Below the pieces are notes generated by a model that was not told the origin of the DNA, did not search any database, and saw nothing but the letters and a program-made list of their open reading frames with translations. A stretch of DNA of 41,153 nt from Ferrithrix thermotolerans DSM 19514 (GTDB lineage Bacteria > Actinomycetota > Acidimicrobiia > Acidimicrobiales > Acidimicrobiaceae), in the NCBI RefSeq assembly GCF_900128965.1, contig NZ_FQUL01000020.1, positions 1 to 41,153 of the forward strand, read 5' to 3'. Both the position numbers and the translations under genes were made by a program. This document shows, piece after piece, positions 1 to 41,153 of this stretch. Numbering within the stretch: the first letter of the stretch is position 1; every line of letters begins with the position of its first letter.

Positions 1-401
1 TACCCAGCCCATGCTTGCAATGGTGCCAGGGGTTCCTCTGCGTCGTACACCTAAGTACAAGCGCAATGGCATTAGTAATCTCTACGCTGCCCTTGATGTC
101 GCCTCCGGCAAGGTTATCACCAAGATGACGGTTGCCAAGAGGGCAGTTGAATTCATTATCAGTTCTTAGAGCTCATCGACCGACAAGTACCAAAAGGAGC
201 TTACGAGTTCACGTCGTTTTAGACAACTACTTATCCCATAAGACCGAGTCGGTGAGAACCTGGCTCCTTGCCCATCCGAGATTTGTGTTCCATTTCACAC
301 CAACGTATTCTTCTTGGATGAATCAGGTAGAGAGGTGGTTCGCAGCCCTGACTCCAGTAGAACGTCATCGTTGATGCGGGGCTTTTCGCAGTTAGCTCTT
401 T
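1..401 (+). pseudogene. IS630-family transposase remnant (frameshifted, 5' end outside window)
   Basis: The conserved C-terminal half of an IS630-type DDE transposase can be read only by changing frame. Frame 2 gives YAALDVASGKVITKM, with the first catalytic Asp, and stops at about 168. Frame 1 gives FLELIDRQVPKGAYE from 163. Frame 3 gives VHVVLDNYLSHKT and then HFTPTYSSWMNQVERWF, with the second Asp and the catalytic Glu, up to 374. All three acidic residues therefore survive, but at least two frameshifts separate them. After 374 the usual C-terminal tail is unrecognisable, apart from a possible fragment to about 400. I saw no terminal inverted repeat. The gene is dead and truncated by the window edge. 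The family assignment is firm; the exact end is not. Confidence 0.8.
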
Positions 402-1241
402 TTGTGCGCGATGGTGATGGTGCGTTCTGCTACGAGACGTAAGTGTCGGCAACGTGTCGGCGTTCAGCCGTAAATAGGAAACGTGGTGTTGAAACTGCTA
501 AGGTAGCCGTCCAGGGCGTCGTTCTCCATGTACCTTTAAACTCGCCCACCGAGGCAGGGATCGTCTGAGCCTTTCTTTTCAAAGGTTGCGTACCGATCAT
601 CGATACCGTTCTCACCGAATATGCAGCCGGGCTCCGAAGTCTTGCAAGCACACAATCTTGAAACTTATGACCACTGACAATGTATGTGAAATTGATTGCC
701 AACGACTTCAAAGCCCGGCGCAAGATCGCCGTGGGAGTAGAAGATAGCAGTCGTATCACTCACAAAGGCGTTGGCAACACGTCTGTAAACAGGGAATTCT
801 CGCATCTCTGGGACAGAGGGCTGTGACGCAGCGCAGTTGAAGAAGGGAGAGGTTGGTAATCCAGTAGTGTCATTAATGCCACTGGTTTGCAACCACCTAA
901 GTGAGTTTGCAATTTCCCAAGAGATCTCCATTGTCGGTGAAGTAAATGCTCCTAGAGAATAAGGTCGTCATCGTACTATGCTTAGCGATATTACTAATCG
1001 AGGTTCTCACACGTTGTGCTGGTGGTAGCTGGCGAGACGGTAACGCAAGGATGGTAGGGCGTCGATCTCTGTACTGCCGCATTGGATGCGTTATCCAATG
1101 CCTAGGTATTGGACTTGGGTGTAGATCCTTCCCTAAGTCAAGCTGACATATAAAAAAATTATGAAGTTTCATAGGAATATTTGAGAGGTGCGATTGTTAA
1201 CGTCGGCGGTCTCACGATTTCTCGCACGGTAAACTGGTTTC
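402..1241. other. Gene-poor stretch, no supported gene
   Basis: About 840 bases lie between the transposase remnant and the DUF3039 gene. Open frames exist on both strands (for example 430-759 minus and 946-1146 plus). Their translations show no family motif, no convincing ribosome binding site and unusual composition. The frame at 946 begins with a hydrophobic run but then becomes arginine- and cysteine-rich, without membrane-protein character. I read this as decayed DNA next to a dead insertion sequence. No RNA gene or repeat was recognised. Confidence 0.5.
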
Positions 1242-1484
1242 ATGGCAAGTGTTGATGAACTTACCCGGCTTCTTCCAGGAGAAACCGACATTGAAGAGCG
1301 CGACCGCATGGCTCATATTGTTTTTCCTGCTTCGGCGGTGACTGAGGCCATTGTAACTGGTACTCCTTGTACTGCGTTGTGTGGAAAGACCTGGGTACCT
1401 AATCGTGACCCAAAGAAATATCCCCTCTGTCCAACCTGCAAGGAGATCGCTGAAGGAATGGGATGGAAGGTTCCTGAGATTTAG
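1242..1484 (+). CDS. DUF3039 family protein
   Basis: This is an 80-residue protein with the signature of the small actinobacterial DUF3039 family. An acidic N-terminal helix is followed by TALCGKTWVPNRDPKKYPLC, then CPTCK. The cysteines (one in ALCGK, then the CPTC pair preceded by a further Cys) look like a zinc-ribbon site, but metal binding is my inference. The length matches the family. The ATG at 1242 is the natural start, although no strong Shine-Dalgarno sequence precedes it. The function of the family is unknown. It is the only intact gene in the first 2.4 kb, between a dead transposase and a broken gene, so it has probably been kept under selection. Confidence 0.85.
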   Translation: MASVDELTRLLPGETDIEERDRMAHIVFPASAVTEAIVTGTPCTALCGKTWVPNRDPKKYPLCPTCKEIAEGMGWKVPEI

Positions 1485-1887
1485 GGTCGATCCCGATCTC
1501 AAAGTTGCCTGGCAAGATGTATTTAGCCGCCAGGAAACTGTCACCTCGGGTTCAGGAGGTCAATCACCTTGTTTAGGTAGCTCATCTGACATTGGTTTGT
1601 GCAAAGTGATCGATTGTTGGTCGATGTCTTTTGTTTGAAAGATCCACCATAGCTTGCGTTCTTGGATGGTTTGGGGCAAATCTTAGAAAAATCGAAGTCC
1701 CAAGTTTGAAGAAGATGATTATGACTAACGCTCCGAGAGCAGGTCTTCCGGTCATCTATCCGGGGTAGTGGACTTCTACGTAAATGTAGCTAAACACTAG
1801 ACAAAGACCAGCGACTAAAGCAACGATAGTCATTAGTTGGTGGCGTTAGAGCCTAATTCCCGCTGTAATTGCGCCGGCATTGGTTGC
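1485..1887. other. Intergenic region, possible decayed small membrane ORF on minus strand
   Basis: No confident gene. On the minus strand a frame starting at 1833 encodes 25 residues with a hydrophobic helix (VALVAGLCLVFSYIYV) and ends in TAG. The same frame then restarts immediately at ATG 1755 and runs to 1582 (57 residues) with a second hydrophobic helix (ALGALVIIIFFKLGTSIFL) and a basic tail. This could be a two-helix membrane protein split by one stop codon, or chance. No ribosome binding site or known family supports it. Confidence 0.3.
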
Positions 1888-2240
1888 ATGTCTGCTCGGA
1901 AAGTTATAGCCATGGATTTTGGTGATGAGAGGGTCGGCGTGTGTATTCGATATGCATGGTCTAGGTTCGCTAAATAACGGTTTTGGAACGAAGTGCGACA
2001 GACCTCTTGCAAATATATTGCCAGTAGCAGCCGAGGAAATTCGGGAGGTATCGTCCAAGGAGCTTTCGTGTCTTGTGGTACTCTACCATGCGACTAGAAG
2101 TGTGAGGACAAGCAGTTTAACTCTAGTAAGGCGAGCGTACCGGGCCATAAAGCCGTGGACCCACCGAGTCGCAATGGCAAAGTGGTCTACCTCTTCGTAA
2201 AAGCGAAGATTCAGCGGCGCAGTATCTTGATATACCCTTG
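1888..2240 (+). pseudogene. Probable broken RuvX/YqgF (putative Holliday junction resolvase) gene
   Basis: From ATG 1888 the frame reads KVIAMDFGDERVGVCI. This is a good match to the N-terminal strand of the YqgF/RuvX RNase-H-like fold, whose hallmark is a D-[FVY]-G-x-x-R-[IV]-G pattern. The frame stops at TAA 1975. One frame over, starting near 1997, the translation DRPLANILPVAAEEIREV and then SCLVV resembles the next family segment (a xPLxxI strand, a helix, and a LVVGLP strand). Further on, near 2205-2240, SEDSAAQYLDI resembles the C-terminal DxxAAxxILQxYL helix in a third frame. The order and spacing fit a family member of about 140-150 residues with at least two frameshifts. Confidence is moderate because I matched it by eye. 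Confidence 0.45.
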
Positions 2241-2449
2241 GCGTCGAAAGAACTAGCGGAAAGTTGTCTGTACTAAGCGACTTGAGCTCTAAGTTACTAT
2301 TTGGGTTCGCTAAGACAATCAAATCCTGCGGTATGAAGACTGGAGATGTGCAAGAATTTGAACTTTTCCAATTGGGTCCGCTCAAACTATGGTGACCGAT
2401 TAACCGTGTACCGCTACGGTTTGTGTTGACCAGCGAGGACTTAGATCAT

Positions 2450-3334
2450 TCAGATTCGTTCAAGATCGTGCCCATCAAAGACACGGCTGATACCAAACTC
2501 TCGAGCGTCATCTTCCATCTCGATGTTTGCCGGAGCGGAGATGGGGAGTGAGGCTGCGTTCAATATATGATCTAACGTTCGATAGTCGCTGGAGGTGTTC
2601 AGAAATAGCTGTGGGTTGCTAAGAACGTAGTGTACCGCACGTCTTATTGCGTCAGCGTGGGTAAGCGGTTCGTACCAGCTGTAGTGAGGGGTGTCAGGAG
2701 AGGTGTTATTCCAGCGGCCCCTGGCGATAGACTTTATCGCTTGCACCGCAACCCCCTGCTTTTCACAAATTACAAGTAGTTCCTCCACGTCCTCTCTGTA
2801 AGAACTATCGGACATCATAGCGTAGTTGTATGGGAAAAGCACTGAGTCGTAAGGGTACTCCTTTAGAGACCTAATGTGCATGGCGGGGATGCGTGTTCCA
2901 TGACCCGTAACACCTATGTAGTCGACTAAGCCCTCGTCCTTTGCCTTTACGAGCGCCTCAAGAGCACCTCCTGTTCTATGTACCTGTTCCCACTCGTCAG
3001 CCTCGACTAAGTTGTGGAGCTGAATTAGATCGACCTTATCGACCCTAAGGCGTGACAAAGAACGCTCTAGAGATCTCCTTGCAGCGTCGGCGTTTCGATC
3101 CTCTGTCTTAGTTGCAAGGAAGAACTTCGACCTATGTTCCTTCATCCATGGACCGATACGCTCTTCAGCGTTTCCATATGAAGCAGCGGTGTCGATGTGA
3201 TTGACCCCATAGCGCACTAAAGTATCAAACACCTCGTCTGCGAAGGCCTGTGAGCAACTGCCTAGACCTGCTGCCCCAAAGATGATCTTGGTGCTCAAGT
3301 GCCCTGTGTTGCCGAATTGCGCTCTAGGAATCAT
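2450..3334 (-). CDS. Aldo/keto reductase family oxidoreductase
   Basis: This 294-residue protein is the right size for a TIM-barrel aldo/keto reductase using NAD(P)H. The catalytic tetrad is visible: Asp48 and Tyr53 in HIDTAASYGNAEERIG, Lys76 in FLATKTEDR and His107 in VDLIQLHNLV. The start region (QFGNTGHLSTKIIFGAAGLG) is typical of the bacterial clade that reduces small aldehydes or ketones. It is transcribed away from the HdeD-like gene, with a 155-base divergent spacer. The substrate cannot be inferred. The ATG at 3334 aligns with the usual N-terminus of the family. Confidence 0.9.
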   Translation of the reverse strand: MIPRAQFGNTGHLSTKIIFGAAGLGSCSQAFADEVFDTLVRYGVNHIDTAASYGNAEERIGPWMKEHRSKFFLATKTEDRNADAARRSLERSLSRLRVDKVDLIQLHNLVEADEWEQVHRTGGALEALVKAKDEGLVDYIGVTGHGTRIPAMHIRSLKEYPYDSVLFPYNYAMMSDSSYREDVEELLVICEKQGVAVQAIKSIARGRWNNTSPDTPHYSWYEPLTHADAIRRAVHYVLSNPQLFLNTSSDYRTLDHILNAASLPISAPANIEMEDDAREFGISRVFDGHDLERI

Positions 3335-3449
3335 AGTTCAACAATAACAGAGTCTTAGGGTGATCTTGGCATGCCGGGGGCTGACCAAGAGGTACCTAGG
3401 TTAAATTATCAAAGGGGCATTGAGGTTTCTGTGAAGTTATGCAAAACTA

Positions 3450-3476
3450 TTGTTCGCCAAAGTGGTTCTTTATAAC
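3450..3476 (+). promoter_or_regulatory. Possible promoter of the HdeD-like gene
   Basis: TTGTTC (3450-3455) and TATAAC (3471-3476) resemble -35 and -10 boxes, but the spacer is only 15 bases, shorter than the usual 16-18. The position, just upstream of the start at 3490, would leave a very short leader. This is pattern matching only. Confidence 0.25.
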
Positions 3477-3489
3477 GTGGACTTAGGAG

Positions 3490-4071
3490 ATGATGAACAT
3501 GTATCCTAAGCACTACTATCACGGTGACTTTGAAAGCAAAAGCTATGGAGATGCTCACCTACTTTCGCTTCGAAGCGTTGTGCCTAGTCTTGCCACCTTG
3601 CTCCTGGGGGCGATCTTTGTCGCCGTGCCTAGATTTGTTGATACTGCGATCGGGGAGATGTTGGGGCTAGCAGTTGTCTTCCTCGGCCTAATCGTTTTGT
3701 TCGTAACCTCCGTTATTTTGTCCCGTCCCATTGTCTCTATAGGGGGATTTACTGGGGTAGTAATTGCAATCCTCGGTGGGCTTTTCCTCCTCAATCCAAA
3801 GTATGCGTTGGTGCTTGCGGGCTCCCTCACTGGCGTGGGGCTGATATTCCAAGGCGTGATGGAGTTTCGTCTCCGCGCAGCGAGCCCAGCAGCTAACTTT
3901 GCCCGATTCCTTGCAGCGTTAGGCGTCCTCTCGGTGATTGGTGGCACTTTATTACTCGTATTTCCACTACTTACACTTTCGGCACTTACGATGGCAGTTG
4001 GAGTTTGGATCATCGTCGCCTCGACCCTGCGGATATCTTATGGGATGTGGATGAACCTGAGGAGTAGATGA
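3490..4071 (+). CDS. HdeD-like (DUF308) membrane protein
   Basis: This is a 193-residue protein with six predicted membrane helices after a short soluble N-terminus of about 30 residues. The helices are paired and separated by short loops with repeated glycine and LLN/PxxxL patterns (for example GGLFLLNPKYALVLAG and GGTLLLVFPLLTLSAL). This is the layout of the HdeD/DUF308 family. In Escherichia coli HdeD is linked to acid resistance at high cell density, but the biochemical role is unknown, and transferring that role here is inference. The sequence AGGAGATG sits directly at the start, so ATG 3490 or the ATG six bases later (3496) could be used. It is followed by another small membrane protein gene on the same strand. 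Confidence 0.8.
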   Translation: MMNMYPKHYYHGDFESKSYGDAHLLSLRSVVPSLATLLLGAIFVAVPRFVDTAIGEMLGLAVVFLGLIVLFVTSVILSRPIVSIGGFTGVVIAILGGLFLLNPKYALVLAGSLTGVGLIFQGVMEFRLRAASPAANFARFLAALGVLSVIGGTLLLVFPLLTLSALTMAVGVWIIVASTLRISYGMWMNLRSR

Positions 4072-4190
4072 ACTAAAGAAGCACTGGGGTTTGTTATTAG
4101 GACTGTGTCAGCACCAAAATCGTTAAATGGTCGGAAGAGTTAATCCGATGGATTCTAACGATACGTATGAGGCATGGAAAGGTTATCCGT

Positions 4191-4394
4191 ATGAGTGAGT
4201 CGTTCTGGCAAAGAAAGAAACCGTTCGTTTACGGAATTCTGCTCGGTTTTGCGATGTATGTGTTTCTTGTGCTTCTCCTCTCTGGCTTGGCGATTGAGAC
4301 CGCAGTGATCGTCGGAGTACTACTCTCCGTTGCCCTCGTCGTTTTTCGCTCTACTGAGCCATCTTCACTCGAAAGAGCGCAGAGCCGGGGTTGA
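4191..4394 (+). CDS. Small two-helix membrane protein, unknown
   Basis: This is a 67-residue protein with a basic N-terminus (SESFWQRKKP) and two membrane helices, about residues 12-30 and 33-52, followed by a short polar tail. I chose ATG 4191 over the earlier in-frame ATG at 4167 because GGAAAGG (4176-4182) lies eight bases upstream of it, a good ribosome binding site. I do not recognise a family. It follows the HdeD-like gene after about 120 bases and converges on the minus-strand gene ending at 4411. Confidence 0.6.
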   Translation: MSESFWQRKKPFVYGILLGFAMYVFLVLLLSGLAIETAVIVGVLLSVALVVFRSTEPSSLERAQSRG

Positions 4395-4410
4395 TGTATC
4401 TTAGTTGGAG

Positions 4411-5988
4411 CTACTCCCGATGAAGGACGGTGTTGGATCCTTCCTCAGGTCGCATATGTGTCCCGGTGTACTTGAAGAACATGCGGGCTATCTGGGACCG
4501 AAGCAACTTTCCTGATGCGGATCGCGGCATCTCGTCTAAGACCATAATCTCTATATTCACTCCTTCTAAGCTCCACTGATCTTTCAGGCGCCTCCTCAAC
4601 TCAGTCTCTGAGAAAGAGCTGTGATCTGATGGAGTAACAGCTATCAAAAAAGCGTCGGTGCCGTTCATCTGTGAAAGGTCGATAGCTACTACCTCGCCTA
4701 TGAACTCCTCGCTCGCAAGGCCTACCTCCAGTTCCTTGTGTGAGAGACGTCCACCGATTTTTTGCCACCTCTCACTTGTACTTTCTAAGTGAAGGTTCCC
4801 GAGAGCGTCGACAGTGCCGATCTCGCCAGTTCTTAGGACTCCGTCGCCTATAACCTTAGATGTCTCATAGGGTAAGAGCCAATAACCCTTTGTGACAGAA
4901 CGACTCGCAATTGATATTTCAGAGACTCTACCACCTTTGTTGTAAGACTGCTTTGAGTCGAACGATCCATGTATCTCTGTGCCAAAGATAGCCTTACCTC
5001 TGCTTGTGAGATCTTTGGAGCAGGACCATGGATTATCAACAGTGACGATCCCAGAGGCCTCGCTTAGACCGTAGGTGCGCCTTGGGTCTATCCCCATTGA
5101 GTACAGCAGATCGCTCTCCTCTGCACCTAATACTCCCTCGGTGACGAGAGCGTATCTTAGGGACACTGGCTCGACGAGCGCGCGGCGCCTAGCTATCTCC
5201 TGCCAGTTCCTATAAGACATCGACAGCGCTGTGGGCTGGGTGCGATTGATCGCGTCAGCGATTGAGAAAGCGCCTAGATCGTGTTCTATATGAACGGTCC
5301 CTCCAAGATAGAGAAGAGGAAGTACAAAGGTCGTGAGACCCAGAACTGATGAGAGCGGCTCTGCGGTTAATGTATCATCGTTGCTAGAGAGTTCATCTAG
5401 GGTGGCTATCATCGACACCGTATGGCTTTCTAGGTTGCGATGGCTGAGTTGGACAGCTTGTGGTCGAAGTGCCTGGGAGGCCGTATAGGCCAACATGGCC
5501 GTCTCGGTGTCGTCGATGTGGTTACTTTCAAATCTTGGCTTTCCTCTTGCTAGCAGGGCGCTGTAGTCGGCGACGGGTGATCTTGCCATGTTTGTCGTAA
5601 CGATTAGATCCATCTCACAAGATACAGATTTGAGTGCCTTTTGAACAGTTTCGTAGCCGGACTCAGAGGTGAAAAGTACCCTTGGACTGGAATCCTCGAT
5701 GACGAAGGCCAGGTCATCAACTCTTAGTGAAGCCTCGAGGGGGACTACGACTCCGCCGAGTTTCGAAACTGCAAAGAGTATCTCGATCCACTGTGGTGAG
5801 TTCTCTAAAAACAGCGCAACTCGATCGCCTCGACGAACCCCATAAGAGACCAACGAGGTTGCTAGACGATTGCTGTTTGTGTCAAGTTCGGTGTAGGAAA
5901 TAGCTACATTTTTGGTGCTTAGTGCGATCTGATCCCCCGACAACCTAGCTCGTTCCCTTGCCCAGTTGCCTATCCCTCGATCCATCAC
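4411..5988 (-). CDS. AMP-binding (acyl-CoA synthetase-like) protein with degenerate P-loop
   Basis: The 525 residues follow the ANL superfamily of adenylate-forming enzymes (acyl-CoA synthetases and ligases) from end to end. The N-terminal part has GDRVALFLENSPQWIEILFAV, the A5-like motif TYGLSEAS is at about 306-312, and the C-terminal PRSASGKLLRSQI carries the catalytic lysine (Lys494). However, the P-loop that should read TSGTTGxPKG is TASQALRPQA (about residues 169-178), with the glycines and lysine gone, although the flanking YT and QLSHRNL are intact. The TGD motif is TGE, and the GRxKD hinge region is also altered. This suggests a weak or inactive enzyme, or one with a different role. 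A strong AGGAGG lies upstream of the tandem GTG-ATG start (5988 or 5985). It is divergent from marC. Confidence 0.8.
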   Translation of the reverse strand: MMDRGIGNWARERARLSGDQIALSTKNVAISYTELDTNSNRLATSLVSYGVRRGDRVALFLENSPQWIEILFAVSKLGGVVVPLEASLRVDDLAFVIEDSSPRVLFTSESGYETVQKALKSVSCEMDLIVTTNMARSPVADYSALLARGKPRFESNHIDDTETAMLAYTASQALRPQAVQLSHRNLESHTVSMIATLDELSSNDDTLTAEPLSSVLGLTTFVLPLLYLGGTVHIEHDLGAFSIADAINRTQPTALSMSYRNWQEIARRRALVEPVSLRYALVTEGVLGAEESDLLYSMGIDPRRTYGLSEASGIVTVDNPWSCSKDLTSRGKAIFGTEIHGSFDSKQSYNKGGRVSEISIASRSVTKGYWLLPYETSKVIGDGVLRTGEIGTVDALGNLHLESTSERWQKIGGRLSHKELEVGLASEEFIGEVVAIDLSQMNGTDAFLIAVTPSDHSSFSETELRRRLKDQWSLEGVNIEIMVLDEMPRSASGKLLRSQIARMFFKYTGTHMRPEEGSNTVLHRE

Positions 5989-6184
5989 CCCAACCTCCTG
6001 CTTGACCCCAAGGTTCTGATACCTCTAACGTTAGCAATACCACCAAAAACCTACAAGTGCCGATTCGAGCAATGTGAAGGATCAAAGACATCCAAAGACA
6101 ATGCAAATCTTGCATAGGGTGGATTGAGTCGTATATCTAAGAGCTAACTTGTAGGTACCGAATCCCCAGATGGTACGAGGCTAG

Positions 6185-6790
6185 ATGGCAACCTTCAACA
6201 TTAAGTTTTTCACGCAGGTCTTTATCACGTTGCTGGTAATCATGGATCCTTTAGGGAATGTGCCAATATTCCTTTCTCTTACGAGTGGATCTAAGACCTC
6301 CTCCCAGAAGAAGCTTGCATTTCAAGCGGTTCTTGTGGCAGGAGGGGGCATCGGTGTATTTGCACTATTTGGCAAGCAGATACTTGACTACCTAGGCGTT
6401 ACGATCCCAGCGTTACAAGGGTCCGGTGGACTTCTACTGCTTCTCGTGGCTCTAGAGCTCCTTACCGGTCAGGCTTCCAAGCCGACGGCACTTGATGAAG
6501 TCTCTGTGGCGCTTGTTCCTCTAGGCACTCCTCTTATCGCAGGACCAGGCGCGATAGCTGCGATAATCGTCTTTGTAAAGGAGATAAGAGGTGGAGGAGA
6601 CGTAGTAGCCCTCGTCGCTGCGATCCTTTCGGTACTTGTTATTTTGTGGCTATCGCTTAGATTCTCCCTTCAACTTATAAAGATTCTAAAGGAAAGTGGG
6701 ATCATGTTGCTAACCCGGGTCTTTGGACTTCTATTGGCAGCTATCGCTGTTCAGCTGGTTGCAGAGGCTGTTCAGGGCTTTATAAGGTAG
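6185..6790 (+). CDS. MarC family (UPF0056) integral membrane protein
   Basis: This 201-residue protein has six membrane helices and the family's typical segments. These are MDPLGNVPIFLSLT near the N-terminus, SVALVPLGTPLIAGPGAIAA in the middle (the conserved P-L-x-x-P-x-x-x-G-P-G block), and a C-terminal RVFGLLLAAIAVQLVAEAVQGF. The length is usual for the family. MarC proteins were once linked to multiple antibiotic resistance, but that link is not supported, and their transport substrate is uncertain. The ATG at 6185 precedes the first helix directly. The gene is divergent from the AMP-binding protein gene and ends inside a perfect inverted repeat. Confidence 0.88.
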   Translation: MATFNIKFFTQVFITLLVIMDPLGNVPIFLSLTSGSKTSSQKKLAFQAVLVAGGGIGVFALFGKQILDYLGVTIPALQGSGGLLLLLVALELLTGQASKPTALDEVSVALVPLGTPLIAGPGAIAAIIVFVKEIRGGGDVVALVAAILSVLVILWLSLRFSLQLIKILKESGIMLLTRVFGLLLAAIAVQLVAEAVQGFIR

Positions 6791-6804
6791 TACATTACTA
6801 CCTT
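6784..6804 (+). terminator. Perfect 9-bp inverted repeat overlapping the marC stop codon
   Basis: AAGGTAGTA (6784-6792), loop CAT, then TACTACCTT (6796-6804) form a perfect nine-pair hairpin that contains the TAG stop of the MarC-family gene. No T-tract follows, so it is not a textbook intrinsic terminator. It could protect the 3' end or act with a termination factor. Confidence 0.5.
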
Positions 6805-6859
6805 CATCTGATAACTTAGTTTTAGGTGCAAAGGATTCGAGACTCTCAGGGGTTGTTAG

Positions 6860-7363
6860 GTGATCGAAGGTTCATTGAAAAGCGATAAGGTGATGCGAGC
6901 GTACGGTAAAACTGTTGTAAGTGCCGTTGTGATTGCCTTTGTGCTTTCGGTTCAGTTTTTGGCCGGAATATGGATGAATCTCTACGATAATATTCCCAAA
7001 GACCATCCCGGCTACAACGATAACAACTATCTAGGGGCATCATACGACATAGTCAAGTGGGGACTGTCCTCGGGTATTACAGCTTTGCAGCTTCACATCG
7101 TACTTGCGAGTATTTTGGCGGTCTCCGTGGTCTATCTTCAGATAGTGGTGGGACCTACTAATTCCAAGGTACTCATTGTGTCAGCTCTGGTGGCGATATC
7201 GTTCTTTTTTCTGGCGTCACTTTATGGCCTAACCTACCTGGATAACTATCAGCGATCAGCCTCGCTCCTCATGGCGGTTGGGTTTTTGGGCTTTACCCTC
7301 ACAGACGTATTTGTTCTAGCCTATGCCCTAAGACTTCGAGGTGTTCCAAGGGAGGCTGTATGA
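6860..7363 (+). CDS. Unknown four-helix membrane protein
   Basis: This is a 167-residue protein with four predicted membrane helices (about 17-40, 71-97, 102-124 and 133-157). A loop of about 30 residues between helices 1 and 2 is rich in Asp, Asn and Tyr (NIPKDHPGYNDNNYLG). A single His (His79, in LQLHIVLA) sits near the outer end of helix 2. I do not recognise an assigned family. The layout of a polar loop followed by a helix with LxLH resembles small haem-associated membrane proteins, but one histidine is not enough to argue haem binding. The start is uncertain: GTG 6860, or a GTG/ATG pair about 30 bases further in. Its stop overlaps the next start by four bases (ATGA), so the two genes are almost certainly cotranslated. 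Confidence 0.7.
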   Translation: MIEGSLKSDKVMRAYGKTVVSAVVIAFVLSVQFLAGIWMNLYDNIPKDHPGYNDNNYLGASYDIVKWGLSSGITALQLHIVLASILAVSVVYLQIVVGPTNSKVLIVSALVAISFFFLASLYGLTYLDNYQRSASLLMAVGFLGFTLTDVFVLAYALRLRGVPREAV

Positions 7364-7956
7364 ACAAGGCTGATGAGGGTCTCGCAGATGCAGTTGAGAT
7401 CGCTGTTGAGGTATTCTTCGCCAAACTGAGTCGCATGCGACTGGTTCTTACCCAGTCCTCCGTCTCTTTTGTCGTGTCTTTAGCTGCTCTAGCTGCAGCG
7501 GTTCTCAGGACATCGGGTCTTGTTTTCGTTGTTATCGTGGCGGCGGTCTTGCTCTTAGGCGAGTATGTGGGATACCGTTACGTGAAAGAGCAAAACATCT
7601 ATGGTTCTAAGGCCTCTTCAGGTGGCTCTTGCGACTCTGGTAAAAGTTCACCATGCGATAGCTGTAGCTCTAAGGGCTCGTCCTGTCTCGGCCTATATCA
7701 AAATGCGCTGTCGCTCAAGATCGCCCGTGCAGAGCAGCAGCAACTCAAGAAGATCTTCTCTTCGCCTCTTTTGGCTCAAGCTGGAGTGCTGTTAGCGATA
7801 GGGGCCGTAGAGTTGATAGCGGTTCTGACGGATTCACTGCATCCGACTTACTCCGGTCTCGTATCTCTGGCCTTTGATCTGACCGCCCTCTTAGGGGTTT
7901 TATGGATGCGACATGGGGCCAAGAAGATCAGTGCGGCAAAGATTACCGAAAAATAA
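7360..7956 (+). CDS. Unknown four-helix membrane protein with central four-cysteine loop
   Basis: This is a 198-residue protein. After an N-terminal amphipathic region come two membrane helices (about 33-50 and 54-72), a soluble loop of about 60 residues, and two more helices (about 138-158 and 165-183). The loop holds four cysteines, Cys91, Cys99, Cys102 and Cys109 (C-x7-C-x2-C-x6-C), in a Ser/Gly/Lys-rich context (SPCDSCSSKGSSC). The spacing could bind a metal or form disulfides. That is inference, and the pattern fits no named zinc or iron-sulfur motif that I know. The start ATG at 7360 overlaps the upstream stop. I cannot name a family. The partner protein and the desaturase downstream suggest a membrane-related role, no more. 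Confidence 0.7.
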   Translation: MNKADEGLADAVEIAVEVFFAKLSRMRLVLTQSSVSFVVSLAALAAAVLRTSGLVFVVIVAAVLLLGEYVGYRYVKEQNIYGSKASSGGSCDSGKSSPCDSCSSKGSSCLGLYQNALSLKIARAEQQQLKKIFSSPLLAQAGVLLAIGAVELIAVLTDSLHPTYSGLVSLAFDLTALLGVLWMRHGAKKISAAKITEK

Positions 7957-8053
7957 AAGCAGAGACTAAGGTGACGGATCGCTTATCGGAGCCATAACGA
8001 TATTTCTTAGAGATAGAGGGATATATCCACTGTTTCGAAGGTACGATAGGTAA

Positions 8054-8827
8054 GTGAATTCATGGATATTAGGGGTCATATTAGGCCTTGCAACAACACA
8101 GCTCGCTGTGATGGCAACGACAATCTATCTGCACAGAGGTTTGGCGCACAAGTCGCTAACGATGGACAAGAGGTTAGCGTTAGTCTTTCGATTAGTTATT
8201 TGGATTACAACCGGTATCCGCCCAAGAGAGTGGGTTGCCGTTCATAGAAAACACCACGCCTTTACCGACGAGGATCCAGACCCACACTCACCATGGGTCC
8301 TAGGTTTTTGGAAGGTTCAGCTTGGAAACGTCATTTACTACAGAAGAGAGGCGAATCGTAGAGCCACGGTCGATAAGTACGCCAAGGACCTTGTGGGCGA
8401 CAAACTCGATGAGAAGCTCTTGGATCGTTCCCTCTTAGGTCTTGGCATTGGAATTGCAATCCTTTACCTCATTGGAGGGTGGGAGGTTGCTCTTGTTGGT
8501 TCCTTGGTACACGTGGTCTCTTATCTTGGAATCTCTGCCGCCGTTAATGCAATCGGCCACACGTACGGAAAGAGGCCCTATCGTAATTTGGCGACAAACA
8601 ACAACTGGCTGGCCCTGATCTCCTTTGGAGAAGGCCTTCATAACAATCACCATGCGGCACCTACGGCTGCAAGACTGTCTTTCGGTAGGCGTGAGTTTGA
8701 TCCGGCATGGGCGGTTATCAAGGTTCTGCTCAAGACCAAGCTTGCAACGGTGAGACACTCCAAGCCTGTCTTTTCTACCAAGTCGGGACAGCCTAACGCG
8801 GTGACTGAAGGGGCTACTCTCGCATAG
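8054..8827 (+). CDS. Acyl-CoA/acyl-lipid fatty acid desaturase
   Basis: This 257-residue membrane di-iron desaturase has all three histidine boxes: HRGLAH (about 27-32), HRKHH (about 64-68) and HNNHH (about 197-201), the pattern of the stearoyl-CoA (delta-9) desaturase branch. Hydrophobic pairs flank the boxes. It would introduce a double bond into a fatty acyl chain using O2 and an electron donor, adjusting membrane fluidity. It is somewhat shorter than the common length of about 300, mainly because the N-terminus before box 1 is short. The start is GTG at 8054, with a weak purine-rich site upstream. Regiospecificity and the electron donor cannot be read from the sequence. Confidence 0.9.
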   Translation: MNSWILGVILGLATTQLAVMATTIYLHRGLAHKSLTMDKRLALVFRLVIWITTGIRPREWVAVHRKHHAFTDEDPDPHSPWVLGFWKVQLGNVIYYRREANRRATVDKYAKDLVGDKLDEKLLDRSLLGLGIGIAILYLIGGWEVALVGSLVHVVSYLGISAAVNAIGHTYGKRPYRNLATNNNWLALISFGEGLHNNHHAAPTAARLSFGRREFDPAWAVIKVLLKTKLATVRHSKPVFSTKSGQPNAVTEGATLA

Positions 8828-8931
8828 CTGCTTGCTTTGGTAGAGATCCAAAGGCATTTATACAAGGTTCGCGCCTAATCAAACAGTTCGCTTGGTTTGA
8901 GCACGCCTAAATGGATTATGTCACTGATCTG

Positions 8932-8953
8932 CACCGCCACTTTGTGAGCGGTG
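8932..8953. terminator. Hairpin between convergent desaturase and thiL genes
   Basis: CACCGC (8932-8937) pairs with GCGGTG (8948-8953). Inside it CAC and GTG pair around a TTT loop with one bulged A, giving nine pairs. It lies between the two convergent stop codons (8827 and 8982), and a short TTTT run follows on the plus strand at about 8960. It fits a shared or forward-strand terminator. Confidence 0.5.
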
Positions 8954-8981
8954 TAGAACTTTTCCTAACTGACTCGATTGC

Positions 8982-9827
8982 CTAGTGCAAGTATCCTCTT
9001 TTTAGAAGAGGCTCTCCCTGTAGATCTCTAGTTGTGGGGTCTTCTACGACTTTACCTATGACGGTGGCACGGGTGCCCTCCAAGACCTCTTCTAGCATCT
9101 CTACGAGTAGTTCTCCATCCGGATGGAACAGAAGGAGTTCGTAGTCCTCACCACCGAACAAAGCGTCTTCGGCGGTTGCAGGGGAGACAAAGGGAACTCT
9201 TTCGAGCTGAAAGCCGACTCCGGATGCGTCCGCAACCCGATGTAGATCTAGCGCGAGACCGTCTGAGATATCGATAGCAGCTTTGGTGCCGAACTCAGCC
9301 GCCACACGTCCAGCTGTTACTCTCGCCTTGGGACGTAGATGTGCCAGCTCAACTTCACTGGGGTGTTCTGGTCTTTGCCCCTTCTTTGAAAGGCTTCTTA
9401 GCCCTGCTGAAGACCTTCCAGTTGGACCGGTGATAACTATTGAGTCGCCAGGCGCTGCCTTTGACCTGAGCATGGGCACAAGGTTGTTGCTCGTGCCTAC
9501 AACGCTTATTGTAACGACTATCTCCGTGGAACGAGAGATGTCTCCCCCTACAAGGTCAGCGTTGTAAGTATAACAGGCCATCTGAACTCCCTCGAGGACC
9601 TCATCGATTGGGAAGTTTTTTGGTCCGCTGACTGCGCAGAGAACGTACTTTGGGATACCCCCCATAGCGGCTATGTCAGAGAGGTTGACCACAACGGACT
9701 TGAAACCGATATCGCTGGCTCTAAAGTATGAAGTCTCGAAGTGGGTGTGCTCCACGAGCATATCACTGCAGAGCAGAAGATCTTTAGATTGGGGGACCAC
9801 CACAGCACAGTCGTCACCTATTCCCAC
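8982..9827 (-). CDS. thiL: Thiamine-monophosphate kinase (ThiL)
   Basis: ThiL phosphorylates thiamine monophosphate to thiamine diphosphate with ATP and Mg2+. The family features are clear: GIGDDCAVV at the start, a CSDMLVEHTHF strand, VNLSDIAAMGG, GGDISRS, GDSIVITGPTGRSSAG, AAIDISDGLALDLHRVA and FGGEDYELLL near the C-terminus. The coordinates start at GTG 9827, the first standard start codon in the frame. The frame is nevertheless coding for another 27 codons, up to CTG 9908. Those codons give NEEQLIRRVTDENA, which matches the conserved N-terminal helix of ThiL, and a TGA lies at 9923-9921. The true start is therefore probably a non-AUG codon, with CTG 9908 behind GAGGT the best candidate. 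The gene is divergent from pckG. Confidence 0.9.
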   Translation of the reverse strand: MGIGDDCAVVVPQSKDLLLCSDMLVEHTHFETSYFRASDIGFKSVVVNLSDIAAMGGIPKYVLCAVSGPKNFPIDEVLEGVQMACYTYNADLVGGDISRSTEIVVTISVVGTSNNLVPMLRSKAAPGDSIVITGPTGRSSAGLRSLSKKGQRPEHPSEVELAHLRPKARVTAGRVAAEFGTKAAIDISDGLALDLHRVADASGVGFQLERVPFVSPATAEDALFGGEDYELLLFHPDGELLVEMLEEVLEGTRATVIGKVVEDPTTRDLQGEPLLKRGYLH

Positions 9828-10026
9828 TTCAATATGGGGCCCTTTCTTAGCGTTTTCGTCAGTTACCCTACGGATAAGTTGTTCTTCATTCCAAGGTTGG
9901 GGGTTCAGTTTCTCGCTACCTCAGTTCCTTGTATTTGCGTTTATATATAAAATGAGTAAAACTTACCCTAGCTGTAATACGCAAGCACTTTTATAGAAAA
10001 ATCATTTGGCGTTGGAAGGATTTGAT

Positions 10027-11826
10027 ATGTCCACTGTTGTCTCCCATCCTGAGTTACAAAGATGGATCAACGAGATCTTCGATCACTGTGAAGCAAAGGA
10101 AGTTTACCTTTGTGACGGTTCACAGGAGCAGTTTGAAGAGCTTGCTGAGAAGCTGGTGGCAGCAGGGACCCTCGTAAGGCTGAACGAGGAAAGACGTCCA
10201 AACTCCTACTGGGCGCACTCGGATCCCCGAGATGTAGCTCGGGTCGAAAGCAAGACCTATATATGCTCCGAGAGGCAGGAAGACGCCGGCCCAACGAACA
10301 ACTGGCGGTCTCCCTTGGAGATGAAAGCGACTCTTACAGATCTATATAAAGGTTCAATGAGAGGACGGACTATGTATGTGATTCCGTTCTCAATGGGTCC
10401 TTTGGGCTCAGAGTTCTCAATTATTGGCGTTGAAATAACGGATTCTGCTTACGTTGTCCTAAACATGATGTATATGACCGAGGTTGGTAGAACTGTTCTT
10501 GAGCGTCTTGGGGACGACGGTAACTTTGTCAAGTGTCTTCACAGTGTGGGGGCACCCATAGATGACGAGGAAAGCGAAGATGTTCCTTGGCCGTGTAACC
10601 CTGAAAATACATACATTGCTCACTTTCCAGAGACCGAAGAGATCTGGTCGTTTGGATCGGGCTACGGTGGAAATGCGCTGCTTGGAAAGAAATGTCTAGC
10701 TCTTCGAATCGCAACTGCGGTGGCTCGACGGGAAGGATGGCTAGCAGAGCACATGCTGATACTGAAACTAACGGATCCCTCTGGGCGTGTCCACTATGTG
10801 GCCGGAGCTTTCCCTTCCGCCTGTGGCAAGACAAATCTCGCCATGTTAGTACCGACCCTGAAAGGATGGAAAGCGGAGACCATAGGAGATGATATAGCCT
10901 GGATGCGCTTTGGATCCGATGGACGGCTCTATGCGGTGAACCCAGAGAAGGGCTTTTTTGGGGTGGCGCCAGGTACATCTTCTAAAAGTAACCCCGTTGC
11001 TATGGAGACGATAAAGCACTCTACTATCTTCACCAATACTGCACTGACTGAGGACTTAGATGTATGGTGGGAGGGAATCGAGCAAGAGCCCGGAAAGTTG
11101 ACGGACTGGCAAGGGAAACCCTGGGACCCTTCTGTGGGTTCACCTGCGGCGCACCCAAACGCCCGTTTTACTGTACCAGCCTCTAACTCTCCGACCATCG
11201 CACCTGAGTGGCAAGATCCAAATGGTGTACCGATATCAGCGATAATGTTCGGTGGGAGAAGGTCCTCCCTAGTCCCTCTTGTAACGGAGTCGTTCAGCTT
11301 TGATCACGGAGTCTTTATGGGCGCAACGATGGCGTCGGAGACCACGGCTGCAGCTGAAGGCAAGGTTGGCAAGCTGCGCAGGGATCCTTTTGCGATGCTG
11401 CCTTTCTGCGGTTATCATATGGCCGACTACTTTGCGCACTGGCTGGCTATGGGTGAGTCGGGAGATGATTCAAAGTTACCTAAGATCTTCCTGGTCAACT
11501 GGTTCCGTCGGGACGCTGATGGACGGTTTTTATGGCCAGGCTATGGCGAGAACTCCAGGGTCCTGAAGTGGATGATCGAAAGGGTTGAGGGTAAGGTGGA
11601 TGCTCTTTCTACTCCTCTTGGTCTAGTTCCAAAGCCTGAGGATCTTGACCTTGAAGGTCTTAATCTCGAGCCAGAGCGCCTAACTCAGCTATTTGACGTT
11701 AATGAATCTGAGCTTATCGAAGAGGTTGTATCTATCGAGGAGCACTTTAACTCTTTTGGTCCTAAGTTGCCCAAGAGGCTTTGGGATCACCTTGAGCGGT
11801 TGAGATCGACGATCAGGAACAACTAG
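10027..11826 (+). CDS. pckG: Phosphoenolpyruvate carboxykinase (GTP)
   Basis: This enzyme interconverts oxaloacetate and PEP with GTP/GDP, the entry step of gluconeogenesis. At 599 residues it has the normal length of the GTP family. Motifs include [22 protein letters not shown], the PEPCK-type P-loop [13 protein letters not shown] (about 265-277) with the reactive cysteine characteristic of GTP enzymes, [11 protein letters not shown]-like sequence ([11 protein letters not shown]) and [13 protein letters not shown] chose ATG 10027 rather than the upstream in-frame TTG because GGAAGGA (10015-10021) lies ideally six bases in front of it. The gene stands alone, divergent from thiL. AT-rich sequence at about 9931-9955 (TATATAAAAT) may hold its promoter. 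Confidence 0.96.
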
Positions 11827-12321
11827 CTACTAAGCGAGCAATCCCTAACAAGGTTCACAGACCGATGGTGTTCGTCGGAGGGGTGCGCACTTCTTACGCT
11901 AGCTAAAAAAGTCACGATGCTACCTAAGCGGGTGATTAGTATCGCATTTTGAGGCCACTTGGTAGTTGCGGTGCTAAGTGGGGTAGCGGCTTGGTTTCTT
12001 GTTCGAGGGTCGTGTGTGAGGTGTTATGTGTCTTTGGAACACAGGTAATGCCAATCTGCCAATAGGTATGGCGTTGTTATGAACTTTTCGCAGGTTTCGC
12101 TAAGAGGAGTATGTAAGCGTACTCGTGTTTTGTTGACCCTTGAACTTCATACCTATAGAGGTGGCATGTGGATCTAACTCAAAGGCTTGGAGCCTTGTTG
12201 TCCGTTCGATTAGGGTCTTAAAACTTCTTGTGGGTGCCACCAAGCGTTAGCGTCTAAATCTTAGAGGTAACGCTGACCGGCGAGGTTGTCTCCAGCTAAA
12301 GTTGCATATCAATCGCTGTGA
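11827..12321. other. Intergenic region between convergent pckG and hemH
   Basis: These 495 bases have no supported gene on either strand. They contain a strong two-part hairpin (12243-12274, listed separately) and a smaller perfect one, AAGGCT-TGG-AGCCTT (12182-12196). A weaker six-pair repeat, CCACTT/AAGTGG, lies at 11955-11981. Convergent transcription from both sides makes termination the simplest role. I saw no tRNA or known riboswitch. Confidence 0.5.
12243..12274 (-). terminator. Strong hairpin downstream of hemH
   Basis: AGCGTTA (12243-12249) pairs with TAACGCT (12268-12274). Inside, TCTAA (12253-12257) pairs with TTAGA (12261-12265) around an ATC loop, with a small internal loop between the two stems. 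That makes about 12-13 pairs, starting 48 bases past the hemH stop. No U-tract follows on either strand. Confidence 0.5.
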
Positions 12322-13353
12322 CTACTCGGAGAACAAACAGCAGTGCTCCTCGCAGAAGTCAGGCAAGGCCGCACCCACGGCTAGGCGTGTGCCGTGATCT
12401 GCGAGTCTCTCCTCGATGAGGTCGGCGACCATAGAGATAAAAAGCGAAGAATTAGAGGCAGTGGGGACTCGGTACATATTTACGCCAGCCGTCTCTGCGC
12501 GTTCCTTAGCGAGGGTGTCGAGGTCGTATCGAACCTCTTGATGATCGGAGATAAACCCGATCGGCACTACCACTACTTCACTGAAACCTTCGCTGGCGAG
12601 TTCATCGATCTTGTCTCCAACGTCTGGCTCGAGCCAAGGCTGGGAGGGCGGACCGCTTCTGGATTGAAATGCGTGATCGACACGGTATGTGTTACCTAGG
12701 GCCTGTTCGAGTTCCTTTTTTAGATAGGAGTTTACGAACCTTAGCTGGCTTTCGTAGTCGCAAGCAGAGGCCATCGCTAAAGGTATCGAGTGTGCGGTAG
12801 TTACGAAAGCGGTAGTAGATGGTCTAGGAGATCCTGCTGATCGAAAGGTCATAACGGTCAACTCGACAAGCGAATTCAGAAACTTGGGGTGGTTGTAGAA
12901 TCCACGAACTTTGTGAAGGACGATAGAACCAGTGTCGGCGTTAGCCTCGATAGAGCGCGCGATATCCATGCGATACTGCCGACAGGAGGAGTACGAGGAG
13001 TACGCTGAGGTGACGAAGACGAGTGCTTTTTTTACTCCATCTGTAATCATTTGACCGACAGTGTGCTCCACATAGGGGTGCCAGTTCCTGTTGCCGAAAT
13101 ATATAGGAAGCGCCAGATCTCTGCTCTTTAGCTCCTCCCTAACCGCCTCGATCATCGCACGGTTTTGCTCATTTATGGAAGAGACTCCGTCGAACAGGTA
13201 GTACTGATGGGCAACTAATTCTAAGCGCTCTCTGGGTATGTTGCGCCCACGAGTAACGTTTTGCAGAAATGGAACTACGTCCTCTTTCGACTCCGGTCCA
13301 CCGAATGAGAGCCAGAGTACGGCGTCGTAAGCGTCCTCTCCCCTGAGAGACAT
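12322..13353 (-). CDS. hemH: Ferrochelatase, actinobacterial coproporphyrin type with [2Fe-2S] ligands
   Basis: The 343-residue protein inserts Fe2+ into a porphyrin in haem synthesis. In actinobacteria the substrate is coproporphyrin III and the enzyme is also called CpfC. The catalytic His188 (TTAHSIP) and Glu273 (SDHQEVRYDLDT) are present, with LSFGGPES at the N-terminus. Four cysteines fit the known actinobacterial [2Fe-2S] cluster: Cys124 in SSYSSCRQY and Cys334, Cys338 and Cys339 in the C-terminal tail (DFCEEHCC). The gene starts six bases after rpmB on the same strand, so the two are probably cotranscribed. Haem made here would be needed by the cytochrome bd genes elsewhere in the window. 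The cluster assignment is by homology. Confidence 0.93.
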   Translation of the reverse strand: MSLRGEDAYDAVLWLSFGGPESKEDVVPFLQNVTRGRNIPRERLELVAHQYYLFDGVSSINEQNRAMIEAVREELKSRDLALPIYFGNRNWHPYVEHTVGQMITDGVKKALVFVTSAYSSYSSCRQYRMDIARSIEANADTGSIVLHKVRGFYNHPKFLNSLVELTVMTFRSAGSPRPSTTAFVTTAHSIPLAMASACDYESQLRFVNSYLKKELEQALGNTYRVDHAFQSRSGPPSQPWLEPDVGDKIDELASEGFSEVVVVPIGFISDHQEVRYDLDTLAKERAETAGVNMYRVPTASNSSLFISMVADLIEERLADHGTRLAVGAALPDFCEEHCCLFSE

Positions 13354-13359
13354 CGTCTT

Positions 13360-13548
13360 TTAGGCTTTGCTCACTTTGCCAGCACGAATGCAAGAGGTGC
13401 ACACCGAAATGCGCTTTGGAGCGCCACCAACGACGGCTCTAACCCTTTGAATGTTGGGGTTGAACCTCTTTTTATTCCTTCTGTGAGAGTGTGATAGACT
13501 CATGCCAAAATACGGTTTCTTCCCGCAAAGTTCACATACTGCTGCCAC
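13360..13548 (-). CDS. rpmB: 50S ribosomal protein L28
   Basis: This is a 62-residue protein of normal L28 length. It contains CELCGKKPYFGMSLSHSHRR, NPNIQRVRAVVGG and SVCTSCIRAGKV. The two CxxC pairs make it the zinc-binding (C+) form. It binds 23S rRNA in the large subunit. The ATG at 13548 follows a good purine-rich site (GAGGAGATAAA on the coding strand). It precedes hemH by six bases. In many actinobacteria rpmB lies beside the fakA-like and recG genes, as here, though transcribed divergently from them in this window. Confidence 0.95.
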   Translation of the reverse strand: MAAVCELCGKKPYFGMSLSHSHRRNKKRFNPNIQRVRAVVGGAPKRISVCTSCIRAGKVSKA

Positions 13549-13971
13549 TTTATCTCCTCAACTGTCGCACACGGAAGACCTATTCTACACGCTCCGCCGA
13601 GCTCTCTTGGACAGTTATCGATAATTTGACGTCATCCAAAGATGCAACGGATATTGAGGACTCTTGGGTGATGTCGGCTGGTGCTCATCGCACATATAAA
13701 GGCGACTATCTCGTGCTTTATGTTGTCGAGCCGTTGGGTGTAATCCTATGGAGCATTTAGAGGTACGAGGGGCATAAGGGCTTGGTAGCTCATTAGCGGC
13801 ATAACGCCCTCGTTTTGATGAGGACTCATAGACGGGTAAGATCACGTTGACCTGCAACGATTCCGAGGCAAGCTAAGGGGACCGACGATCTCAGTTTTTG
13901 GAGAAGACAGCGATCTAAAAAAACCATGTCACTTATTGTTGTCATGTGATGTGAGAAATTAGTTGTTGTGA
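13549..13971. other. Divergent intergenic region rpmB / fakA-like
   Basis: This 423-base spacer between divergent genes must hold both promoters. I could not identify clear boxes. An imperfect repeat (CGAGGG near 13768 against CCCTCG near 13808) is too weak to call. The open frame at 13491-13760 is low-complexity in codon use and overlaps rpmB, so I reject it. No RNA gene was recognised. Confidence 0.4.
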
Positions 13972-15756
13972 GTGAAGGGGTATCGGGATTTATTAGTTCA
14001 CTATCGGGCTTTGTGCACTACTATTTGTGCAGTGAATGAAAGAAACTTCGACGAGATGAACGCCATAAAGAGAAGCTTCTTCAAGCTCGAAGAGCTGTTA
14101 GAGGCAAACTACAAGAGGCTCAATCGTCTCAACGTGTTTCCTGTTCCTGACGGCGACACAGGCACCAACATGTTGCTTACGGTAAGGTCGGTGAACGAGG
14201 CTCTAAAGAAGGTTCAAGGACAGGCAGAAGAGGCAGCAGTCCTGGCCAAGACGATCTCAAAGGCTGCGCTTCTAGGTGCGCGTGGCAACTCTGGCGTCAT
14301 CCTCTCGCAGATCATTCAAGGGTTCGTGTCCCATCTCTCATCCTCTATAGAGCGGGTAAAAGATCCCACTGAGCTAGTGAGTGCATGGGCAGAGGCACTG
14401 CAAAAAGCCGCTGACGAAGCCCGTGCAGCTGTACTAAAGCCCATGGAAGGCACCATCTTGACGGTGGCCTCCAGTGCAGCTAAGCAGGCGGTTATAGTCT
14501 CTAAAAGTGCAGGGGCAGATCTAGAGCTGGTGATCAGGGAGTCTCTTGAAAGAGCCCGAAAGACCCTGGCTGAGACACCCAACATGTTAGAGCAGCTAAA
14601 GAAGGCGAACGTAGTGGACTCCGGTGGTGCGGGGTTCGTGCATGTTCTAGAGGCGCTTTACATGGGGTTTTTGGGTAAGGATCTCCCAGACTCCTTGAGA
14701 AGCCACCCTTGGCTCGAAGAAGACGGTGAAGGCGATGCTCATATCTCTGACGAAGTTACATACGTGGACCCAAGCAGCTCGAGTAGAGGACCGAGGTATG
14801 AGGTGATGTTTCTCCTCGAGGCTGACTCCGAAGGTGTTGAAGAGATGAAGAGGAGGTGGGCGGAGATAGGGGACTCAATCGTGGTAGTGGGGTCAGATGG
14901 AGTTTATAACTGCCATATCCACTGTGACGATATTGGAGCGTCGATCGAAAGCGGAATCAGAGTGGGAAGCATTAGCGGAATCAGGGTGTCGGATCTATAC
15001 GAGCTGATCGGCGAGCACGCAATGGAGGTGTTGTCAGATACAGCGACAGAATCGACCGATAACCACGTTCACTCGAGCGTTGAAGCTGGGGATACTGTAT
15101 CGGCTATGGTTGCGGTGGTCAATGGGAGTGGTCTTGCGGAGACTTTGCGCTCTGTTGGGGTAGATGTTCTTGTCGATGGTGGTGAGTCGATGAACCCTTC
15201 TACGGAGGAGCTTCTAAGAGCTATCTCCGAGGCAAGGGGTAGATCGGTGGTTATCTTTCCCAACAGTAAAAATGTGGTTGCAGCGGCGAACCTAGCGAAA
15301 GACCTCTCCCCTAAGGATGTGGAGGTCATCCCTACTAGCTCCGTGCTACAGGCCTTCTCCCTGGCTTTGGACTTTAATCCCGAAAAGACAGCCCAGGAGA
15401 ACGCAGCAGTTCTCAAAGAAAAGATCGACGAGGTTCGCTTCGGCGAAATTGCCTATGCTTCAAGATCAGGTGTTGTCTCCTCTCAGGATGTAAGGTTTGA
15501 AGTTGGCGAGGTTATCGGGATATACCGTTCCAAGGTAGAGGTCGCCAGCCATGACTTAGCGGCAGCGACCCTTGCTCTCTGCGAGGTGATGCTGTGCGAA
15601 GGCGATGAATTGGTCACATTGGTCTATGGGTCTCAGGTTCAAAGAGATGAGGCTGAAAAGATTCAGTCGGAGCTAAGCAGGGCATTTCCCAGTCTCTGCG
15701 TGGATCTTTTGTACGGAGGTCAGCCACACTATCCCTTTTTGATCTCCATTGAGTAA
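13972..15756 (+). CDS. DAK2/DegV-fused fatty acid kinase-like protein (FakA/YloV family)
   Basis: At 594 residues this has the two-part layout of FakA/YloV. An N-terminal DhaL-type ATP-binding domain has NVFPVPDGDTGTNM (Asp60 and Asp62 for Mg2+ binding), GARGNSGVILSQI and DSGGAGFVHVLEAL. It is followed by a middle and a C-terminal domain with GDxxxVVGSDG-like and IYRSKVE segments. FakA phosphorylates fatty acids bound to a FakB carrier, feeding acyl phosphate to PlsX/PlsY. No fakB is seen here, but plsX and acpP lie downstream in the same block. The start is uncertain. GTG 13972 is the longest frame, but family members usually start near MNAIKRSFFKLEELL, which corresponds to ATG 14056. Neither has a strong ribosome binding site. 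Confidence 0.85.
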   Translation: MKGYRDLLVHYRALCTTICAVNERNFDEMNAIKRSFFKLEELLEANYKRLNRLNVFPVPDGDTGTNMLLTVRSVNEALKKVQGQAEEAAVLAKTISKAALLGARGNSGVILSQIIQGFVSHLSSSIERVKDPTELVSAWAEALQKAADEARAAVLKPMEGTILTVASSAAKQAVIVSKSAGADLELVIRESLERARKTLAETPNMLEQLKKANVVDSGGAGFVHVLEALYMGFLGKDLPDSLRSHPWLEEDGEGDAHISDEVTYVDPSSSSRGPRYEVMFLLEADSEGVEEMKRRWAEIGDSIVVVGSDGVYNCHIHCDDIGASIESGIRVGSISGIRVSDLYELIGEHAMEVLSDTATESTDNHVHSSVEAGDTVSAMVAVVNGSGLAETLRSVGVDVLVDGGESMNPSTEELLRAISEARGRSVVIFPNSKNVVAAANLAKDLSPKDVEVIPTSSVLQAFSLALDFNPEKTAQENAAVLKEKIDEVRFGEIAYASRSGVVSSQDVRFEVGEVIGIYRSKVEVASHDLAAATLALCEVMLCEGDELVTLVYGSQVQRDEAEKIQSELSRAFPSLCVDLLYGGQPHYPFLISIE

Positions 15757-15780
15757 CACCTTGAGCCTATACTGGAACAT

Positions 15781-17961
15781 ATGTGCGAAAGTGTGTCGAC
15801 GGTGCGCGAAAGTTCGATCGTTGAGTTACTTCAGCTGCCTATAGAACGCATCCACGGGGTGGGTTCTGTGCGCGCAAAAGCCTTTAGTGCTTTGGGGGTC
15901 GAGTCCGTGTACGACCTCCTCACCTACTATCCAAGACGTTACATAGATCGCACGCGCCAGTCGCCTCTAGTTGAGGCCGCTTTGGACCAGGAGATTTTAG
16001 TTCTTGGTCTGCTCAGTGACGTAAGTAGCCGAAGACTACGAGGCGGCAAGGTCATGGTTGAAGCGAAACTTTCTGATGGACATCGGCGCTGCAAGCTTGT
16101 ATTTTTCAATCAACCGTGGCGCCAACGGCAGTTAGAGAGCGTGCGAGAGGTTGCAGTCTTTGGCAAGCTGCAGAGCTTTAGGTCGCAGTTTCAGATGACC
16201 AATCCAATCGTCGATACAGTCGGAGATCGTACCGGGGTGATTGTTCCGATCTATCCCATGAGTGAGAAGGCGCATATATCCACCTGGGATGTCCACAGGG
16301 CGATAAAAACGGTCTTTAGCGATCCATCCTTTTCCATCTTTGATCCAGTGCCAAAGGATGTAATCGAACGCTTTAACCTGTTGGATAGAGACTCGGCTTA
16401 TCGTTACGTTCACCTTGCAGAGACCTTGGACCAAGCAAAAGCTGCCAGACAGCGCCTGATATTCGATGAGCTATTCCGTTTGCAGCTTACCTTGGTAGCC
16501 CGAAAGGCGAGATATTTGAGGGAGTCTCGTGGCGTGACTCATGAGGTGTCGCCGTATGCTTGTAAAAAGGCAGAAAGGGTATCACTCGTAGGCGCTTTTA
16601 TCTCCTCACTACCCTTCCCGCTCACAAAGGCCCAGGAGAGGGTGGTCTCCGAGATTGCACGGGACATGGAAGGTCCCGCTCCAATGCACAGACTCGTACA
16701 GGGCGACGTCGGCTCTGGAAAGACGCTTGTAGCTCTTGTCTCTATGTTGTTTTCTGTTCAAAGCGGCATGCAGGCGGCTCTGTTGGCTCCGACCGAAGTT
16801 CTTGCGGAACAGCACTTTCTTTCACTCTCTAAGTACCTCAAAGACTTTGAGGTGAAAGACCAAAGTACCTACTCCCTGTTTCAGGGATCAGAGAAGAGGA
16901 TAAGTGTCGGACTGCTAAAGGGTTCACTTGGGGCAAAGAGAAAAAGCGTAGTAGAGGGTGTGCGAAGCGGTGAAATTGACATCGTCGTTGGAACCCATGC
17001 GCTTTTGTCTGAAGGGGTCTCGTTTAGGTCTCTTGGGCTTGTTGTAGTGGATGAGCAGCACCGCTTTGGTGTGGATCAGAGGGCTGTGCTTAGGGCTCGT
17101 GACCGTCAGGGTGAGGGGAGGGATCCCGATACCTTGGTTATGACTGCGACGCCGATTCCGAGGACGGCAGCCATGACTGTCTATGGAGATCTGGATGTAA
17201 GTGTGGTAGACCAGCTTCCGCCGGGCCGCACTCCTATAAAGACGATATGGCTCTCGGGTGATACCAAGAGCGCCTATGAACACCTGTTAGAAGAGGTAGG
17301 GGCAGGGGGACAAGGTTATGTCGTCTGCCCCTTGGTTGAAGGCTCCGACAAGGTTGTGGCTAAGTCTGCGGTGATGGAGTTCGAGCGCCTGAAGGAAGGT
17401 CCCTTACGGGGGGTGAGAGTTGGCCTCATGCACGGACAGATGTCAGCCGATGAGAAGGATCGTGTTATGGAGGCGTTTCGTTGCCATGAGATAGATGTGC
17501 TTGTGGCCACAACCGTTATTGAGGTTGGTGTCGACGTCCCTAACGCAACGATGATGGTGATCGAAGACGCCGACCGGTTTGGAATAGCACAGCTGCATCA
17601 GCTTCGAGGCAGGGTCGGTCGAGGTAAGAAGGAGTCTTTTTGTTACCTGCTCTCAAACTCTGACAAGTCTCAGGCAGAGGAGCGTCTGCGAGCGCTTGAG
17701 CGATCCACAGACGGGTTCTTTCTTGCAGAAAAAGATCTGGAGCTAAGGGGTGAAGGCACCATTTTTGGAACGAGGCAGAGGGGTAACAACGACCTTAAAC
17801 TTGCGTCTTTGGTGAGAGACAGAGACATGGTGCCAAAGACGCGTGAGGTGGCTGAGGCTGTGATCTCAAGTGATCCCACGCTGTTTCGTGCCCCACAGCT
17901 CAAAGAGGAGATACGAGAGTTATTCAAAGACGAAGACGTTAGGTACCTCTTTATGGGGTAG
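15781..17961 (+). CDS. recG: ATP-dependent DNA helicase RecG
   Basis: RecG is a 3'-5' branch-migrating helicase that remodels stalled forks and recombination junctions. At 726 residues it is of normal length. The N-terminal wedge/OB region (HGVGSVRAKAFSALGV) is followed by the SF2 motor. The motor shows GDVGSGKT (about 308-315), APTEVLAEQH, DEQHRFG (about 424-430), TATPIPRT (about 455), TTVIEVGVDVPNA and QLRGRVGRG (about 609-617). The ATG at 15781 is 24 bases after the preceding stop. The recG-rsmD-coaD order is conserved in actinobacteria, which supports the assignment. Confidence 0.97.
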   Translation: MCESVSTVRESSIVELLQLPIERIHGVGSVRAKAFSALGVESVYDLLTYYPRRYIDRTRQSPLVEAALDQEILVLGLLSDVSSRRLRGGKVMVEAKLSDGHRRCKLVFFNQPWRQRQLESVREVAVFGKLQSFRSQFQMTNPIVDTVGDRTGVIVPIYPMSEKAHISTWDVHRAIKTVFSDPSFSIFDPVPKDVIERFNLLDRDSAYRYVHLAETLDQAKAARQRLIFDELFRLQLTLVARKARYLRESRGVTHEVSPYACKKAERVSLVGAFISSLPFPLTKAQERVVSEIARDMEGPAPMHRLVQGDVGSGKTLVALVSMLFSVQSGMQAALLAPTEVLAEQHFLSLSKYLKDFEVKDQSTYSLFQGSEKRISVGLLKGSLGAKRKSVVEGVRSGEIDIVVGTHALLSEGVSFRSLGLVVVDEQHRFGVDQRAVLRARDRQGEGRDPDTLVMTATPIPRTAAMTVYGDLDVSVVDQLPPGRTPIKTIWLSGDTKSAYEHLLEEVGAGGQGYVVCPLVEGSDKVVAKSAVMEFERLKEGPLRGVRVGLMHGQMSADEKDRVMEAFRCHEIDVLVATTVIEVGVDVPNATMMVIEDADRFGIAQLHQLRGRVGRGKKESFCYLLSNSDKSQAEERLRALERSTDGFFLAEKDLELRGEGTIFGTRQRGNNDLKLASLVRDRDMVPKTREVAEAVISSDPTLFRAPQLKEEIRELFKDEDVRYLFMG

Positions 17962-18017
17962 TGCGTCCTTGCGGCCGTAGTCGCATGTAAAGCTGTTAGG
18001 TGGTAAAGTGAACCCTT

Positions 18018-18572
18018 GTGAGGGTCCTATCAGGTAGCGACAAGGGGAGGCGTATTGTAGCGCCACAAGGGTCCTCGACCAGACCCACGACTGCGAGGGT
18101 AAGAAGCTCGACCTTCGATATGCTCTGTGCGAGGTACGACCTCTTTGGGGCCAAAGTCCTTGATCTTTTCGCCGGTAGCGGTGCACTCGGCCTTGAGGCG
18201 CTGTCTAGAGGTGCCTCGAGTGCGACATTTGTAGAGTGGTCGTCTAAAGCATCTAAGGTACTGAGGGAAAATATCTTTAGACTCGGCGTGCAAGATCGTG
18301 CAAGGGTGGTGCGCTTAGATGCTTTAGAGTACTTACAGCGTATGAGTGACGACGAGAAGGACCAATACGACCTTGTGTTCTGTGACCCTCCCTATAGGTT
18401 CTCTGAGTGGGGTGTCTTACTTATGAGTGCTCCAAGGTCGGCGATCCTACTTCTTGAGTCTGATCGAGAGATTGAGGCTGTAGAGGGAAGGACTGTGCTT
18501 AGGAGCAAGAGGTACGGCGGAAGTGTGGTTACTATTATGAGCGCTGAAGAACAGCGAGGTGGCTTGAGTTGA
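18018..18572 (+). CDS. rsmD: 16S rRNA (guanine(966)-N(2))-methyltransferase RsmD
   Basis: RsmD methylates G966 of 16S rRNA in the 30S subunit, using S-adenosylmethionine. It has 184 residues, the usual size. The N-terminal RVLSGSDKGRRIVAPQG and RPTTARVRSSTFDML are family signatures. VLDLFAGSGALGLEALSRGA is the SAM-binding motif, and FCDPPYRF is the catalytic [DN]PPY motif. The start is GTG 18018. Its TGA overlaps the TTG start of coaD by four bases (TTGA), so translation of the two is coupled. Confidence 0.94.
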   Translation: MRVLSGSDKGRRIVAPQGSSTRPTTARVRSSTFDMLCARYDLFGAKVLDLFAGSGALGLEALSRGASSATFVEWSSKASKVLRENIFRLGVQDRARVVRLDALEYLQRMSDDEKDQYDLVFCDPPYRFSEWGVLLMSAPRSAILLLESDREIEAVEGRTVLRSKRYGGSVVTIMSAEEQRGGLS

Positions 18573-19060
18573 AGAAAGCGCTTTTCCCGGGGTCCTTCGA
18601 TCCTTTTCACAACGGGCACCTGGAGGTAGTGGAACGCGCATCACAACTCTTTGACCAGGTTGTGGTCGCCGCTATGCGAAATCCGCAAAAAGCCAGTCCC
18701 ATGTTCGATCTGGAAGAACGAAAGAGCTTGATTGAGGCCTCCACCTCCCACCTTGACAACGTCGAGATCGTGTCACTGTCGACACTGGTGGTAGATCTGG
18801 CACGGTCTTTGGACGTTACTGTGATAGTTAGAGGGCTAAGAGCTGTCTCGGACTTTGAGTCAGAGTTGCAGATGGCACAGATGAACCGGCAGCTCTCTGG
18901 CATCGATACGGTGTTTATTCCTACGTCGTCTATCTATAGCTTCTTAGCCTCTAAGCTACTAAGGGAGGTAGCCCTCTTTGGCGGAGATATATCTGCGATG
19001 GTTCCCCCTCCGGTAGCCAAGGAGTTCTCCAGTCGCTTTGGAGGTGCAGATGGCGGATGA
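18569..19060 (+). CDS. coaD: Phosphopantetheine adenylyltransferase (CoaD)
   Basis: CoaD transfers AMP from ATP to 4'-phosphopantetheine, the penultimate step of coenzyme A synthesis. The 163-residue protein is of family length. ALFPGSFDPFHNGHLEVVERA carries the nucleotidyltransferase HxGH motif. VIVRGLRAVSDFESELQMAQMNRQL and SSIYSFLASKLLREVA are the other conserved blocks. The start is TTG 18569, overlapping the rsmD stop. The C-terminus overlaps the start of the SepIVA-like gene by 11 bases. CoA supplies the prosthetic arm for the acyl carrier protein encoded 2.3 kb downstream. Confidence 0.96.
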   Translation: MKKALFPGSFDPFHNGHLEVVERASQLFDQVVVAAMRNPQKASPMFDLEERKSLIEASTSHLDNVEIVSLSTLVVDLARSLDVTVIVRGLRAVSDFESELQMAQMNRQLSGIDTVFIPTSSIYSFLASKLLREVALFGGDISAMVPPPVAKEFSSRFGGADGG

Positions 19061-19616
19061 TAGCCCTCAAGGTCAGGTACCTGGTGGCGGCGACAGCGTT
19101 TCGTCTATTTTGAGCTATGCCATCTCGCTTGTAGAGTCTGCGAAGTCTGTGCCGCTGTCCTCCTCCGTAATGGTTTCAAGAGAAGAGCTTCTAGACCTTC
19201 TCTACCGTGCCGTCGATATGGTCCCGCAGGAGATTATGGAGGCTAGACGGCTTCTGCGAGATAAAGAGTCCTACCTTGAGGGTGTGAGGCTGGAGGCTGA
19301 GGAGATACTTGAGGCGGCTCGAGCGCAGGCGGAGACCTTTGTGTCAAAGACGGAGGTGATGCGTCAGGCGAACCTAAAGGCGCGTCATCTCATTCAGGAA
19401 GCCAAGGAAGAGGCCTCAAAGATGCGCTTTGAGGCTGAAGACTACGCAGACCAACGTCTAGCAGCCCTTGAGATAGCCCTCGTCAACACCTTGAAGGCGG
19501 TCAAGGCGGGGAGGGAGAGACTTGCTATCTCTGTGGGCGTTAGAGAGCCTGCTAAACCTATAGTTGGAAACAGCGGCACTTTAGAGGATGACTTTTTCGA
19601 TCAGGATGAAAGTTAG
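19050..19616 (+). CDS. SepIVA-like coiled-coil cell-division/elongation protein
   Basis: This is a 188-residue, highly charged, mostly coiled-coil protein. Residues from about 20 (ILSYAISLVESAKSVPLSSS) through SREELLDLLYRAVDMVPQEI and EEILEAARAQAE resemble the DivIVA-domain protein SepIVA of mycobacteria, as do the C-terminal YADQRLAALE and TLKAVKAGRERL. SepIVA is a septum-associated factor in mycobacteria, and it too is encoded just upstream of a DUF177 gene. This one is clearly shorter than the mycobacterial protein (about 245), because the central repeats of the coil are missing. ATG 19050 was preferred to the TTG at 19038 because GGAGGT (19040-19045) precedes it by four bases. Function by homology and synteny only. 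Confidence 0.75.
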   Translation: MADDSPQGQVPGGGDSVSSILSYAISLVESAKSVPLSSSVMVSREELLDLLYRAVDMVPQEIMEARRLLRDKESYLEGVRLEAEEILEAARAQAETFVSKTEVMRQANLKARHLIQEAKEEASKMRFEAEDYADQRLAALEIALVNTLKAVKAGRERLAISVGVREPAKPIVGNSGTLEDDFFDQDES

Positions 19617-19621
19617 AGAGT

Positions 19622-20116
19622 ATGAAACCCTTTGCCATAGGTGTTACAAAGCTTTTACGTGATTCATCTGAACCTCTGCACTTTGAACTTGAGGGGCGGA
19701 TAAAAGACGCCTTTGTCAGCTTCTCAAAGGTTCCAGAGGGTGAGCCTGTCACTATTACAGGTGTAGTAGAGCCGGTTCACCAGGGACTTTTGGTAACGGC
19801 TACAATCAAGACAACTTGGCAGGGTTCCTGCGTTCGATGCCTTGAGCAGGCTGAGGGTCCTATTGAGGTGGATGTGGTTGAGTTGTTTGAGGAGGAGGGG
19901 CAAGGGGAGGAAGATACCTACCACTTGTCCGGTGATATCTTGGACCTTAGTGAACTAGTAAAGGACTTTGTGGTCCTAGAGCTCCCAGTAGTACCCCTTT
20001 GCTCTAAGAGCTGCAAAGGGCTGTGTGTTAACTGTGGCCAGAACCTGAACGAAGAAGCCTGTAGCTGTTCGAAGGATGAGATTGATCCCAGATGGGGCAA
20101 ACTTAGCTCTTTGTAG
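19622..20116 (+). CDS. DUF177 (YceD family) protein, likely 23S rRNA accumulation factor
   Basis: This 164-residue protein matches the YceD/DUF177 family, whose genes almost always precede rpmF. YceD has been linked to accumulation of 23S rRNA in plants and E. coli. Family hallmarks are GSCVRCLE, followed by an acidic stretch (EEEGQGEEDTY), ILDLSELVKDFVVLELPVVPLCS, CKGLCVNCGQNLN and the C-terminal DPRWGKLSSL. The cysteines at SCVRC and CKGLCVNCG form a plausible metal site. It starts at ATG 19622, five bases after the SepIVA-like stop, and is followed by rpmF after 79 bases. Confidence 0.88.
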   Translation: MKPFAIGVTKLLRDSSEPLHFELEGRIKDAFVSFSKVPEGEPVTITGVVEPVHQGLLVTATIKTTWQGSCVRCLEQAEGPIEVDVVELFEEEGQGEEDTYHLSGDILDLSELVKDFVVLELPVVPLCSKSCKGLCVNCGQNLNEEACSCSKDEIDPRWGKLSSL

Positions 20117-20195
20117 GGAGGCTTCAAGTGAAACTCCGGCTAGAGTTATTTCCTTGTACTTTACCGTAAGTCACGTAACTCTGGAGAAACGTTAA

Positions 20196-20375
20196 ATGGC
20201 TGTTCCTAAGAAGAAGACCTCCAAGGCGAAGTCGGCGAGCCGCAAGGCTAGTGCGTGGCGGCTAGACGTCGCTTCATCAAGCACCTGCCCGTACTGCGGA
20301 GGGATAAAGAGACCTCACTATGTCTGTCCTACCTGTGGGTACTACAAGGGGCGTCAAGCCGTCGAGGTGGAGTAA
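20196..20375 (+). CDS. rpmF: 50S ribosomal protein L32
   Basis: This is a 59-residue protein. It starts MAVPKKKTSKAKSASRKA, the typical basic N-terminus of L32, and has a four-cysteine zinc ribbon, CPYCG...HYVCPTCGYYKGRQAVE. The length is normal. ATG 20196 has GGAGAAA (20183-20189) six bases upstream as its ribosome binding site. It lies between the DUF177 gene and plsX, the widespread yceD-rpmF-plsX order. Confidence 0.96.
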   Translation: MAVPKKKTSKAKSASRKASAWRLDVASSSTCPYCGGIKRPHYVCPTCGYYKGRQAVEVE

Positions 20376-20387
20376 AGGTACAGCACA

Positions 20388-21374
20388 GTGAAACCCATTG
20401 CCGTTGATCTCATGGGAGGAGATCATGCACCAGCTGCAATAGCCGAAGGACTCGAGCGGGTGTCAAAGGAGAGTCACATACCAATACTAGCGGTCGGTAC
20501 CTCTGAAGCCGTAAGTATGGTGGATGGACTAGACAATGTCACGGTTTTAGAGGCTGCCGAGGTGGTAGAGATGGACGAAGACGCCGCCTACGCAGTGAGA
20601 AGGAAGAAAGACTCGTCCATAGTGCGTTGCGCTGAAGCGGTCCGTGACGGCAGAGCCTCCGCTTTGTTCTCTGCTGGTAATACCGGTGCGGCTATGGCGA
20701 GTTCTTTGTTTAAGATGGGCCGGATCTCAAAGGTCTCCAGACCAGCCATCGCAACCACGATCCCACGTCCGGGCCACTTCGCACCGACAATTTTGTTGGA
20801 CTCTGGCGCAAACGCGGACTGTACCCCCGAATGGTTAGTGCAGTTCGCAGTTATGGGTTCGATCTACTCGGGCCTTAGATTTCAGATTGAAAACCCCAGA
20901 GTTGCAGTCCTTTCCATCGGTGAGGAGGCGGGGAAAGGCAACTCGTTGGTAAAGGAGACCTACGAGCTTTTGTCCAAGGAAGGAAGGATCAACTTCATCG
21001 GTAACTGCGAAGGCAGAGACATTATGGCGGGTGATGTCGACGTGGTAGTTACCGACGGCTTTACGGGAAACGTGGTTCTAAAGACACTAGAAGGTGGTAT
21101 GCGTGCCTTCGCCAAGGCAGCCCTTGGTGCGCTTTCGCCAACGGACGATGCCGATGACCTCTTGACAAAGGCGATGCCCAGACTGACACCACTTATAACT
21201 GAGTTATCTGCGGATACCTATGGGGGAGCTGCTTTGTTGGGTGTGGACGGCCTGTGTCTTATCGGACACGGTTCCTCTGGTGCAGAGGCGATCTTTAACG
21301 CAATTGTAGAGGCAGATAAGATTGCGCAGCTCGGGCTGATCGAAGCGATCAGGACTGCCCTTAGTGGTTCATAG
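20388..21374 (+). CDS. plsX: Phosphate acyltransferase PlsX
   Basis: PlsX converts acyl-ACP and phosphate to acyl phosphate, the donor for the first acylation of glycerol-3-phosphate. The 328-residue protein starts IAVDLMGGDHAPAAIAEGL, the family signature. It continues with FSAGNTGAAMASSLFKMGRI, RPAIATTIP, LLDSGANADC, SIGEEAGKGN, VTDGFTGNVVLKTLEG and ADTYGGAALLGVDGLCLIGHG. The start is GTG 20388, 12 bases after rpmF. The acpP start lies 16 bases past the plsX stop, so its substrate carrier is encoded next door. Confidence 0.97.
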   Translation: MKPIAVDLMGGDHAPAAIAEGLERVSKESHIPILAVGTSEAVSMVDGLDNVTVLEAAEVVEMDEDAAYAVRRKKDSSIVRCAEAVRDGRASALFSAGNTGAAMASSLFKMGRISKVSRPAIATTIPRPGHFAPTILLDSGANADCTPEWLVQFAVMGSIYSGLRFQIENPRVAVLSIGEEAGKGNSLVKETYELLSKEGRINFIGNCEGRDIMAGDVDVVVTDGFTGNVVLKTLEGGMRAFAKAALGALSPTDDADDLLTKAMPRLTPLITELSADTYGGAALLGVDGLCLIGHGSSGAEAIFNAIVEADKIAQLGLIEAIRTALSGS

Positions 21375-21390
21375 AACAAAGGAGACAGAT

Positions 21391-21660
21391 GTGTCGGAGC
21401 TGACCCGTCAGGAGATATTTGAGACTATTAGAGGGCACTTGGCGGACATCTTGGAGATCGACCCCTCCAAGATAAGCGAAGGCTCTTCCTTTAGTGAGGA
21501 TCTGAACGCAGACTCACTTGCTCTGATCGAGCTTGTAGAGGCGATAGAGGACGAGTTCTCTAAGGGTGACACGACCTTTAGAATTGAAGACGATGAGTTG
21601 GAAGATCTAAAGACCATGAGAGATGCTGTGGACTACGTAGTCGAGAAGTTGGGAAGCTGA
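21391..21660 (+). CDS. acpP: Acyl carrier protein
   Basis: This 89-residue acidic protein carries growing acyl chains on a phosphopantetheine arm. The attachment serine is in FSEDLNADSLALIELVEA (the DSL motif). ILEIDPSKISEGSSF before it and IEDDELEDLKTMRDAVDYV after it are typical. The open frame extends back to GTG 21364 inside plsX. GTG 21391 is the likely start because AAAGGAG (21378-21384) sits six bases upstream and the family N-terminus begins there. Confidence 0.95.
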   Translation: MSELTRQEIFETIRGHLADILEIDPSKISEGSSFSEDLNADSLALIELVEAIEDEFSKGDTTFRIEDDELEDLKTMRDAVDYVVEKLGS

Positions 21661-21706
21661 TCTCTCTATGAGCCCATTCATCTCGCTTAGACCGTGATGA
21701 GGTAAA

Positions 21707-21738
21707 GGTCTTACCTTGGAATCTTCAACCGTAAGACC
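21707..21738 (+). promoter_or_regulatory. Perfect 8-bp inverted repeat between acpP and rnc
   Basis: GGTCTTAC (21707-21714) pairs perfectly with GTAAGACC (21731-21738) around a 16-base loop. It lies 47 bases after acpP and 111 bases before the rnc start. No T-run follows, so it is a weak terminator candidate. Because RNase III in several bacteria cleaves a hairpin in its own leader, it may instead be a regulatory stem for rnc. That is inference. Confidence 0.4.
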
Positions 21739-21849
21739 CCTACAGAGCGGTGGCTAAGTGCTCTTATGAGGAGTCAAATACCTGTTTTAGGGTTGGAAGC
21801 CCTTCATGAATTGTCAGCTCGTCGGCTTTGTAGTGAGGCTTAGGTTTTC

Positions 21850-22614
21850 TTGGAGCTGAGTGTTGAAGACTGCGAGGCGACGCATCAATCGGTGAGAACT
21901 ATGAGTGCAAGTGGGAAAAGAGCTAACCTCAATGGCCTTGTTCCAAGGGGTTTTCTAAGAACAAGACTCTTCGATCAAGCCATGACGCATCGCTCTGCTG
22001 CAACTAGTGACGGTGACTCTAACGAACGTCTAGAGTTTCTGGGAGACGCAGTCGTGCAGCTCGCAGTGACCTCCCACCTATTTAGGAGATATCCCGAGCT
22101 CCCTGAGGGTCGTATGACAAAGGTGAGAGCTGCCGTTGTAAACACCCATTCACTTGCTCTAGTTGCAGATAGTCTTGGCCTTGGTGAGAGGCTAAGGTTC
22201 TCATCGGCTGACATGGCAGATCTGAAGACCCCAACACCTTCGATGCTTGCCGACTGTTTTGAAGCAACCGTAGGTGCCCTTTACCTATCGGTTGGTCCGG
22301 AACAGTCGGAGGAGTTTGTCGTAAAGGTACTTAGTGATCTGATCGACCAAAGTGTGCCAGATGACGTGTTAGGAGACTACAAGTCAAGGCTCCAGGAACT
22401 GGTGGCAGCTTCCACGCCTCAATCGACCCTGACCTATAGAGACAGCTGGTCAGGGCCGGATCACGACCGAACCTTTACCTCGCTGGTCTTGCTGGGGGAT
22501 GAGACTTTAGGAGAGGGTTTGGGTAAGAGCAAGAAAGAGGCCCAGCAGGCGGCAGCCAAGGTGGCGGTTCAGTCCCTCACCAAGAGTTATAGGCCAGGTT
22601 TGCGAGGTGCCTGA
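21850..22614 (+). CDS. rnc: Ribonuclease III
   Basis: RNase III cuts double-stranded RNA in rRNA maturation and mRNA decay. The 254-residue frame contains the signature SNERLEFLGDAVVQ (about 57-70, catalytic Glu and Asp), LPEGRMTKVRAAVVNTHSLA, and MLADCFEATVGALYLS with the second catalytic Glu. A C-terminal dsRNA-binding domain follows (DYKSRLQELVAA through LGEGLGKSKKEAQQAAAKVAV). The start is uncertain: TTG 21850 is the longest frame, and ATG 21901 would still keep the whole catalytic domain. The 3' end overlaps the mutM start by eight bases. Confidence 0.95.
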   Translation: MELSVEDCEATHQSVRTMSASGKRANLNGLVPRGFLRTRLFDQAMTHRSAATSDGDSNERLEFLGDAVVQLAVTSHLFRRYPELPEGRMTKVRAAVVNTHSLALVADSLGLGERLRFSSADMADLKTPTPSMLADCFEATVGALYLSVGPEQSEEFVVKVLSDLIDQSVPDDVLGDYKSRLQELVAASTPQSTLTYRDSWSGPDHDRTFTSLVLLGDETLGEGLGKSKKEAQQAAAKVAVQSLTKSYRPGLRGA

Positions 22615-23491
22615 GCTGCCTGAGGTTGAGACGATAAGAAGTGATCTCGCTCTCAGATTTATTGGACTGCGCCTCGAGATGCTCAAAATCTTGGGTGAAA
22701 GAACCATCAGGCGTAACAAGACTAATTTAGAGGAGGTCGGTCCTGAGCTCCTTGGCAGGCAACTAAGTGATGCTAAGAGATACGGTAAGTACCTAATTTT
22801 GGAGTTATCAGGCTCCCAGATAGGTGAGATCAGCTATCTGGTGGTCCATCTTGGAATGTCGGGAAGATTTGTCCTTCAGCTTCCAGAGATGCCAAATGGC
22901 AGGGATCACACCAAAATGCATGTCAGGTTCTCGGAAGAGGATTTATATCTCTGGGATCCGAGAACCTTCGGAGAGGTGTTTTTGGAGACAGGACTTGACG
23001 ACTTGGGTAGGCCAATGACTCTAAGCAAAAGGCTTGGCATAGACCCTTACCTCTATCCCCATAACGTAGCAGGTGCGTTGGGGGAGGTAGCTGTGCGATC
23101 CTCTAGGGCAATTAAAGCGGTCCTCCTCGATCAAAAGGTGATAGCAGGACTCGGCAACATCTACAGCGACGAGGTCTTATTTCGCTCCAGAGTCTCTCCT
23201 TCTTTCCCAGTCTCAGCCTTGGACAAAAGAGGTATTGAGCGAGTGGCTGAGGCAGTGGTTGAGGTTGTCAACAAGGCGGTTGTTCTTCGTGGGTCGTCAC
23301 TTAAAGACAAGAGCTACATGGATCTATCTGGGCGCCCTGGTAGCTACCAGAGTGAGCATTTAGTCTATGGCCGTTACTCCAAGGCGTGTATGGTATGTGG
23401 AGAGGATATCGACCGCGTCTTGATAGCTGGCAGGTACTCAAGCTTCTGTTCGATCTGCCAGCAGGGAGCTGACCGATGGGACTACTCTTAG
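22607..23491 (+). CDS. mutM: Formamidopyrimidine-DNA glycosylase (Fpg/MutM)
   Basis: This bifunctional glycosylase/AP lyase removes 8-oxoguanine and other oxidised purines. It has 294 residues. The N-terminus PELPEVETIRSDL provides the catalytic proline (after Met removal) and Glu3. Also visible are HLGMSGRF, DPRTFGEVFL, KAVLLDQKVIAGLGNIYSDEVLF and a C-terminal zinc finger with Cys pairs CMVC and CSIC. The GTG start at 22607 is fixed by the required PELPE terminus. It overlaps rnc, and the rnc-mutM-smc order matches mycobacteria. Confidence 0.96.
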   Translation: MPELPEVETIRSDLALRFIGLRLEMLKILGERTIRRNKTNLEEVGPELLGRQLSDAKRYGKYLILELSGSQIGEISYLVVHLGMSGRFVLQLPEMPNGRDHTKMHVRFSEEDLYLWDPRTFGEVFLETGLDDLGRPMTLSKRLGIDPYLYPHNVAGALGEVAVRSSRAIKAVLLDQKVIAGLGNIYSDEVLFRSRVSPSFPVSALDKRGIERVAEAVVEVVNKAVVLRGSSLKDKSYMDLSGRPGSYQSEHLVYGRYSKACMVCGEDIDRVLIAGRYSSFCSICQQGADRWDYS

Positions 23492-23535
23492 TCGGTCAAA
23501 GTGGGATGGGCTAAGAAACTTGTGAAGATGAGGCT

Positions 23536-26500
23536 ATGTATCTGAAGTATCTTTCGATTAGGGGGTTCAAGTCTTTTGCTGACACAGCAAAGGTAAAGTT
23601 CTCCCCGGGGCTAACTGTGATAGTTGGACCGAACGGTTCGGGCAAGTCCAACGTCGTAGATGCTCTAGCCTGGGTGTTAGGAGCTCAAGGACCTAAGCAG
23701 CTTAGGTCATCTAAGATGGAGGATGTAATCTTTGCCGGTTCCTCCAAACGGCCTCCGCTAGGTCGGGCAGAGGTCTCGGTCACCTTTGACAACTCAGATG
23801 AGTCTCTCTCTGTCCCTCTTAGTGAGGTTTCAATCTCTCGAAGCCTGTACCGCTCCGGCGAGAGCAGTTACAAGCTAAACGAGGTCGCCTGTCGACTAAG
23901 TGACCTAGTGGATCTCCTTGGTGAGGTGGGGGTGGGAAAGAGCCAGCACCTTATTATCTCACAGGGCGAGGTGGATGACATTGTAAACGCCAAAGCCGAC
24001 GATCTTAGGGTGATAATAGAGGAGGCTGCTGGTATAACGCGCCACAAAAGGCGTAGAGACCAAGCCCTAAAGCGTCTTGTCGAAGTAGATGGCGATCTTG
24101 AGGATATCTCAAAGATGGAGCGCGACCTAAAGCGCAAGATAAAGCCGCTTGAGAAACAGTATGAGTTAGCGAGAATGCGCGATGAGCTAATAGGTAGGAA
24201 GAGGTCACTATCTCTATGGATCGCCTCTATGGAGATGAAAGAACTAAGCATCACAGAGACCACACTCAAATCGGCTAAAGCTGCCCTAGAAGTAAAGGCG
24301 GTTGAGACAAGTGAGGCTTTGGCGAAGAGTGCTCGAGATCTCTCTGAGCTCAAAAGAGTTGATGAATCTGCGGCGCTTGCGCAGCTTGAGGCGCTAGACG
24401 GAGAGATCCAGAGTCTTGAATCTGAGATAAAGGGGAAGAGCTCTGTTTTGAGAGAGAGGATTCGCTCTATCGAAGGTAGAGTCCTACAACTTAACGCAGA
24501 ACTTGATCTAAGTCGCATACAAAGGCTTCGTAAATCCAAGGCGGAGCTTGAGGCAAAGGTTGCGGCTGAAGGAAAGGAGCTTGTAGACAAGGAGCAGAGG
24601 CTGAAAGATAGGGTTGAGTCAGTTGTAGAGCCACCTCGAGAGCAGCTCGAGACCTACGAGCGAGAGGTTGATCTGCTAAGGGCCTCTGTCCATGAAAAGC
24701 GATCAGACCTCGAGGGACTCAAAAGACGACTTGTGCAGGAGAAGAACGATCAAAAGCAGCGACACCAAGCGTTGGAGGAGTTGGCTAAAAAGATGCGGGA
24801 ACTCTCGGCCGACTCGGAGTCCCTGCGGCGGTCGATACTTGAGACCCAGACCAAAGTGTCGGTGAAGCGCCAAGACGCAGAGACTTTAAAGCTGGACGCC
24901 GATGCCCTGGAGGACGAGCTGTCTTCGCTAAGGCAACTCGCCCAAGGCGTCAAAGAAGAGCTATCTTCAATAGACGCTGAGCTTTCTGCACTTAGAACGT
25001 TTCAGGGAGGAAGGCAGTCAAGAGCTGCGCTTCAGGTTGACTTTGTGACTTTGCTCGATCTTTACCAGGTGCCTGAGGGATATGAGTTCGCTCTCGAAGC
25101 AGCTCTCGGCGATCTCGGAAGGGCTTTCGTTGTCTCCTCGGAACAAGACCTAAGAGCAGGCTATCTGGCGCTGTGTGAAGCGGGCAGCTCGGGCGTCATC
25201 GTAACTGAAGGGTTTCTTGAAGGGATATCATCGAAGCGAAGTTCTGACGCTTTTGTTGGAAACAGGCCTAAAAAGCTCCTTGTGTCCAACGTCGAAGCCA
25301 AAGAAACAGGGGTCTCTAAAGAGGCGCTCATGGCCCTACTTGAAGATGTCTTCATGGTTGATGATGATCAAGAGGCTGCGTCGCTCCTCGCCGAACGTCC
25401 CCATGCTCGCTTCGTCACAAGACAAGGGCACGTCTTTTCACTTGGGCGTACAGAGGTTTCGATTCGGGGGGACAGAGCTATAGAACTTAGAACGTTACAC
25501 CTCCAAAAGCGCCGTAAAGAGTGGGATCAAAGATACAAGGAGCTCCAAGAGAAGATCGCCAGGGTGGACACAAGGCTAACTTCGACACTTAGGGAGCACC
25601 GATCCATGGTTGTTGAGATCGAGCGGCTTGTTGAGACTCAGACTGCTCATCACAGAAAGCTCCAGGTAGTTGAGGACAGATTTCAGCTGATAGAGAAAGA
25701 CAAGGAGAGACTTACCCTTCAGCTTGAAGGTGCAGGTCTCACCTTGAGCGAAGAGGATCTCACTGAAAAAGAAAGAGACCTGACCGAGACGCTTAGAGCT
25801 CTTGCTCATAAGGAGGCTTCCCTAAGTGATGCCCGCTTACAAAGACGCGAGTTTGAGGCGCGACAGCGGGCGCTTGAGACTCTCAAAAATGAGATAAGGC
25901 TAAAGGCAGTTGAGGTTGAATCTTACGTCAAGATGCTCAGACAGATAGAGGCAGATCTGTCCGAAGAGACAAGGCTTTACGAGGATGCTATGGCGGCTTC
26001 TAAGAAGGAGAGAACCTTTTTGGATAATCGGCTTAAAGAGGCGAGGACTTACCGCAATGCTTTAGAGCATTTCCTCATGGAACTACTAGAACTAGGGGAT
26101 GAAGTCCGATCTAGACTTGGTCTTATTAGAGAGGCGATATCTCGACGCGCAAAGGAAAGGGCTACCCTAGAAAGTACACGTCAGAGTCTTGAGGCTCAGC
26201 TGCAGAGCACGAGAGAGGAGTCTCGCTCTCTTGATGAGGAGATCTCCAAGGTGTCTTTGACCATGAGGCTAAAAGAGGAGTCTTTCTCGAGGTATCTAGG
26301 AGCCTCTATGGCTCAGGTTCTAAGTGCAAGGCCGGTGGAAGGTGTGGCTCCAACTTTAGCAAAAGATGAACTGGAGTCGGTGGAGCGACGCCTCTCGGAG
26401 ATCGGCCCCGTCAATGCTTACGCAGCCTTGGAGCTTGAGGCTTTGAGAGCTGAGCTAAAAGAGGTTGAAGCTAACTCATCGGATGTGAGAGCGTCTCGGA

Positions 26501-27015
26501 GAGAGATGCGCAGTCTTCTAAGCGCCATAGATGACGAGATGCGTATCTCATTTGCTGACACGTTCTCCCAGATACAGCGGAACTTCACTCGTCTATTTGA
26601 AAAGCTGTTCCCCGGGGGCAAAGGTTCTTTACGTCTTGAGACAGACAAGGACGTACTAGAGGCGCAGGTTGACTTCGACATCGAGATTCCAGGCAAGAAG
26701 GTGACCAGACTGTCGCTACTCTCTGGCGGCGAACGGTCTTTGGTAGGGTTGGCGTTTTTGTTCTCGATTTTTGAGACAAAACCGACCCCTTTTGTAGTCT
26801 TAGACGAGGTAGAGGCTGCGTTAGACGACAGAAATCTAACTAGTTTCATAGAACTTCTAAAAGAGTTTCGAAGTCGAGTGCAGATAATAGTCGTTACCCA
26901 TCAAAAGCGCACCATGGAGACGGCAGACGTCCTCGTTGGGGTGTCTTCCACCCAGAAGGGAAGCTCGCAGATCATAAGGGAAGAGGTCTCTCGCTACGAG
27001 AGTGAATTGGTCTAG
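23536..27015 (+). CDS. smc: Chromosome segregation protein SMC
   Basis: The 1159-residue SMC ATPase condenses and organises the chromosome. It has Walker A GPNGSGKSN (31-39), then two long coiled coils (about 170-500 and 660-1000) flanking a hinge (about 510-640, with YEFALEAALGDLGRAFVV). The C-terminal head carries the ABC signature LSGGERSLVGLAFLF (about 1061-1075) and Walker B FVVLDEVEAALDD. The length is normal. ATG 23536 starts the typical MYLKYLSIRGFKSFAD. No scpA or scpB is in the window. In mycobacteria smc is soon followed by ftsY, but here the cyd genes intervene. Confidence 0.97.
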   Translation: MYLKYLSIRGFKSFADTAKVKFSPGLTVIVGPNGSGKSNVVDALAWVLGAQGPKQLRSSKMEDVIFAGSSKRPPLGRAEVSVTFDNSDESLSVPLSEVSISRSLYRSGESSYKLNEVACRLSDLVDLLGEVGVGKSQHLIISQGEVDDIVNAKADDLRVIIEEAAGITRHKRRRDQALKRLVEVDGDLEDISKMERDLKRKIKPLEKQYELARMRDELIGRKRSLSLWIASMEMKELSITETTLKSAKAALEVKAVETSEALAKSARDLSELKRVDESAALAQLEALDGEIQSLESEIKGKSSVLRERIRSIEGRVLQLNAELDLSRIQRLRKSKAELEAKVAAEGKELVDKEQRLKDRVESVVEPPREQLETYEREVDLLRASVHEKRSDLEGLKRRLVQEKNDQKQRHQALEELAKKMRELSADSESLRRSILETQTKVSVKRQDAETLKLDADALEDELSSLRQLAQGVKEELSSIDAELSALRTFQGGRQSRAALQVDFVTLLDLYQVPEGYEFALEAALGDLGRAFVVSSEQDLRAGYLALCEAGSSGVIVTEGFLEGISSKRSSDAFVGNRPKKLLVSNVEAKETGVSKEALMALLEDVFMVDDDQEAASLLAERPHARFVTRQGHVFSLGRTEVSIRGDRAIELRTLHLQKRRKEWDQRYKELQEKIARVDTRLTSTLREHRSMVVEIERLVETQTAHHRKLQVVEDRFQLIEKDKERLTLQLEGAGLTLSEEDLTEKERDLTETLRALAHKEASLSDARLQRREFEARQRALETLKNEIRLKAVEVESYVKMLRQIEADLSEETRLYEDAMAASKKERTFLDNRLKEARTYRNALEHFLMELLELGDEVRSRLGLIREAISRRAKERATLESTRQSLEAQLQSTREESRSLDEEISKVSLTMRLKEESFSRYLGASMAQVLSARPVEGVAPTLAKDELESVERRLSEIGPVNAYAALELEALRAELKEVEANSSDVRASRREMRSLLSAIDDEMRISFADTFSQIQRNFTRLFEKLFPGGKGSLRLETDKDVLEAQVDFDIEIPGKKVTRLSLLSGGERSLVGLAFLFSIFETKPTPFVVLDEVEAALDDRNLTSFIELLKEFRSRVQIIVVTHQKRTMETADVLVGVSSTQKGSSQIIREEVSRYESELV

Positions 27016-27169
27016 GACAACCAAAGTCTTATTCTCTAGCTCACAAGTCCCGCAGTCGTTGTATGCAGTAACGAAGTGCTTAGTTAGGTCCTTGTAAGTA
27101 AACCTCTCGTGACTTTAAGCCAAGTACTCTCTGAGAAAATTATTGGATCAAAGTGTGAACTACGACTCA

Positions 27170-27205
27170 GATACCCAGGAGGGTATCGTTAGCTCTTCTT
27201 ATGAT
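27170..27205 (+). promoter_or_regulatory. Palindrome and putative -10 box upstream of cydA
   Basis: GATACCC (27170-27176), spacer AGGA, GGGTATC (27181-27187) is a perfect seven-base inverted repeat. TATGAT at 27200-27205 resembles a -10 box, which places the palindrome over the expected -35 position, a common arrangement for a repressor site. The ATACCC/GGGTAT half-sites resemble those reported for copper-sensing CsoR/RicR regulators, but the identity of any regulator is inference. It could also be the smc terminator, though no T-run follows directly. Confidence 0.4.
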
Positions 27206-27237
27206 TGATAAAAAAGAGTTGGAATGGAGCGTAGAAG

Positions 27238-28668
27238 ATGCATCCGATCTTAGGTAACTTGACCCTCCTGCTATCAAGGTGGCAGTTTGCAACAACGACG
27301 ATCTATCATTTTCTATTCGTGCCGGTGACGATAGGGTTGTCGGTGTTAGTAGCGATCCTTCAAAGTGCTTACTATAAGACGCATGACGAGAGGTACGACC
27401 GCCTTGTAAGTTTCTTTGGAAAGCTGTTTCTTATTAACTTTGCCATAGGTGTGGTCACCGGAATAGTCCAGGAGTTTCAGTTCGGTATGAACTGGTCACA
27501 GTACTCTGCATTCGTTGGGAACATCTTTGGTCCCCCCCTGGCGATCGAAGGACTCTTGGCCTTTTTTATGGAGTCGACCTTCCTTGGCATCTGGATCTTC
27601 GGCAAAGGCAGGGTCTCAGAGAGGGTACATCTCTTTTCGATCTGGATGGCGTCTTTCGGCACAGTTCTATCTGCCTCCTTTATCTTGGCGGCTAACTCCT
27701 GGATGCAACATCCTGTTGGTTACAGTATCGATAAGGCTACTCATCAGGCTGTTATGACGAACTTTTGGGCGATTCTAACCAACTCGCTGTTCTTGGTGAC
27801 TTTGTTCCATACGCTTCTCGCAGCTGCGATGACAGCGGCCGCTCTTATGCTGGGCATCTCCTTTTATCAGATGAAGAGGAAGGCGACAAAAGATATCTTT
27901 GCTCTTGGAGCGAGAGTCGCTTTAATAGTACTCTTTGTCTCTTCCCTGGCGATGGCTCTAGACGGACACGTCCAAGGCCAGGTTATGGTCCAAGACCAGC
28001 CCATGAAGATGGCTGCTGGAGAGGCACTTTACAACACTGAACGGGGTGCCTCGGAGTCTCTTCTTACAATCGGTAACCTGCACGACAAGGTTATATTTCA
28101 GATCGGCCTTCCTCATGTCTTATCGCTACTAGCTACGGATAAGTGGAACGGTACGGTCCAGGGGATAAATCAGCTACAGGCGAAGTATGAAAGAGAGTAC
28201 GGGAAGGGTAACTACGTGCCCATCGTATGGCTCGACTACTGGTCCTTTAGGATCATGGCTGGTATAGGAGCAGTCATACTTGCCTTTGGAGCCTGGGGAA
28301 TGTACCTACTTCGCAAGAAGAGACTCGATGACTCTAAGTGGTTTAGATGGGCAGCGATGGCGATGGTTCCACTACCATTTATCGCTAATACTACCGGTTG
28401 GATCTTCCAGGAGACGGGCAGGCAGCCGTGGGTGGTCTATGGACTGCTCAAGACCTCGCAGGCCGTCTCCAACCTCTCTGCCTTTGAGGTGGGCATTACC
28501 TTAGTGGGCTTTACCGCTTTGTATGGATTGCTTGCGACCGTTGACATATCGTTGATGCTCAAGTACGCCAAGAAAGAGATTCAGGTGATAGGAGAGGGCG
28601 ATAAGGGTCTCTCTTTGCACCACGATGACGAGATGGAAGATGAAGAGCTCGGCTCTTTGGTCTACTAG
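27238..28668 (+). CDS. cydA: Cytochrome bd ubiquinol oxidase subunit I
   Basis: CydA is the haem-bearing subunit of the copper-free terminal oxidase that reduces O2 to water with quinol. The 476-residue protein has multiple membrane helices. Key segments are SRWQFATTTIYHFLFVP (with a haem-ligand His near residue 24), VVTGIVQEFQFGMNW, IEGLLAFFMESTFLGIW (the conserved proton-path Glu) and NSWMQHPVGY. The quinol-loop region is QDQPMKMAAGEALYNTE. The loop is of the short type. ATG 27238 has GGAATGGAG upstream (27219-27227). cydB follows after 14 bases. Confidence 0.97.
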   Translation: MHPILGNLTLLLSRWQFATTTIYHFLFVPVTIGLSVLVAILQSAYYKTHDERYDRLVSFFGKLFLINFAIGVVTGIVQEFQFGMNWSQYSAFVGNIFGPPLAIEGLLAFFMESTFLGIWIFGKGRVSERVHLFSIWMASFGTVLSASFILAANSWMQHPVGYSIDKATHQAVMTNFWAILTNSLFLVTLFHTLLAAAMTAAALMLGISFYQMKRKATKDIFALGARVALIVLFVSSLAMALDGHVQGQVMVQDQPMKMAAGEALYNTERGASESLLTIGNLHDKVIFQIGLPHVLSLLATDKWNGTVQGINQLQAKYEREYGKGNYVPIVWLDYWSFRIMAGIGAVILAFGAWGMYLLRKKRLDDSKWFRWAAMAMVPLPFIANTTGWIFQETGRQPWVVYGLLKTSQAVSNLSAFEVGITLVGFTALYGLLATVDISLMLKYAKKEIQVIGEGDKGLSLHHDDEMEDEELGSLVY

Positions 28669-28682
28669 AAAGGAGCTAAGAG

Positions 28683-29732
28683 ATGCACGCAAGCGGTCTT
28701 CAGTTGTTCTGGTTTATCCTTATAGGGGTCCTGTGGGCGGGATACTTCTTCCTCGAGGGATTTGATTTTGGTGTAGGTATGCTTCTTCCCGTGGTTGCAC
28801 GTTCGGACGTAGAGCGTAGGGCTCTGATCAACTCCATCGGACCAACTTGGGACGGTAATGAGGTCTGGCTCATAGTCGCTGGCGGGGCTACCTTTGCCGC
28901 TTTCCCACTTTGGTACTCGACGATGTTTTCGAGCTTCTACCTCCCTTTGTTCGTAATACTTCTGGCGCTGATAGGGCGCGGTGTTGCCTTTGAGTACAGA
29001 GGTAAAGGCAACTCCAAGAACTGGAAACGTAACTGGGATCGAGTGATATTTTTTGGGTCTTTAGTTCCATCGTTTATCTGGGGAGTTGCCTTTGGGGACC
29101 TTATCAAGGGAATACCCCTAAACGCCCAGGGTGTCTTTACGGGTAATGTCCTTGATCTGCTTCAACCATATGCCCTACTTGCAGGTCTTACCACTACGAT
29201 GGTCTTTTTGTTGCATGGGGCTCTTTTTCTTTCATTGAAGCTTACGGGGGATCTAAAAGAGAAAGTGGTTGATCGTATAAGGCGGATAGCGCCGATTACG
29301 ACTACGGTGTTGTTGGCGTTCTTAGCCGTGACCTATCTGGTCGCTAGAGGTGACGGACACTCGGGTGACGTGCCGGGATTAATACCTGTATCGGCGTTCT
29401 TGATCGTGGCATCTGTGTCGTGGTTGGCTCGAGAGAGGCTGTTTGGATGGGCATTTCTCTTCACGGGAGTCGCAATACTGGCTATCACTGCTACGATCTT
29501 TATGACCCTTTATCCCGATGTTATGATGTCGTCGACCTCGCAGGCTTTCTCTCTTTCGATAGCCAAGGCGGCGTCGCAGCCTTATACCCTACACATAATG
29601 ACGATCGTGGCTCTTATCTTCACGCCTTTTGTACTGGCCTATCAAGCGTGGACTTACTGGGTGTTTAGAAAGAGAATCTCGCTTCCACCGAGAAGCGGCG
29701 TAACGGATGTGACGCAGACCTCGCACCTATAA
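28683..29732 (+). CDS. cydB: Cytochrome bd ubiquinol oxidase subunit II
   Basis: CydB is the second membrane subunit of cytochrome bd. It is 349 residues long. The N-terminus FWFILIGVLWAGYFFLEGFDFGVGMLLPV and then INSIGPTWDGNEVWLIVAGGATFAAFP are near-diagnostic for the family. Later segments include FEYRGKGNSKNWKRNWD and a final hydrophobic helix (MTIVALIFTPFVLAYQAWTYWVF). AAAGGAG (28669-28675) gives ATG 28683 a strong ribosome binding site seven bases away. It is cotranscribed with cydA. Confidence 0.97.
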   Translation: MHASGLQLFWFILIGVLWAGYFFLEGFDFGVGMLLPVVARSDVERRALINSIGPTWDGNEVWLIVAGGATFAAFPLWYSTMFSSFYLPLFVILLALIGRGVAFEYRGKGNSKNWKRNWDRVIFFGSLVPSFIWGVAFGDLIKGIPLNAQGVFTGNVLDLLQPYALLAGLTTTMVFLLHGALFLSLKLTGDLKEKVVDRIRRIAPITTTVLLAFLAVTYLVARGDGHSGDVPGLIPVSAFLIVASVSWLARERLFGWAFLFTGVAILAITATIFMTLYPDVMMSSTSQAFSLSIAKAASQPYTLHIMTIVALIFTPFVLAYQAWTYWVFRKRISLPPRSGVTDVTQTSHL

Positions 29733-29763
29733 AGATAGATCTAGTAGTAGATTCGTAACTTAT

Positions 29764-31440
29764 ATGCAAGGCGGAGGAGACATCAAGGCGGAAAAGACTT
29801 CTCCTCCGCTAGACATGCGAATCTTGCAAGGTGGGCGAGCTAAGGCGGCCTTTGTAGCGGTTGCGTTACTTGAGGCGCTGCAGGCGGCGTTCTTGGTCCT
29901 AAGCGCCCTTCAGATCGGCGAGGTCTTCCAAGATGTTGTCATAGATCACAAGATAGCCACAGCTCTCCAGGCAACTTGGTTGTTTGCTCTGTTTTTTGGC
30001 CTGCGTCTCTTGATTGTAAAGGCAGCTGACGTGGCCTCACTGCGCTACGGGGCATACGTTGCAGAGCGGTTTCGGAGTCGCCTTTTATCTTCAGCGAAAG
30101 ACTCAGATATCTCAGAGTCTGAGCTTGGCTTTCTAAGTACCGACGGACTCACTTACGTAGTTACCTACGTGCAACGTCTAGTTCCCTCCTTGACCGCATC
30201 TTTTACGGTAACCCCACTACTCATCCTCTTTGTCTTTTTCCACGGGGTGTTGTACTTCGTGGAGATCTTGGTAGGACTGGCAGTCCTACCGGTGTTGATG
30301 ATTGTGATCGGACAAGCCACAAAGGATAAGGCTGCACAGAAGTTAGAGGCAACGGTATCTCTGAACGCTTTGTACCTAGATACTCTGAGGGGTGTGGGGG
30401 TGCTCAACTCCTTCAACAAGGCGGAACTTCAGGTAAAGTCCATATCAAGGTCGGCGTCAGAGCTGAAGAAGACTACCCTGTCGGTGCTTCAGATAGCCTT
30501 TGCTTCTGGTGTTGCTCTAGATACCTTGGTATCGATCGTGGTGGCAATCGTGGCTGTCTCAATCGGCATTCGCCTAAACGATGGAGGGCTATCTCTAGGT
30601 GCTGGAGCAGCGGTACTTTTTGTAACCCCTGAGATCTTTCTTCCAATTAGAACCGCAGCGCTTCAGTTTCATGCCTCCCAGGACGCGGTAGCGGTGCTAG
30701 ACCGAATCGACTCCCACGATCCGAACAACTCACTAACTTTTTTCGGGAAAGGGTCGAGCCAAGCCTGTCTAGATAAATTGGACCCCTTGGTTGGTCGGGT
30801 CGCAATCCCTTACTTAGTCTTTGACTCCTTTGGATTTGAAGTCCCCGAGAGATCGATATACGTGGATCTAACAACAAGCCTAGAAATAGGGGAGTGGCTC
30901 GGAGTTACAGGTGCAAGCGGGAGTGGCAAAACCTCGTTCTTGCGGGCGATAACGGGGGAGATACCCTTCCATGGACGGCTGAGACTAGCCGGTAGCGACG
31001 GTGATTTGCACAATATTCTGCAGGAGATAGCCTATCTTCCTTCCCGTCCCGGGTTCTTCGATGGAACATTGAGGGAAAACCTCTCTTTGTATAGGGGCGA
31101 CTGCTCAGAGAAAGAGATCCATGAGGCGCTTGAACTGGTTGAACTTAGTTATATGAAGTTCCGTCTTTTGGACAGGGTGCTTCCCTCGGGAGTGAACTTC
31201 TCCTCAGGAGAGCGACAGCGCCTGGCGTTGGCACGGGTGATTCTTTCCCGAAGGAGTCTTGTTCTATTAGATGAACCCACCTCGCATCTAGACCCAAAGG
31301 TTGAGGCAGAGGTGGTAAGGGTGCTAAGAGAAGCCACGAAGGAATCTGTAACCGTAGTGGTGACGCACTCTCCTCACGTTGCCTCTGAGTGTGATCAGGT
31401 TGTGGTCTTTAGCGAGGGAAAATGTCACTTACGAAGCTAG
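29764..31440 (+). CDS. cydD: Thiol reductant ABC exporter subunit CydD
   Basis: CydD and CydC form a heterodimeric ABC exporter needed for cytochrome bd assembly. It moves glutathione/cysteine in E. coli, and more recent work implicates haem. This half is 558 residues, with six membrane helices up to about 300. Its nucleotide-binding domain has Walker A GASGSGKTSFL (about 382-392), signature SSGERQRLALAR (about 479) and Walker B LVLLDEPTSHLD (about 498). Assignment to CydD rather than a generic exporter rests on its position directly after cydAB and before its partner. ATG 29764 is 31 bases from cydB. The end overlaps cydC by 19 bases. Confidence 0.88.
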   Translation: MQGGGDIKAEKTSPPLDMRILQGGRAKAAFVAVALLEALQAAFLVLSALQIGEVFQDVVIDHKIATALQATWLFALFFGLRLLIVKAADVASLRYGAYVAERFRSRLLSSAKDSDISESELGFLSTDGLTYVVTYVQRLVPSLTASFTVTPLLILFVFFHGVLYFVEILVGLAVLPVLMIVIGQATKDKAAQKLEATVSLNALYLDTLRGVGVLNSFNKAELQVKSISRSASELKKTTLSVLQIAFASGVALDTLVSIVVAIVAVSIGIRLNDGGLSLGAGAAVLFVTPEIFLPIRTAALQFHASQDAVAVLDRIDSHDPNNSLTFFGKGSSQACLDKLDPLVGRVAIPYLVFDSFGFEVPERSIYVDLTTSLEIGEWLGVTGASGSGKTSFLRAITGEIPFHGRLRLAGSDGDLHNILQEIAYLPSRPGFFDGTLRENLSLYRGDCSEKEIHEALELVELSYMKFRLLDRVLPSGVNFSSGERQRLALARVILSRRSLVLLDEPTSHLDPKVEAEVVRVLREATKESVTVVVTHSPHVASECDQVVVFSEGKCHLRS

Positions 31441-33083
31441 GGTCTGAACTATTTAGGGAAAAGAGATGGTCTGTGCTAGGTTATCTGAGTTCAGGTGCCC
31501 TTGCATACCTCTCTCCCGGTATTTTGTTTGCCTTCTCCGCATACCTGTTAGCAAAGTCTGCGCTCAAGCCCGGAATATTGACTCTTGGCGTGGCGATCGG
31601 CTCGGTCAGGTTTTTTGCCGTCGCCCGTGGGGCGTCGCTCTATGGGGAGCGGCTTGTGGGACACTCCTTGGTGCTTGAGTATGCAGCACGAGTTAGGGTC
31701 GAGCTTTTTAGAGCCCTAGCAAACGTGGTGCCGCACCGTCTTTTCCCTGGGGTCTTTGCAGAACTGACTGCCTCCCTAAACGGAGATGTGGAGGAGACTC
31801 AGGCGTTTTTGTTGAGGGTCCTTGAACCCCTTGTGGCCAGCGGAGTCTCCTTGGTGGTGGCCATCGCTGTGGCGACGTCTTTTTCGGTGAGTTTTGGAGT
31901 TGTAACAGCCTTGGGCGCAGTGGTCATGGCCGTCTCGATACCTCTTTTGGGCTACGTCATTGCGACACGGTCATCTAGATCAAACCAGTCAGTACGTGCA
32001 AGCGCATATAGGAGCGCTTCGTCGGTCTCTGATACCTTTTCTGAGAGGCGGCTTCTTGGTTCAGACGACTTCCTACTAGACCGCCTCAGAGCTGATACCC
32101 GTAGATTCGCACAGACTCAGGTTTCAATCGGTATGTTCTCTGGCGTCGTGGCGTTGATTGAGGCTGTGGCGCTGGTACTTACGGTCTCGGCAACTCTTTA
32201 TTTGGGGGTCAAAGAGGTGGCGTCGCATCGGTTGGGCTCTGTCTACGTCGCAGTTGTGCCCTTTTTGTTACTAGGGGTTTTCGAGGGCCTCTTGACGGTG
32301 GCTGTAGAGCTTTCAAAGGTAGCGACCTTCAAGGTGTCAAAGGACAGGTTGAATTCGATGCTTTCTTTCAAAAAACGCAGCTTGGACCGTAATCCAAGTG
32401 AACTTCCCGGACATGGCCCTGTGGAGATCACTTTGACAGATGTGACCTTCTCGTATCCTTCATCGGAAAAACCCGTCTTAAAAGGTGTATCTTTCATCGT
32501 CCCACGAGGGGAGCATCTGTTGGTAACTGGTCCAAGTGGAAGCGGGAAGTCGACGTTAGCCTCCCTGATTATGGGTGGATGGCTTCCCAACCGAGGCGAG
32601 ATCACTATCGACGGTGTACCCACCTCCGAGCTAAGCGAAGAGGAGATCGCCCGACACATAAGCTACCTCGGGCCCGAGCCCTACGTATTTGAAGCGTCGA
32701 TCGAGGCAAACCTGCGCATCGCTTCCCCTAAGGCTACAGACGCGGAGCTTATGGAAGTGATCGATCAAGTGGGGTTACTTTCATGGTACCTAAGCAGGGG
32801 TGGGTCGTTAGGTTCTAAAATATCTATGCGCCAGAACTCTCTCTCAAGCGGAGAGATGCAACGTCTGTCGATTGCCAGGGTGCTTCTAAGGGGAGCAAAG
32901 ACCGTCTTATTGGATGAACCTACGGCAAACCTAGACGGCGAGAACGAAAAGATTATTGTCGGGCTCATAAACGATCTGTTCTTGGGGGCAACTATGGTTG
33001 CGATCTCACACTCAGAGATCTTTAGATCAATGTTCCTCTGTGATAGATATGTAGAGTTATCCGACGGTCGTATCCTGGGCTAA
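31422..33083 (+). CDS. cydC: Thiol reductant ABC exporter subunit CydC
   Basis: This is the second half of the CydDC exporter, 553 residues. A transmembrane domain of six helices (about 15-300) is followed by an ATPase domain with Walker A GPSGSGKSTLAS (about 369-380), signature LSSGEMQRLSIAR (about 474) and Walker B VLLDEPTANLD (about 494). The helical region YGERLVGHSLVLEYAARVRVELF is typical of CydC. The ATG lies inside the last codons of cydD, which indicates translational coupling. Together with cydA, cydB and cydD it completes a full oxidase-plus-assembly module of about 5.8 kb. Confidence 0.88.
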   Translation: MSLTKLGSELFREKRWSVLGYLSSGALAYLSPGILFAFSAYLLAKSALKPGILTLGVAIGSVRFFAVARGASLYGERLVGHSLVLEYAARVRVELFRALANVVPHRLFPGVFAELTASLNGDVEETQAFLLRVLEPLVASGVSLVVAIAVATSFSVSFGVVTALGAVVMAVSIPLLGYVIATRSSRSNQSVRASAYRSASSVSDTFSERRLLGSDDFLLDRLRADTRRFAQTQVSIGMFSGVVALIEAVALVLTVSATLYLGVKEVASHRLGSVYVAVVPFLLLGVFEGLLTVAVELSKVATFKVSKDRLNSMLSFKKRSLDRNPSELPGHGPVEITLTDVTFSYPSSEKPVLKGVSFIVPRGEHLLVTGPSGSGKSTLASLIMGGWLPNRGEITIDGVPTSELSEEEIARHISYLGPEPYVFEASIEANLRIASPKATDAELMEVIDQVGLLSWYLSRGGSLGSKISMRQNSLSSGEMQRLSIARVLLRGAKTVLLDEPTANLDGENEKIIVGLINDLFLGATMVAISHSEIFRSMFLCDRYVELSDGRILG

Positions 33084-33225
33084 GTAGCGAACATCCCCCA
33101 CATCTAGCTACGACCCCTAGGTCTTGCGGCTCTTCGATGGTAGTACTTATGTAACGATATGCATCGGTCGTTATGTCGCAACAAGTTGCGCAAATACGCT
33201 TTTTTGTGCCTACTATGAATCTCAT

Positions 33226-34326
33226 ATGAGTATTGTCCTTGCTGTAGTTGTGGTGGTGCTTGTCGTCGTAGGGGGAAGCGCCTTCTTCGTCCTTCGCTCT
33301 AAAAAGCCCAAGGCCATGGAGGTTGGTACAGAGACAGAGACGAAACCAGCCCTAAAAAGTCCAGCGGGTGCCCCGTCACTTGAGGGAGAAGAAGCCGGCT
33401 CGAAAGAGCCTGTGATCTCTAGAGGTCTAGATGGATCACTTCCAAAGTCACGGTCTTTACTTGGCTCTGCCCTAGCGCGGATGAGGGCGAAACGGGCCCT
33501 TGGGGAGGAGTTCTGGGTAGAACTTGAGGAGGCGCTGATCCTCTCTGATTTAGGTTTAGACCTCTCGGTGGATCTGGTGGAGTCGGTGAGGAACAAAGTC
33601 TACAAAGAAGGTGTCACCGCCACAGACGCTGCGCTTGAGATGCTAAGGGAAGAGATGATAGAGCGTCTTGACCACAGTAACAGAGACCTCAACCTAGGTG
33701 ATGCGCCTCCCTCGGTGGTCCTTTTCGTCGGAGTAAATGGGGTAGGCAAGACGACATCGATCGGGAAGTTGGCCGCACTACTGTCCTCTGAAGGTAAGAA
33801 GGTTGTAGTAGCAGCAGGGGACACCTTTAGGGCTGCGGCTGCAGAGCAGCTCGAGATGTGGGCTCAGCGCTCAGACGTCCAGGTTGTAAAGGGTGCATCT
33901 GGTGCGGACCCAGCATCGGTGGTCTTTGACGCTATATCTCATGGAGCTGCGGTGGGAGCAGACTTTGTGCTTGCAGACACCGCAGGTCGTCTGCAAAACA
34001 GGCAAAACCTGATGGACGAGCTAAAAAAGATACGACGCGTCGCAGAGAAGGCTTCTGGAACCGTCACAGAGGTCTTGCTGGTACTGGACGCAACGACGGG
34101 GCAAAACGGGCTTTTACAGGCGCAGGGTTTCGCCGAAGCTGCCTCGGTTACTGGAGTAATACTTACTAAGCTTGACGGCACTGCCAAAGGTGGCGTGGCC
34201 TTTGCCATTGAGGATAAACTTCATATCCCGATCAAGTTTGTGGGATTAGGTGAGGGTATTTTAGACCTCGTGCCCTTCGACCCGAAAGCCTTTGTTTATG
34301 AGATAACAGGCGAGGTGTCCCAGTAG
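33226..34326 (+). CDS. ftsY: Signal recognition particle receptor FtsY
   Basis: FtsY is the membrane receptor GTPase that docks SRP-ribosome complexes. From ATG 33226 it has 366 residues: an N-terminal membrane helix (3-23, IVLAVVVVVLVVVGGSAFFVL), an acidic/variable linker of about 60 residues, and then the NG domain. The NG domain shows GVNGVGKTTSIGKLA (G1), DTFRAAAAEQL, ADTAGRLQN (G3) and TKLDGTAKGG (G4). The frame extends back to TTG 33124, but that stretch has no family similarity, and the helix-first start is usual in actinobacteria. No good ribosome binding site precedes 33226. A four-codon frame (33215-33229) overlaps the start as ATGA. It is followed by ffh after 47 bases. Confidence 0.95.
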   Translation: MSIVLAVVVVVLVVVGGSAFFVLRSKKPKAMEVGTETETKPALKSPAGAPSLEGEEAGSKEPVISRGLDGSLPKSRSLLGSALARMRAKRALGEEFWVELEEALILSDLGLDLSVDLVESVRNKVYKEGVTATDAALEMLREEMIERLDHSNRDLNLGDAPPSVVLFVGVNGVGKTTSIGKLAALLSSEGKKVVVAAGDTFRAAAAEQLEMWAQRSDVQVVKGASGADPASVVFDAISHGAAVGADFVLADTAGRLQNRQNLMDELKKIRRVAEKASGTVTEVLLVLDATTGQNGLLQAQGFAEAASVTGVILTKLDGTAKGGVAFAIEDKLHIPIKFVGLGEGILDLVPFDPKAFVYEITGEVSQ

Positions 34327-34373
34327 CCAACTTTGGTCTGGTTTTTAAGCGTTAGATTAAGGAGTCGCTTTAG

Positions 34374-35723
34374 GTGTTTGAGTCACTAGGTGGGCGTTTA
34401 GAAGACGCTCTCTCCAAGATTAGAGGAAAGGCGCGTCTCTCCGAAGCCGATGTTGAGCTGGCTCTGCGAGAGATCAGAAACGCCCTCCTGGAGGCCGACG
34501 TCAATTTGTTGGTGGTAAGAGCGATCACGGACAGAATACGTGAGGCTGCGGTGGGTGCGATGGCATCTAGGTCGCTTACCCCCGGACAGCAGGTAGTAAA
34601 GGCGGTCAACGACGAGCTTATCAATGTATTAGGTGGCGAGACATTTCGTATCACCTATGAGTCAAAACCCCCAACAGTTATATTGATGGCGGGTCTCCAA
34701 GGATCTGGAAAGACCACCACGTCGGCCAAGCTGGCCAGATACTTCAAGGCTCAAGGAAGATCTCCTATGTTGGTCGGGGCCGACCTACAAAGGCCAGCGG
34801 CGGTAGAGCAGCTAAAGACTCTTGCCTCCCAGATCCAGGTACCAATGTTCTCTGAGTGGACCTCTCCGATCGAGGTGGCGAAGGCGGGAGTCGCTGAGGC
34901 GAGACGAATAGGTCGAGATGTCGTGATCATCGACACAGCTGGGCGCCTCACCGTAGACGCCGAACTTATGGATGAGATAGCGGCTATCTCAAGGGAGGTA
35001 AGACCGAAGTACACCTTCTTGGTGATAGATGCAATGATGGGACAGGACTCCGTAAACACTGCCAAGGCGTTCAACGACGTCCTTGAGCTTGATGCCATCG
35101 TTCTGTCCAAACTAGACGGAGATGCAAGGGGCGGTGCAGCTCTGTCGGTCAAAGAGGTGGTCGGAAAACCTATCGCCTTTGCATCTGACGGGGAGAAGCT
35201 CGACAACTTTGGGCCTTTTCATCCAGATAGGATGGCCTCTCGGATCTTGGGCATGGGTGATGTTCTTACCCTCATAGAACAGGCTGAGCGAACCATGGAC
35301 GAAGAGGTAGCTGAACGTGGTGCCAAGAAGCTTATGGAGGGTAAGTTTGATCTCGAGGACTTCCTCCAGCAGCTCCGTCAGGTCAAAAAGATGGGATCTC
35401 TCAAAGGCATGCTCTCGATGCTCCCTGGTGTGCCAAAGGAACTGAGAGATGTAGAGATCGACGATGCAGAGCTGGGCAAGATCGAGGCGATGATCTCCTC
35501 AATGACGAAGAAGGAGCGCTCGGACCCTTCGATCATAGATGCAAGCCGTCGAGCTCGAATTGCAGCTGGCTCTGGAACTACATCTGCAAACGTCTCTGCT
35601 CTCATCAAACAGTTCAAGGAGATGCAGAAGATGATGAGGTCTATGGGTATCGGTCCCGCCTCGGCAACGAAGAGGCGGCCAAAGCCCAGACCGTCAAAGA
35701 AGGGACGGAAGAACCGTCGCTGA
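34374..35723 (+). CDS. ffh: Signal recognition particle protein Ffh
   Basis: Ffh binds signal peptides and 4.5S RNA and partners with FtsY. It has 449 residues: an N domain (MFESLGGRLEDALSKIRGKARLSE), a GTPase domain with GLQGSGKTTTSAKLA (about 106-120), VGADLQRPAAVEQL, DTAGR and SKLDGDARGGAALS, then a methionine-rich M domain (FLQQLRQVKKMGSLKGMLSMLPG through FKEMQKMMRSMG). The C-terminus is strongly basic. The start is GTG 34374, with AAGGAG (34361-34366) about seven bases upstream. The gene for the SRP RNA is not visible here. Confidence 0.97.
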   Translation: MFESLGGRLEDALSKIRGKARLSEADVELALREIRNALLEADVNLLVVRAITDRIREAAVGAMASRSLTPGQQVVKAVNDELINVLGGETFRITYESKPPTVILMAGLQGSGKTTTSAKLARYFKAQGRSPMLVGADLQRPAAVEQLKTLASQIQVPMFSEWTSPIEVAKAGVAEARRIGRDVVIIDTAGRLTVDAELMDEIAAISREVRPKYTFLVIDAMMGQDSVNTAKAFNDVLELDAIVLSKLDGDARGGAALSVKEVVGKPIAFASDGEKLDNFGPFHPDRMASRILGMGDVLTLIEQAERTMDEEVAERGAKKLMEGKFDLEDFLQQLRQVKKMGSLKGMLSMLPGVPKELRDVEIDDAELGKIEAMISSMTKKERSDPSIIDASRRARIAAGSGTTSANVSALIKQFKEMQKMMRSMGIGPASATKRRPKPRPSKKGRKNRR

Positions 35724-35793
35724 GACCTGCTAATATGACCATCGGTTACTTAGTACTTTGGGAAGGGGATCTTCCCGCGAACAAGGAGTTCAA

Positions 35794-36069
35794 TTGGCAG
35801 TAAGACTGCGTCTAACAAGATTTGGCAAGAAAAGACAGCCCTACTACAGGGTTGTTGCCTCCGACTCTACCTCCCCCAGAGACGGTAAGTTCATTGAGAT
35901 CATAGGTCACTATGCTCCTCGTTCGGAACCATCAGAGGTCAGCATCGACAACGAAAAGGCTGTGAAGTGGCTCTTGAACGGCGCTAAGCCCTCTGAGAGG
36001 GTGGAGAAGCTCCTTCAGATCTCAGGTGCTCTTGATGAGTTCAAAAAGGCTAAGGCTGAGCGTGGATAA
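35794..36069 (+). CDS. rpsP: 30S ribosomal protein S16
   Basis: This is a 91-residue protein: AVRLRLTRFGKKRQPYYRVV, ASDSTSPRDGKFIEIIGHYAP and NEKAVKWLLNGAKPSERVEKLL are S16 signatures. The open frame reaches back to 35758, but TTG 35794 is the real start. It gives the canonical (M)AVRLRLTRFG terminus and has AAGGAG (35783-35788) five bases upstream. Its end overlaps the KH-domain gene by eight bases, starting the rpsP-khpA-rimM-trmD-rplS chain common in Gram-positive bacteria. Confidence 0.96.
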   Translation: MAVRLRLTRFGKKRQPYYRVVASDSTSPRDGKFIEIIGHYAPRSEPSEVSIDNEKAVKWLLNGAKPSERVEKLLQISGALDEFKKAKAERG

Positions 36070-36457
36070 CCTAGAGAACGAGGTGAGCGGAGAGGGCGGC
36101 GAAGAGCTCGCAGATCCCAACGGGAACGTGGATACATCAAGAGCTGACGGCGCAGAGAGTCTGCTTAGGTTCTTAGCCACCTCCTTGCTCCTTAGAGAAG
36201 ATGACTTTACGATTCGGCGCTCAATGAGGGGAGAGTCAGTACGTCTTACCCTGCAGGTTCCCGGCTCCGATCTAGGCAAGGTTATTGGAAAAGGCGGCCG
36301 CATAGCGAACGCTGTTAGAGCTTTGGTGCAGGTGGCAGGTGCAAAGAACGATCTTGAGACCCACGTAGAGTTCTCCGACGGAAGACGCGGACCTTCGAGA
36401 CCGGGACAACGTAGACCTTACGGACAAGGCGGCAGACCAAAACGCCGTCCATCTTAG
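36062..36457 (+). CDS. KH-domain RNA-binding protein (KhpA-like)
   Basis: This is a 131-residue protein with a single type-II-like KH fold (about 32-110). The RNA-gripping loop is GKVIGKGGRIANAVRALVQ (Gly76-Lys77-Gly78-Gly79). Typical KhpA proteins have about 75-80 residues. This one adds an acidic N-terminal extension of 30 residues and a basic Arg/Gly/Pro tail (SRPGQRRPYGQGGRPKRRPS). KhpA acts with KhpB in global RNA binding and cell elongation in Gram-positives. GTG 36062, overlapping rpsP, was chosen over upstream codons that lie deep inside rpsP. Confidence 0.88.
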   Translation: MDNLENEVSGEGGEELADPNGNVDTSRADGAESLLRFLATSLLLREDDFTIRRSMRGESVRLTLQVPGSDLGKVIGKGGRIANAVRALVQVAGAKNDLETHVEFSDGRRGPSRPGQRRPYGQGGRPKRRPS

Positions 36458-36482
36458 TCACAGATGACTGTGGGTAGACTTC

Positions 36483-36968
36483 GTGCCTGATCGCTTGGAG
36501 GTTGGGTGGATTTCAAAGCCACACTCCTTGAACGGTGATGTGTTAGTCAAGGCGATCTCAAACGTTGAAGGTCGTTTCAGGGCCGGAGTGAGGCTTGAGG
36601 CTAAAAAAGGTGAGAGGACACTTGAGGTCGAGATCGTCTCTTGTCGTCCATACAAGGATCGACTACTCGTTCACTTCCTAGGCGTGGACAGTCGTGAAGC
36701 CGCTGAAGAAGTCCAAGGAGCGTTGCTACTTGGTGAAGCTGGTGAGTACGAAGACGACGCTCTATTGGTTCACGAGATCATCGGAGCTCAGGTTATTGAC
36801 CTTGAAGGTGTCGTGAGGGGTTCTGTGGTATCGGTTGAGGCGAACCCAGCCTCGGACCTGTTGGTCCTTGACAACGGTAAGCTTGTCCCGATGGTTTTTG
36901 TGTCTGATTTTGATAAGCAACAGAAGGTAGTTGTCGTAGACACCCCAGCGGGTCTGTTTGATCTTTGA
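36483..36968 (+). CDS. rimM: Ribosome maturation factor RimM
   Basis: RimM helps assemble the 30S head domain and binds S19. The 161-residue protein has the N-terminal RimM barrel (RLEVGWISKPHSLNGDVLVKAISN, where most homologues have G-x-x-x-x-x-H-G-x-x-G; here HSLNGD). A PRC-barrel C-terminal half follows (HEIIGAQVIDLEGVVRGSVVSVE through LVPMVFVSDFD). The start is GTG 36483, 26 bases after the KH gene. trmD starts four bases after its stop. Confidence 0.92.
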   Translation: MPDRLEVGWISKPHSLNGDVLVKAISNVEGRFRAGVRLEAKKGERTLEVEIVSCRPYKDRLLVHFLGVDSREAAEEVQGALLLGEAGEYEDDALLVHEIIGAQVIDLEGVVRGSVVSVEANPASDLLVLDNGKLVPMVFVSDFDKQQKVVVVDTPAGLFDL

Positions 36969-36971
36969 GAT

Positions 36972-37727
36972 ATGAGGGTTAGCTTCATCTCGATCTTTCC
37001 AGATCAGCTGCGTAGTTACTGTGGTTTTGGGGTGATCTCTAAGGCTCAACAGGTGGGTGCTCTTGAGCTATCGTTTATAGACCCTAGAGACTACACCCAT
37101 GATTTGCATAGATCGGTGGACGACGCTCCTTATGGAGGTGGACCCGGGATGCTCATGAAGTGCGAGCCGATAGTCGAAGCCATCGAGGCGAACGACGTAG
37201 CCAGGCCAGTTGTGCTCCTTACACCAGGGGGGGAACGGCTCAGTCAGAGCAAAATAAGGGAGCTGGCGTCTTTGGAGGGCTTTACTTTACTTTGCGGGCG
37301 ATACGAAGGGGTCGATGCGAGGGTCGAAGAGTTGGTAGTGGATATGAGAATCAGTCTCGGCGACTACGTGTTAGCCGGTGGCGAGCTTGCGGCGCTCTGT
37401 GTTTTAGAGGCTGTCTCAAGGCTCTTGCCTGAGGTCCTTGGTAACGAAAACTCACCAGCGCAAGATAGCTTTGAAGACGGTCTCTTAGAGTACGCTCAGT
37501 ACACCCGTCCAGCGGAGTTTAGGGGTATGAGGGTTCCAGGTGTCTTGTTGGGGGGTAATCACCAAGAGATCGAAAGATGGCGCCGAAGAAGTTCTTTGTT
37601 GCGGACTGCAAGTTGGCGTCCCGATCTTTTGAAGCGCGAGGTGCTGTCCGAGGAGGACGTGCAGTTTCTAGCGGAGAACGGCTATTCTGTAGAGGTTGAT
37701 TTGATACCAAGCACATCTGAGGACTGA
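36972..37727 (+). CDS. trmD: tRNA (guanine(37)-N(1))-methyltransferase TrmD
   Basis: TrmD methylates G37 of tRNAs read by CNN codons, preventing frameshifts. It is an essential SPOUT-fold enzyme. The 251 residues contain [38 protein letters not shown], the knot segment [44 protein letters not shown] and [17 protein letters not shown]. The length is normal. ATG 36972 follows rimM closely, and the stop at 37727 is one base before the rplS start. Confidence 0.97.
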
Positions 37728-37728
37728 A

Positions 37729-38070
37729 ATGCACCCAACTGACATCGTAGATCAAGACTCGTTACGTTCAGACATACCCGACTTCGCCCCAGGTGACACC
37801 CTTAAGGTGCACGTAAGGGTCGTGGAAGGTGATAAGGAGCGCATCCAGGTCTTCCAAGGAGCTGTCATACGCCGCCAGGGCTCTTCACTTCATGAGACCT
37901 TCACCGTGAGAAAGGTTAGCTTTGGAGTGGGAGTTGAGAGAACCTTTCCTGTGCACAGCCCTATCATCTCCAAGATCGAAGTCGTGACTCGTGGTGATGT
38001 TCGGCGAGCAAAGCTATACTACCTGAGAGACAGGGTAGGAAAAGCGGCAAAGATAAAAGAGAAGCGCTAG
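37729..38070 (+). CDS. rplS: 50S ribosomal protein L19
   Basis: This 113-residue protein has the L19 features [57 protein letters not shown] and [18 protein letters not shown] at the end. ATG 37729 is one base after the trmD stop, with GAGGA (37720-37724) as ribosome binding site. In mycobacteria lepB and rnhB follow rplS. Here neither is present, and the DUF2469 gene comes next. Confidence 0.97.
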
Positions 38071-38138
38071 TGTGGCGATGACGCCTTACCCTATTGGTCG
38101 TACTTTGGCTCTAGCACGCCTGAGTGAAAAGCTAACCC

Positions 38139-38429
38139 GTGAGTTCTGAAGACCTCGAACGGTATGAGACTGAGATAGAGCTCGCTCTCTACAAGGAGTA
38201 TCGTTCCGTATTGTCGCTCTTTAGGTACGTGGTGGAGACCGAGCGACGCTTTTACTTAGCAAACTCCGTAGAGCTCGAGGTAAAGACGTCTGAGAAGGGT
38301 TTGGACTACGTAGAGGTGACCTTGAAGGATGCCTGGGTGTGGGATATGTATCGGCCGCAGCGTTTGGTGAACAAGGTTCGGGTCATAACTTTCAGAGATG
38401 TAAACGTTGAAGAGATCGCATCCGTCTGA
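38139..38429 (+). CDS. DUF2469 family protein
   Basis: This 96-residue protein belongs to an actinobacterial family of unknown function normally found downstream of rplS/lepB/rnhB. The conserved pieces are SSEDLERYETEIELALYKEY, VVETERRFYLANSVEL, LKDAWVWDMYRPQRLV and VRVITFRDVNVEEI. The start is GTG 38139. It has no signal peptide or membrane helix. Its conserved place in the ribosome-maturation cluster hints at a role in translation or RNA biology. That is inference. Confidence 0.88.
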   Translation: MSSEDLERYETEIELALYKEYRSVLSLFRYVVETERRFYLANSVELEVKTSEKGLDYVEVTLKDAWVWDMYRPQRLVNKVRVITFRDVNVEEIASV

Positions 38430-38450
38430 TTCGTTACCTAGGAGTTGACC

Positions 38451-39566
38451 TTGGCTGCTGACCGAGACAAAGAGACGTCTAAAGGTTTTGATTCGGAGAT
38501 CGGTCATCTCTACGGTCCGAATCCTTACATCTCGCTTAACTCGACGTATTTTAGGGGTCAGCGTAGCGTGTACGCCCGAGATACTAACCCTACCTGGGAG
38601 TACTTAGAGGCGGAGGTAGGACGGCTAGAAGGGGGAAGGTGTACTGTATTTGCCTCCGGTATGGGTGCTATCTCATCCATCGTTGCCGCAGTTGAAGGTA
38701 GGAAGACTCTCTTTCTGGCCGAGGACTCTTACAACGGCACAAGAAGACTAGCTCAGTACCTGAGTGACATTGGAAGACTTCATCTAAATATGGTGACGCA
38801 AAAGCAACTGAGCTCTTTATGTTTTATCACTGACGCCTCTCCTGGAGATATCTTGTTCTATGAGTCTCCCTCTAATCCACATCTCAACCTCTACGACATC
38901 GCAGCGATATCTAGAGTTTGTAGGGACCATGGCTTAATGTCGGTGGTGGACTCTACACTAGCTACTCCGTTTCTTCAAAGACCACTGTCTCTAGGTGCCG
39001 ACGTGGTTGTTCATTCATTGACAAAGGCACTGTCGGGACACTCCGACGTGCTGGGCGGAGCTGTTGTCACGAAGGACCCTGAGCTCGACTCCCTATTTCG
39101 CCTCAGGAGGTCACTTCTTGGTGCAATTCCTTCTGCATGGGATGTGTATCTAATACTGAGGGGGTTAAAGACAGCGGAACTAAGGGTCGACCGGGCCTCA
39201 AAGAACGCCTATAGCTCTTTGTTTGTGTTTTTTAAGTATCTAGACCCGTCAAGGATCTACTACCCCTACCATCCAAGCAGTCCCACCCTTGAGCTAGCGA
39301 TGCGCCAGATGACCGGAGGTGGTGGTGTTGTAAGCGTGGTCTTCGAAGATGAAGCTACAGCGGAGAGGTTTCTAGACGCACTTCGTCAATTTCATAAGGC
39401 GACCTCCTTAGGAGGCGTGGAGTCTTTAGCGGAGCGTCGAGCGATACATAAGGGCGAGGAGGGCACCCACCCTGGTCTTGTGCGCCTGTCATTTGGAATT
39501 GAACCCTGGGATCTCCTTGAACAGGATCTTGTACAGGCTCTAGAGACGGCGCTAAGACAGAGCTAA
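38451..39566 (+). CDS. PLP-dependent Cys/Met metabolism enzyme (cystathionine gamma-synthase family)
   Basis: This is a 371-residue fold-type I PLP enzyme of the transsulfuration family. YARDTNPTWEYLEAEVGRLEGG and FASGMGAISSIVAA form the PLP phosphate region. SYNGTRR has the ring-stacking Tyr, ESPSNPHL and VVDSTLATP the conserved Asp, and VVVHSLTKALSGHSDVLGG the Schiff-base lysine (about Lys192). VRLSFGIEPWDLLEQDL carries the C-terminal Arg. Synthase, lyase and O-acetylhomoserine activities cannot be told apart by eye. TTG 38451 is preferred to TTG 38445, because AGGAG (38440-38444) would touch the latter directly. It ends in a four-base overlap with the convergent gene. Confidence 0.87.
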   Translation: MAADRDKETSKGFDSEIGHLYGPNPYISLNSTYFRGQRSVYARDTNPTWEYLEAEVGRLEGGRCTVFASGMGAISSIVAAVEGRKTLFLAEDSYNGTRRLAQYLSDIGRLHLNMVTQKQLSSLCFITDASPGDILFYESPSNPHLNLYDIAAISRVCRDHGLMSVVDSTLATPFLQRPLSLGADVVVHSLTKALSGHSDVLGGAVVTKDPELDSLFRLRRSLLGAIPSAWDVYLILRGLKTAELRVDRASKNAYSSLFVFFKYLDPSRIYYPYHPSSPTLELAMRQMTGGGGVVSVVFEDEATAERFLDALRQFHKATSLGGVESLAERRAIHKGEEGTHPGLVRLSFGIEPWDLLEQDLVQALETALRQS

Positions 39567-39793
39567 CGGTATCGGGTGCGTCTCTGCCAACACTGCCGAT
39601 GCCAGTGTCGGCGGAGATCAGGTGCCTCAAAGGGAACCACAACGTAGTGCCCGATACCATGGAGAATCTCTTGGTTGCATAATGGGCAGATGTAGATCTT
39701 GTTTGCCCTGTAAGGATGGACGAATCTGACATCGGCGATCAGTCCTGAGAGGGGGTCTGTGAGTTGTCCTACGTGGTCAGAGATCGGATCCAT
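39563..39793 (-). CDS. Small zinc-site protein, actinobacterial, unknown function
   Basis: This is a 76-residue protein. IYICPLCNQEILHGIGHYVV is followed by RRHWHRQCW. The residues Cys36, Cys39, His49, His63/His65 and Cys68 give a CxxC...H...HxxxC pattern, like a small treble-clef or HNH-type zinc site. The same pattern, a CPxC followed by xxGxxHVVV and RRHWHxxCW, occurs in a small uncharacterised actinobacterial family, so I think it is a real gene despite its size. It is convergent with the PLP enzyme and divergent from the enoyl-CoA hydratase. Nuclease activity is not implied by the sequence alone. Confidence 0.7.
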   Translation of the reverse strand: MDPISDHVGQLTDPLSGLIADVRFVHPYRANKIYICPLCNQEILHGIGHYVVVPFEAPDLRRHWHRQCWQRRTRYR

Positions 39794-39915
39794 ATCAATA
39801 AAAAGTTATTGGCTTAGAGTTTGGTTGCGGCAGATGGATGCGTGATGTGTCATAGAACCGTCCTCTCCTTGTCTCTCGAAGTAAAACCTCGCCTGTGATT
39901 TGCTAAGTTGCCTTC

Positions 39916-40680
39916 ATGGAAAATATCGCTTACAAAGAGCAAGACGGCGTGGCAACGCTAACACTTAATCGCCCAGAGGTAAAAAATGCAATTACTCATG
40001 AGATGTGGGAACAGGTTGACGATCTCTTTGTCAAGTTTGAATCCGGAGATGCCAGAGTGCTAGTCATCACAGGGGGAAGCGAGGCCTTTTGTTCAGGGGC
40101 TGATCTTCGTGATCAGGCACGAGTCAGAATGGACCCACTTCTTAGAATGAGACGCATCTCCGAGGTAGCGCTTCGGTTGCACGGTCTTTCAAAGCCCACT
40201 ATCGCTAAGGTACAAGGTGTTGCAGCCGGCGCTGGTTGTAATCTGGCCTTTGGATGCGACTTTGTGATAGCCTCTGAGGGTGCAAGTTTTGTGGAGATCT
40301 TCTCCAAGAGAGCGCTTACCATCGACTTTGGTGGCAGCTTTCTCTTACCGAGGCTTGTAGGGCTGCAGAAGGCGAAGAAGTTGGCGTACTTTGCTGAGCG
40401 TATCGGGGCGAAAGAGGCGTGTTCTATGGGTCTTGTAACAGAGGTGGTCTCACCTTCTGAGATAGATCAGGTCACAGCTAACTGGGCGATAAGGCTTAGG
40501 GATATGCCGCCTCTAGCGTTGTCGCTCACAAAACGCCTCTTAAACGACTCCTACAACCTCTCTATGGAGCAGGCACTAGAGCGCGAGACCCAGGCACAGG
40601 TTATCGCATCATCCTCCGAGGACGCCAAAGAGGCTTTATATGCATTTAGGGAGCGACGTGAAGCTAAGTTTTGGCCCTAG
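39916..40680 (+). CDS. Enoyl-CoA hydratase/isomerase family protein
   Basis: This 254-residue protein has the crotonase fold. The oxyanion-hole segments are FCSGADLRDQ (59-68) and GVAAGAGCNLAFGCDFVIAS (101-120). The region SKRALTIDFGGSFLLPRLVG (130-149) has Asp137 where isomerase/PaaG-like members usually have Asp and hydratases a Glu. It acts on an acyl-CoA, in beta-oxidation or aromatic catabolism, with the exact substrate unknown. ATG 39916 begins the usual short N-terminal strand. It is monocistronic as far as can be seen. Confidence 0.9.
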   Translation: MENIAYKEQDGVATLTLNRPEVKNAITHEMWEQVDDLFVKFESGDARVLVITGGSEAFCSGADLRDQARVRMDPLLRMRRISEVALRLHGLSKPTIAKVQGVAAGAGCNLAFGCDFVIASEGASFVEIFSKRALTIDFGGSFLLPRLVGLQKAKKLAYFAERIGAKEACSMGLVTEVVSPSEIDQVTANWAIRLRDMPPLALSLTKRLLNDSYNLSMEQALERETQAQVIASSSEDAKEALYAFRERREAKFWP

Positions 40681-40892
40681 CTGCATTCAGCTACTAGAGA
40701 TTCAGTCAAATGGTGTTCCAACTATACATCTAAGACCTAGGGTAAAGAGATGGAGATGGCTCTAGGTAAGAAGCTACGCTTTTTCGTGAGATGTGCTGGC
40801 TCTGGGTATAAAGAGGGATACATGTCGTGGGTCTCTTGAAACTACTCACGATACGGGACACGGTTCACCCTTAGAACGAGGAGAATATAGGT
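40681..40892. other. Intergenic region before IS3-type element
   Basis: These 212 bases between the enoyl-CoA hydratase gene and OrfA must contain the left end of the IS element. TAGCTG-CATT-CAGCTA (40678-40693) is a perfect six-pair hairpin at the stop codon of the upstream gene and could help termination. No gene was recognised. Confidence 0.35.
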
Positions 40893-41153
40893 ATGGGTGA
40901 AACGGAAGAACAGAAAACTAGGAAAGAGATGACTCGTCGACAATTTGACGGCGAATTCAAAAAAGACGCGGTCAGACTCGTCGAGAGTGGAAACCTGTCG
41001 GTGAGGCAGGTAGCTGAGGATCTTGGCATCTCGAAGGCAACCCTGTCGAACTGGGTCGACAAAGCCCGCAAGGAGCGCAGAGAGGCGGGGGCACCCCAGA
41101 TCTGGCTGCAGAAATCCGCCGGCTTCGCAAGGAGAACGAGCAGCTCAGAATGG
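40893..41153 (+). pseudogene. IS3-family transposase OrfA, 5' part, apparent frameshift (continues past window)
   Basis: From ATG 40893, with AGGAG (40879-40883) upstream, the frame gives TRRQFDGEFKKDAVRLVESG and VRQVAEDLGISKATLSNWV, the helix-turn-helix of IS3-type OrfA. After about 41090 the expected leucine-zipper text LAAEIRRLRKENEQLRM continues one base out of frame (from 41102). A single-base indel near the GGGGG/CCCC run (41086-41097) would explain this. It lies too early to be the programmed OrfA-OrfB slip, which comes after the zipper. The element may be dead, or the base may be a sequencing error. I could not define the inverted repeat with confidence. Confidence 0.75.

Follow-up and report, generated by a model that had tools for sequence, protein, structure and literature searches.

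A gene of Ferrithrix thermotolerans DSM 19514 encodes a protein with the ANL fold of acyl-CoA synthetases in which several core motifs are altered, and which is rather probably a genus-specific pseudo-acyl-CoA synthetase, kept by selection as a non-catalytic protein. It was analysed within a window of 41,153 nucleotides, the whole stretch of DNA considered here (contig NZ_FQUL01000020.1). A sequence-only reading had preferred a pseudoenzyme to random decay, and this preference is strengthened by orthologues that share locus, intact frame, and altered motifs in four genomes, by the dN/dS of one pair, by a private upstream block, and by the absence of any close homologue with an unaltered loop from the genomes searched. 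Annotated at family level, the gene would pass for an acyl-CoA ligase, probably wrongly.

Fold and core motifs

The minus-strand open reading frame (Table 1) encodes 525 residues without internal stops. Translation more likely starts at the ATG at 5985 (MDRGIG...) than at the GTG at 5988, because the three relatives begin with MDYG and an AGGAGG lies just upstream. The ANL fold is readable, as had been claimed from the letters: PF00501, the AMP-binding fold, spans the N-domain at residues 12-370 (176.5 bits against a cut-off of 29.9, E=9.6e-52), and a PDB sequence search matches residues 1-504 to 8weu (E=6.7e-41), 8weu and 8wev being the best solved relatives. The C-terminal AMP-binding_C domain (presumably PF13193) has no Pfam match at E<=1, yet sequence matching to the PDB and alignment of structures both extend as far as residue 504. 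The best NCBIfam match, NF004837, scores 210 bits and would need 476 to pass its cut-off; the other models among the 25 listed (of 99 matched) likewise fall short of theirs.

An AlphaFold2 model from a 21-row alignment has a pLDDT of 81.0 and a pTM of 0.82, and the presence of ANL proteins with ordinary motifs in that alignment biases it toward a normal ANL fold. Besides the A3 and A8 loops (Table 1), confidence is low at residues 321-325, 343-352, and 514-525. The solved structure closest to the model is 8weu (Z 53.5, 463 residues), and the rmsd of 7.8 may stem from a different domain angle.

Table 1. Coordinates of the gene, its motifs, and its neighbours within the window
Feature	Position	Strand	Evidence
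Putative pseudo-acyl-CoA-synthetase gene, ANL fold	4411..5988	-	ORF translation, PF00501, PDB sequence match, orthologues
A3 P-loop position, YTASQALRPQA (canonical YTSGTTGRPKG), residues 168-178	5455..5487	-	alignment; low pLDDT 171-173
A4 position SSVLGL; SS in place of the conserved FH (TN in three relatives)	5335..5352	-	alignment
TEG where other ANL proteins have the GGA(P) loop; TEG in 4/4 orthologues	5134..5142	-	alignment
A5 YGLSE, residues 306-310, kept	5059..5073	-	alignment; Y, G, L, E in 4/4
A7 TGE, residues 387-389 (canonical TGD/SGD)	4822..4830	-	alignment; D in 2/4 orthologues
A8 position STSERWQKIGG, residues 403-413; R, K, D of DRxKD gone	4750..4782	-	alignment; low pLDDT 404-414
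A10 PRSASGK, residues 488-494, lysine kept	4507..4527	-	alignment; all 7 residues same in 4/4
12-bp block upstream of the gene, gene/MarC intergenic region	6047..6058	-	four-genome alignment
MarC family membrane protein, divergent neighbour	6185..6790	+	conserved synteny
DUF308 protein, convergent neighbour	3490..4071	+	conserved synteny
Aldo/keto reductase	2450..3334	-	conserved synteny

At A3, the P-loop is replaced by TASQALRPQA without a frameshift, as the sequence-only reading had described, and the frame runs through it uninterrupted. The consensus (T/S)SG(T/S)TGxPKG is absent from all four orthologues. The three relatives carry YTTGPALRPKG or YTTGPTLRPKG, retaining T-T-G and R-P-K-G, while LRP is common to all four, T169 and P176 are kept in all four, and the Lys is kept in three. 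A3 is most eroded in the window protein; the losses at A4, A8, and the mid-loop are common to the four. At A4, the aromatic/His signature of the acyl pocket is missing from each of them. The GGA(P) loop of ANL proteins has an adenine-side role, and TEG stands at this position (Table 1). The (S/T)GD of A7 is absent from the window protein, and two relatives have (S)GD.

The A8 of ANL proteins usually reads DRKKDMIITGG. In the four orthologues, its R-x-K-D and GGEN-loop pattern is gone: R404 and K406 are lost throughout, the aligned Asp position holds R, D, H, or N, and the three relatives have unrelated residues at the motif. A5 follows the aromatic-G-x-(A/T)-E pattern with Thr in two of the four, Ser in the window protein, and Val in the remaining one, and PRSASGK of A10 is unchanged in every orthologue. 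The earlier claims that the A10 lysine motif and YGLSE are kept and that the TGD and GRxKD regions are altered are thus borne out. The further claim that loss is limited to nucleotide-binding parts does not hold; the A4 His of the acyl pocket and the hinge, CoA loop, and tunnel of A8 are also gone. Across the 63 columns that are at least 90% conserved in 33 other ANL proteins (counted after dropping L029, a 72-aa fragment), the four orthologues have 27 unchanged, agree on a new residue at 1, and show loss or variation at 35, which include the A4 His and the A8 hinge/CoA loop. They also have 42 clade-specific invariant residues, with TEG in place of GGA.

The motif names used here (A1-A10) are those of PMC8388817, Table 2 of which lists mutants of 4-chlorobenzoate:CoA ligase. 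Those at positions lost in all four orthologues change activity 500-fold (His207), 100-fold (Arg400), and 14-fold (Gly166), corresponding by our own mapping to window residues 214, 404, and 174. At positions lost in the window protein and kept in two or three relatives, the changes in the same table are 1,000-fold (Gly163, window 171), 500-fold (Asp385, 389), and 4-fold (Lys169, 177). Positions kept in all four give 2,000-fold for Thr161, no activity for Pro168, and no change for Tyr304. Thr161 and Pro168, at which mutation is among the worst in that ligase, correspond to T169 and P176, and on this mapping their retention would count against complete inactivity. The kept A5 Tyr is weak evidence either way because, according to the same table (PMC8388817), Tyr304 can be mutated without a change in activity.

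A recognisable A3 loop was taken to be (S/G)-G-(T/S) plus the P-loop Lys. By this definition, all 33 other ANL proteins in the initial alignment have one, as do 60 of 60 further ANL genes of the family, the latter hand-picked from a profile-search listing and hence a non-random draw. Within the genus, it is found in 28 of 30 PF00501 loci (part of 45 matches), the two exceptions being the two focal-gene orthologues in that set.

Milder P-loop variants (YTSGTESRPKG, YTGGTTGRSKG) occur among the 60 family proteins in L163, L167, and L173 and in L171, L174, L178, and L181, with other motifs broadly kept. In the same set, the A8 Asp is absent from L155, L160, and L192; in L155 and L192, the P-loop is intact, the A8 hinge Asp is replaced by Tyr (KTY, KKY), and RH follows A7. 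IMG/VR viral contigs hold 32 acyl-CoA-synthetase loci (L112-L143), many of them at a contig end, which may be either flanking host DNA or auxiliary genes.

Distribution, synteny, and constraint

Among 60 related genomes, clear orthologues are confined to the other three members of the genus, with 43, 42, and 41% identity across ~508 residues. All four genus genomes have intact frames in which A3, A4, and A8 are altered. The next match is 27% identical, and the others are at most 29% identical among the matches listed. A four-row profile run against 42 family genomes scores the focal set at 891-985 bits and the best other protein at 310 bits. With the best three candidates per genome considered, 397 genomes of the order yield nothing above 288 bits beyond the window's own protein, and 396 genomes of the phylum yield nothing at E <= 1e-80 beyond it; these two samples overlap, are drawn from a larger group, and do not include the three other genus genomes. 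The genomes searched (60 related, 42 family, 397 order, 396 phylum) contain no close homologue whose A3 loop is intact, so recent decay in this strain, which the sequence-only reading would have seen in such a homologue, is not indicated. Decay in one strain is ruled out, since most of the lesion is common to the orthologues.

The gene order aldo/keto reductase, DUF308, focal gene, MarC is the same in all four genus genomes, which are draft contigs, the three relatives being metagenome-assembled bins from one metagenome project. Between the window and the relatives, the focal gene is 41-43% identical, as against 50-87% for its three syntenic neighbours. It is not the fastest-evolving gene of the neighbourhood, a description that was dropped because the ORF at 7360-7956 is just 38% identical in G001. 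This ORF is the second of two adjacent ones at 6860-7956 (+) (167 and 198 aa) without a Pfam match, the first having no match in G001 at that threshold. Outside the genus, no ANL gene adjoins MarC at any of 17 MarC loci in 16 family genomes (flanks of at most ~1.5 kb, several shorter), and no MarC match is present in another 22 of the 42 family genomes. An ancestral, syntenic active gene beside MarC was therefore dismissed for these 17 loci.

In a tree, the four focal proteins form one group (100/100) with a stem of 2.07 and a long window branch. L029 was left out, as were 12 of the 30 paralogue loci: L072 and L083 (focal duplicates), L057-L060, L066, L070, and L077 (660-686 aa), L080 (672 aa), the short L084, and L076.

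The dN/dS check that the sequence-only reading had proposed points to purifying selection. In the pair G002/G003, the focal gene has values of 0.17 (NG86), 0.24 (YN00), and 0.21 (ML); this is the one unsaturated pair, and the values of every other pair are saturated or undefined and were not used. For comparison, G002/G003 values are 0.01-0.02 in MarC, 0.07-0.12 in the reductase, and 0.09-0.13 in DUF308. The focal gene is constrained, but more loosely than the reductase and DUF308 by a factor of about two and more loosely than MarC by a factor of ten or more. In neutral simulations of the G002 gene, whether 0.1, 0.3, or 0.6 changes per site were introduced, at least one stop arose in 500 of 500 runs, and the four observed frames contain none.

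Constraint is uneven along the protein. Among the three relatives, residues 1-165 are 72-85% identical and A8 is 33-48% identical, the lowest of the regions compared, while in the A10 region 8 of 12 columns are invariant in all four. Against the window protein, identity is 26-32% in the C-domain, 15% in the tail, and 24-43% in A8, the C-domain and tail thus being as variable as A8 or more so. This pattern would fit an A8 that is no longer needed and an N-domain and A10 that are.

Upstream of the gene, a 12-bp block, ACTTGTAGGTTT, is identical in all four genomes, while just 23% of the intergenic columns are invariant overall. A 12-column invariant run was obtained in 0 of 20,000 column shuffles. 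The block has exactly one exact copy in each of the four genomes (reversed control, 0), and this single copy rules out a regulon. It is followed by TTGnTA, which resembles an extended -10, and it is not flagged by a sigma-70 scan of three of the four intergenic regions. The block is possibly a promoter or operator; the promoter reading follows from its position and the TTGnTA, not from the scan result.

Possible roles and alternative explanations

As judged from the motifs, the protein would descend from a FadD/MenE-like acyl-CoA synthetase paralogue in which the acyl-pocket His (A4), the hinge/CoA loop (A8), and part of the ATP-phosphate loop (A3) disappeared before the genus radiated or soon after it began to do so, and it would have been retained since then as a non-catalytic protein. 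From these losses, we infer that neither acyl-AMP nor acyl-CoA is made any longer, and that the protein probably binds or regulates something in place of the usual chemistry. The sensor, scaffold, or CoA/acyl-binding roles named in the sequence-only reading are candidates. As a ligand-binding regulator, the protein would use the retained N-domain pocket, with A5 and the clade-specific TEG, together with the A10 lysine to hold an acyl or adenylate-like ligand between them. As a partner subunit, its better-kept N-domain would pair with an active paralogue and tune it. Taken singly, either of these roles is a weaker proposition and an unlikely one. The wider picture of a genus-specific, free-standing non-catalytic ANL family, with a dedicated conserved promoter element and a pocket turned ligand sensor or regulatory subunit for active paralogues, is tentative and somewhat doubtful. 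A fatty acid uptake route might provide the context for the pseudo-ligase. The same window encodes a FakA-like fatty acid kinase (13972-15756, +), a fatty acid synthesis protein (PF02504, which we take to be PlsX-like; 20388-21374, +), and a fatty acid desaturase (8054-8827, +).

The strict retention of the A10 lysine is odd for a protein without any adenylation and counts against a non-catalytic role. Some nucleotide binding could survive in the relatives, since T-T-G and R-P-K-G persist in three of them and (S)GD at A7 in two. The kept T169 and P176 likewise move weight toward the alternative that the protein is still an enzyme of weak or changed chemistry, in which a remodelled pocket would perform one half-reaction (adenylation alone, or transfer of the acyl group of an acyl-adenylate made beforehand) or use another donor. 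Such an enzyme, although improbable overall, would suit the strict conservation of the A10 lysine, the A5 Glu, Thr169, and Pro176, the invariant PRSASGK, the partly kept P-loop of the three relatives, and the 42 clade-specific residues with TEG where GGA is usual, and the title of Wang et al. 2018 offers the precedent of a non-adenylating acyl-CoA ligase. The loss of the A8 Arg and Lys, of the hinge Asp (three of four), and of the GGEN loop speaks against the CoA step, and the A3 and A4 changes speak against the adenylation step.

Four intact frames free of stops, against the neutral expectation, a dN/dS well below 1, and the conservation of A10, the N-domain, and the upstream block make it very unlikely that the gene is a pseudogene in slow decay, whether in the window strain or genus-wide, although its low identity relative to its syntenic neighbours, its long stem and long window branch, and a P-loop most eroded in the window species would be expected of one. 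Least probable is a frame, assembly, or alignment artefact, such as a local frameshift pair garbling the loop. The draft state of the contigs and the single metagenome project behind three relatives could raise that suspicion, but four separate genomes carry related letters at the altered loop (LRP in all), the residues on either side align gap-free, and the frame need not be changed. A non-catalytic protein maintained by selection has the most support.

Relation to known ANL proteins

Pseudoenzymes are common. A literature search covering titles and the starts of abstracts, mostly of papers outside subscription, returned no described clade of free-standing bacterial pseudo-acyl-CoA synthetases. 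A free-standing putative pseudo-ligase in every genome of the genus examined, with a private upstream element, is nevertheless a neat if modest find. With motif loss advanced to different degrees, the four orthologues make a tractable system in which to ask why an ANL fold is retained once its chemistry has gone.

By sequence, the nearest proteins overall are FadD/MenE-like ligases, the exact place of the focal group among the ANL families being unsure because of the long branches. FadD/PRK06187-type long-chain acyl-CoA synthetases and the feruloyl-CoA synthetase of Amycolatopsis thermoflava (8weu/8wev) resemble the window protein in two-domain fold and length and differ from it in that its A3, A4, A7, and A8 are altered.

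PtmA2 has lost the adenylation half-reaction and still performs thioesterification, the CoA step, which requires A8. Its structures (5upq, 5ups, 5upt) match the window protein in sequence with E=1.8e-14. It is, we assume, the non-adenylating acyl-CoA ligase that Wang et al. reportedly described in 2018, which would be the nearest known precedent. The likeness lies in an ANL protein without the adenylation half-reaction and the difference in the A8 of the window protein, which is gone; this loss would argue against a PtmA2-type thioesterification of an acyl-adenylate.

Catalytically dead adenylation domains, with an ANL fold and degraded core motifs, occur in NRPS megaenzymes. The window protein is like them in fold and in the degradation of its motifs. 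In contrast to these domains, it is free-standing and encoded by a single gene with its own conserved upstream block, in all four of the genus genomes examined.
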